Assembly (NCBI GenBank): GCA_024281175.1
Contig: JAMJTW010000036.1
Coordinates: 1 to 42,524 of the forward strand
DNA length: 42,524 nt
Direction: 5' to 3'
DNA from: Candidatus Thiovulum imperiosus
GTDB taxonomy: Bacteria > Campylobacterota > Campylobacteria > Campylobacterales > Thiovulaceae
How positions within the stretch are numbered: position 1 is the stretch's first letter; each line of letters starts with the position of its first letter. Below the pieces are notes generated by a model. It ran no database searches. It was not told where the DNA came from and was given only the letters and a program-made list of their open reading frames with translations. The translations under genes and the position numbers were made by a program. Below, in pieces: positions 1 through 42,524 of the stretch.

Positions 1-235
1 CAATAGAAGCGAGAGCAATTCCAGTATTACCACTTGTAGCTTCAATTATAGTTGTACTCTTATTTATCTCACCTCTCTCTAAAGCCTTCATTAAAATATT
101 TACAGCAACTCTATCTTTAACTGAACCAATAGGGTTCATAAATTCACACTTTGCTAATATATTTGATGATATTGAATTTATTCTCATCATTGGAGTATTA
201 CCGATGAGGTCTCTTACACTTTCAACTATTTCCAT
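1..235 (-). CDS. cysK: Cysteine synthase, N-terminal part (cut by window edge)
   Basis: Reading the minus strand from an ATG at 235-233 gives about 78 residues that run off the left edge. They begin MEIVESVRDLIGNTPMMRI and contain GSVKDR, which carries the PLP-binding lysine, and EATSGNTGIALAS, the substrate/phosphate loop. Both are hallmarks of O-acetylserine sulfhydrylase (CysK/CysM), which makes cysteine from O-acetylserine and sulfide in the cytoplasm. The start overlaps the end of the tautomerase gene by 14 bases, so it is the third gene of an adk-led operon. CysK and CysM cannot be told apart from this fragment. A YGATGAGGT repeat lies at 202-210 inside it. Confidence 0.88.
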   Translation of the reverse strand, partial: MEIVESVRDLIGNTPMMRINSISSNILAKCEFMNPIGSVKDRVAVNILMKALERGEINKSTTIIEATSGNTGIALASI

Positions 236-428
236 CTTTTTTATCCTTATCAGAGAGGATTTCCTCCCCTTTTGCCCAGTTGTCTCGACTAACTTCATCA
301 AAGACAATATAGCAACTAGCTTTTGGTTTTCCTGCTACCCTCTCCATAGTTTCACTAAAATCTTTGGAGATTTCTCGCTTCTGCTCCATAGATAGAGAAC
401 CAGCAACTCTTAATGAGATATAAGGCAT
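222..428 (-). CDS. 4-oxalocrotonate tautomerase family protein
   Basis: A 68-residue protein beginning MPYISLRVAG. After removal of the initiator Met the N-terminal proline would be the catalytic base of the tautomerase superfamily (4-OT/DmpI type), and the length fits a single beta-alpha-beta subunit. An Arg near residue 48 in EVSRDNWAKGE matches the substrate-binding side of the family. The physiological substrate is unknown; such proteins are common in Campylobacterota without aromatic degradation genes. Its ATG overlaps the adk stop in a TAATG junction, so it is probably translationally coupled. Confidence 0.8.
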   Translation of the reverse strand: MPYISLRVAGSLSMEQKREISKDFSETMERVAGKPKASCYIVFDEVSRDNWAKGEEILSDKDKKDGNS

Positions 429-1000
429 TAAAGTTTTCCTTGAACAAACTGTTCCATCTCATCAACTATCTCTTCGATAGTTCTCTCTCCATTTATATTG
501 TGTAAAATTCCCTGTTCTGTATAAAACTCTTGAATAGCTTTTAGAGGTTCTAAATATACTTTCATTCTATTGTTGAAAACTTCTACATTATCATCATCAC
601 CTCTAGCTCGTCCAAGAACTCTATCTTTTGCTACCTCTTCAGAAACATCAACTTCAATTACAGAAACAAGTTCAATTTCAGTTTCACTTTTTAATATCTC
701 ATCAAAAGAGTGCATCTGCTCTACACTTCGAGGAAAACCATCTATTAAAATTGCCTTTCTATTTGAACCTTTCACCGCTTTTACAACAGTGTCAAGTACT
801 ATATCCAATGGACATAAAAGACCATTGCTTACAAAAGAGTTTATCTTCTCTCCAAGTTCAGAACCACTTGCAATTTCATCTCTTAAAAGATTTCCAGTTG
901 AGTAGTGTGCAATCTCCATATAGTGTCTTTCAGCTATAAGTTCTGCATCAGTAGTTTTTCCAGAACCTGGAGCTCCAATTATAAAAAAAAGTTTTTTCAT
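428..1000 (-). CDS. adk: Adenylate kinase (short form)
   Basis: A 190-residue protein that interconverts ATP, AMP and ADP in the cytoplasm. The P-loop GAPGSGKT is at residues 9-16, the AMP-site motif DGFPRS at 87-92, and the arginine-rich segment GRARGDDDN at about 130-138 replaces the large zinc-type LID. This makes it the short class of about 190 residues usual in Campylobacterota. A strong ribosome binding site (AAGGAT) lies 8 bases before the ATG. It is the first gene of the operon with the tautomerase and cysK, diverging from bcp across a 120-base promoter region. Confidence 0.95.
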   Translation of the reverse strand: MKKLFFIIGAPGSGKTTDAELIAERHYMEIAHYSTGNLLRDEIASGSELGEKINSFVSNGLLCPLDIVLDTVVKAVKGSNRKAILIDGFPRSVEQMHSFDEILKSETEIELVSVIEVDVSEEVAKDRVLGRARGDDDNVEVFNNRMKVYLEPLKAIQEFYTEQGILHNINGERTIEEIVDEMEQFVQGKL

Positions 1001-1120
1001 CTTATATCCTTAAAAAGTGGATTATACTAAATTGTAATCACATCACTCAGAGAGGAAATTCTATATTAGAATTTATAACGAAATAGTAAAATGTTATAAA
1101 GATAATTAAAAAGGAAATAT
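1001..1120. promoter_or_regulatory. Divergent promoter region between adk and bcp
   Basis: A 120-base, very AT-rich gap between divergently transcribed genes, so it must carry both promoters. On the plus strand a run around 1080-1110 (AGTAAAATGTTATAAAGAT) has a TATAAA-like -10 candidate upstream of the AAGGAAAT ribosome binding site of bcp. I could not assign a convincing -35 box, as expected for sigma-70 promoters of this phylum. Confidence 0.4.
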
Positions 1121-1591
1121 ATGCTAGAGATAGGTACAGACGCTCCATCATTTTGTTTACCAAATAGTGATGAGGTAGATGTATGTTTAAATGAGTTTAG
1201 TGGAAACTGGATAGTTCTATATTTCTACCCTAAAGATAATACTCCTGGTTGCACAACAGAAGCGTGTGACTTTACAAATGAGTTTAAAGAGTTTTTGGAA
1301 CTTGGGGCTACAATAATTGGAATTTCTCCAGACTCTCCAGCAAAACATAGAGATTTTATTGAAAAGCACAATTTGAAAATAGCTCTACTTTCTGATGAGA
1401 AGAGAGAAGTTCTAAATCTCTATAAAGCTTGGGGTTTAAAAAAGAATTTTGGAAAAGAGTATGAGGGAGTAATTCGTTCAACTTATATTATCTCTCCAGA
1501 CAGGAAAATTGCTCACAGTTGGAAGAATGTTCGAGTAAAAGGGCATGTTGAAATTGTAAAAAAGAGATTGGAGAAGATACAGAATGGATAA
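1121..1591 (+). CDS. bcp: Thioredoxin-dependent thiol peroxidase (BCP-type peroxiredoxin)
   Basis: A 156-residue peroxiredoxin that reduces peroxides in the cytoplasm. The signature YPKDNTPGCTTEACDF places the peroxidatic cysteine at residue 44 and the resolving cysteine at 49, the BCP/PrxQ alpha-2 arrangement. A catalytic Arg is plausible in EGVIRSTYII near residue 125. The length is normal for the family. It is the first gene of the long plus-strand run and overlaps pyrC by 8 bases. AAGGAAAT before the ATG supports the start. Confidence 0.94.
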   Translation: MLEIGTDAPSFCLPNSDEVDVCLNEFSGNWIVLYFYPKDNTPGCTTEACDFTNEFKEFLELGATIIGISPDSPAKHRDFIEKHNLKIALLSDEKREVLNLYKAWGLKKNFGKEYEGVIRSTYIISPDRKIAHSWKNVRVKGHVEIVKKRLEKIQNG

Positions 1592-2579
1592 GATAGTTTT
1601 AAAATCACCTCTTGATATGCACCTTCATTTGAGAGATGGTGAGATGTTGAAAAGAGTGGGAAAGTACTCATTTTCTCAATTTTCTGGTGGATTAGTTATG
1701 CCAAATATAGTACCTCCAGTTACGAGTAAAAAAGACCTTGAAGCATACAGAGGCAGAGTTTTAGCAGAAGTTGGAGATGAGAAATTTCTGCCCTACATGT
1801 CTCTCTTTTTTAAGAGTTCATACAGAAAAGAGTTTCTAAAAGATTTAGATATTTTAGTTGTTAAACTCTATCCAAGTGGTGTAACAACAAATAGTGATGG
1901 TGGAGTTGTTTCAGTAGATATTGATGAGGTTGGAGAGACTCTTCAAGCTATGCAAGATTTAGGAATTCCACTCTCAATTCATGGTGAAACTCTCGGAGAC
2001 TCTTTTGAGAGAGAAGCGGAATTTATTCCAACTTTTGAACTTCTTGCAAAGAACTTTCCAAAATTGAAAGTAATTATGGAACATATCTCAGACCGTAGAA
2101 CAGTAGAAATTTTAGACAAATATCCAAACCTTTTTGCAACTGTTACACTGCACCACCTTGCAAAAGACCGAGATGATTTGCTTGGTGGAGCTTTAAATCC
2201 ACATCTCTTTTGTAAACCAATTTTGAAAACTTCAAAAGATAGGGAAGCAATTCAAGAACTTGTTTTTAGTGGACATGAGAAAGTTATGTTTGGTAGTGAC
2301 TCAGCACCTCATCAGCGAGAGAAGAAAGAGAGTCGAAACGGTTCTGCTGGTATCTTTTCTGCTCCAATTCTTTTAGAGGGACTGGTTACACTTTTTGAAA
2401 ACTTTGGGAAACTTGAACTTCTTCAAAACTTTGTCAGTGAAAATGCAAAGAAGATATATGAAATTTCTCCACCTCAAAAAGAGATAGTTTTGGAAAGAGT
2501 AGAGAAAATTGTAAAAGAGGAGTATGGTGGTGTTGTTCCTCTCTTTGCAAATGAGAAATTAAACTGGAGTATTTTATGA
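1584..2579 (+). CDS. pyrC: Dihydroorotase (class II)
   Basis: A 331-residue amidohydrolase that closes carbamoyl-aspartate to dihydroorotate, the third step of pyrimidine synthesis. Visible metal ligands are H13 and H15 in DMHLHLRDG, the carbamylated lysine K94 in VVKLYPSG, H133 in SIHGE, H167 in EHISD and an Asp in FGSDSAPH. This matches class II enzymes such as E. coli PyrC in order and length. The start overlaps bcp by 8 bases and the stop overlaps the next start (ATGA), so it is translationally coupled on both sides. Confidence 0.95.
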
Positions 2580-4549
2580 GAACAATTCTCGACATATCGA
2601 TAAAATCCAAAATTATCATAAATGTTATTGTCTCATTTTTAGTAATTGGAACTACTATGATAGTTTTAAACTATCAAGAGGCTCAAAAAGAGATAATGTT
2701 AGATGCAGAAACAAGCTTTAAAAATTTTGAGAATATTTTTAATAGCTCTGTAAAATCAGAAACTGCTGGTCTGAAAATGGCTCTCGAAAATATCTTAAAT
2801 GATAAAGAAGTTGTTTCACTTTTTGAAAAGAGAGATAGAGTCGAATTACAAAATCATCTTTTACCTCTATACAACTCCTCTCTAAAACCTGAATATAACA
2901 TTAGACAATTTCAGTTTCATATAGACTCTGCTACATCTTTTTTAAGACTTCACAAACCATCAAAGTTTGGAGATGACTTATCCTCTTTTCGTTCAACAGT
3001 TATCGCTACAAATAGAGATAAGAAGACTTATACTGGAATAGAAGTTGGTCGAGGTGGTCCTGGACTTAGAATTGTTATACCTGTAAAAAGTAGTTCTGGT
3101 ACACATCTTGGTAGTGTGGAGTTTGGTGGTGGTATTGAAAATATAGTTAAGAGTGGTGCTGAACTCTTTGAGATGGATTATACGATAGGTATTAAAGAAG
3201 GGGTTTTTAAAAAAGCTAGACGATTTACAGGAAAGACAACAGATGTAAGAAAAGACGATGTTATCTACTACACTTATAGTAGTGATTTGGCAAAAAAATA
3301 TACTGGAGCTATGAGGAGAATTAGTATAGATAGAGTTGTTTTAAATGAACATTTAGCAACTTACTCTTTTCCAATATATGATTTTATGGATAATGTAGTT
3401 GGGTATTTAACCCTATTCAAAAATTTAGAAAATAGAGTTCATGAAGTGGAGAGTCGAATTTGGCAATTTATCTTTATGATATTTGGATTTATGACAGTTG
3501 CTTCTCTTCTTATGGTTTTTGTTTTAAATAAGACTCTACACCCTCTTAAAGATTTTATTGCTGTTTTAGATGGTTTAACAAAAGGTTCAACAGGTGGTGA
3601 CTTAACTCAAAAACTCAGTGTCAAATATCATGATGAGGTTGGGGATGCAAGTAAAAGCATAAATAATTTCATAGAACTTATTAAAAATATTGTTCAAGAA
3701 ATTAAAATTGAAGCTGGACATACTATTGAATTGAATAAGAGTGTCGAAGCTATGTCGAAAGTAGTTCACTCTAGTACAGCTGAACAGAGAAATTTAATGA
3801 GTATCGCATTTAACTTATCCACAAAAGTTAAGAGTAGAGCTGGAAGCTCAAAAGTTTCCATAGAAGAAACTTTGCAAACTATTCTTAGTGAAGCAAGAAT
3901 GATAAATCATGTTATGACAGAGCTTACAGGAGTTAAAAACTCAATTAAAGATACAAGTGAAGAGGGAGAGGCTCTTTCAAAAACTATAGAAAAACTTGTC
4001 ATAGAAGTTCGTGAAGTTAAAAACATTACGACAATGATTGATGATGTTGCTGAGCAGACAAACCTTTTAGCACTAAATGCTTCAATTGAAGCGGCAAGAG
4101 CTGGTGAGTATGGTAAGGGATTTATGGTTGTTGCTGAAGAGATACATAAACTTTCTGAAGAGACTCAAAATGCACTTAAGATGATAGATGACAAAATAGA
4201 TGAATTGATAGTTTCTGTTTCAAACTCAAGTTCTAAAGCGTTAGAAAATTCAAAATCTGTCATAGAGATGAATAAAATCATTGAAAATCTTTTTGGAGAG
4301 ATGACTGAACTTCTTCACAAATCAGAAGCAGCAGTAAGAGCTTCTGAAATTACTAAAGAGAGTTCAGAAATCATTATAAGTGTAATAACAGATTTAAATA
4401 ATCATTTAGGCTCAGTTCTAAAAATTATAAATCAGACAGATGAGCGGTCAGAACAGTTGGAGAATATAACTATTGCTATGGATAAGAGTATGAGTAAGTT
4501 GAAAAGTAAAATGGATAAATTTAAAACAGAGGAAGAGAGTTGTGAGTAA
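2576..4549 (+). CDS. Methyl-accepting chemotaxis protein with Cache sensor
   Basis: A 657-residue transmembrane chemoreceptor. Membrane helix 1 is at about 12-32 and helix 2 at about 296-318. Between them lies a periplasmic ligand-binding region of the double-Cache kind: [18 protein letters not shown] at 122-139, then [22 protein letters not shown] segment follows (about 319-375) and then a long coiled-coil signalling domain whose conserved hairpin tip [19 protein letters not shown] is near residues 490-510. The ligand is unknown. No C-terminal CheR/CheB docking pentapeptide is seen. It overlaps pyrC by 4 bases and argD by 8, an unusual position for a chemoreceptor inside a biosynthetic run. 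Confidence 0.92.
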
Positions 4550-5660
4550 TCTTTTACAAAATTATGCCCGTTTTGATTTGGAGTTTGTAAAAGGAGAGGG
4601 GGCGACCCTCTTTTCAAAAGATGGCAGAGAGTTTATAGATTTTGCTTCTGGAATTGGAGTTGTAAGTCTTGGACATGGGAATTTGGAGTTTGGAAAAGCG
4701 ATTTCAGAACAGGTTGGAAAGTTGGTTCATGTCTCAAATCTGTATCAAAACTCTTTACAAGAGAAATTGGCATCAGAGATTTCGAAACTTGCTGGATTTC
4801 CACTTTACTCATTTTTTGCAAATTCTGGAGCTGAAGCGAATGAGGGAGCGATAAAAATAGCAAGAAAATATGGAAAGGGAGAGAGATTTGAGATTATTTC
4901 TCTAAAAGACTCTTTTCATGGTCGAACTCTTGGTTCATTGTCAGCAACTGGACAAGAGTTTTTGCAAACTGATTTCAAGCCAATGCTTGAGGGTTTCAAA
5001 TATGTGGAGAAGATTTCGGAAATAGCAGAAGCTGTTTCAGAAAATACAGTGGCTGTAATGATAGAACTTATTCGAGGTGAAGGTGGAGTTGAGGCTCTTC
5101 GAAAAGAGGAGGTTTTGGAACTTGCGAAATTTCTAAAATCGAGAGATATCTTACTTATAGTTGATGAGGTTCAGAGTGGAGTTTTCAGAACTGGGAAGTT
5201 TTTAGCATCTAACCATTTTGGTATCGAGCCTGATATCATAACTCTTGCAAAAGGTATTGGAAACGGTTTTCCAATTGGAGTTGTTGCAACAAAATTGGAA
5301 AATGGATTTTCAGCTGGAGACCATGGTAGCACTTTTGGAGGAAACTATCTTGCAACCTCATCAGCACTGAAAACTTTAGAGATACTTCAAAGAGAAGAGA
5401 AGAAGGTTTTGGAAAATATAGAACTATTCTCTAAAGAGTTAGAAAAGAGTTTTGGAAAAGAGAGACTTACAGGATTGGGTCTTATGAGAGGAGTAAAATT
5501 AGATAGTGATGTATTAGAGTTTGTAAAGAGATGTCATTCACAAAATCTACTCACTCTAAAATCTGGAAATAACACTCTACGATTTTTACCACCTCTATTA
5601 ATTTCTGAAAAAGAGATAAAATCTGGATTTGAAAAAATTAAAAATTGTTTAAAAGGATAA
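4542..5660 (+). CDS. argD: Acetylornithine aminotransferase
   Basis: A 372-residue class III PLP aminotransferase that converts N-acetylglutamate semialdehyde to N-acetylornithine in arginine synthesis, and possibly acts in lysine synthesis too. Landmarks are [19 protein letters not shown] (PLP phosphate loop), LIVDEVQSG (Asp contacting the pyridine nitrogen) and [13 protein letters not shown] with the Schiff-base lysine K237. The start is GTG at 4542, overlapping the chemoreceptor stop by 8 bases. Length and motifs fit ArgD better than 4-aminobutyrate transaminase, but specificity inside class III is inferred. Confidence 0.9.
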
Positions 5661-5662
5661 GT

Positions 5663-6631
5663 ATGAAAAAGAGTATTTTAATTACAGGTGGTGCTGGTTT
5701 TATTGGAAGTAGCCTTGCTCATCAAATACAGAGTAGATTTGGTGGATATCGAATTGTCGTATTTGACAAATTTAGAGATGGAACAAAGTTTAGAACATCT
5801 GGAAATCAGAGAGCCTTAGGACATTTCAAAAACCTCATCGGCTTTAGAGGTGATGTTATTGTAGGTGATTTGCAAAATCTTGAAGATTTAGAGAAGTTGG
5901 AAAAGAGATATAACTTTGATGTGATATTTCATCAGGGAGCAATTTCTGATACAACTGTAATAGACCAAAATATGGTTTTAGATGCAAACCTAAACTCATT
6001 TCACAAAATTTTAGATATCTCTAAAAGAATGGATGCAACTCTTGTTTATGCAAGTAGTGCTGGAGTTTATGGTAATTCTCCAGCTCCAAATAGAGTCGGT
6101 TTTGGTGAAATTCCTGAAAATGTTTATGGCTTTAGCAAACTTATGATGGATAGAGCAGTTGAGAATTTCGATTATGATAAAGTAGTTGGATTGCGATATT
6201 TCAATGTTTATGGAGAGAGAGAGGAGTTCAAAGAGTCTGCTGCATCTATGATTTTTCAACTCTCTCAACAGATACTGAAAGAGAGAAAAGTAAGACTTTT
6301 CAAACATGGTGAACAGAAGAGAGATTTCGTATATATCTCTGATGTTATAAAAGCAAATATTTTAGCTATGGAAAATCCAAATAGAGGTGTCTACAATATT
6401 GGTAGTGGTGAAGCTAGAACATTTAATGAAGTTGTTCGAATTCTCTCTGATAACTTTAGAGTTGAACCAGAGATAGAGTATATAGATAATCCCCACTCTT
6501 TCTACCAAAACTATACAGAAGCAGATATTCAAAGTGCAAAAGCAAATATAGGATATAGACCTCGATATAGTCTGGAAAAGGGAATTAAACAGTATGCCTT
6601 AAGATTGAGAGAAGTTTTTGAGAATAGATAA
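5663..6631 (+). CDS. hldD: ADP-L-glycero-D-manno-heptose 6-epimerase
   Basis: A 322-residue extended short-chain dehydrogenase. The NADP-binding GGAGFIGSS is at 9-17 and the catalytic YxxxK is Y155/K159 in NVYGFSKLMMD, preceded by SSAGVYG. The segment LRYFNVYGERE and the fold length match HldD, which epimerises ADP-D,D-heptose to ADP-L,D-heptose for the lipopolysaccharide inner core. I chose the ATG at 5663 because it has an AAGGAT ribosome binding site and the Rossmann motif begins 9 residues in. An in-frame TTG upstream at 5645 would add six residues and is less likely. Confidence 0.93.
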   Translation: MKKSILITGGAGFIGSSLAHQIQSRFGGYRIVVFDKFRDGTKFRTSGNQRALGHFKNLIGFRGDVIVGDLQNLEDLEKLEKRYNFDVIFHQGAISDTTVIDQNMVLDANLNSFHKILDISKRMDATLVYASSAGVYGNSPAPNRVGFGEIPENVYGFSKLMMDRAVENFDYDKVVGLRYFNVYGEREEFKESAASMIFQLSQQILKERKVRLFKHGEQKRDFVYISDVIKANILAMENPNRGVYNIGSGEARTFNEVVRILSDNFRVEPEIEYIDNPHSFYQNYTEADIQSAKANIGYRPRYSLEKGIKQYALRLREVFENR

Positions 6632-6869
6632 ATTTATAAATGGTGTAAACATTACAAAACGAAGAGCTGTTGCCCAAGATATGATAAGTAGTGGTGTTGT
6701 ATTTTTAAATGGAATTAAGGCGAAAGCCTCAAAAGAGGTGAAAGTTGGTGATGAGGTTGAGATACATTTTCTAAATGAGACTTCCCAAAAATGGAAAGTT
6801 TTAGAGATACCTAGATTTAAGACAACTCCAAAAAGTGAACAGGGAAAGTATGTCGAGTTACAGAAGTAA
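6618..6869 (+). CDS. S4-domain RNA-binding protein (Hsp15-like)
   Basis: An 83-residue protein beginning MRIDKFINGVNITKRRAVAQ, followed by VVFLNGIKAKASKEVKVGDEVEIHF. This is a single S4 fold of the kind that binds ribosomal RNA; Hsp15 and RluB-family N-termini are the nearest relatives I recognise. The start is TTG at 6618 with GAGAGAAG just upstream, because the S4 fold begins at this residue. It overlaps hldD by 14 bases. A role in rescuing or maturing ribosomes is an inference from the family. A YGATGAGGT copy lies at 6749-6757. Confidence 0.8.
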   Translation: MRIDKFINGVNITKRRAVAQDMISSGVVFLNGIKAKASKEVKVGDEVEIHFLNETSQKWKVLEIPRFKTTPKSEQGKYVELQK

Positions 6870-7659
6870 AATTCCAGTAGCTCCTCTGATGGTCTCTGGA
6901 GACAATGAGAAACATCTTTCAAAAATACCAAAATTGGAGACAGACTCTATCATTTTGAATTTAGAAGATGGAGTTGGAGATAAGAGATTAGCTCTTAAAA
7001 ATGTGAAATCTTTTCTTGAAAAAGAGTGTCAAAAGATGGTGATAGTTCGAGTCAATGCCTTAGATGAGGGAGGTCTTTCTGAAATAGAGGAACTCTCTCC
7101 TCTCTCTCCAGATGCAATTCGAATTCCAAAAATACGAAGTAGAGAAGATGTTTTGAAAATTGGTGGAGAGTTTGATATACATCTCTCTATCGAAACAAAA
7201 GAGGCTTATCTAAATTTACAAAACTTGAAAACTCCAAGAGTTAAAGCATTCTATTTGGGAATTTTAGACCTCTATGCAGATTTAAAATTGAACCAGAAAA
7301 GCATTCTTCCAAAAAATCCAACAGCAGTCCAAATTCTTACAAACTTCTTTATAGTTTCCAAAGCGTTAGAAGTTACTCCAATCTCTTTTGTATTTCAAGA
7401 CTATAAAAATGAAACTCTATTTAGAGAGTGGTTAGAGTTGGAAAAAGAGATAGGTTTCCAGAGTAAAGGAGCTTTATCACCAACTCAAGCAAAACTTATA
7501 AGAGAAACTTTCCAAATTTCAGAACTTGATATAGAAAAAGCAAAAGAGATAGTAAAACTTTTTGAAGAGAACTCAAAAAAAGGAGTTCATGGTTTTTCAA
7601 ATGAAAAGTATGGATTTATTGATGAACCTATCTATAAAGGTGCATTAGCCATTTTATAA
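6850..7659 (+). CDS. HpcH/HpaI aldolase / citrate lyase family protein (CitE-like)
   Basis: About 269 residues from the ATG at 6850 (AGGGAA ahead). A GTG at 6835 would add five residues. The pattern TDSIILNLEDGVGDKRLA, then VIVRVNAL, AIRIPKI and LSIETKEAYLN follows the TIM-barrel CitE/CoA-ester lyase order: acidic metal site, Arg, PK loop and Glu. The shape resembles L-malyl/citramalyl-CoA lyase-like proteins, but no citrate-lyase partner genes are nearby and the substrate is unknown. It overlaps the S4 gene by 20 bases and is the last gene before a strong terminator. Confidence 0.72.
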   Translation: MSSYRSKIPVAPLMVSGDNEKHLSKIPKLETDSIILNLEDGVGDKRLALKNVKSFLEKECQKMVIVRVNALDEGGLSEIEELSPLSPDAIRIPKIRSREDVLKIGGEFDIHLSIETKEAYLNLQNLKTPRVKAFYLGILDLYADLKLNQKSILPKNPTAVQILTNFFIVSKALEVTPISFVFQDYKNETLFREWLELEKEIGFQSKGALSPTQAKLIRETFQISELDIEKAKEIVKLFEENSKKGVHGFSNEKYGFIDEPIYKGALAIL

Positions 7660-7665
7660 ATTTTG

Positions 7666-7691
7666 GAATCAGAACTTTTAAGTTTTGATTC
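7666..7691. terminator. Bidirectional terminator between convergent genes
   Basis: An inverted repeat GAATCAGAAC / GTTTTGATTC (one G-T pair) with a six-base loop, flanked by T- and A-rich sequence. It lies between the plus-strand run ending at 7659 and the minus-strand diguanylate cyclase whose stop touches the last bases. A nearly identical hairpin closes another convergent pair at 26953-26978. Confidence 0.75.
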
Positions 7692-8977
7692 TAATATTCG
7701 ATTCTATTTCTTCCATTTTGCTTTGCTTTATAAAGTAGTGAGTCAGCTCGTTTTAAAAGTTTTTCTGCTGTATCGCCTCTATTGAACTTAGAGACTCCGA
7801 AACTTGCAGTAATTCTCTTTACGAATTTGAATTCGTAAATTTCAATAGCTCTTCTAATTTTTTCAGCTATTCCAACTCCTCGAGCAATACCGCTATTTGG
7901 AAGTAAAATGACAAACTCTTCTCCGCCCCATCTTGCAAAAATATCCTCTTCTCGAAGTTTAGTTTTAACAATTTTTGGCAACTCTACTAAAACATAATCT
8001 CCAACATCGTGTCCAAAGTTATCATTTATACTTTTAAATCTGTCGATGTCAAAAAGTATAATTGTAAATGGAGAAAAGTGTGTTGTACTTTTATATATAT
8101 TCTCTTCAAAAAGTAAATTGAACTTATATCTATTGTAGAGTTGAGTCAAACTATCTGTATTTGCGAGTTTCTCAATTTCAGCTTTCTGTTCAGAAATAGT
8201 TTTAATTCTCTCTTCAAGTTCAATAGTCTGTTCAAGAACCAACATATCTTTTCTAACTCTATTTATAAACTCTTCTTTAGAAAACGGTCTCTGTATGTAA
8301 TCATTAGCACCATATTTTAGGAATTTTATAGCTTCCAGCTGATTTCTACTAGCGGTAAGTCCAACAATAATAAGAGGCCTTGAAACATTTTTACGCAAAA
8401 TAGATGTAAGTTCAACTCCATTAAATCCAGAAACTTCAAGTTCAGTAATTACCAATCCTATTTGCTGGTTCTTTAGAATTATATTTAAAGCCTCTTTACC
8501 ATTTGTAGCTTCATAAGTCTTAAATCCTAAAATAATCAATATAGCTTCTGAAACTTTCCTATTTAATCTTACATCTCCAACAATGATGGCTTCAATTGAG
8601 TTGTTTAGATTTTTATCTATCCATTTTGCCAGTTGTGTTACATATTGAATATTGGAAAGATTATCTTTTATAACATAATCTATTACATTTAGTTTATTTG
8701 TAATTTTATCTCTTAAAATGAGGCTTTCTGAACTTGTTAAAACAATAGTTCGCAATCTATACTTTCTAATAAAATCAATAATATCGCCAACTTCCACTGT
8801 ATCGGGTAGATTTAAATCAGCAAAGACAATAAAAATATTTTTATAATTTAAATCTATAAAGTCTCTAGCATCTTTTTCTGTTTCAACAACAGTCACCTTA
8901 AAAGATGGCATCTCTTTTTGAACCATCGATTTAATTGCGTTACTTGTTGTTTTACTATCCTCAATTATAAGTATCAT
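7691..8977 (-). CDS. Response regulator diguanylate cyclase (REC-REC-GGDEF)
   Basis: A 428-residue PleD-like protein that would make cyclic di-GMP. Receiver 1 (about 1-120) has IEDS and the phospho-acceptor D54 in FADLNLP, with K104. Receiver 2 (about 128-245) has E179 where the acceptor Asp should be (VITELEVSG) and R230 in place of the conserved Lys, so it is probably a non-phosphorylated adaptor. A short coiled coil links to GGDEF, with WGGEEF at 350-355 and an inhibitory-site RxxD at 342-345 (REED). The start is the ATG at 8977 with AGGAT upstream; extension toward 9106 runs through the divergent promoter and encodes no recognisable domain. No partner kinase is adjacent. Confidence 0.92.
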   Translation of the reverse strand: MILIIEDSKTTSNAIKSMVQKEMPSFKVTVVETEKDARDFIDLNYKNIFIVFADLNLPDTVEVGDIIDFIRKYRLRTIVLTSSESLILRDKITNKLNVIDYVIKDNLSNIQYVTQLAKWIDKNLNNSIEAIIVGDVRLNRKVSEAILIILGFKTYEATNGKEALNIILKNQQIGLVITELEVSGFNGVELTSILRKNVSRPLIIVGLTASRNQLEAIKFLKYGANDYIQRPFSKEEFINRVRKDMLVLEQTIELEERIKTISEQKAEIEKLANTDSLTQLYNRYKFNLLFEENIYKSTTHFSPFTIILFDIDRFKSINDNFGHDVGDYVLVELPKIVKTKLREEDIFARWGGEEFVILLPNSGIARGVGIAEKIRRAIEIYEFKFVKRITASFGVSKFNRGDTAEKLLKRADSLLYKAKQNGRNRIEY

Positions 8978-9090
8978 TTTTATCCTAATTAGAAAGATGT
9001 TTAAGAGATTAATTCCACAATAATAACAAAAAAGATATGAGTAATTACTACCTTTAAAGTATAATTTGAGATATAAATTAAAGGAAAAAT
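8978..9090. promoter_or_regulatory. Divergent promoter region
   Basis: A 113-base gap between the divergent cyclase and the PEGA-like gene. It contains TTTAAAGTATAATTTGAG near 9053-9070, where TATAAT is a good -10 candidate for the plus-strand gene. The AAAGGAAAA ribosome binding site follows just before the ATG at 9091. Confidence 0.45.
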
Positions 9091-10590
9091 ATGAGATATT
9101 TTGCACTGCTATTTCTACTCATTTCTACGGTTTCTGCTAAAACATATTCTGCTTGTGGAAGTAGTGAAAAAGAGGCTAGAGAGAAATTAGCTCAAAGTAT
9201 ATACATTTCTGTTGTTTCCTCTTTTGAGAGAAATGAGTCTTTGGATAAAGATGGTGTTAACAAAGAGTTGCGACGAACATCTAAACAGACTACAAGTTTA
9301 GAGCTAATTGATGTGGAAACCTCATCAGTAAATGGTGAACTTTGTGCTTCGGTTTCTGAAAAGAGTTTAAAAAAGAGTCTTCTTGGAATAGAAGCTGAAG
9401 TTGAAGCATTCACATTCTCATCGCTACCTTCAAATCGTCGAGAGGCACACTCTAAACTTCAAGAGATGATTTCCTATTGTGATAGTGGTATCGCTCTTGC
9501 AAAAGTTTTAGGAAAAAGTGGTAGCATTGAACATCTTGGACAGAAAAGAGAAAAACTCCAAAATCGAGTTGAAACCGTACACCTCCAAAGTGTCTCTTTC
9601 AACTTACTTGACAACGGTCTAAAAATCTATATTGATGGTGATGATACAAAATACTCTATAAATGAGGAGATAGCTTTACCAGTTGGTTCACACTCTTATA
9701 CAATTGAAAGTAGTAAATATTGTCAAATTGTTGGTGAGTTCTATCTTGAGGGTGGCGACAGTATGGTTATTGATGATATCAATCTTGAGAAACATAGATT
9801 TCCTAGAATTACATTGACAAGTAATAAAGAGAAGCAGTATATAACTGCTGAGATTAATGGTGAAAAGATTGCTATTGGAACTCAAAAAATTTATGAGCAG
9901 TGTGATGGTACGGTTTCATATAGAGCAGACTACAATGATGGTGAAACAGAAGATAGTGAAAGTGGAAAGATAAGATTGAGAGCTGGTCTTCAGAAAGATA
10001 TCTATTTACATTTTCTCTCAATTGGAGATATTAAAAAACTGAAAAATGAAGCTAGTCCATATTTAAATGGAAATAGACTCGAGTTTCTATATAGTTATGG
10101 TGATGCCATGAAAAACAAAAAGTACAATAAAGATACTCACAATTTCCAATTTCACCAATTGACTCATACAAGATTTTTCCGATATGGATATGGTTTTTTA
10201 TGGGGTGCTGATGACCTTTCTATTCCAGAGACAAAAGTTATGGAAGCCTACTATCTTTTTGCTGTTCAATTCACATCATTTGGTGCTTCTGAACTACCTT
10301 TAAGACTCTTTAACTCTTTAAGTTTTATACCTTATATTGGTGCAGAAGTTGGTCTTGGATATCACGAATTTAGAGATGAGAAAGGGGAAAAAGAGTATAA
10401 GTATTTCATAGATGATGAAGAGAGAGAGGAAGATGAGTGGAAATTCAAACGAGATACTCTTGTTGTAAAACCGATAGTTGGTATAGATTTTATTTTAAGT
10501 AAAGGTTTTGCTTTCAAAATATTTGCTGAAAGAGACCTCTTTATAGATGAACGATTTTTTGTTGGAACTGGTTTAAGTGTTCAGTTCTAA
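9091..10590 (+). CDS. Exported protein with PEGA-like segment and barrel-like C-terminus
   Basis: A 499-residue protein with a Sec signal peptide (MRYFALLFLLISTVSA, cleavage likely before K17). Residues 20-110 (EKEAREKLAQSIYISVVSSF...) look like the repetitive helical N-terminus of LPP20-type envelope proteins. A stretch at about 170-230 (IYIDGDD...LPVGSHSYTIE) resembles a PEGA carbohydrate/cell-wall-associated beta domain. The last 170 residues are rich in alternating aromatic strands and end VGTGLSVQF, with a C-terminal Phe as in outer-membrane barrels. I do not recognise a named family and infer only an envelope location. It is transcribed on its own, divergent from the cyclase. Confidence 0.6.
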   Translation: MRYFALLFLLISTVSAKTYSACGSSEKEAREKLAQSIYISVVSSFERNESLDKDGVNKELRRTSKQTTSLELIDVETSSVNGELCASVSEKSLKKSLLGIEAEVEAFTFSSLPSNRREAHSKLQEMISYCDSGIALAKVLGKSGSIEHLGQKREKLQNRVETVHLQSVSFNLLDNGLKIYIDGDDTKYSINEEIALPVGSHSYTIESSKYCQIVGEFYLEGGDSMVIDDINLEKHRFPRITLTSNKEKQYITAEINGEKIAIGTQKIYEQCDGTVSYRADYNDGETEDSESGKIRLRAGLQKDIYLHFLSIGDIKKLKNEASPYLNGNRLEFLYSYGDAMKNKKYNKDTHNFQFHQLTHTRFFRYGYGFLWGADDLSIPETKVMEAYYLFAVQFTSFGASELPLRLFNSLSFIPYIGAEVGLGYHEFRDEKGEKEYKYFIDDEEREEDEWKFKRDTLVVKPIVGIDFILSKGFAFKIFAERDLFIDERFFVGTGLSVQF

Positions 10591-10663
10591 GTTTGATAGA
10601 ATAGCGAATTATTAAATGGAGGTATTCTACTTTGGATAGCGACTCGACGGGCGAGTATAGGGC
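10591..10663 (+). promoter_or_regulatory. Short leader with ACGGG-loop hairpin before the CNNM gene
   Basis: This 73-base gap contains the inverted repeat ACTCG-ACGGG-CGAGT at about 10642-10656, immediately before the start codon and overlapping the weak ribosome binding site (TATAGGGC). Upstream a tiny frame ATGGAGGTATTC... (10616-10639) would encode MEVFYFG. The hairpin could mask translation initiation, but I cannot assign it to a known riboswitch class. Confidence 0.3.
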
Positions 10664-11686
10664 ATGATAGAACTTTTTCTATATTTAGGATTGGCAGTAG
10701 GAGTCTCTTTTATCTGCTCAATTCTTGAAGCAGTTCTACTCTCAACAACTTTTTCTTACATAGAGACACAGGTTAAAAATGGAGTAAAAGGAGCTGAGAA
10801 TTTAAAAAATATGAAAAGCCATATGGAAACATCGATAGGCTCTATACTCACTCTCAACACTGTAGCTCATACATTTGGAGCAGCTGGAGTTGGGGCAAAA
10901 GCTCAAGAAGTTTTTGGAGATGAATATATCACTCTCATCTCAATTATACTTACTCTTATCATTCTCTACTTTTCTGAAATTATTCCAAAAACTCTTGGAG
11001 CAACTTACTGGAAAAGTTTAGCAATTCCAAGTTCTTATGTAATAAAATGGCTTGTATTTTTAACAACACCATTCAATTTTATTGCTAGAGGACTTACAGG
11101 ATTTATTTCAGGAAATTCAAATCATGATGAGATAACAAGAGATGAAATCTTAACAATGGTTGCAAAAGGTCATAAAGTTGGAGTTCTTTCAGAAAAAGAG
11201 GAGATAATTGTTCGAAATATTTTAAAACTTCAGAAGATAAAAGTTAGAGAAGTTTTAACTCCTAGAAAAGTTGTTTTTGCTTTAAATAGAGATTTAACTA
11301 TTGATGAGGTTTTGGGAAATACGGAAAACTCAAAGAAGTTGAAGCAGTTTTCAAGAATTCCAATTTTTCATGGTAGTAAAGATTATATTGATGGTATTGT
11401 CTTTTCACAATCTCTTTTTGAAGAGAGTAGTGAAGAGAATGAGAAAAAGAAACTTTCTGAAATTTCAATTCCTGTTTTTGAAATTAATGAAAATATAAAT
11501 TTATCCAAAACACTTGACCTATTTATTCAAAGAAAAGAGCATATGTTTATTGTGAAAGATAGTTACTCGCAAACTGCTGGAGTCGTTACCCTTGAAGATG
11601 TTATAGAGACTCTTTTAGGTATGGAAATTATGGACGAACTTGATACTATTGAAGATATGCAAAAATATGCAAAAAAGAGAGATTGA
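10664..11686 (+). CDS. CNNM/TlyC-type transporter (DUF21 plus CBS pair)
   Basis: A 340-residue inner-membrane protein. The DUF21 domain occupies about residues 1-165 with helices at 2-24, about 55-80, 88-110 and 118-140, including the conserved SEIIPKTLGA. A CBS pair follows (VREVLTPRKVVFAL..., then VVTLEDVIETLLGMEIMDE). Such proteins are linked to magnesium or other divalent-cation homeostasis and are often mislabelled hemolysins. The C-terminal CorC/HlyC domain of longer members is absent. Transcription ends at a perfect palindrome one base after the stop codon. Confidence 0.88.
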   Translation: MIELFLYLGLAVGVSFICSILEAVLLSTTFSYIETQVKNGVKGAENLKNMKSHMETSIGSILTLNTVAHTFGAAGVGAKAQEVFGDEYITLISIILTLIILYFSEIIPKTLGATYWKSLAIPSSYVIKWLVFLTTPFNFIARGLTGFISGNSNHDEITRDEILTMVAKGHKVGVLSEKEEIIVRNILKLQKIKVREVLTPRKVVFALNRDLTIDEVLGNTENSKKLKQFSRIPIFHGSKDYIDGIVFSQSLFEESSEENEKKKLSEISIPVFEINENINLSKTLDLFIQRKEHMFIVKDSYSQTAGVVTLEDVIETLLGMEIMDELDTIEDMQKYAKKRD

Positions 11687-11706
11687 GTTGGACTTTAAAG
11701 TCCAAC
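11687..11706. terminator. Perfect-palindrome terminator between convergent genes
   Basis: GTTGGACTTTAAAGTCCAAC is a perfect 20-base palindrome followed by CTTTTATTT. It separates the CNNM gene from the convergent small gene ending at 11710, and the sequence works in both directions. Confidence 0.75.
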
Positions 11707-11709
11707 CTT

Positions 11710-12093
11710 TTATTTAAAACTGTTTTGAGAGATTGGAATTTCTCTCAGTGTTTCTAAAAACATTTTCAACTCATTAAAACATCTTTCTTTATCTGAACAC
11801 TGTTTATTTACTCTATACTTCCCGTTTGAAAAGTTCATCATATATTTTCCAAAACTATCAATATCAACACTCATGTCAATATCTGGATTTCTATGAGAGA
11901 GTTGAGTATCTAACTTTAGTAAAAACTTCTTATCCATGTGAGATAGCTCTTCTCTTGGGTAGTATCTTAAAGTTGCTAATGACTCATTAAACTCTTTATT
12001 GTCTCTCTCTATTTCTCTCTTTCTTTCAGTTTCTCTCTCTTTGAAATCTTTTAAATTTGCCTCTTCCTTAATAAATTCTTCAATTCGTTTCAT
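11710..12093 (-). CDS. Small charged protein of unknown function
   Basis: A 127-residue cytosolic protein without signal peptide or membrane segment. The first 35 residues (MKRIEEFIKEEANLKDFKER...) are highly charged and likely a coiled coil. The rest, with SFGKYMMNFSNGKYRVNKQC and two cysteines about 8 residues apart, looks like a small alpha/beta fold. I recognise no family. Codon usage resembles its neighbours. It is transcribed alone, convergent with the CNNM gene, from the AT-rich gap that also feeds the transporter operon. Confidence 0.6.
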   Translation of the reverse strand: MKRIEEFIKEEANLKDFKERETERKREIERDNKEFNESLATLRYYPREELSHMDKKFLLKLDTQLSHRNPDIDMSVDIDSFGKYMMNFSNGKYRVNKQCSDKERCFNELKMFLETLREIPISQNSFK

Positions 12094-12353
12094 ATAACTT
12101 ATCCTAAATATATATATTATTTATCAGCATATCAAAAATAGATTGAAAAATTTATAAAAGTGAATAGACTGACCAAATAGAGTAAAGTTTCCACCCTGCA
12201 ACTACACTTTTTATTGTTTTTAGAATATTACTTTACTTAAATTAATATAAATATATTTTTATTATATGGGTAAAAACAAGGTATTTATACAGAATTTAAT
12301 TATAATTTAAGAAACTTTAAATAGAATTTTATAAAATAAATTAGGAGATTTCT
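12094..12353. promoter_or_regulatory. AT-rich divergent promoter region before the fnt-cynS operon
   Basis: A 260-base gap holding promoters for the small minus-strand gene and the transporter operon. The stretch 12240-12330 is almost pure A and T, with several TATAAT-like boxes such as TTATAATTTAAG at about 12300-12311. AGGAG precedes the transporter ATG. At 12167-12183 the minus strand carries ACTCTATTTGGTCAGTC, a motif found again at 28941 and 42382. I see no clear operator palindrome. Confidence 0.45.
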
Positions 12354-13166
12354 ATGGCTTATCTCTCACCAAATGAATTTGTAACAAAGATGGTGGACTC
12401 TGGAGAGTCTAAAGTCTATATGTCTACAAAGGACACTATAATTAGAGCATTTATGGCTGGTGCAATTCTTGCTCTTGCAGCAGCTTTTGCAATTACAGTA
12501 GCAATGAAAACTGGTTCACCACTTACAGGAGCAATACTATTTCCAGTTGGATTTATCATGCTCTATCTTATGGGCTTCGATTTGCTAACAGGAGTTTTTG
12601 TTCTTGTTCCTCTCGCTCTTATTGATAAGAGACCTGGTGTAACGGTAAATCAAGTTTTAAGAAATTGGGGACTTGTCTTTATTGGAAACTTTGGTGGAGC
12701 AATTACAGTAGCTTTTATGATTTCATTCATTTTAACTTATGGTTACCAGATAGACCCAGGTCCAATTGGTCAGAAGATTGCAACTATTGGTGAACTAAGA
12801 ACTCTTGGATACCAAGAACATGGAATTTGGGGTTGGCTAACAGTTTTCATTCGAGGAATGCTTTGTAACTGGATGGTTTCAATGGGTGTTGTTGGTGCGA
12901 TGGTTTCAACTTCTGTTAGTGGAAAGTTCCTAGCAATGTGGATGCCAATTATGCTTTTCTTCTTTATGGGATTTGAACACTCAATTGTAAATATGTTCCT
13001 CTTTCCTTTCTCAATGATAATGGGTGGAGATTTTACAATCATGGATTATATTCTTTGGAATGAACTTCCAGTTGTTCTTGGAAACCTTGTTGGTGGTCTT
13101 GCATTTACAGGACTCACTTTATATGCAACTCATATTAGAACAGGTGAGAAGAGAAAACTAGACTAA
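12354..13166 (+). CDS. Formate/nitrite transporter (FNT) family channel
   Basis: A 270-residue polytopic inner-membrane protein with six hydrophobic helices, beginning near residues 28-50 (AFMAGAILALAAAFAITVAM). FNT landmarks include the LMGFDLLTGVFVLVPLA segment, WGLVFIGNFGGA, RGMLCNWMVSMGV and FFFMGFEHSIVNMFLFP, with the central pore histidine in the last. Members form pentamers passing formate, nitrite or hydrosulfide. Because the next gene is cyanase, 10 bases downstream, import of a small nitrogenous anion such as nitrite or cyanate is an attractive inference, not shown by the sequence. Confidence 0.9.
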   Translation: MAYLSPNEFVTKMVDSGESKVYMSTKDTIIRAFMAGAILALAAAFAITVAMKTGSPLTGAILFPVGFIMLYLMGFDLLTGVFVLVPLALIDKRPGVTVNQVLRNWGLVFIGNFGGAITVAFMISFILTYGYQIDPGPIGQKIATIGELRTLGYQEHGIWGWLTVFIRGMLCNWMVSMGVVGAMVSTSVSGKFLAMWMPIMLFFFMGFEHSIVNMFLFPFSMIMGGDFTIMDYILWNELPVVLGNLVGGLAFTGLTLYATHIRTGEKRKLD

Positions 13167-13175
13167 GGGGATTGT

Positions 13176-13616
13176 GTGAAAAAGATAGAGATGACAGAAG
13201 AGATAATTCTTGCAAAGAAAAAAGCTAATTTGAGTTGGGAAACGCTCTCTGAAAAGGTCTCTCTCGGTTCAGTTTTCCTAACATCTGCCTGTTTAGGAAT
13301 GAATAGTCTCTCAAAAGAGAAAGCTGAAAAACTTTGCGAAGTTTTGGAACTATCTTCTGATGTTGCAGAAGCTCTTCAAGAGTATCCAAACAAAAAGTGG
13401 GAACAGAGAGTTCCTACTGACCCGCTTATCTATCGTCTCTATGAAGTTGTTGGTGTCTATGGAGAGACCATCAAAGAGATAGTTGGAGAGAAGTTTGGAG
13501 ATGGAATTATGAGTGCTATCGACTTCTCAATGGATATTGATAAAGAGAAAAATGAAGCTGGTGATAGAGTTGTTATTACCATGAATGGCAAGTTTCTACC
13601 ATATAAATCTTGGTAA
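13176..13616 (+). CDS. cynS: Cyanate hydratase (cyanase)
   Basis: A 146-residue enzyme that breaks cyanate down with bicarbonate to ammonia and carbon dioxide, assembling as a decamer. The N-terminal half is the helix-turn-helix-like bundle (WETLSEKVSLGSVFLTSACLG). The C-terminal half carries the catalytic triad R87 and E90 (PLIYRLYEVVGVYG) and S113 (GIMSAIDF), with the usual end GKFLPYKSW. The start is GTG at 13176 after AAGGGG. No cynT carbonic anhydrase or cynR is next to it; instead it sits between an FNT channel and a kinase/phosphatase fusion. Confidence 0.95.
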   Translation: MKKIEMTEEIILAKKKANLSWETLSEKVSLGSVFLTSACLGMNSLSKEKAEKLCEVLELSSDVAEALQEYPNKKWEQRVPTDPLIYRLYEVVGVYGETIKEIVGEKFGDGIMSAIDFSMDIDKEKNEAGDRVVITMNGKFLPYKSW

Positions 13617-13623
13617 ATTCTAA

Positions 13624-13693
13624 GGAGGGAGTCCCAAAGCTCTCTCTTTAAAACTAGACTTTTTACAAAACTTGAAATAGCTTTCCAGTTTTG
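13624..13693 (+). promoter_or_regulatory. Two intercistronic hairpins between cynS and the kinase gene
   Basis: The 91-base gap holds a first hairpin (GAGGGAG at 13625-13631 with CTCTCTC at 13640-13646, followed by TTTAAAA). A second hairpin has CAAAACT at 13666-13672 with AGTTTTG at 13687-13693, just before the AAGAGG ribosome binding site of the kinase gene. The first may partly terminate or protect the fnt-cynS message; the second could affect translation of the kinase. Confidence 0.4.
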
Positions 13694-13707
13694 CAAGAGG
13701 TTTAAAT

Positions 13708-15384
13708 ATGAGAAAAAATATAGAAGTAACAGTAAGCCACTATACAACTGCGGGAAAGAAAGAGGAAAATCAAGATTTTCATGAAATCTCTATTCCGAAA
13801 GAGCCTTTACTAATTACAAAGGGAGTAGCTTTTGCAATTGCTGATGGAATTAGCAGTAGTCCTGTAAGTGGAGAGGCGAGTAAAGTAACAGTTCTCTCCT
13901 TTTTAGAAGATTACTTTTCAACTCCAGAAACTTGGAGTGTTGAAAAGTCTGGAAAACATATTTTAGAAGCTACAAATAGTTGGCTCTACTCTCAAACACG
14001 GAAGAGCCAATATGAGATAGATAGAGAAAAAGGGTTTGTTTGCACATTTAGTGGAGTCGTTCTCAATTCCAGAACAGCACACATTTTTCATATTGGGGAT
14101 AGTAGGGTATATCGCTTTAGAAACTCAAAATTAGAACAGCTTACAGAAGACCACAGAGTTTATATTTCAAAGAATAGTAGTTATTTGAGTCGAGCAATGG
14201 GTTCTGACTCAAAAGTGAATATAGATTTCAGTTCTGTTGGAGTTGAAAAGGGTGATATCTTTCTTCTAATGAGTGATGGAGTTTATGAATTTTTAGATGA
14301 TAAGTTTTTAAAAGAGAAATTGGAAAACTCTTTTGAAAGTAGTGCAAAAGAGATAGTTCAGAAATCTCTGGATTTAGGTAGTGATGACAATTTAACTCTT
14401 CAAATTGTGCGTGTTGATGAGGTTTCTGAAAAGAGTCTTGAAGAGTCTCTTAGAGAGGAGAAACCATTTCCAAAAATTCCAGAAGTTGGTGATGAATTTG
14501 ATGGATTTAAAATTGTTCGGGATTTGAGCAGAACAAGTCGAAGTCATGTCTATTTAGCAACTTGCAAAGAAGAGAGAGTTGTAATTAAAGTTCCATCAAT
14601 AGAGACTCAAAATGACTCTTTTGCAGTCGAAAGGTTTCTTTTAGAAGAGTGGATTGCAAAACGGGTAAACAGCAAACATGTTTTAAAACCATACCAGATG
14701 AAAAGAGAAAAGAGTTATATCTACAATGTTTCTGAATATATAGATGGAGTCTCTTTAGCTCAATGGATAGTTGATAATCCAAAACCGCAACTTGAAACTG
14801 TGAGAAAAATAGTTGAAGATATAGGAAAAGGTCTTCAAGCATTTCATCGAATGGAGATGATACACAAAGATATTCGATCTGAAAATATTCTTTTAGACAG
14901 AAATGGTGTTGTGAAAATTATAGATTTTGGCTCAACAAAAGTTCAGGGAGTTGGAGAAAATCATCACTCACTACTAGGAACTGCACTATACTCAGCTCCT
15001 GAATACTTTCTAAATGAGACTGGAACAAATCGTTCAGATATCTTCTCTCTAGCTGTTTTAACATATCATCTACTTTCAGGAAAATTTCCTTATGGAGTTG
15101 AAATTGCAAAAGCAACAACCTCATCAGCACAGAAAAAACTAAAGTATAGAACTCTTTATCCAAAACTACCTATCTGGATAGATGAGACTCTGAGAAAAGG
15201 TTTAGCTATAAATCCAAACGAGAGATATAGCGAACTTTCAGAATTTCTCTACGATTTAAGAAATCCAAACCAGAAATATCTCCAAACTGATAAACCACCT
15301 CTTTTAGAGAGAGAACCAGAAACTTTTTGGAAATATCTCTCTCTATTTTTTGGAGCTATATGTCTCTTTAGAATTATCACTTAA
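13708..15384 (+). CDS. Fused PP2C phosphatase and Ser/Thr protein kinase, membrane-tailed
   Basis: A 558-residue two-domain signalling protein. Residues 1-240 are a PP2C-type phosphatase with metal-binding ADG (D46), FHIGDSRVYR, LMSDGVYEF and GSDDNLTL. Residues about 262-530 are a eukaryote-like kinase with ATP lysine K294 (VVIKVPS), catalytic loop HKDIRSEN (D388, N393), DFG at 406-408 and APE in YSAPEYF. A single hydrophobic segment at the extreme C-terminus (about 540-557) suggests a tail anchor. Similar fusions lie beside nitrate-assimilation transporters in other proteobacteria, so control of FNT/cyanase nitrogen uptake is a reasonable inference. The target is unknown. Confidence 0.9.
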   Translation: MRKNIEVTVSHYTTAGKKEENQDFHEISIPKEPLLITKGVAFAIADGISSSPVSGEASKVTVLSFLEDYFSTPETWSVEKSGKHILEATNSWLYSQTRKSQYEIDREKGFVCTFSGVVLNSRTAHIFHIGDSRVYRFRNSKLEQLTEDHRVYISKNSSYLSRAMGSDSKVNIDFSSVGVEKGDIFLLMSDGVYEFLDDKFLKEKLENSFESSAKEIVQKSLDLGSDDNLTLQIVRVDEVSEKSLEESLREEKPFPKIPEVGDEFDGFKIVRDLSRTSRSHVYLATCKEERVVIKVPSIETQNDSFAVERFLLEEWIAKRVNSKHVLKPYQMKREKSYIYNVSEYIDGVSLAQWIVDNPKPQLETVRKIVEDIGKGLQAFHRMEMIHKDIRSENILLDRNGVVKIIDFGSTKVQGVGENHHSLLGTALYSAPEYFLNETGTNRSDIFSLAVLTYHLLSGKFPYGVEIAKATTSSAQKKLKYRTLYPKLPIWIDETLRKGLAINPNERYSELSEFLYDLRNPNQKYLQTDKPPLLEREPETFWKYLSLFFGAICLFRIIT

Positions 15385-15408
15385 AATATCTTTTAAATAT
15401 AGAGAGTT

Positions 15409-16119
15409 TTACAAAGTTTCGAGTTTCCATTTAAGTTGGTGGTAAGTTCCAGAAACTTCTATTCCAAATTCCTTTCCCGATGAGGTAAGTTTCCAAATTC
15501 CATTTTGCTTTTCCTGAAAGCCTAAAGCCTCTAGTTTTAGATTTGTTTCTCTTCCTGAAAGTCCATGTAACTTTCCAAGTTCTGTTGGGAGAAAATAGGT
15601 TTTGGAAAAGTCTATGCCGAAGAGAGAAGAAACACTTTTCTCACCTAAGAGTTTTTGGAGAAGCAAAAGGCGAAAAGGCTTTGTTTCCTCGAAAAGTTCC
15701 ACGAGTTTTAGAGCTTCTTCATTTTTGGAAAGGAGTTCTGAAAAGTTTGGAGAACTTAAAGAGTAGCTTCCTGTTTTTCTGATACTTGGCAGAACTTCTT
15801 CCATAATCCACTCTTCAATTTTTTCCGCTTCTGGAAGTCGAGATTTTATGATAAGTCGCCAAACATCAGACTCTGGAATGAGTTTTGTTTGTTTCCAACT
15901 ATTCCCTAAAATTGGTTGTAAATCCAAGGGTAGCGTTTCACGACCCTTGAAAATTTCTTCAAAAGATTTAGCATGTTTGCAATGTCTAATAATTGCATCT
16001 TTTGTATTGGAGTAGCCTAGTAGTTCTGCTGTATCTTTTGCTAAAAATAGCTCTTTATTATCAAAAATAAATATTCTAATTGAAGAGTCATGGAAATTTT
16101 TAGTTATAATATTTTGCAT
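15409..16119 (-). CDS. BRO-N domain antirepressor-like protein
   Basis: About 236 residues from the ATG at 16119 (AAAGG upstream). Residues 8-120 match the BRO-N/Bro family: SIRIFIFDNKELFLAKDTAELLGY, then the DAIIRHCKHAK and LIPESDVWRLIIKSRLPEAEKIEEWIMEEVLPSIRKTGSY steps typical of phage antirepressors. The C-terminal part (about 150-236) is a helical, winged-helix-like module unlike the usual KilAC domain. Such proteins come from prophages or act as orphan DNA-binding regulators. An upstream frame extension to 16212 lacks family similarity. It is the downstream partner of a small XRE regulator. Confidence 0.82.
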   Translation of the reverse strand: MQNIITKNFHDSSIRIFIFDNKELFLAKDTAELLGYSNTKDAIIRHCKHAKSFEEIFKGRETLPLDLQPILGNSWKQTKLIPESDVWRLIIKSRLPEAEKIEEWIMEEVLPSIRKTGSYSLSSPNFSELLSKNEEALKLVELFEETKPFRLLLLQKLLGEKSVSSLFGIDFSKTYFLPTELGKLHGLSGRETNLKLEALGFQEKQNGIWKLTSSGKEFGIEVSGTYHQLKWKLETL

Positions 16120-16230
16120 ATGCAAATGACCTTTATTTGTATTGCAATAGGAATTATTGTGGCGATATTCCTGTTGCACACCAATTATAGAAGAAAAATC
16201 TATAAAAGTCAAAATATGTAAATTAAAAAA

Positions 16231-16464
16231 CTATTTTATATTTTGTATAGAGTATTTTAAACTATCAATTAATTTGTTTTGATTGTGGTTTTCTAAAATT
16301 AGATTTATATGGTTTATAACATTTTTTGGTATATATTCGTTTGTAGCATATTTAGATAAAGTTCTATCTGTTACCCCTATTTTTTCAGCTAACTCTTTTT
16401 GTGTAATTCCCAATTCTCGGCAAGTCTTTTTTACTAAATTCTCTTCTTTTTCTACACTCTCCAC
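16231..16464 (-). CDS. XRE-family helix-turn-helix regulator
   Basis: A 77-residue protein. Residues 10-55 form a helix-turn-helix of the Cro/C1 type (CRELGITQKELAEKIGVTDRTLSKYATNEYIP). The remaining C-terminal helix may mediate dimerisation. It lies 111 bases upstream of the BRO-domain gene in the same orientation, so the two may be a small repressor/antirepressor pair left by a phage or mobile island. Repeats fill the region just upstream. Confidence 0.8.
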   Translation of the reverse strand: MESVEKEENLVKKTCRELGITQKELAEKIGVTDRTLSKYATNEYIPKNVINHINLILENHNQNKLIDSLKYSIQNIK

Positions 16465-16571
16465 AAAAATCCTTTTTTGAAATTTTACAAAATTCCACTC
16501 TGAACGAATGTGAAGAGTCCAAAAAGACTCTCCGCTCCGCTTCAGTCGAGGTTACGACAAGAGGGGAAACA

Positions 16572-16645
16572 TGTCATTTCGAACCCTTTAGGGTGAGAAA
16601 TCCTTTTCAGGTTTTTAAGATTTCTCACATTCGTTTGAAATGACA
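16572..16645. repeat. Palindromic dispersed element, copy A
   Basis: A 74-base imperfect inverted repeat running from TGTCATTTCGAACCC to GTTTGAAATGACA, with the inner arms GAGAAATCC and AGATTTCTC. As RNA it would fold into a long hairpin. It resembles REP/MITE-like elements and has no coding content. Confidence 0.8.
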
Positions 16646-16707
16646 AAATGGGGGAAAGTCGAAATGATGAAATGGGAAACATCTTATTTCAAACCCTTTC
16701 ACTCACC

Positions 16708-16789
16708 TGTCATTTCGAACCCTTTAGGGTGAGAAATCCTTTCCGTGTTTTTAAGATTTCTCAATCGCTTCGCTCATTTCGAAATGACA
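16708..16789. repeat. Palindromic dispersed element, copy B
   Basis: An 82-base imperfect inverted repeat with the same left arm as copy A (TGTCATTTCGAACCCTTTAG) and a right arm ending in TCGCTCATTTCGAAATGACA. The centre differs slightly (TTTCCGTGTTTTTAAG), showing that the stem ends are better conserved than the loop. Confidence 0.8.
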
Positions 16790-16811
16790 AGGGCGAAAAA
16801 AGAGTGAAAGA

Positions 16812-16832
16812 CCAGCCCCGAAAGGGGGCTGG
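16812..16832 (-). terminator. GC-rich hairpin downstream of the caspase-like gene
   Basis: CCAGCCCC and GGGGCTGG pair over eight bases with a five-base loop, unusually GC-rich for this window. Read on the minus strand it lies 64 bases past the stop of the caspase-like gene and is followed by TCTTTCACTCTTTTTT. It is therefore a plausible intrinsic terminator for that gene. Confidence 0.55.
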
Positions 16833-16842
16833 AATAAGTTGA

Positions 16843-16870
16843 AGATTTCTCACATTCGCTCGAAATGACA
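16843..16870. repeat. Palindromic dispersed element, half-copy C
   Basis: Only the right arm of the element is present (AGATTTCTCACATTCGCTCG then AAATGACA). It lies between the GC-rich hairpin and the end of the caspase-like gene. Confidence 0.7.
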
Positions 16871-16895
16871 AAATAAAATTATTAAAAACAAAAAA

Positions 16896-18394
16896 TCACA
16901 AGTCACGAACACAGACGACGAAATCGCCATTAGTCTGGTAACTCCAGTCGTCAAACCCATCCTCGAAACCGACAATCCACGAAAGGGAACTATTTTTGTT
17001 ATATTTTATTGAAATCCATGTGCAAGATGGCAAAAATTGTGAAATTTCATTTTTGACATACCAACCTTGGCTTTGCATTGTATTTGTAAGCAAACTATTT
17101 GTTTCATCTAGGCTTGGAAGTCTCCAATTTGAATATCCAGAGAGTTCTAAATTTTCGCAATATTTCATAGCATTTTGCCAAGTAAAACTATTTCCTCTCT
17201 CTTTCTCCCACATCAAATTTGTCTTCTTATCAACAAAAACATCTTTGTAAATTCGATAAGAGTCTGTCTCTTTTTGAAGTGTTCCTGCTCTCTTTTCTCT
17301 CGCATTTTGCCCGTCATTTCGACCGACCGCAGGGAGTGGAGAAATCTTTGCTTTTGCCTCCGCTTCTTTTCTTTTCCTTTCGGCTTCTCTCTTTTCAGCT
17401 TCCGCCTCTTTTCGCTTTCTTTCGGCTTCTCTCTTTTCAGCTTCCGCCTCTTTTCGCTTTCTTTCGGCTTCTCTCTTTTCAGCTTCCGCCTCTTCCCGTT
17501 TCCGCTTTTCTTCCGCAAGTTGCTTTTGAAGTCTCTCTATTTCGGCGGTATCTTCTACTTTTACAACTTTCTCGACAACTTTCACAACTTCCTTTTCCAC
17601 TACTTTAGTTTCAGGTTTTGTTCCATCACCTCTCAAATAGAAGTTTCCAGAAATCGAAGAGTTTCGCCAAGGATTTTGAGTTCCCTTGCTCTCTTTCGAG
17701 ACATCAGTTCCAACATCTTTAAACATCTGTTCGAGTTCAACATCGCTTCTATCGATATGGTTCAGTAGATGTTTTGTAAAAAGTCCATTTTCGCCAGTTC
17801 CATCTTCAGCAGTTTCCCCTGAAGCAGTTGCATAAGCGATAAGAGTTCCCGTAGCTCCAGCCGTAGCAAGACCTTTTCCCGTATTTCTCAAATTCCGAAA
17901 AGGGTTATCTCGACAAGCATCAAGAATTGCCACATTTAGCTTGTTTTCAGAAACATTAAAACCCTCTAAAAGTCGATTGAGTCGAAAAGTTCTATATTTC
18001 AAATCAGCTTTGTTATTTACAACAGAGTCTTTTGCAATTAGGAAATTTTCTCCACTATTTTCAACTCCATGACCAGCATAGTAGAAAAGAGCAACTGTAT
18101 CTTTACTAAAACTCTTTTCAAATTCGTAGAGTTTCGCTTCCATCTCTTCAAGAGTTCCATTTTCAAGATAGAAGACTTGAAAGCCTAAAGATGTAAGTTT
18201 CTTTCTTGTCGCCCTACTATCATTCGTTGGATTGTCTAAATCCCCTATTGAGTCGTAATCTCCATTTCCAAAAACTAAAGCTACTCGATTTGAAGCAATT
18301 ATCGTCTGCTTTTCAGACTTTTCTGGAACTAAAATCCGCTCCTCTTTTCCACACCCCGCAAAAAGCAGAAAACTAAAATTAGATACCTCATCAT
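16896..18394 (-). CDS. Caspase-fold lipoprotein with coiled coil and DUF1566 domain (frameshifted start)
   Basis: A predicted envelope-anchored peptidase C14-like protein of about 499 residues once one base is restored. The start ATGs at 18394/18391 have an AGGAA ribosome binding site and encode MMRYLILVFCFL. The frame then breaks in a T5 run (A5 at 18360-18364 on plus); the other frame continues AGCGKEE, a lipobox, and stays open to the stop. The caspase domain starts ALVFGNGDYDS, with catalytic H109 in YYAGHGVE and C161 in LDACRDNPF. A charged coiled coil with 14-residue repeats follows, then a DUF1566/Lcl-type C-terminus (NLMWEKE...YSNWRLPS). An in-frame piece of the dispersed repeat sits between the coil and that domain. 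The gene may be inactive, slip-translated, or affected by a sequencing error. Confidence 0.78.
17313..17347. repeat. Dispersed palindromic element half-copy inside a coding sequence
   Basis: GTCATTTCGACCGACCGCAG then GGAGTGGAGAAATCT is a left half of the element found at 16572, 16708, 28824 and 42268. Here it lies in frame in the caspase-like gene and encodes the linker KISPLPAVGRNDG between the coiled coil and the DUF1566 domain. Confidence 0.7.
17378..17503 (-). repeat. Three 42-base tandem repeats encoding a 14-residue coiled-coil unit
   Basis: Copies at 17378-17419 and 17420-17461 are identical; the third at 17462-17503 differs at three bases. Each encodes the unit EAEAEKREAERKRK, two heptads long. 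Perfect identity of two copies implies recent expansion by slippage or recombination, changing coil length by 14 residues per step without altering the frame. Confidence 0.85.
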
Positions 18395-18406
18395 TTGTAT
18401 TCCTAT

Positions 18407-18426
18407 AAGGGGACTTTTATCCCCTT
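18407..18426. terminator. Hairpin between gltB and the caspase-like gene
   Basis: AAGGGGA and TCCCCTT pair around a six-base loop and are followed on the plus strand by a T run. Both flanking genes are on the minus strand, where the hairpin comes directly after the gltB stop and just before the ribosome binding site of the next gene. It may act as a weak terminator or as a message-stabilising stem. Confidence 0.5.
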
Positions 18427-18428
18427 TT

Positions 18429-21400
18429 TTAATCTCCGTCGTCTGGATTGAGCGAAAGTTTCTTCATATTTTTTGGTTGAACAAGCCAGAACTCTCGAAT
18501 TTCAACTCGGAAGTTGTCTAAGATTTCTTTCGCTTTTTCAGAACCAGTTTCATTGTAGTAGTCTTTAAGAAGTCGTTTTAGATAGTGTCGAGCCTCGTTA
18601 GTTTCGTCAGTATCTATTCTGATAGCTTGAATTAGCTCTTGGTTCATATTTTCGATAAATCGTTTCTTTGTATCGTAGATGAAAGCGACTCCGCCAGTCA
18701 TTCCAGCACCAAAGTTTAGACCTGTTTTTCCAAGGATACAGACAATTCCACCAGTCATATATTCACAAGCGTGGTCACCAGTTCCCTCGACTACCGCAGT
18801 AGCTCCAGAGTTTCTAACTCCAAATCTCTCTCCAGCTGAACCAGAAGCGTAAAGTTTTCCACCAGTTGCACCATAAAGACAAGTGTTTCCAACTGCTGAG
18901 TAGGTTTCACCTTGAAGTTCAGAAGAGATGATGATTTTTCCTCCACTCATACCTTTTCCAACATAGTCATTAGCTACACCTTTGAGATATATGGAGACAC
19001 CTTGAATTAGGAATGCACCAAGAGATTGTCCAGCAGTTCCTGAAAGTTTCACTTTTACTGTATCCTCTTTAAGACCAGCATCACCATAATACTTTGCAAT
19101 TTCACCAGAAATTCTAGCTCCAAAACTTCGATTTAGATTTGTTATATCTCTCTGAAGAACAACATTGTCGTTTGGATTTTTGATTGTATTGGAGATTTGA
19201 GAAACAAGAGCTTTTTCGAACTCATTTCCATCAAAAGGTTCATTATGTCTCTGTTGGCAAGTATCTATTCCATCGAGTCGAAGCAGGATAGAAGAGAAAT
19301 CAAATTTCTTAGCAAACTCATCATCTATCACTTCTAATAGGTCGCTTCTACCTACAACTTCTCCTAAACTCTTATACCCAAGTTTCGCAAGTATCTTTCT
19401 CACATCTTCAGCAACAAAGTTGAAGTAAGAAATCACCTTTTCTACTGTTCCGATGTAATACTCACTTCTCAAAGTTTCATCTTGAGTTGCGATACCAACA
19501 GAACATCGATTTAGATGACAAACTCTGAGAAGTTTACACCCTAAAATAGTTAAAACAGGAGTTCCAAAAGCGTAACTTTCAGCACCAAGCATCGCCGCTT
19601 TTACAACATCAAGTCCAGTTTTGAGACCACCATCAGTTTGAACCTCTACAAGTTCTCGAAGTCCATTCGCTTTTAGAGAGTTGTGAGCTTCAGCAAGACC
19701 AATTTCCCAAGGATTTCCTGCAAATTTGATAGAAGTTAATGGAGCAGCACCAGTTCCACCATCTCCACCAGAAATGATGATTTTATCAGCATACGCTTTT
19801 GCTACACCAGATGCAATTGTTCCAACTCCAGAAGTAGAAACAAGTTTTACAGCAATTCGAGCTTCTGGATTTACCTGTTTTAAGTCGAAAATAAGTTGTG
19901 CCAAATCTTCAATAGAGTAGATGTCGTGATGAGGTGGTGGAGAAATTAGTGTTACACCCGGAACTGTATATCTCAATTCAGCGATGAGGTTTGTAACTTT
20001 GTGTCCAGGAAGCTGACCACCCTCGCCTGGTTTTGCACCTTGAGCTACCTTAATTTGTATCTCTTCAGCACTTCTTAAGTAGGCTGGTGTTACCCCAAAT
20101 CTTCCTGATGCCACTTGTTTGATTTTAGAATTTCGTATTGTTCCAAATCTCTCTTTAGACTCTCCACCCTCTCCAGAGTTGGATTGTCCGCCAATTGTGT
20201 TCATCGCTTCAGCAATCGCCTCATGAGCTTCTGGAGAGATTGAACCAAGACTCATTGCAGCAGAAGCGAATCTTTTGAAAATTTCCTCTTTCGATTCTAC
20301 TTCTGAAAGTGAAATCTCTTTTCTATCAGAACGGAATTGGAAAAAGTCTCGAACAAATTTTAGACCTCGAGATTCGATGCTTTTCTGGAAATCTTCATAT
20401 CCGTATCCATCAGCTCCTTTGTGAATTGCATGAATTACTGATGGAGAGAAGTCATGATACTCTTTTCCATGTTGGTATTTGTAGAAACCACCAATATCGA
20501 GAGGAAAGATAGTTCGGAAGCCTGAAACTTCAAAAGCCTCAGAGTGAGCTTTTCTAACTCTACTTTCTATATCTGCATATGAGAGACCACCTATCAGATT
20601 TGAAGAGTCTGGAAAACACTCTTTTGCTACCTCATCGCTCAAGCCGATAATATCGAAGAGTGCTGAATTTCGATAAGAAGCGATAGTTGAAATTCCCATT
20701 TTTGACATGATTTTGAGAAGACCACCATTTAGAGCTGTTTTTACAGATTTGAAATTATCTCGACACTCTGAAGCTCTAACATTTTTTCCAGCTCTATCAT
20801 AAACAGTTGAAAAGAGAAGATATGGATATATCGCTGTTACGCCATAAGCGATAAGAGTTGCAGAAGAGTGTGAGTCAAAAACTTCTCCTGTAACAGCTAC
20901 AAGTGAAACCCGATGGTGAAGTTTTGCAGAAAGCAATTTCTGGTGAAGTCGTCCAACAACAAGTAGCATTGGAATTGCAGGTAGTTTTCTGTTCACTTTT
21001 TTATCTGAAAGAACTACTACTCGAATTCCCTCTTTTTTAACATCTTCTAAAATCCCATCTGTAAGATTTTCCAGAGTCTCTTTGAGAGAGTTTTCAAAAG
21101 TTGTAAAATAGATACGGTTTTTATAAACCTCATCGTATCGAGGGTGTGAAGGAACTCCGAATGTGAGTAGAACATCAAGTTTCTCTTTTGTCATGATTGG
21201 TGAAGTTGATTTTATTCTCTTCGCATTTTTTGGGTTCTCTTCCAAAATATGAGATACCTCTCCAAAACCTATGTTTAAACTCATAACAACTTTTTCTCGA
21301 ATTGGGTCAATTGGAGGATTTGTTACTTGTGCAAATTTTTGTCGAAAGAAATCTGAGAAGTTTCGGTTCTGGTCTGAAAAAGGTGCTAGTGGCGAGTCAT

Positions 21401-22847
21401 CTCCCATTGAACCAACAGCTTCTTTTCCCTCTTCTATCATCGGTTCAACTACCTGTTCAATAACTTCATGAGTAAAGTTGAAGTATCTCTGCTTCTCTTC
21501 TAAATCCCCATTACACTCATTTGCTCCACAGCTTGGTTCTTCAACATGCTCTTGAATATAGACCATATTTTCATTAACCCAATCCATATAGTTTTTAGAC
21601 TGTTTTAAGTATCTATTTATCTCACCATTTTTTAGAACTCTACCAAACTTCAAGTCAAGTCCAATCATCTGACCACTTTGAAGTCGTCCTCTCTCTAAAA
21701 TCTCACTATCATCAAAATCTACAACACCATACTCTGAAGATACAAGGAGAGTTCCCTCTTTTGTTACAATATATTTTGCTGGTCGAAGTCCATTTCGGTC
21801 TAAAACAGTAGCAATATATCTACCATCTGTAAGACTTACTGCTGCTGGTCCATCCCACGCCTCCGAAGATACACTCTTATACTCATAATATGCTCTCATT
21901 TCAGCATCAATATATGGTGCATTTTGCCAAGGAGCTGGAATTACAGAACGGGCAGCTTTAAAGAAATCCATTCCATTTGCAATTAGAAATTCAAAATAGT
22001 TATCAAGAGAAGCAGAGTCAGAAGAGCCATTCTGCATTACAGGGAAAAGTTTTTGAAGTTCCTTGTCTGAAAAGACCTCACTCTCTATATTTTCAACTTT
22101 CACTTTTACATTGTTTCGATTTGCTGTAACAGAATTTATTTCTCCATTGTGTGCAATGTTTCGGAAAGGTTGAGCTAATCTCCACTCTGGTAAAGTGTTT
22201 GTTGAAAACCTCTGGTGAAATAGAGAGAAAGAGATTTTGAAATCTTTGTCATTTAAATCTGGGTAGAACTCTTTAATATGAGTTGGCATTACCAGACCTT
22301 TATAGGAGATAGTTGTATTAGAGAAACTTGCGATATAGAAATCTCTATCCCCCTCACCTTCAGCTTCACTCTCTTTTCTTACAAGATATTGGATAGCTTC
22401 AAATCTCTTAGTTGCCATTATAGAGTTTGGAACTACAAAAAGTTGTTCAATTTTTGGAAGAGACTCTATCGCCTGTTCTCCAAGTGCATTTTTATTTATT
22501 GGAACTTCTCTTTTATAAATAACTTTTAAATCATTCTCTTCACAAATCTCTTCAAATTTCTCTACTCTCTTTTCATTTTTACTAAATATCATTGCAACAG
22601 CGTATTGATGAGGTAAATCTATTCCAGCTTTATTAGTTATTTTCTCCATAAATTCTGTTGGCATTGAGAGAAGTAAACCACTACCATCACCACTTTTTCC
22701 GTCAGCAGCAACTGCTCCACGGTGCATCATTCTTTCAAGAGCAGTTATTGCATCTTCTAAAGTTTTGTGAGATGGTCGATTTTTTATATCGGCTATCAGT
22801 CCAAAACCACAGTTATCTTTAAACATTGATTGGATTGTTTTTTTCAT
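18429..22847 (-). CDS. gltB: Glutamate synthase large subunit
   Basis: A 1472-residue full-length enzyme that makes two glutamates from glutamine and 2-oxoglutarate, the second half of ammonia assimilation. The mature N-terminus is the nucleophile C13 of the class II amidotransferase domain (CGFGLIADI). The synthase/FMN domain follows, with GEGGES and QVASGRFGVTP. The 3Fe-4S cysteines lie in CKLLRVCHLNRCSVG. The C-terminal GXGXG beta-helix ends the protein (GGKIIISSELQGETY...GATGGKLYASGSAGERFG). The small subunit gltD is not adjacent in the window. It is consistent with the nitrogen-uptake genes 3 kb away, though not in one operon with them. Confidence 0.97.
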   Translation of the reverse strand: MKKTIQSMFKDNCGFGLIADIKNRPSHKTLEDAITALERMMHRGAVAADGKSGDGSGLLLSMPTEFMEKITNKAGIDLPHQYAVAMIFSKNEKRVEKFEEICEENDLKVIYKREVPINKNALGEQAIESLPKIEQLFVVPNSIMATKRFEAIQYLVRKESEAEGEGDRDFYIASFSNTTISYKGLVMPTHIKEFYPDLNDKDFKISFSLFHQRFSTNTLPEWRLAQPFRNIAHNGEINSVTANRNNVKVKVENIESEVFSDKELQKLFPVMQNGSSDSASLDNYFEFLIANGMDFFKAARSVIPAPWQNAPYIDAEMRAYYEYKSVSSEAWDGPAAVSLTDGRYIATVLDRNGLRPAKYIVTKEGTLLVSSEYGVVDFDDSEILERGRLQSGQMIGLDLKFGRVLKNGEINRYLKQSKNYMDWVNENMVYIQEHVEEPSCGANECNGDLEEKQRYFNFTHEVIEQVVEPMIEEGKEAVGSMGDDSPLAPFSDQNRNFSDFFRQKFAQVTNPPIDPIREKVVMSLNIGFGEVSHILEENPKNAKRIKSTSPIMTKEKLDVLLTFGVPSHPRYDEVYKNRIYFTTFENSLKETLENLTDGILEDVKKEGIRVVVLSDKKVNRKLPAIPMLLVVGRLHQKLLSAKLHHRVSLVAVTGEVFDSHSSATLIAYGVTAIYPYLLFSTVYDRAGKNVRASECRDNFKSVKTALNGGLLKIMSKMGISTIASYRNSALFDIIGLSDEVAKECFPDSSNLIGGLSYADIESRVRKAHSEAFEVSGFRTIFPLDIGGFYKYQHGKEYHDFSPSVIHAIHKGADGYGYEDFQKSIESRGLKFVRDFFQFRSDRKEISLSEVESKEEIFKRFASAAMSLGSISPEAHEAIAEAMNTIGGQSNSGEGGESKERFGTIRNSKIKQVASGRFGVTPAYLRSAEEIQIKVAQGAKPGEGGQLPGHKVTNLIAELRYTVPGVTLISPPPHHDIYSIEDLAQLIFDLKQVNPEARIAVKLVSTSGVGTIASGVAKAYADKIIISGGDGGTGAAPLTSIKFAGNPWEIGLAEAHNSLKANGLRELVEVQTDGGLKTGLDVVKAAMLGAESYAFGTPVLTILGCKLLRVCHLNRCSVGIATQDETLRSEYYIGTVEKVISYFNFVAEDVRKILAKLGYKSLGEVVGRSDLLEVIDDEFAKKFDFSSILLRLDGIDTCQQRHNEPFDGNEFEKALVSQISNTIKNPNDNVVLQRDITNLNRSFGARISGEIAKYYGDAGLKEDTVKVKLSGTAGQSLGAFLIQGVSIYLKGVANDYVGKGMSGGKIIISSELQGETYSAVGNTCLYGATGGKLYASGSAGERFGVRNSGATAVVEGTGDHACEYMTGGIVCILGKTGLNFGAGMTGGVAFIYDTKKRFIENMNQELIQAIRIDTDETNEARHYLKRLLKDYYNETGSEKAKEILDNFRVEIREFWLVQPKNMKKLSLNPDDGD

Positions 22848-23050
22848 ATAAATTCCTATTACTTAAATTACTCACTCTATTTTATCAAAAGTAGTAGTTT
22901 CGGTATTTACTAATATTATGTATTCTATTTAAAGTTTAGTTAATTTTCTGTTAAGGTTTATTTTAGTCTAATTTCATATGCCCTAAAATATTGAGATGAA
23001 TTGGCACTATTTTTATGGGGGTGAAGCACCGCTGAAAAGCGACGCTCTAT
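22848..23050. other. Intergenic region with gltB promoter and two mini-hairpins
   Basis: 203 bases, mostly AT-rich, that must hold the gltB promoter (minus strand) and the end of the small lipoprotein gene. Candidate -10 boxes for gltB occur around 22900-22930. Near the lipoprotein end are two back-to-back small hairpins, GGTG-AAG-CACC at 23020-23030 and CGCT-GAAA-AGCG at 23030-23041. The second has a GNRA-type loop on the plus strand. They may form the terminator of the minus-strand lipoprotein gene, though the T run is poor. Confidence 0.4.
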
Positions 23051-23794
23051 TTAATAACAGCTATCTTCTATTACACTTTTTTCAAATTCAATGTAGCAGA
23101 TATCTTCGGAGTTTACACTCCAATTTACAGTACCATCTTTTCCAACATACTGCTCTATTCCACTAATATAGACTGGATAGCATGAGTCATTCCAATACTC
23201 TAAAATTGTTGGATTTTCTGCATGACTGAAACTACTATCTACTGAAAAATAGCCATTTAAACTACTTATGTAGATATTTCCAGAGACTGGATAACTATAA
23301 ACTATATTGCTATCTGTTTCCCAGTCAAAGTCATAATATTCAGTAAACTTATAATTTTCCAGAGTAACTGTTTCACCGTTAGAAACAATTTCACCATTTA
23401 CAGTGTACTGAACCTCATCACCAATTAGGGCATAAAGAGTCGCACCACTTTTTATTGTTGTGCTTCCAATAGTTACATCTTCCAGAAAAGTAACACTGTT
23501 GCCATTGACTGACATTTTCTCATCTATCGATATATCAAAACAGTAATCAGTTCCACCTTGAGTCAAGTCAAATATTGTAGTGAAAAGTGAAAGGCTCTGA
23601 AGAGTTGCTCTTGGTGAACCATACTCTTCCAATATATCGCTGATATTTAAGAGAGTTTTGCTAGTTGAAATCTCCTGAATTTCGCTATCTGTTATTTCAC
23701 TCTCTACATTTGTGGAGGTTGCAATATCCTCATCGCTATTGCAACCAACAAATAGGGGGTAGAGTATGAAAGGGTAAAGGAGTCTTTTCATCAC
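23051..23794 (-). CDS. Predicted lipoprotein of unknown function
   Basis: A 247-residue protein with a lipoprotein signal (MMKRLLYPFILYPLFVGC, lipid-modified C18). An acidic, threonine/serine-rich linker follows to about residue 45, then a beta-rich body with TTIKSGATLYALIGDEVQY and four cysteines in the last 110 residues, which could form disulfides in the periplasm. I recognise no family. It lies 30 bases downstream of the Spy-like gene and is probably co-transcribed with it, opposite to the sensor kinase. Confidence 0.6.
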   Translation of the reverse strand: MMKRLLYPFILYPLFVGCNSDEDIATSTNVESEITDSEIQEISTSKTLLNISDILEEYGSPRATLQSLSLFTTIFDLTQGGTDYCFDISIDEKMSVNGNSVTFLEDVTIGSTTIKSGATLYALIGDEVQYTVNGEIVSNGETVTLENYKFTEYYDFDWETDSNIVYSYPVSGNIYISSLNGYFSVDSSFSHAENPTILEYWNDSCYPVYISGIEQYVGKDGTVNWSVNSEDICYIEFEKSVIEDSCY

Positions 23795-23824
23795 TTTTGA
23801 GAAACCAGATGGTCTCTCTAAAAA

Positions 23825-24328
23825 TTATTCAGTAGTATTATCTTCACTACTAGAGAGTGATGCTATCTTTTCAGCTTCATCTGCTTCAACTAAAGTTATT
23901 AGTTCTTCTAACTGTACAGTTGTTAAAGTAGCTAAAACTGCTTCAAGTGTATCAGCTTTTAAAGATGCAATTTCTTCATGGAAAGATGCTTCATTCTCTT
24001 CAAAACTATCTCTATCAAGACCATCTACTGAAAGTACAGCTGAAAGTGGTGCTGTTAGAATTCTATTCTCTCTTAAAGTTTTCATAGTTTCTCTCTCAGC
24101 TGTTAATAGAGCATAAATCTCTGTTTCTTGGTCTGTTGTTAAATCAGTTACTTCAAAAACTTGAGATAAAAATCCTCGATGTTTATGAACTCTAACTTCT
24201 GATGTAGTTTCAGAACTTGAAGAGAAACCTTTATGATGGTGTTTTCCGCCAAAACCTCTTGCATCTAATGATGCTGTTAATAGTGTTACCGTAGCTAATC
24301 CAATTGCAAGTTTTTTTGCATTTCTCAT
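23825..24328 (-). CDS. Spy/CpxP-like periplasmic protein (LTxxQ motifs)
   Basis: 167 residues from the ATG at 24328, chosen because AAGGAT lies 7 bases upstream; a start at 24355 would add nine lysine-rich residues. A signal peptide (residues about 1-23, ending LLTASLDA) precedes a histidine-rich patch (GGKHHHKG). The body is an all-helical protein with two LTxxQ motifs (LTTDQETEIYALL and LTTVQLEELITLV), the signature of the Spy/CpxP chaperone family that responds to envelope or metal stress. The His patch suggests metal binding. It diverges from the sensor kinase gene, which may control it. Confidence 0.75.
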   Translation of the reverse strand: MRNAKKLAIGLATVTLLTASLDARGFGGKHHHKGFSSSSETTSEVRVHKHRGFLSQVFEVTDLTTDQETEIYALLTAERETMKTLRENRILTAPLSAVLSVDGLDRDSFEENEASFHEEIASLKADTLEAVLATLTTVQLEELITLVEADEAEKIASLSSSEDNTTE

Positions 24329-24470
24329 TTTGAAATCCTTCTTTTTTTCTTTCAACAGAATTATTCCCTCTAAGTGTGCTAAAAATGTGCCATTTCAGTT
24401 TTCTTCTCAAAATATTGAAAGATATCTATCTCGTTATAATTTTGTATATTTATAAGTTAGGAAAAAGTTT
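24329..24470. promoter_or_regulatory. Divergent promoter between the Spy-like gene and the sensor kinase
   Basis: A 142-base gap with divergent starts on both sides. On the plus strand TCGTTATAATTTTG (about 24431-24444) contains TATAAT, a good -10 box, about 30 bases ahead of the kinase start. AGGAAA precedes the TTG start codon. Confidence 0.5.
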
Positions 24471-26951
24471 TTGAAAAAGTTGCTATTTGTTCTATATCTT
24501 TTAACTCAAACTCTATTTGGTGAAAAGGTAGTTTTACAGCTTGACTGGAAACACCAATTTGAGTATGCAGGTTACTATATGGCAAAAGAGAAAGGGTTTT
24601 ATAAAGAGGCAGGTTTTAGTGTTGAGATAAATGAGTTTAGTGGAAAAGGTTCAATAGAAACTGTACTTTCTGGAGAGAGTCAGTTTGGAGTTTATAACTC
24701 AAAAGTTATTCTTAAAAAAATGAATGGAACTCCACTAGTTCTTCTCGGAAATTTTTTTAAGAAATCTGCTTTAGTTTTAGTTGCCCAGAAAGATATTAGA
24801 ACACCTCACGATTTTGTTGGAAAGAAAATAATGTCAGCTCAAGGAGAGTTGGAAGCGAATGGATTGGGTGCATTGCTTCAGAGATTTGAACTTACAGAAG
24901 ATAAATTTGAGTGGGTTCCTCATACATTTCATTCTGAAGATTTTGTTAATAAAAAAGTTGATGTTATGACAGCATTTATCTCTAACGAAACTTTTCGACT
25001 CAAAGAAGCTGGTGCTGAATTCAATATTATAGACCCAGCAAATTATGGAATTTATATGTATGGAGACAATCTTTTCTCTTCAAAAGAGTATGTTGAGAAA
25101 AATCCAGAAAGAGCAAAAAGATTTCTTGATGCAACAATTAGAGGATGGAAATACGCTTTAGCAAATGTAGATGAGACCATAGATATCATTCTTGAAAACT
25201 ATAATTTATCTCTTCAAAAGAGTCGAGAAGCACTAGAGTTTGAAGCATCTTCTACAAAACAGATGATGATGCCAAATATTTTTCCAATTGGTTCAATTAA
25301 AAAAGAGACTCTACACCATATAACTTCAACATTTGTGGAGATGGGACTTTCTGGAACAAAGTTTTCAATGAATGGTTTTCTTTTAGAAGAGTATTTGAAT
25401 AACTCTGTGGAACTTACAGAAGAAGAGAGAGTTTATTTAGAAGAGCATGGCAAAATAAGTATGTGTGTAGACCCAGACTGGATGCCTTATGAAAAGTTAG
25501 AAGATGGAAAACATATTGGAATGAGTGCGGACTATTTGACTCTAATTGAAGATATGTTGGAAATAGAGTTGGAACTTATTCCTACAAAAAATTGGAGTGA
25601 GTCGATGAGGTTTGCCATAGAGCGAAAATGCGATATTCTCTCTCTTGCTATGGAGACTGAAGAGAGGTTAAAACATTTCAGTTTTACAGATAGCTACTTC
25701 TCTTTTCCTCTTGTAATTGCAACAAAATATGATGAACTCTTTGTAGTGAAGATTGAAGATGTTATTCACAAAAAGATAGGTATTGTTAAAGATTATGCTT
25801 TTGTTGAGATTTTAAAAAAGAGATACTCTAATATAAATCTTGTTGAAGTAAATTCAGTAGAAGATGGTCTTGAAAAAGTTGATGATGGTGAACTTTTCGG
25901 TTTTATAGGAACTCTACCAACAATTGGTTATGCAATTAAAAATAGTTACTCTGGCAGTCTAAAAATAGGTGGAAAATTTAAAGATAATTGGAATTTGGGA
26001 ATAGGAGTTAGAAATGATAGACCGCTACTTCTCTCTATTTTAAATAAGGGAATTCGAGCTATCTCTTCAAATCAGAACCAGAATATTGTAAATCGTTGGA
26101 TTTCTATAAGATACGACAATGGATTTAGCAAAGATACAATTTTTGGTATTGTAATTGGATTTCTTGTTGTAATTCTTCTAATTCTTTTTAAATATTTTCT
26201 ATCTCAAAGATATAACACAATTTTAAAAAAAGAGATTTTAGAGAAAGTTGAAGAGATACGGAAAAAAGATATCGCTCTTGTAAATCAGAATAAACTTGCT
26301 TCAATGGGTGAGATGGTTGGTTCAATTGCTCATCAGTGGAAACAGCCATTAAATGTTCTTCATCTAAATATAGAGATGTTGCCAGATGATTATGCTGATG
26401 GTTTGATAGATGAAAATTTTATAGAGAATTTTCGAGAACAGAACATCGATACAATCAGATTTATGATAAGAACAATAGATGACTTTAGAAACTTTTTTAG
26501 AGTTGAAAAAGAGAAGAGTGTTTTTGATGTGAAAGAGGCAATTGAGAAGATAATTAGTATGCAAAAAGTCTATTTAAGAAATAGAAATGTTGAAATTAGA
26601 ATAGAGGGAAATAGTTTTAAAACTTTAGGATTTAAAACAGAATTTCAACAGGTAATTTTAAACCTCATCAACAACTCAAAAGATGAGATAGTGAAAAGAG
26701 AGATAAAAGATGGTCTAATTAAAATTATTTTAGAAAAGTACTCTGTTCGAGTTCAAGATAATGGTGGCGGAATTCCTGATGAGGTTCTTCCAAGAATTTT
26801 TGAAGCTTATTTCACTACAAAAGGAGTTGGAGAAGGAACTGGAATTGGATTACATATGAGCAAAACAATTGTTGAAGAACATCTCAACGGAAAAATTTGG
26901 GCTAGAAATATAGAGAGTGGTGCAGAATTTATAATTGAACTTTATGAATAA
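24471..26951 (+). CDS. Hybrid periplasmic-binding sensor histidine kinase
   Basis: An 826-residue membrane kinase starting with TTG at 24471. A signal peptide (1-17) is followed by an NMT1/THI5-like binding domain (about 19-310; LQLDWKHQFEYAGYYMAKEK) and a second, SBP_bac_3-like binding domain (about 318-545; ISMCVDPDWMPYEKLEDG). A transmembrane helix is at about 556-577. The kinase follows, with H621 in SIAHQWKQPLN, the N box NLINNSKDEI, and G boxes DNGGGIP and GTGIGLHMSK. The H-box wording is typical of Campylobacterota kinases. It senses one or two small solutes in the periplasm, perhaps pyrimidine- or amino-acid-like; the ligand is not evident. No response regulator is adjacent. Confidence 0.92.
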   Translation: MKKLLFVLYLLTQTLFGEKVVLQLDWKHQFEYAGYYMAKEKGFYKEAGFSVEINEFSGKGSIETVLSGESQFGVYNSKVILKKMNGTPLVLLGNFFKKSALVLVAQKDIRTPHDFVGKKIMSAQGELEANGLGALLQRFELTEDKFEWVPHTFHSEDFVNKKVDVMTAFISNETFRLKEAGAEFNIIDPANYGIYMYGDNLFSSKEYVEKNPERAKRFLDATIRGWKYALANVDETIDIILENYNLSLQKSREALEFEASSTKQMMMPNIFPIGSIKKETLHHITSTFVEMGLSGTKFSMNGFLLEEYLNNSVELTEEERVYLEEHGKISMCVDPDWMPYEKLEDGKHIGMSADYLTLIEDMLEIELELIPTKNWSESMRFAIERKCDILSLAMETEERLKHFSFTDSYFSFPLVIATKYDELFVVKIEDVIHKKIGIVKDYAFVEILKKRYSNINLVEVNSVEDGLEKVDDGELFGFIGTLPTIGYAIKNSYSGSLKIGGKFKDNWNLGIGVRNDRPLLLSILNKGIRAISSNQNQNIVNRWISIRYDNGFSKDTIFGIVIGFLVVILLILFKYFLSQRYNTILKKEILEKVEEIRKKDIALVNQNKLASMGEMVGSIAHQWKQPLNVLHLNIEMLPDDYADGLIDENFIENFREQNIDTIRFMIRTIDDFRNFFRVEKEKSVFDVKEAIEKIISMQKVYLRNRNVEIRIEGNSFKTLGFKTEFQQVILNLINNSKDEIVKREIKDGLIKIILEKYSVRVQDNGGGIPDEVLPRIFEAYFTTKGVGEGTGIGLHMSKTIVEEHLNGKIWARNIESGAEFIIELYE

Positions 26952-26952
26952 A

Positions 26953-26978
26953 AGAATCAAAACTTTAGTTTTGATTCT
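26953..26978. terminator. Bidirectional terminator
   Basis: A perfect 11-base inverted repeat, AGAATCAAAAC / GTTTTGATTCT with a TTTA loop, flanked by A/T runs. It lies between the sensor kinase and the convergent GH13 gene and shares its arm sequence with the terminator at 7666. Confidence 0.85.
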
Positions 26979-26987
26979 AAAATTTAA

Positions 26988-28667
26988 TTACAAATTTCTA
27001 CTCGATTTTATCCAAGCAATTCCAAAATTATCTATGGAGAAATGCTCTCCAACTTTTTTATTTGAAAATAGCTCAAAACCATCTCGAAACTCTTTTGGTA
27101 TTTCTAGTTTTAGAGTTTCAGAAGTTAGATTGTGAATTGTAAGAATGGACTCTTTATCATAACTTCTTGAGATTACAAATAGTTTACTTCCAAACTGTTT
27201 AAATTGAAAATCTCCAAAAGGGTGAAAAGACTTTTCACTTTTTCGAACAGAGAGAAGTTGTTTCATAGATTTGAAAATTCTACTTTTCAATGTATTGCCT
27301 TCTAAATCCTCTTCTAACTTATTTATATAATACCGTTCCCTATTTATTGCCCTTTTACTTCCACTCTTTTCAACACCATGATAGTAATTTTCTCCACCAA
27401 CAAGAGTTTGAAAATAGATAGAGGGAACACCTGGCATAGCAAAAGTTATGGCTTGAGCTAAAACCATTTTTTTAAGTTTATCCGTTTCACTCTCATTTTG
27501 ACTTGAGAGAAGATTTAAATAGCTACAATTTATTTCATAAGGAGATTTTGAGCCATTTAAAGTTCTATGTGAGATAAAAGCACCATTCTTTTTAGCTTCT
27601 TCAATTAGGAAATTGACATCTTTCTCTTTTAAAATGGAACTAACAGCACGAACTCCGACTCCATCATGACTTGCATTGAAGTTGAAAAAGCTGACTTCTT
27701 TACTTGGAAACTCTAAACTCTCTGCCCATTTTTGAAGCTCTCTGCTATTTCCTTTAAGAATTGAAAAAGCTAAAAGAGGTGGTAGAGCAAAATTGTAGAC
27801 AAGATGAGCCTCATCACTACCATCTCCAAAATATGAGATATTTTCTATGTGTGGAACATTTGTTTCTGAAACAATGATAGTATCTGGAGCGATGAGGTCT
27901 ATAACAGCTCTAATAAGTTTTATTATCTCATGAGTTTCTGGAAGATGGATAGAGCTTGTATCTTCATCTTTCCAGAGAAAAGCTATGGCGTCCAATCTTA
28001 AAATTTTTGCTCCATGGTGAATGTAAAATAGAAGAACATCTATCATCTTTGCGAGAACTTTTGGATTTTGATAATTTAAATCTATCTGGTCTCTACTAAA
28101 AGTTGTCCAGAGATACCGAAGTTCATCTTTTGTATCTTTAAATTCACTTAAAAGAGGAGAAGTTCTTGGTCTTACAACTTTACTTATGTCGGTATGAGGA
28201 GGCTTTTCAATAAAGAAATCTTGGTACTCACTATCTCCTTTTAGAAAATGTTCAAACCACTTTGAATGGCTAGAGATGTGATTTATCACTCCATCAAACA
28301 TAAGTCGATATTCTGCTCCAAAACTATTTATATCTTTCCATGAACCGAAATTTGGAGCAACTTCATAATAGTTAGAAACTGAAAAACCATCATCAGATGA
28401 GTAGGGATAGAAAGGTAAAAGATGAACAGAATTTATATATCCATCAAGATTTCTATCCAGAAACTTTTTTAAAGTTGAAATTGAGGCTTCAGATGGCTCT
28501 ACAACTTGGTCAGGATAGGAAATCAGAACTATATCTTCATGAGATAACTCATAACTTCTGTTCTGCCTCTTATAATGACTTAAAACTCTATCAACTTCAA
28601 AAACTGCTTCTTGAAATTTATCATCATCTCTGTAAATTTTTCTTAATCTTTTTCTAGTTTCGCTCAT
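26988..28667 (-). CDS. GH13 subfamily 18 sugar phosphorylase (sucrose/glucosylglycerate type)
   Basis: A 559-residue TIM-barrel enzyme of the sucrose-phosphorylase group. Catalytic residues are the nucleophile D225 (KILRLDAIAFLWK), the acid/base E268 (IIVSETN) and the stabilising D335 (ASHDGVGVR), with LLPFYPYSSDDGFSV near residue 83-97 as subfamily signature. Such enzymes split an alpha-glucoside with phosphate to give glucose-1-phosphate. The choice among sucrose, glucosylglycerate or glucosylglycerol cannot be settled here; a compatible-solute role is plausible. It is transcribed alone, after a repeat-rich gap. Confidence 0.88.
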   Translation of the reverse strand: MSETRKRLRKIYRDDDKFQEAVFEVDRVLSHYKRQNRSYELSHEDIVLISYPDQVVEPSEASISTLKKFLDRNLDGYINSVHLLPFYPYSSDDGFSVSNYYEVAPNFGSWKDINSFGAEYRLMFDGVINHISSHSKWFEHFLKGDSEYQDFFIEKPPHTDISKVVRPRTSPLLSEFKDTKDELRYLWTTFSRDQIDLNYQNPKVLAKMIDVLLFYIHHGAKILRLDAIAFLWKDEDTSSIHLPETHEIIKLIRAVIDLIAPDTIIVSETNVPHIENISYFGDGSDEAHLVYNFALPPLLAFSILKGNSRELQKWAESLEFPSKEVSFFNFNASHDGVGVRAVSSILKEKDVNFLIEEAKKNGAFISHRTLNGSKSPYEINCSYLNLLSSQNESETDKLKKMVLAQAITFAMPGVPSIYFQTLVGGENYYHGVEKSGSKRAINRERYYINKLEEDLEGNTLKSRIFKSMKQLLSVRKSEKSFHPFGDFQFKQFGSKLFVISRSYDKESILTIHNLTSETLKLEIPKEFRDGFELFSNKKVGEHFSIDNFGIAWIKSSRNL

Positions 28668-28749
28668 AACTTCTCTTTTCTAATTTCTAAAAATTTTATC
28701 ACATGAACTTAAGTTAAAGGGGGGTGATCAAACAGGTTTCTACCTCTCT

Positions 28750-28786
28750 TGTCATTTCGAAATGAACATAGCAATTGAGAAATCTT
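28750..28786. repeat. Palindromic dispersed element, half-copy E
   Basis: The left arm TTGTCATTTCGAAATGAACA continues into TAGCAATTGAGAAATCTT. The matching right arm is missing, and the sequence runs into AT-rich DNA and then the next copy 38 bases later. Confidence 0.75.
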
Positions 28787-28823
28787 GAAAAAGGGTTCAA
28801 AATAACGAGTTTATCATCTTTTT

Positions 28824-28916
28824 TGTCATTTCGAAATGAGCATAGCGATTGAGAAATCTTGAAAACTTATCGTTTTAATATAAAAGATTTCTCACCCGAA
28901 AGGGTTCGAAATGACA
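28824..28916. repeat. Palindromic dispersed element, copy F
   Basis: 93 bases from TTGTCATTTCGAAATGAGCA to CACCCGAAAGGGTTCGAAAT then GACA. The arms GAGAAATCTTGAAAAC and AAGATTTCTCACCC are recognisable, and the centre TTATCGTTTTAATA is shared, inverted, with the copy at 42268 (TTAAAACGATAAG). Confidence 0.8.
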
Positions 28917-28972
28917 TATAAATTGTTGAAATATAAAAATACTCTATTTGGTTAGTTCCAAGTTAAAAAGTT

Positions 28973-30853
28973 TTAGAATACTAAATTCCAGAAATATGTG
29001 AGAGTTTGACGAGAGATAAAATCACCATTGTAAATGAAGCCACCTTTTCTATGTAGAGTTTTTCCAACTCTATCTTCAACTTCATAAAATAGAGAACTCT
29101 CTTCACCTTTTTTCAATTTCTCAAGCTCTTCTCTATTCTGATTTAAAAATTGGAGAAATTGGAGACTCTCTAAATAGTGAACATTAGAGATGTGAATGGA
29201 GTTTATGGCTCTTGTAATAGCTACATAAAGTATATTGAACTCCTCTCTAATATCTATTTTTGGATTTAAGATAAGTTCATGAGCAACTTTTTGGGGAAAA
29301 TGGCTTTCATCAAAATCTAAAAGGTCATCATCAAAGCCTCTATCAACACTTTTGAAAATTCTTGAGAGTCCTATATTTGAGAATATATCATCATCTCCTT
29401 TTAAACTCTTTCTCTCCATTCCTAAAATCATACCATTACTTGTTTCATGAGTTATCCATTTTCCAATACTATTTTGTATCAGAGACAACGAACGGAGTAT
29501 AGTTACAGTTTCAAACTCAAGACCTTTACTTTTATGAACTGTTGAGAGAATATTTTTACTATTTTCATTTGAACGACTATCAATATCATTAAAAAAGCTA
29601 TAGACAACATCATCTTTATTGGAGACCATATCTCGTTTTGTGTAGATAAATAGTGCCGTATTTACATTATCTTCAAGTTCAAAAATAGCTTTTTCTAATG
29701 CAAAATTATGAAGTTCATTAAATGAAGCGAATGGTTTTAGAGATTTTGTCTTGATTTCAGGAAAACCTATCTCTTGCTTAGAGTAGATAAATAGGTTGTA
29801 GATATCTCGAACCTCATCAATATTGAAATTGTTAATTCCACCATAAAGATAGAAATCTTGACCACTATTTATTTGATGCATCGCCATTGCTAAAAGTGGG
29901 AAATTTGCTCTTGAGAGATAGGCATTTCTACTCTCTTTTCCAAGCTCTTTTCTAGCACCAACTATCTTTTCTCCCCTCAAATTTAGTAACAAATTTGAAA
30001 GTACTTCTATATTTGAACCACTTTGAAAACGGAAACTTTGAGTTAGATTTTCTGAAACTATTCTGTCTGGCAAAGCCTTTTTAAGAGAACCTGATAAGTT
30101 TGTATTTCCCAGAAAACCGTATATCTTCTGATGTTCATCTCCAACAACAACTATCTTGTATCTCTTTGAACGAGCAAGTGAAAAGATGAATTTTGCTAAA
30201 AGTTTTGAAACATCTTGTGACTCATCAAGTAAAATATACTCATATTTAAAACTTCTATTATGAGCTGTATCAACAAAATCTTTTAAAAATGTATCAAATG
30301 TTGAAAAATCAGAATTTAAAATATGGTTGTGTATCGTTTCAATATTATTTACTCCATCAATTCTCTGTTGAATTAGCCATTCACCATTTCTATTCTCTTT
30401 TTGATGTTGGTCTCTCATCTCTTCTCGAATATCTGTTTTTAGTGCATCAAGTTCATGCATCTCATATTCAGAAATACAGTATCTCTGATACGCTTTTAAT
30501 GAGTTGAAAACTTCAAAATATTCATCTTTATTTTTTATCTCTTTCTCTAAAATTGAGGCGATGAGGTCTAAATTTAGCATCTCCAACTTTTTCCGTCCGC
30601 TATATCCTCTTGCAAAAGCGTGTAGTGTTGAAGATTTTGTATTTGATGGTAATCTCTTTTTCCCCTCTTCAACTATTTTTCTATTGAATGCAAGATAGAG
30701 AAATTTTGAGTTAAGATGTTTTTTGGTAATCATCTCAATTGTAGTTGTTTTTGCACAACCTGCAAGAGCATTTACAACTAAGATGTCTCCAATATTCATA
30801 TTTTTTACACTCTCTAAAATTTTTTTCTGCTCTTCTGTTGGGGTGTATTTCAT
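28973..30853 (-). CDS. UvrD/FBH1-like superfamily 1 DNA helicase
   Basis: A 626-residue SF1A helicase. The Walker A variant AGCAKTT at 31-37 (usual form AGxGKT) follows EEQKKILESV, the Q-motif region. The Walker B motif LLDESQDVS is near residue 207, then VVGDEHQKIYGF (motif III), STVHKSKGLEFETV (motif V) and NILYVAITRAINSIHI (motif VI). The set matches FBH1-like/UvrD-like ATP-dependent helicases acting in repair or recombination. The second Walker A Gly is Ala-substituted, as in several FBH1-like proteins, so activity is still likely. It precedes the ruvB operon but has its own 47-base leader. Confidence 0.85.
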   Translation of the reverse strand: MKYTPTEEQKKILESVKNMNIGDILVVNALAGCAKTTTIEMITKKHLNSKFLYLAFNRKIVEEGKKRLPSNTKSSTLHAFARGYSGRKKLEMLNLDLIASILEKEIKNKDEYFEVFNSLKAYQRYCISEYEMHELDALKTDIREEMRDQHQKENRNGEWLIQQRIDGVNNIETIHNHILNSDFSTFDTFLKDFVDTAHNRSFKYEYILLDESQDVSKLLAKFIFSLARSKRYKIVVVGDEHQKIYGFLGNTNLSGSLKKALPDRIVSENLTQSFRFQSGSNIEVLSNLLLNLRGEKIVGARKELGKESRNAYLSRANFPLLAMAMHQINSGQDFYLYGGINNFNIDEVRDIYNLFIYSKQEIGFPEIKTKSLKPFASFNELHNFALEKAIFELEDNVNTALFIYTKRDMVSNKDDVVYSFFNDIDSRSNENSKNILSTVHKSKGLEFETVTILRSLSLIQNSIGKWITHETSNGMILGMERKSLKGDDDIFSNIGLSRIFKSVDRGFDDDLLDFDESHFPQKVAHELILNPKIDIREEFNILYVAITRAINSIHISNVHYLESLQFLQFLNQNREELEKLKKGEESSLFYEVEDRVGKTLHRKGGFIYNGDFISRQTLTYFWNLVF

Positions 30854-30900
30854 AAAATATATTCCTTCTCTATTTAAATATATTTTATACTAAATAGTAA

Positions 30901-31902
30901 CTAAAATAGAGAATTTTCTGTTTTGAATTTCAGAACTTCATAACTTTTTCTAGTGGCAACTCGACCTCGAGAAGTTCTTTCGATATATCCATTTGCTAAA
31001 AGATACGGTTCTATAACTTCTTCAACAGTTCCAGCATCTTCATTTAGAATTGCAGAAAGAGTTTTCAAACCGACAGCTTTTCCTCTTGCTTCAACAAGTC
31101 TTTCTAAAATTTTGATATCCATCTCATCAAAACCAAACTCATTTATTCCAAGAGCATCAAGTGCTTCAAGAGTTCTATCTAAATTTATCTCAACCTCATC
31201 GGCAAAATCTGAAAAGTCTCGAACTCTTTTAAGAAATCGTAGTGCAATTCTTGGTGTTCCTCTCGACCTTTTTCCAATCTGTATTGAAGCATCTCCATCA
31301 ATCTCTTTTTGTAGTTTCTTACTCGCAATAGTTACTATTTCTGAAAGTTCCTCAACTGTATAGAACTCCATTCGAAAGTGAATTCCAAACCGTTCTCGAA
31401 GTGGAGTTGAAAGCATTCCAGCTCTTGTTGTAGCTCCAATTAGAGTAAAACTTGGAAGTTCAATCTGAACTGTTTGAGCAGAAGGTCCAGAACCAATGAT
31501 AATATCTAATCTGAAATCTTCCATTGCTGAGTAGAGTATCTCTTCAATTGCTGGAGATAGCCGATGAATTTCATCAATAAAAAGGATATCACCCTCTTGT
31601 AAATTTGTGAGAAGAGCTGCTAAATCACCACTCTTTTCTATCATCGGTGCTGAGGTGATTTTCAAATTCTTCTCCATCTCATTTGAGATGATAAAAGCTA
31701 GAGTTGTCTTTCCAAGTCCTGGAGGTCCAAAAAGAAGTGTGTGGTCTAAACTTTCACCTCTTTTTTTAGAAGCTGAAATAAAAACTTCTAAATTTTTTTT
31801 GATTTTACTCTGTCCAATATACTCTACTAATTTTTTTGGACGAAGAGATTTTTCATACTCCTCTTCTCTATTTTCTAAATCTAATACTTTCCGTTTTGCC
31901 AT
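30901..31902 (-). CDS. ruvB: Holliday junction branch-migration ATPase RuvB
   Basis: A 333-residue AAA+ motor that drives Holliday-junction branch migration together with RuvA. It has Walker A GPPGLGKT at 59-66, Walker B with FIDEIHRL at 108-115, sensor [18 protein letters not shown] and the C-terminal winged helix ([14 protein letters not shown]). Length is normal. Its ATG shares bases with the stop of the ABC gene (TAATG), so it is translationally coupled to mlaF-like and queC. RuvA and RuvC are not in the window. Confidence 0.97.
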
Positions 31903-32657
31903 TACTTTCCAAACTTTATAGGTCCTTTTGAAGAACCACTTAAAAACTGTTTTATTATCGGATTTGATGAGGTTTGGAAAAAGTACTCATTACCATAATC
32001 AACTATTTTTCCATTAAAAAGCATTGCAAAATAGTCTCCACTTTTAAAACTCTCTTTTATATCGTGACTAATAAGAACTGAAGTTACACCAAGTTCATCT
32101 TGAAGATGTCGTATCATTTGAGTAATTAGGTCACTACTTACTGGGTCGAGTCCACTTGTTGGTTCATCATAAAGAATTATTTTCGGCTTCATAACAATCG
32201 TTCTTGCTAATCCAACTCTCTTTCTCATACCACCACTAAGTTCATGAGGAAAAAGTTTTAAAATATCTTTTTTCAAACCGACAAGAGAGAGACTCTCATG
32301 AATTGAGAAATCTAACTCTTTCTGTGTTATATCTTTTCTATGTTCTCGTAGTGGGAAAGCGATATTTTCAAAAACATTCATAGAGTCGAACAAAGCACCA
32401 CTTTGAAAAAGAAATCCTATCTTTTGTCGAACTCTTCTCATATTTCTCTCATCTAGCTCTGTAATATCTTCACCATCAACAATTATAGAGCCACTATCAG
32501 CTTTTAAAAGTCCAACAATATGTTTAATAATTGTCGATTTCCCGCCTCCAGAGACTCCAAAAATTACAGTAGTTTTCGAGGGAAGAATGTGTAAATCAAC
32601 ACCTTTTAAAATCTCTCTCTCTCCAAATCTCTTTTTAACATTGTGAAATCTAATCAT
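31902..32657 (-). CDS. MlaF-type ABC transporter ATP-binding protein
   Basis: A 251-residue ATPase with Walker [10 protein letters not shown] (34-42), Q-loop wording [20 protein letters not shown], signature LSGGMRKR and Walker [14 protein letters not shown]. The Q-loop wording and [15 protein letters not shown] are characteristic of MlaF/Mkl ATPases, which power phospholipid trafficking between the membranes in the Mla/MCE systems. The permease and MCE substrate-binding genes are not adjacent. The gene overlaps queC by ATGA and ruvB by TAATG. Confidence 0.88.
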
Positions 32658-33355
32658 TTTCTCAAATAAGGTATTTTGTCCTCAACTCCAGCAATTTTAA
32701 AACCTTTGAGTCGCAATCGACAAGAGTCACAAACTCCACACGCTTTATCTTCTCTCTGGTAGCAACTCCAAGTTAAATTTAGAGGTACAGCTAGAGAAAT
32801 TGCCTCTTTCACAATCTCCTCTTTTTTCAAATTTACAAGAGGACGAAAGATTTTCAAATTTCCCTCTTTTGTTCCAAGATTGATGCTCTTTTCAAAAGTG
32901 GAGATGAAATCTTCTCGACAATCTGGATATCCAGAACTATCCTCTTCTACAACTCCAATTGCTATTCCAATAGCACCCTCTTTTTCAGCAATTGCCGTAG
33001 CAATACTCAACATAATTCCATTTCGAAATGGAACATAACTACTTGGAATTTCAGTTTCTGAAACTCCACCCTCTTCAACCACCATATTTCTATCTATCAA
33101 AGAAGAAGTTCCAACTCCAATTTCTGAAAAGAAAGGCAATTCAAAGTGGTAGCGATTTGAAACTGGAATAGAGTCTGAAATATCTGAAAAAGCCTGAAAT
33201 TCCCTACTCTCTGTCTTCTGTCCATAAGAGAAGTGAAGTGAAATAACATCAAATCCCATCTCCACCATCTTGTAAGCGGAAAGAGTGCTATCCATTCCAC
33301 CACTCAAAATCACAACAACTTTATCTGTACCAGTGGTGTGCAACTTTTTTACCAT
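32654..33355 (-). CDS. queC: 7-cyano-7-deazaguanine synthase QueC
   Basis: A 233-residue enzyme that turns 7-carboxy-7-deazaguanine into preQ0 with ATP and ammonia, for queuosine in tRNA. The PP-loop SGGMDST is at 18-24. The zinc-binding cysteines are C198, C206, C209 and C212 in SCYQREDKACGVCDSC. The listed ATG lies inside the end of the upstream gene (35-base overlap) and the first 11 residues are not conserved, so the true start may be a nearby in-frame GTG or TTG. Upstream and downstream couplings suggest one transcription unit with the small exported protein, mlaF-like and ruvB. Confidence 0.93.
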   Translation of the reverse strand: MVKKLHTTGTDKVVVILSGGMDSTLSAYKMVEMGFDVISLHFSYGQKTESREFQAFSDISDSIPVSNRYHFELPFFSEIGVGTSSLIDRNMVVEEGGVSETEIPSSYVPFRNGIMLSIATAIAEKEGAIGIAIGVVEEDSSGYPDCREDFISTFEKSINLGTKEGNLKIFRPLVNLKKEEIVKEAISLAVPLNLTWSCYQREDKACGVCDSCRLRLKGFKIAGVEDKIPYLRK

Positions 33356-33863
33356 CTTTAAAAATATCTACTAAAACTTTTTGAGGATTATCATCTGTAA
33401 TTGAAATTTTTATAGTTCTACCACTATCTATAATTTCAAGAGCTTTTGGAGAGTTCGAAGTTACCTGGTATTTGTTCAAAACAAGATTTCTAAAAATTAC
33501 AGAGAGAATATGATTTGTATCTGGAACTCGAAGATACCCTAACTCTATATCATCAAGCATAAATTGATAAAAGAGCTTCTTTTGAAGAATTAGAGTCGCA
33601 AAATAGGAAGCATTGTTTCTCCCCGTCTTTGTTGAACGAAGCACTCTTTGAAGTTTCGCTAAAGGATTTATATAATCCACTTCAGCACACGCAACTCCAA
33701 CCATTCCTAAAAAATCTTCGTCCCTATTTCCCTTACTGAATTTTGCCATTCCCTCTTGACATACCAACTTAAACTCTCTGTTCTGAAAAGCATCAATCAA
33801 CTCATCTATGTTTTTTGAGTAGAGAGAAGTGAAGAGAAACAGAAGCAAAACAATATTTTTCAT
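33321..33863 (-). CDS. Small exported protein of unknown function
   Basis: A 180-residue protein with a signal peptide (MKNIVLLLFLFTSLYSK). The body is helical (IDELIDAFQNREFKLVCQEG, with GNRDEDFLGMVGVACAEVDY suggesting short TPR-like repeats). It ends in a small beta part (ISITDDNPQKVLVDIFKDGKKV). Two cysteines could form a disulfide. I do not recognise a named family, although the position before queC recalls conserved Campylobacterota hypotheticals. It overlaps the queC start. Confidence 0.6.
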   Translation of the reverse strand: MKNIVLLLFLFTSLYSKNIDELIDAFQNREFKLVCQEGMAKFSKGNRDEDFLGMVGVACAEVDYINPLAKLQRVLRSTKTGRNNASYFATLILQKKLFYQFMLDDIELGYLRVPDTNHILSVIFRNLVLNKYQVTSNSPKALEIIDSGRTIKISITDDNPQKVLVDIFKDGKKVAHHWYR

Positions 33864-33893
33864 ATCTACGCCTTTTTAAATTTATTATAAAGA

Positions 33894-34022
33894 AATCTCA
33901 AATTAGAATCCAAATTTAAAATTCCAGAATCTCGAATTCGATTCCCAAATTTAAAATTTCAAAAAAGAATCTCAAATTAGAATCCAAATTTAAAATTCCA
34001 GAATCTCAAATTAGAATCCAAA
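33894..34022. repeat. Tandem 34-base repeats upstream of the queC operon
   Basis: The unit AATCTCAAATTAGAATCCAA then ATTTAAAATTCCAG occurs at 33894-33927 and again, identical, at 33968-34001. A degenerate copy is at 33928-33961, and a truncated one at 34002-34022. The degenerate copy contains a near-palindrome GAATCTCGAATTCGATTC. The array sits between the end of glyS and the start of the small exported gene, both on the minus strand, and shares GAATC elements with the terminators at 7666 and 26953. There are no CRISPR-like spacers. Confidence 0.8.
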
Positions 34023-34029
34023 AGAATTT

Positions 34030-36015
34030 CTATTTTCCAGTTATCTCTTTAATATCTGAGATTTGTAGAAATTGTGAGTAGATGGAATTCATAAGAGCTT
34101 TTCGGTTTCTACGGATTTCTAAATCTTCAGCATTTACCATTACAGAATCGAAGAAAGAGTCTAGTTCAGGTTTTAAAGAGAAGAGAGCTTCTAACTTTTT
34201 GGAGTAATTTTGGAACTCCATTTGTGAAATTTCTAAACTTTTTTCCCAAAGTCTCTTTTCGGCTTCTTCAGAAAGGAGTTCTTCTTTAACTTCGTCAAAT
34301 TGACCATCTAAGATATTTGCGACTCTTTTGAAAGTTGAGAGAACTTCGGAGAAATCATCTCTAGCGACAAGATTTTTAGTAGCGATAACTTTCTTGTCAA
34401 TTTCTAAAATCTCCTTTTCAACAGAGAGAACAGATTTTACAATTGAGGGGTTTGTATCTTTGTAGTGGTGGATAACTCTTTCAAAGAAGAAGTTTTCAAG
34501 TTTTTGAAAATCAAACTCTTTGTAGAGGTGAGAAACTTTTGAGAAGAGTTGTGATATATCTATTTGGAAGTTGTGTTCAAGAGAAATTCTAACAATACCA
34601 TTTACAGCTCTACGAAGTCCAAACGGGTCTCTTGAACCTGTTGGATTTTCTCCAATTGAGAAGAGAGCAAAGAGAGTATCTAATTTGTTGGAGATTGCAA
34701 CAATTGCTGATAGTTTTGAACTTGGAAGAGAACCGCCCTCACTATTTGGAAGATACTGTTCTCGAATTGCTATTGAGACCTCATCAGCTTCTCCAAGTTT
34801 TTCAGAGTAGTATCCTCCCATAGTTCCTTGAAGTTCTGTAAACTCATAAACCATTTCAGAAAGTAAATCAGCTTTTGCAATAGAGACTGCTCTATTTAGT
34901 GATGAGGTCTTTTCACAAGGAAAAAGTTTTGAAATCTCTTTCTCTCTCTCTACCTTTTCAGCAAGATTTCCTAAACCCTTTACAAAAGTTATCTTCTCAA
35001 GACCCAAAGTTTGCAGACCATTCTTTAAATCGTTTCTGTAAAAGAAGAGTGCATCTGAAAGTCTCGCTCTTAAAACTCTCTCATTTCCAGAAATTACCGT
35101 AGAGAAATCATCTGTCAGTGCATTTGAAACAACTACAAATCTATTTGTAAGTTCTCCATTTCTGTACACTGGAAAGTATCTCTGATGTTCTCTCATTGAA
35201 GTCACAATCACTTCATCAGGTAGTTCTAAAAACTCTTCTGAAAACTCTCCTAAAAGTGGAGTCGGTTCTTCTGTAATCGCTATTATCTCTTGTAAAAGTT
35301 CACTCTCAACTTCTACTTTCACTCCTTCCGCTCTCTCTATCTTCTCAATCTCCTGACGAATTGCAATCTCTCTATCTCCCTGCTGAACTAAAACTCCCTG
35401 TTTTGGCAAATTACAGAAGTAATCTCCAACATGAGTTAAAAATATTTGAGGCTCTTTTGAATTTCTATGTCCAAAAGTTTCTGGTCTGCTTTTCACTCCA
35501 AAAACTTCCAAATCTATACTCTCTTTTCCAGACATCGCTACAATTGAGTGAATTGGTCGAATAAATGAGAACTCTCCATTCCCCCACCTCATTGACTTTC
35601 CAAAATTTAAAGATTTTAAAAATCTCTCTAACATCTCTTCCAAAACTACGGAAATATCTTTTCCCTCTTCTACTCTTGAGTAGTAGAGAACTTCTTTCCC
35701 ATCTTTTGAAATCTCTCCAACTTCTGAAACTGCAATTCCACACTTTCTTGCAAATCCCTCTAACGCTTTTGGATTTTTCTTTGCAATTGCAACTGGTGCT
35801 CCAAAAAACTCTAGCTTCTCCTCTTTCTGGACTCTCTCAAAATCTTTATGCCAAAATACAAAACGGCGAGGTGTGTAAAAAAATTTGAATTCACTATCAA
35901 ATCTATTCTCTTCTAACTCTTTTCTCCACTTTTTCTCTATGTTCGGTAACTCTTTTAAAAATGGCTCTGCTGGTAACTCTTCAACACCTATCTCTATTAG
36001 AAAGTTCTCTCTCAA
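34030..36015 (-). CDS. glyS: Glycyl-tRNA synthetase beta subunit
   Basis: About 661 residues; the beta chain of the alpha2-beta2 glycyl-tRNA synthetase. It opens FLIEIGVEELPAEPFLKELP, the family N-terminus. RFVVVSNALTDDFSTVISGNERVLRARLSDALFFY mid-protein and the late VFVMVNAEDLEIRRNR-like segment (VMVNAEDLEIRRNRKAL) are standard. No ATG is well placed. I chose TTG at 36015 (AGAGAAG close upstream) because it starts three residues before the conserved part; a TTG at 36048 is the longer alternative. glyQ is not in the window. Two YGATGAGGT copies lie within it. Confidence 0.93.
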   Translation of the reverse strand: MRENFLIEIGVEELPAEPFLKELPNIEKKWRKELEENRFDSEFKFFYTPRRFVFWHKDFERVQKEEKLEFFGAPVAIAKKNPKALEGFARKCGIAVSEVGEISKDGKEVLYYSRVEEGKDISVVLEEMLERFLKSLNFGKSMRWGNGEFSFIRPIHSIVAMSGKESIDLEVFGVKSRPETFGHRNSKEPQIFLTHVGDYFCNLPKQGVLVQQGDREIAIRQEIEKIERAEGVKVEVESELLQEIIAITEEPTPLLGEFSEEFLELPDEVIVTSMREHQRYFPVYRNGELTNRFVVVSNALTDDFSTVISGNERVLRARLSDALFFYRNDLKNGLQTLGLEKITFVKGLGNLAEKVEREKEISKLFPCEKTSSLNRAVSIAKADLLSEMVYEFTELQGTMGGYYSEKLGEADEVSIAIREQYLPNSEGGSLPSSKLSAIVAISNKLDTLFALFSIGENPTGSRDPFGLRRAVNGIVRISLEHNFQIDISQLFSKVSHLYKEFDFQKLENFFFERVIHHYKDTNPSIVKSVLSVEKEILEIDKKVIATKNLVARDDFSEVLSTFKRVANILDGQFDEVKEELLSEEAEKRLWEKSLEISQMEFQNYSKKLEALFSLKPELDSFFDSVMVNAEDLEIRRNRKALMNSIYSQFLQISDIKEITGK

Positions 36016-36111
36016 ATTCTTCTCTTTTCTCAAAATTGTAACATTCAATCAAAAAATAAAAAATCCACTCTGTACTATCTCTTCGAAAAAAATTTATAAG
36101 AAAGGTAAACA
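36016..36111. promoter_or_regulatory. Divergent promoter between glyS and the SLOG locus
   Basis: A 96-base gap between divergent genes. For the plus-strand locus the AAAGG ribosome binding site lies 8 bases before the ATG at 36112. A TATAAGAAAG segment at about 36090-36100 is a candidate -10 box. Nothing resembling an operator is obvious. Confidence 0.35.
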
Positions 36112-36615
36112 ATGAAAAAGTTAAACCACTTTTTTACAATTGGCATTACAGGACATCGAGATTTACTTCAAAGCGAATTAGGTAAGTATAAAGATGAGTT
36201 ACGAAACTATTTTTCTGGAATTAAAGCAGAAAAAGAGATAGTTCTTCTTTCACCTCTTGCAGATGGTGCTGACCGACTCTTTATAGAAGTTGGCATAGAG
36301 TTAGGACTTCGCTATAAAACCGTTCTTCCTATGCCTATTGAAGAGTATTCTCAAGATTTTTCTAAAGAGTCTTTACAAGAGTTCTACTCTCTCTATTTGG
36401 GTGCAAGTGGAAAAGAAATCTTACCTTGGAGTGGTAATAGAAATGAGCAGTATAGAGCAGTTGGAGAGTATATCGCAAAAGAGAGTGATGTTTTAGTAGC
36501 GATGTGGGACGGCGAAAGTGGAAAGTATGCTGGAACTGGAGATATTGTGAAATTTAGAACTCAAAATTTACATGCTCCTTACTATCACATTCCAGTTCAT
36601 AGAAGCGTTTCGTAA
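36112..36615 (+). CDS. SLOG-fold (DprA/LOG-like) predicted nucleotide-binding protein
   Basis: A 167-residue cytosolic protein with the SLOG Rossmann-like pattern. It has IGITGHRDL at 10-18 (phosphate/nucleotide loop), VLLSPLADGADRLFIEVGIELG at 44-65, LPMPIEEYSQDF at 72-83, then a polar strand-helix AKESDVLVAMWDGESGK (122-138) and GTGDIVKFR at 141-149. This order is that of SLOG-domain proteins (relatives of DprA, LOG and conflict-system nucleotide sensors). I infer nucleotide-derivative binding or hydrolysis. It stands first in a plus-strand run with three lipoproteins, a barrel and a TPR-S-like protein, 56 bases before the first lipoprotein. Confidence 0.8.
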   Translation: MKKLNHFFTIGITGHRDLLQSELGKYKDELRNYFSGIKAEKEIVLLSPLADGADRLFIEVGIELGLRYKTVLPMPIEEYSQDFSKESLQEFYSLYLGASGKEILPWSGNRNEQYRAVGEYIAKESDVLVAMWDGESGKYAGTGDIVKFRTQNLHAPYYHIPVHRSVS

Positions 36616-36671
36616 AAAAATAAAAAAAGTTGAAAGTAGTATTTCAATACTTAAAAAAGAAAGGGTAAAAG

Positions 36672-37967
36672 ATGAGTTTTAAGTTAAGTTTAGCAACAGC
36701 AGTAGCTATCTCTCTTGTAGGTTGTGGTTCTGATAGTGGAGATGATACTCCTGAAGTTGTAACACCTGAAGTTGTAACACCTGAAGTGGTAGAAGAAATA
36801 AAAGAGGAAGTAACTAGCGACCCTATGAAAAGCTTAGTTGAACCATCACAAAATAGGGGTGGAGTAGTTGATGCAGAAAGAGCTGCTGATAAAAATGAAA
36901 CAGTTGATATAAATTTTTCTATTGGAAGAACTGTAAAGTTGAGAGAAACAAAAGCTACTCTTAACCCTGTGGTTAAATATGAGATGACTATTAAAAATAT
37001 TGATGGTAATGAACATACTTTTTTCCCTGTGTCCAGACAGTTTGACTTTTATGATATGGATGGCGACTTTGTTTTAGAAAATGTAAATGCGATTTATGGT
37101 GAGCAACTTCGAATTAGTGTTTATGGAAAAGATGCTGAAGGCAATATTGTATCGGCTTTAAGAAATGCTGAATTTACAGTTGGAGATAACTTTGAAATTG
37201 AACTTCACTTGGCTATTAAACAAGGACAGTTATACTCTTTGGATATTATATCATTCAATCTTCACATTGAAAATGGCTTATACTCCCTAAAACCAAATAT
37301 TGCTTATCCATATACAAATGATTTAGTAAACTGGAACTATAAGTTTCTCCAAATTAATGGGACTGAAGAGGGTGAAAATTACCAACAGCAAAGAGCAGGT
37401 ACAATGGAGGCTAGCACACTTGAAAATTGGTTCGAATTTACTAGCAGTAATATTTATAAGTTAGAGATAGAAAGCCAAGCTCAAGTAGAAGCTCTTGTAA
37501 ATCTTCAAACTGAACGCAACTTTTTTTGCTTATACTTAGAGGCAAATGAAAGCACGGATATTCTTAATTATACAGAATGTTTCAGCATTTTTTCTGAGGG
37601 GAATGGAGAATTTACTCATCAAGAACACAATTTGATTAGAGGCGATGAGAAGTTTAGTGGTTGTAATGTAGAAGTTACTCTTGAACCAATTGAACTTGAT
37701 AACTTTGATGTTTCTGTTGTTGGTGTTAGCCGAACAATTGAACCTGCTGGAGATATAAATCTTTCTGTAAATGAAGAAGGATATACAGTTGTTTATATGC
37801 CTTTCATTAATACTCCTGAAGACGGAAATAACTCAAATGATAGATTTAGCGAAAGTCTAAAAGTTGAGTTAGAAGTTTCTGTTGAGAATGGTGATGACTT
37901 CAACAGCACATATTTTGTTGATGTTTACTCTTCTGATAGCACACGATACTGTCCAGCTACTAATTAA
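36672..37967 (+). CDS. Predicted lipoprotein 1 of a three-member paralogous set
   Basis: A 431-residue protein with lipoprotein signal MSFKLSLATAVAISLVGC (lipidated C18) after an AAAGGG ribosome binding site. A low-complexity linker contains three PEVVT-type repeats encoded by a 15-base tandem repeat (36750 onward). Two beta-rich regions follow, including RISVYGKDAEGNIVS and GQLYSLDIISFN. The second shares GxxYSLDI(I/M)xFN with the next gene. The last part contains paired cysteines. I know no named family and infer a surface-exposed or periplasmic beta-sandwich protein. Confidence 0.7.
   Translation: MSFKLSLATAVAISLVGCGSDSGDDTPEVVTPEVVTPEVVEEIKEEVTSDPMKSLVEPSQNRGGVVDAERAADKNETVDINFSIGRTVKLRETKATLNPVVKYEMTIKNIDGNEHTFFPVSRQFDFYDMDGDFVLENVNAIYGEQLRISVYGKDAEGNIVSALRNAEFTVGDNFEIELHLAIKQGQLYSLDIISFNLHIENGLYSLKPNIAYPYTNDLVNWNYKFLQINGTEEGENYQQQRAGTMEASTLENWFEFTSSNIYKLEIESQAQVEALVNLQTERNFFCLYLEANESTDILNYTECFSIFSEGNGEFTHQEHNLIRGDEKFSGCNVEVTLEPIELDNFDVSVVGVSRTIEPAGDINLSVNEEGYTVVYMPFINTPEDGNNSNDRFSESLKVELEVSVENGDDFNSTYFVDVYSSDSTRYCPATN
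36750..36792 (+). repeat. 15-base tandem repeat in lipoprotein 1
   Basis: The unit CCTGAAGTTGTAACA occurs at 36750-36764 and 36765-36779, followed by the variant CCTGAAGTGGTAG. It encodes PEVVT steps in the linker after the lipidated cysteine. Copy-number change would lengthen or shorten the linker in frame. Confidence 0.8.
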
Positions 37968-37973
37968 TTTCTA

Positions 37974-37991
37974 GGAGACTATTGAGTCTCC
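37974..37991 (+). terminator. Intercistronic hairpin between lipoproteins 1 and 2
   Basis: GGAGACT-ATTG-AGTCTCC forms a seven-base stem, with an outer TTTCTA/TAGAAA pairing around it. It lies between the two lipoprotein genes. No run of U follows directly, so it is more likely an attenuating or message-stabilising stem. The next gene has no clear ribosome binding site, and this stem ends 14 bases before its ATG. Confidence 0.45.
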
Positions 37992-38004
37992 CTCTTAGAA
38001 AATC

Positions 38005-39072
38005 ATGAAATTAAAATCATTTATACACATACTTCTTTTGCTTCTATTTTCTGCTTGTCAAACTGAAACAATTTCTGCAAAAGATAAAATGCTTGGAAAA
38101 GAAAAAGATTTCTCCATTGTAGTTAAATCAATGCTAAGAACCTCAAAAAGTCTTGTTCAGCCAATAGCAACTCAATATAAAATAAAAATTTGGGAAAAAC
38201 AATTAGATGGAAATTGGGTAATTAAATATGGGGCTTCTAAGTTTAGAGATATGGATTTTTTAGATGACTATTTTCAAATATCACTACCATTAGTTTATGG
38301 CAATTATTATAAAGCGTCAATAATTGGTTTTGATAAATATGGAAAAGAAGTATCTGCAAATCCAAATATATATTTTAGAGCTGATGTCTCAAATAAAATA
38401 GAAGTTTCCCTTTATAGACTTAATGGAAGAATTTATTCTCTCGACATTATGAATTTCAACCCTATACTATTTGGTGAAAGTTTCACAATGAAACCTAAAA
38501 TTATTTTTCCATTTTCTGATATTGAAAAAGATTTTTCCATTTCTCTGACACGAGTTTATTCTAATACAGAAGAATTTTTTGTAAATATTAATAAATATAA
38601 TTTAGATGTATATACAGCTGATGTTGAATTTGACAAATATTTTTCTATAAATAGTAATAGCGAAGAAAATGTTTTTTTATTTGAAGCTTTATCGCCATAC
38701 GATGATATTTCAAGTTATGGTGAACTTTTCTCTGTTCAAAAGCAAATCGATGAAAATGGAACTGCTACACTTCAAATTCAGCCAATAGATTTAATGAAAG
38801 ATTACTCTATCAAACAGACTCCTGAAGAGATAGAAATCACTATCTTCTTTCAAAATTTAGAGGGTGTAGATATTTTTGTAGATGGAAGTAGAGTTGAGGC
38901 AGTAGAAGAGAGTGAAGAAAAAGCTATTTTCAGATTTTCACCTTTAGAATTTCCAGACAAACAGTTTGATTTTAGACTTCGAGGAGAACTTCAGAGTGGA
39001 AAGAGCTATTTAAGTTACTACTCGATTTATCTCGATACAAAAATTTCAAAATATAATTTAGTTGAGGAGTAA
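38005..39072 (+). CDS. Predicted lipoprotein 2 of the paralogous set
   Basis: A 355-residue protein with lipoprotein signal MKLKSFIHILLLLLFSAC (C18). Mature regions repeat the plan of its neighbour: IKIWEKQLDGNW, YYKASIIGFDKYGKEVSANP, GRIYSLDIMNFN, then KPKIIFPFSD. Sequence identity to lipoprotein 1 is modest but block order and spacing agree, which supports paralogy. The protein is AT-rich in codon use and has almost no cysteine after C18. The ribosome binding site is weak, so translation may depend on the preceding gene. Function unknown. Confidence 0.7.
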   Translation: MKLKSFIHILLLLLFSACQTETISAKDKMLGKEKDFSIVVKSMLRTSKSLVQPIATQYKIKIWEKQLDGNWVIKYGASKFRDMDFLDDYFQISLPLVYGNYYKASIIGFDKYGKEVSANPNIYFRADVSNKIEVSLYRLNGRIYSLDIMNFNPILFGESFTMKPKIIFPFSDIEKDFSISLTRVYSNTEEFFVNINKYNLDVYTADVEFDKYFSINSNSEENVFLFEALSPYDDISSYGELFSVQKQIDENGTATLQIQPIDLMKDYSIKQTPEEIEITIFFQNLEGVDIFVDGSRVEAVEESEEKAIFRFSPLEFPDKQFDFRLRGELQSGKSYLSYYSIYLDTKISKYNLVEE

Positions 39073-39075
39073 AAA

Positions 39076-40140
39076 ATGAGATTTATTTTAGGTTTAGCAA
39101 TACTTTCAAGTATTTTTGTAGGTTGTAGTAGTAGTGTTGGAGGTGATGAAAATAGCTCCATAAAAGTTGCAGGAGCAGATTGGAGAGTTGGAACAAATGT
39201 TACAACAAATATCCAATTCAAAATAGCTAAAACAGAGAGAAGCACAAAATTTATTGGACTTCCAGCAGATGAGTATTTAGTAAAAATTTCACATTTAGAA
39301 GTGAATGGTAGTTGGAGTAGTATAAAATTACCACCTCACAATGCTGAAACTATTTCACTCCAAACTTTGAACCAAATTCATAAAGATAGAAGTCTAACTT
39401 ATATCTTTGCAGACACCTACAAAATAGATGTTTATGGATATAGAGATGGTTTTTTAGTTTCTCAAAAAGAGAATACTCGTTTTATAATAAATGATGAGTT
39501 GAGAGATATAGTATCTATCACCCTCTATACAGTAAACAGCAATATCTTTCAGCCAGTAGTATCAGATATAGATGTAATGGAATATAGTTTTGGTGATGAG
39601 GTCTCTTATAAATTCCATTTCAACTTAGAATTGCCATATGTTGAGGACAATCTCTCTTTCAATTATGCAATTTATAGAGAAGATAGTTCAACTTCTATTT
39701 TCAAAGGAGATATTTCAAACCCAACCAATAGTGTAAAAGTAATTTCTGGTTATGTAGATGATATATTTGGTGAAAAAAACTCAACTATTTTTTCCCTAAA
39801 ACTCTTTTCAAATCGAGATGATTATGTTCAATTTACAGAATTTTTCGGAGTTGAGAAAAATGAATTGGATAGCTCAAGAGTTGAAATTCTGGAGTCTATT
39901 GATTTAAATTGCAATACAGAAATAGTTCTAAATTTAAATAGTAACTTTGATATTACAAATATCACTTGGGAAAGTGAAAACGGTATCTACTTTGAAGTTT
40001 CAGAAAACCAAAGAAGTATAGTAATAGATGAAAATATATTTTCAGAAAACTTCTCTGTTAGCATAGATTACTCTCTGAATGGAGTTGATTACCAGAAAGT
40101 CTATTACATAACTTCCGCGGAAATATCATGTACAGAATAG
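39076..40140 (+). CDS. Predicted lipoprotein 3 of the paralogous set
   Basis: A 354-residue protein with signal MRFILGLAILSSIFVGC (C17) and a GAGGAG ribosome binding site, three bases after lipoprotein 2. Blocks such as YKIDVYGYRDGFLVSQ, VSITLYTVNSNIFQPV and FNLELPYVEDNLSFNY line up with the other two. One pair of late cysteines is present. The stop overlaps the first copy of a 30-base duplication that supplies the next gene's start. Function unknown; probably assembles with the other two at the outer membrane. Confidence 0.7.
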   Translation: MRFILGLAILSSIFVGCSSSVGGDENSSIKVAGADWRVGTNVTTNIQFKIAKTERSTKFIGLPADEYLVKISHLEVNGSWSSIKLPPHNAETISLQTLNQIHKDRSLTYIFADTYKIDVYGYRDGFLVSQKENTRFIINDELRDIVSITLYTVNSNIFQPVVSDIDVMEYSFGDEVSYKFHFNLELPYVEDNLSFNYAIYREDSSTSIFKGDISNPTNSVKVISGYVDDIFGEKNSTIFSLKLFSNRDDYVQFTEFFGVEKNELDSSRVEILESIDLNCNTEIVLNLNSNFDITNITWESENGIYFEVSENQRSIVIDENIFSENFSVSIDYSLNGVDYQKVYYITSAEISCTE

Positions 40141-40178
40141 CTTTCTTAGGAAATATCATGTACAGAATAGCTTTCTTA
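40119..40178 (+). repeat. Perfect 30-base tandem duplication at the lipoprotein-barrel junction
   Basis: The unit GGAAATATCATGTACAGAAT then AGCTTTCTTA occurs at 40119-40148 and 40149-40178 without a mismatch. It contains the start codon of the barrel gene and the stop of lipoprotein 3 in copy 1. Because 30 is divisible by three, both ATGs (40128 and 40158) are in the same frame. Confidence 0.95.
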
Positions 40179-40727
40179 CTTGTTCCCCTCTCTCTCTTCT
40201 CTCTCGATACCTCATCACCAAAAGGTATTTATGGAGGAGTTTCAGGTGGAGCTTCGCAAATTTTCAACTACAACAGAGATACAGAGGAAGAGGATTTCTT
40301 TGAGTTTTCTGGAACTCTCTTTTTAGGATATGAAGTTGAGAAAGTTCGACACCAACTTTTCTATATGTTTCAAACAGATGGAGAGTATGAAGAACCTATT
40401 CACTCTTTTGGATATGAGAAACTTTGGGTTTGGAACTTTGAGAAGTTTTCTCCTTTTCTAAAAGCTGGAGGGGAGTATGGTTTTCAAGAATTTTCAGAAG
40501 AAGATAAGGAGAAGTTTGAATTAGAAAAGAGTAAAATAGAGTTTCTTGGAGCTTCTCTTGGTATTGGAAGCTACTATGAAATTAAAGAGAACTTTGAAAT
40601 CTCTCTCTCTTATCAATACAATTTTAGATTTCATGAGAAAGTAGAGTATAAAAGTATCACAAATAGTGAAACAGATGATAAAAGCGAATTTGGAACTTTC
40701 CAAATCGGAGCGATATATAAATTTTAA
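40158..40727 (+). CDS. Small outer-membrane beta-barrel protein
   Basis: About 189 residues from the ATG at 40158 (AGGAAA upstream, signal MYRIAFLLVPLSLFS). An ATG at 40128 in the duplicated copy would add ten residues that merely repeat the signal start. The mature protein has eight or so alternating amphipathic strands (GGVSGGASQIF, SGTLFLGYEVEKV, LGASLGIGSYYEI, NFEISLSYQYNF) and ends FGTFQIGAIYKF, with the terminal Phe used by the barrel-assembly machinery. It resembles eight-stranded OmpA/OmpX-type barrels. It lies between the lipoproteins and the TPR-S-like gene. Confidence 0.78.
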   Translation: MYRIAFLLVPLSLFSLDTSSPKGIYGGVSGGASQIFNYNRDTEEEDFFEFSGTLFLGYEVEKVRHQLFYMFQTDGEYEEPIHSFGYEKLWVWNFEKFSPFLKAGGEYGFQEFSEEDKEKFELEKSKIEFLGASLGIGSYYEIKENFEISLSYQYNFRFHEKVEYKSITNSETDDKSEFGTFQIGAIYKF

Positions 40728-40735
40728 GGATAGAA

Positions 40736-42247
40736 ATGGGAAAAATTACAAATGCTCAAAAGGCTACAAAGCTATTTGAGTTAGAAAGTGATAAGGTTGG
40801 TGTTACGCCTGAAGAGATAGCAAAATATTTCGGAAATGTGTTTGAAGCCAATATAGTTGATAAGTGGATTGCAAATGAAGTTGATGTTTCAGCACCTGCT
40901 AAAAAAGTCATAGCTTCAAAATTGGAATATACACAGAAAATTTGGAGTGAAGATTTTAAAACGGTAGAAGATTTTGAAAAGAGAATTCATGGCTTTAAAA
41001 GAGACAAAGAAAAGTCTAAAACCTGTTATGAAGTTGATAAGAAGATAACAGAAACTACCTGTAATTCAATTCGATTTAGAATTATTGTAGAGGAGAAAGC
41101 TGATGAGGTTGGTCAGACTCCAAAGCAAATAGCTAATTATATAAATGGTGTTATGGAAAAGAGCTTTGAACTTCGAGATATTTTTGGAAAAGAGAAAAAG
41201 AGCTATGTTACTTCAGTAACAGTTGGTAATTGGCTTAAAAGCAATACAGATTTGAAAGATACTAAACAAATTCTTATAAATCTTGCATTAAATTTAGAGC
41301 CAACTATTTGGACAGATACATTTTCGTCTGAAGTTGATATGAGAGAACAGTTACCAAACTACTTTAAAGATTGGGCAGGTGGAGTTACAGTTGTTAAAGA
41401 TGGAGTGCACCAACTAAATGATTTAGATAAAGAGAACTCACTAAAAAATTTTAAAGAGAAAAAAAAAATTGATATTTCCAAATTAGATTTAGAGAAAGAG
41501 GGAATGAAATTTCGTCTCTTTTTAGCTCAAATGCTTTATGAGAAGAGACAGCTTAAAGAGGGTTTTGAAGTTTTAGAGAGCATAGAAGATAGTGAGTCTG
41601 AATTTTCGATCAAAAATGAGAATGAAGTCGATTTCATCAAAGCCCTGATTTTTGATAAGTTAGGAAAGAGAACAAAAGCAAAAATTATTTTCAAGAAGTT
41701 GTCAAATAGAGGCTACAATGTATATAATCCAGAAGTTGATTTTCTTATTGGAAGTCAAATCAAAAGAGAAGCATTCTATGGAAAAGATGGAAAAGAGTTA
41801 CTTGAAGAACTTGATGTAAAAACTCTCAATATTGCTCTAACTTACTATATGAAGTATTTTTCCGAAATTACTAAAATGGGAGAAAAGAGTAAAAAATATT
41901 CAGAAAGATACTACTACGCTATAAATGTAGCTTATCTTTTTGAGATGCTAAATCGAATTGAAGATGAAAATCGAGAGAGTGCTTCAGCTATTTTCAGAAA
42001 AATAGGTTGGAGATACAATCCAGACTGTTTTTGGGAAACGATGACTCAAGCCGAATTTCTTGTTCTTCAAAATAGAGTTGAAGAGGCAGAAAAAGTCTTT
42101 GAAGATTATGCTAAAAGAAAAAACATAGATGAGGGTAGTCTTCAGAGTAGCTTAGACCAACTCAAAGCCTTTGCTCACTTTACAGAAGATGAGAGTGCAA
42201 TCGAGTTCCTTGAATTTTTAAAAGAGTTTGCAAAATCTGAACTCTAA
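40736..42247 (+). CDS. Sensor protein with duplicated helical N-terminus and TPR-S-like C-terminus
   Basis: A 503-residue cytosolic protein (AAGGAT before the ATG). The N-terminus is an internal duplication of a helical, helix-turn-helix-like unit: residues about 10-85 and 113-207 share KVGVTPEEIAKYF / EVGQTPKQIANYI, VDKWIANEVDV / VGNWLKSNTDL and IWSEDFKTVEDF / IWTDTFSSEVDM. Residues about 255-503 look like TPR-S/DUF4071: RLFLAQMLYEKRQLKEGFEV, RYYYAINVAYLFEML, then CFWETMTQAEFLVLQNRVEEAEKVF. TPR-S domains pair with nucleotide-sensing effectors in conflict systems. Location downstream of a SLOG gene fits that theme; the actual role is unknown. Confidence 0.72.
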   Translation: MGKITNAQKATKLFELESDKVGVTPEEIAKYFGNVFEANIVDKWIANEVDVSAPAKKVIASKLEYTQKIWSEDFKTVEDFEKRIHGFKRDKEKSKTCYEVDKKITETTCNSIRFRIIVEEKADEVGQTPKQIANYINGVMEKSFELRDIFGKEKKSYVTSVTVGNWLKSNTDLKDTKQILINLALNLEPTIWTDTFSSEVDMREQLPNYFKDWAGGVTVVKDGVHQLNDLDKENSLKNFKEKKKIDISKLDLEKEGMKFRLFLAQMLYEKRQLKEGFEVLESIEDSESEFSIKNENEVDFIKALIFDKLGKRTKAKIIFKKLSNRGYNVYNPEVDFLIGSQIKREAFYGKDGKELLEELDVKTLNIALTYYMKYFSEITKMGEKSKKYSERYYYAINVAYLFEMLNRIEDENRESASAIFRKIGWRYNPDCFWETMTQAEFLVLQNRVEEAEKVFEDYAKRKNIDEGSLQSSLDQLKAFAHFTEDESAIEFLEFLKEFAKSEL

Positions 42248-42267
42248 TTTTGTAACCACAATTTATA

Positions 42268-42369
42268 TGTCATTTCGAACCCTTTAGAGTGAGAAATCTT
42301 TTACATCACTTCGATTAAAACGATAAGTTTCCAAGATTTCTGTATTGCTAAGCTCATATCGAAATGACA
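42268..42369. repeat. Palindromic dispersed element, copy G
   Basis: 102 bases from TGTCATTTCGAACCCTTTAG to AGCTCATATCGAAATGACA, with the internal arms GAGAAATCTT and AAGATTTCT and the centre TTAAAACGATAAG. It lies 20 bases after the stop of the TPR-S-like gene, where it may also act as a transcript 3' stem. Confidence 0.8.
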
Positions 42370-42524
42370 AAGAGAGAAACAAGTCTATTTGGTCAGCCCC
42401 AAAAATTCTTGCTGTAATTCCAAATCTTGAACTTTAAATCAAAGTTTAATTTAAGTTTATTTCCCTATACTTCCACTCACGAAAACAAAGTTCGTGTTCT
42501 TTTTGAAATTTGTTGTTGAATTAT
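42370..42524. other. Right-edge intergenic segment
   Basis: 155 bases without a recognisable gene. It carries the motif AGTCTATTTGGTCAGCC at 42382-42398, then AT-rich sequence. Near 42477-42500 an inverted repeat CACGAA(A)AC...GTTCGTG could form a stem. It may belong to a gene continuing past the edge. Confidence 0.4.

What the first reader, a model, noticed from the sequence alone, without database searches (positions are those of the whole stretch)
18340..18394. Caspase-like lipoprotein gene is out of frame inside its signal peptide
The good start (AGGAA, then ATGATG at 18394-18389) reads MMRYLILVFCFL, while the lipobox AGCGKEE and the whole caspase domain lie in the frame that needs one more base. 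The break falls in a T5 run (18360-18364), and the full span of 1499 bases is exactly one short of a 499-codon gene. No ATG, GTG or TTG opens the downstream frame before residue 85, which is inside the caspase domain. This may be off-phase slippage, programmed frameshifting, recent inactivation of a potentially toxic protease, or an error.
Basis: seen in the sequence. Interest (0 to 1): 0.55.

Follow-up and report, generated by a model that had tools for sequence, protein, structure and literature searches.

The report
Broken copy of a self-diversifying caspase
A bacterial caspase-like surface-protein gene has lost its reading frame inside its export signal; close relatives in the same genome are intact, and the tail of the protein is of a kind that a retroelement deliberately scrambles, so this looks like a recently silenced member of a fast-varying receptor family.

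Summary
The frame break is real in the sequence as given: the ATGATG start reads 21 codons to a stop, while lipobox, caspase and C-terminal domains lie in another frame with no ATG/GTG/TTG before 18143. This removes the slippage argument. The larger finding is what the gene belongs to. Its last ~30 codons are a variable region of a diversity-generating retroelement (DGR) whose template, Avd and reverse transcriptase sit on contig C22; in an 83-base core 13 of 19 mismatches in the window copy fall on template adenines (11 of 11 and 10 of 12 in sister targets). Six of 12 caspase loci in the genome end in such a region. Downstream of the break the frame is intact and was under purifying selection (dN/dS 0.22), so the lesion is recent, or a consensus error; recurrent broken caspase copies favour real loss. 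DGR targets with caspase domains are known from cyanobacteria.

The parts
18389..18394 (-). ATGATG start; the second ATG is the one homologous to the paralogues' start
18342..18391 (-). Leader cassette (signal peptide up to the lipobox), shared with caspase genes C5, C22 and C25
18366..18372 (-). Place of the one-base length difference against the three distinct in-frame paralogue leaders
18360..18364 (-).
18329..18331 (-). TAG that ends the frame opened by the ATGATG start
16896..18338 (-). Intact downstream frame (480 codons and stop): caspase domain, charged linker, Lcl_C domain
18141..18143 (-). First ATG/GTG/TTG in the downstream frame, inside the caspase domain
17637..18287 (-). Peptidase_C14 domain; His at 18069-18071 and Cys at 17913-17915 present
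17359..17494 (-). Charged linker coded by a 42-base tandem repeat (3.2 copies)
16905..17237 (-). Lcl_C (DUF1566-type) domain
16879..16990 (-). DGR variable region, partner of the template at G000:C22:37843-37954; 13 of 19 core mismatches at template adenines
16812..16832 (-). Hairpin with 8-bp stem behind the variable region, found after 6 of 8 such 3' ends
18407..18426 (.). Hairpin of the gltB 3' end, also present behind gltB in the same-genus genome; the caspase gene begins right behind it

Best explanation
The gene is a dispersed (remote) target of a diversity-generating retroelement: a caspase-like lipoprotein whose C-terminal Lcl_C receptor domain is rewritten at template adenines by the reverse transcriptase encoded on contig C22. 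This copy, placed directly behind gltB, has recently lost its frame by a one-base length difference inside its leader, a few bases 5' of the T5 run, so that neither the lipoprotein nor an active caspase is made. Shown: frame break, homology of the leader, template/variable-region pairs with adenine bias, Avd and RT, intact downstream frame. Inferred: that the change is in the organism and not only in the assembly, and that intact relatives are exported lipoproteins whose variable tail binds a ligand and whose caspase acts on binding.
For: Leader alignment. DGR: Avd and RT, template and variable regions with adenine bias, only one template-like match in the genome. Caspase part dN/dS 0.22 with no further lesion in 480 codons. 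Broken relatives: C8 fragment, C31b with Ser for the active-site Cys, G001 C30, C42 and C65, G002 C116. No split gene seen among 29 other window ORFs given to Pfam, 8 of which had no match.
Against: No reads and no second genome of the species, so an error cannot be excluded; one contig of the assembly (C25) is a whole-contig palindrome. The window variable region has 6 of 19 mismatches off adenine, so it was not recently rewritten from the present template. Avd stays under the curated cut-offs of Pfam and NCBIfam. No fold or activity was shown; the structure model was poor.
Confidence: 0.6

Rival explanations
1. Sequencing or assembly error: the gene is intact in the cell and the consensus is one base short in the leader, for instance because reads from several near-identical leaders were collapsed.
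For: Four distinct, nearly identical leaders in one genome; a whole-contig palindrome shows that this assembly has at least one odd structure; everything downstream is intact.
Against: No split gene seen among 29 other window ORFs; the break is in no long homopolymer; broken caspase copies of other kinds occur in this genome and in relatives.
Confidence: 0.3
2. Programmed or phase-variable slippage at the T5 makes some full-length protein.
Against: The same T5 is in an in-frame paralogue; no shift is needed in the leaders of C5, C22, C25, C31 or of G001 C36 and C89; the run is short.
Confidence: 0.05
3. Reversible off state: leaders are exchanged among the caspase genes by recombination, and this copy is a parked one that a conversion event could switch on.
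For: Leader DNA is 43-44 of 48 identical between copies whose caspase regions are 55-65% identical in DNA (binomial tails 2e-7 to 2e-5); exact leader matches occur only at caspase genes.
Against: Only one such off copy was seen; the sequence 5' of the ATG in the window copy is not shared with the paralogues; reuse of a module at duplication, or constraint on the leader, could also keep leaders alike.
Confidence: 0.05

Closest known systems
Cyanobacterial DGRs with remote variable proteins that carry orthocaspase-like domains (PMC7517822; passages seen)
   Same: N-terminal caspase-type domain, C-terminal hypervariable lectin-type domain, targets dispersed over the genome
   Different: That paper says most cyanobacterial variable proteins are predicted cytosolic; here the leader has a lipobox, the variable domain is Lcl_C, and this copy is broken
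DGR targets with DUF1566 domain (PMC4159848; passages seen)
   Different: The passages seen name no caspase domain
Conflict systems of multicellular bacteria with DGR-diversified sensors and caspase effectors (PMC10907252, PMC7159879; passages seen)
   Same: Protease effectors together with hypervariable lectin-fold sensors
   Different: No MoxR, vWA or VMAP gene was seen among the 30 window ORFs scanned with Pfam; the leader predicts export

Membership tests
Diversity-generating retroelement (window gene as remote target) | Template/variable-region pair with mismatches on template adenines | tested here: met
   Window 13 of 19 core mismatches on adenine, hypergeometric 9e-5; C22b 11 of 11; C25 alone not significant, 11 of 25, P 0.06
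Diversity-generating retroelement (window gene as remote target) | DGR-type reverse transcriptase near the template | tested here: met
   C22:37934-38989, PHROG 1423 E 3e-105; RVT_1 68 bits over cut-off
Diversity-generating retroelement (window gene as remote target) | Avd accessory gene | tested here: met
   C22:37368-37727, PHROG 'Avd protein of DGR' E 3e-11; under the curated cut-offs in Pfam and NCBIfam
Diversity-generating retroelement (window gene as remote target) | Active mutagenic retrohoming | not testable with these tools
   Needs population sequencing or an assay
Caspase-like peptidase (Peptidase_C14) | Domain and His/Cys dyad | tested here: met
   125.5 bits against cut-off 21.4; His 18069-18071 and Cys 17913-17915; sequence match to MALT1 paracaspase E 1.6e-13. 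Activity not tested
Bacterial lipoprotein | Signal peptide and lipobox in frame with the start | tested here: not met
   Not in this copy; met in C5, C22 and C25 by reading the sequence
Programmed frameshift gene | Shift site conserved among homologues | tested here: not met
   Leaders of paralogues and of same-genus homologues are in frame without a shift

The most novel reading that the evidence does not exclude
The caspase lipoproteins form a repertoire that is varied at both ends: a DGR rewrites the receptor tail, and a shared leader cassette is exchanged among the copies, so that copies with broken leaders are parked 'off' genes whose variable tails drift until a conversion event puts them on the surface.
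Probability: 0.06. Interest if true: 0.75.

Novelty: new member of a known kind. Interest (0 to 1): 0.42.

Why it matters
It turns an isolated frameshift into a question about a protein family: one retroelement diversifies the tails of several caspase-like surface proteins in one genome, copies of which are repeatedly disabled. If intact members trigger a protease on ligand binding, this would be a diversified recognition-and-response system outside the cyanobacteria, and the broken copies would show how selection treats it.

Tried and rejected
T5 slippage: rejected, because the alignment gap is elsewhere and C22 has the same T5 in frame. Leader in viral contigs: one exact 19-base match, in a phage gene of the other strand with no caspase, taken as chance. 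Second reverse transcriptase at C10: no Avd or Lcl_C gene among the ORFs of its 3.3 kb locus and only one template-like match in the genome, so not taken as a second DGR. Genome-contig search with the protein: one weak relative, over the Lcl_C part only, in a deltaproteobacterial MAG. Single-sequence structure model: mean pLDDT 41.7, not used for fold claims and no fold search run. Rfam: nothing in the window. Promoter and terminator scans near the gene are at chance level. Solved-structure search with the small Lcl_C protein gave only weak xylanase matches, E 0.04 and up, not used. Paper searches with Thiovulum were a guess at the organism and led nowhere; the organism is not identified.

Full report
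OBSERVATION. On the minus strand the start ATGATG at 18394-18389 reads MMRYLILVFCFLRGVEKRSGF and stops at 18331-18329. The lipobox, a Peptidase_C14 domain (17637-18287; PF00656, 125.5 bits against a cut-off of 21.4), a charged linker coded by a 42-base repeat and an Lcl_C domain lie in another frame, open from 18416 to 16896, whose first ATG, GTG or TTG is ATG 18143 inside the caspase domain. The only CTG of that frame in the leader, at 18368, would leave a signal peptide of a few residues.

WHERE THE BREAK IS. A 19-base piece of the leader has 5 exact matches in the genome, all at caspase genes: C5, C22, C25 twice and the window. C25 is a whole-contig palindrome of 72,032 bases; its arms differ at 7 positions in the inner 9.4 kb part examined and at none in the outer 18 kb, so its two copies count as one and the leader has four distinct copies. 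Three read in frame; the window copy does not. In the alignment the gap falls between the T4 ending at 18369 and the codon at 18368, not in the T5 at 18364-18360; C22 has the same T5 and is in frame. This removes the basis for slippage at the T5. The sequence before the ATG differs too: C5, C22 and C25 share an AAAAAGGAG-type stretch there, whereas the window copy begins right behind a hairpin of the gltB 3' end that is present in the same-genus genome as well. In the four relatives of the same family looked at, something else follows gltB each time (read by eye), so the caspase gene looks like an accessory arrival at this place.

WHAT THE GENE IS. The caspase parts of the window gene and the C25 gene differ with dN 0.041 and dS 0.188 (ratio 0.22, 238 codons), but their Lcl_C parts with dN 0.26 and dS 0.39 (ratio 0.67, 136 codons). 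That contrast led to a diversity-generating retroelement on C22: caspase lipoprotein gene 35402-37243, Avd 37368-37727, template 37843-37954, reverse transcriptase 37934-38989 and a small Lcl_C protein with a signal-peptide-like start at 39259-39681. The reverse transcriptase matches PHROG 1423 (E 3e-105) and Avd matches the PHROG named 'Avd protein of DGR' (E 3e-11); in NCBIfam and Pfam the Avd match stays under the curated cut-offs. An ungapped scan of the sequence held at that time found relatives of the template at the 3' ends of targets on C22 (two), C5, C30, C31 and in the window at 16879-16990. A BLAST of the window's variable region against the whole own genome found the same places, C25 and the template, and otherwise only short weak matches. 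In an 83-base core with 25 template adenines, chosen after seeing the alignment, the mismatches on adenine are C22b 11 of 11, C5 10 of 12, C22a 6 of 7, C30 6 of 7, window 13 of 19 (hypergeometric 9e-5), C31 11 of 19 and C25 11 of 25 (P 0.06). The window copy shares 5 of its 6 non-adenine differences with C25: these two have an older background and were not recently rewritten from the present template. C25, the most drifted, also lacks the 8-bp hairpin that follows 6 of 8 such 3' ends (C22a has it imperfectly) and that is missing at the template.

NOT A ONE-OFF. The C22 reverse transcriptase has a match in 7 of 40 genomes searched, the own genome included and several of them partial; the same-genus genome G001 has none. 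Caspase domains give 41 matches in five genomes; the own genome has 13, that is 12 distinct loci, of which 6 (C22, C5, C30, C31b, C25, window) end in a variable region of this DGR.

IS THE LOSS REAL. An intact 480-codon downstream frame under past purifying selection fits both a recent loss and an error. Broken relatives speak for loss. In the own genome C8 holds a caspase fragment followed by a detached Lcl_C frame, and C31b has Ser in place of the active-site Cys. G001 has a stop inside one copy (C30), an internal deletion in another (C42) and a truncation in a third (C65); G002 has one interrupted copy (C116). These were dissected by eye; the other loci were not all checked for frame, those of G004 and G015 least. 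None of 29 other window ORFs given to Pfam was seen split, but 8 of them had no match and so say little. Against: there are no reads and no second genome of the species, and the assembly has a palindromic contig. I put real loss at about 0.6, error at 0.3, slippage at 0.05 and a reversible leader-exchange state at 0.05.

MECHANISM. Shown: template and variable-region pairs with adenine bias, Avd and RT, the order leader, caspase, linker, Lcl_C, and the frame break. Inferred from the families named: intact members are exported lipoproteins whose variable tail binds ligands and whose caspase cleaves on binding. DUF1566 as a DGR target is in print (PMC4159848, passages), and so are DGR targets with orthocaspase domains and remote copies in cyanobacteria (PMC7517822, passages) and caspase effectors near DGR-diversified sensors (PMC10907252, PMC7159879, passages). 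That Lcl_C is the present name of DUF1566 is recalled. A search for DGR with caspase gave 11 papers, 10 listed, and DGR with Campylobacterota 2 (listing only; that order is my guess). I saw no description of this family in the listings, but the library is partial and most of these papers were not read in full. The leader DNA is 43-44 of 48 identical between copies whose caspase regions are 55-65% identical in DNA, which suggests exchange of a module; this is the basis of the boldest reading.

Noticed in passing
G000:C25 (L064, L082, L083): The whole 72,032-base contig is a palindrome with 36 kb arms and a centre of about 204 bases: assembly artefact, hairpin end of a linear replicon, or a real inverted dimer.
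   Followed up: partly
window 15409-16212; L065 4071-4763 and 862-1680; L064 upstream of 2385: Bro-N genes, and by eye a KilA-N-like gene on C25, lie next to caspase genes at three loci.
   Followed up: partly
G015:C145 (L134): An independent DGR whose neighbouring target is a caspase plus FGE-sulfatase protein, 20 of 20 mismatches on template adenines.
   Followed up: partly
window 13708-15384: PP2C phosphatase fused to a Ser/Thr protein kinase; the kinase part matches PADLOC PD-T4-6 and MAD6 models.
   Followed up: no
window 40736-42247: TPR-S (tetratricopeptide sensor) match just above its Pfam cut-off, a domain recalled from conflict systems.
   Followed up: no
L070 1671-2966 (G000:C31): A DGR-target caspase with Ser in place of the active-site Cys, a likely inactive enzyme.
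   Followed up: no
window 40119-40178: Two exact tandem copies of 30 bases at the junction of two ORFs.
   Followed up: no
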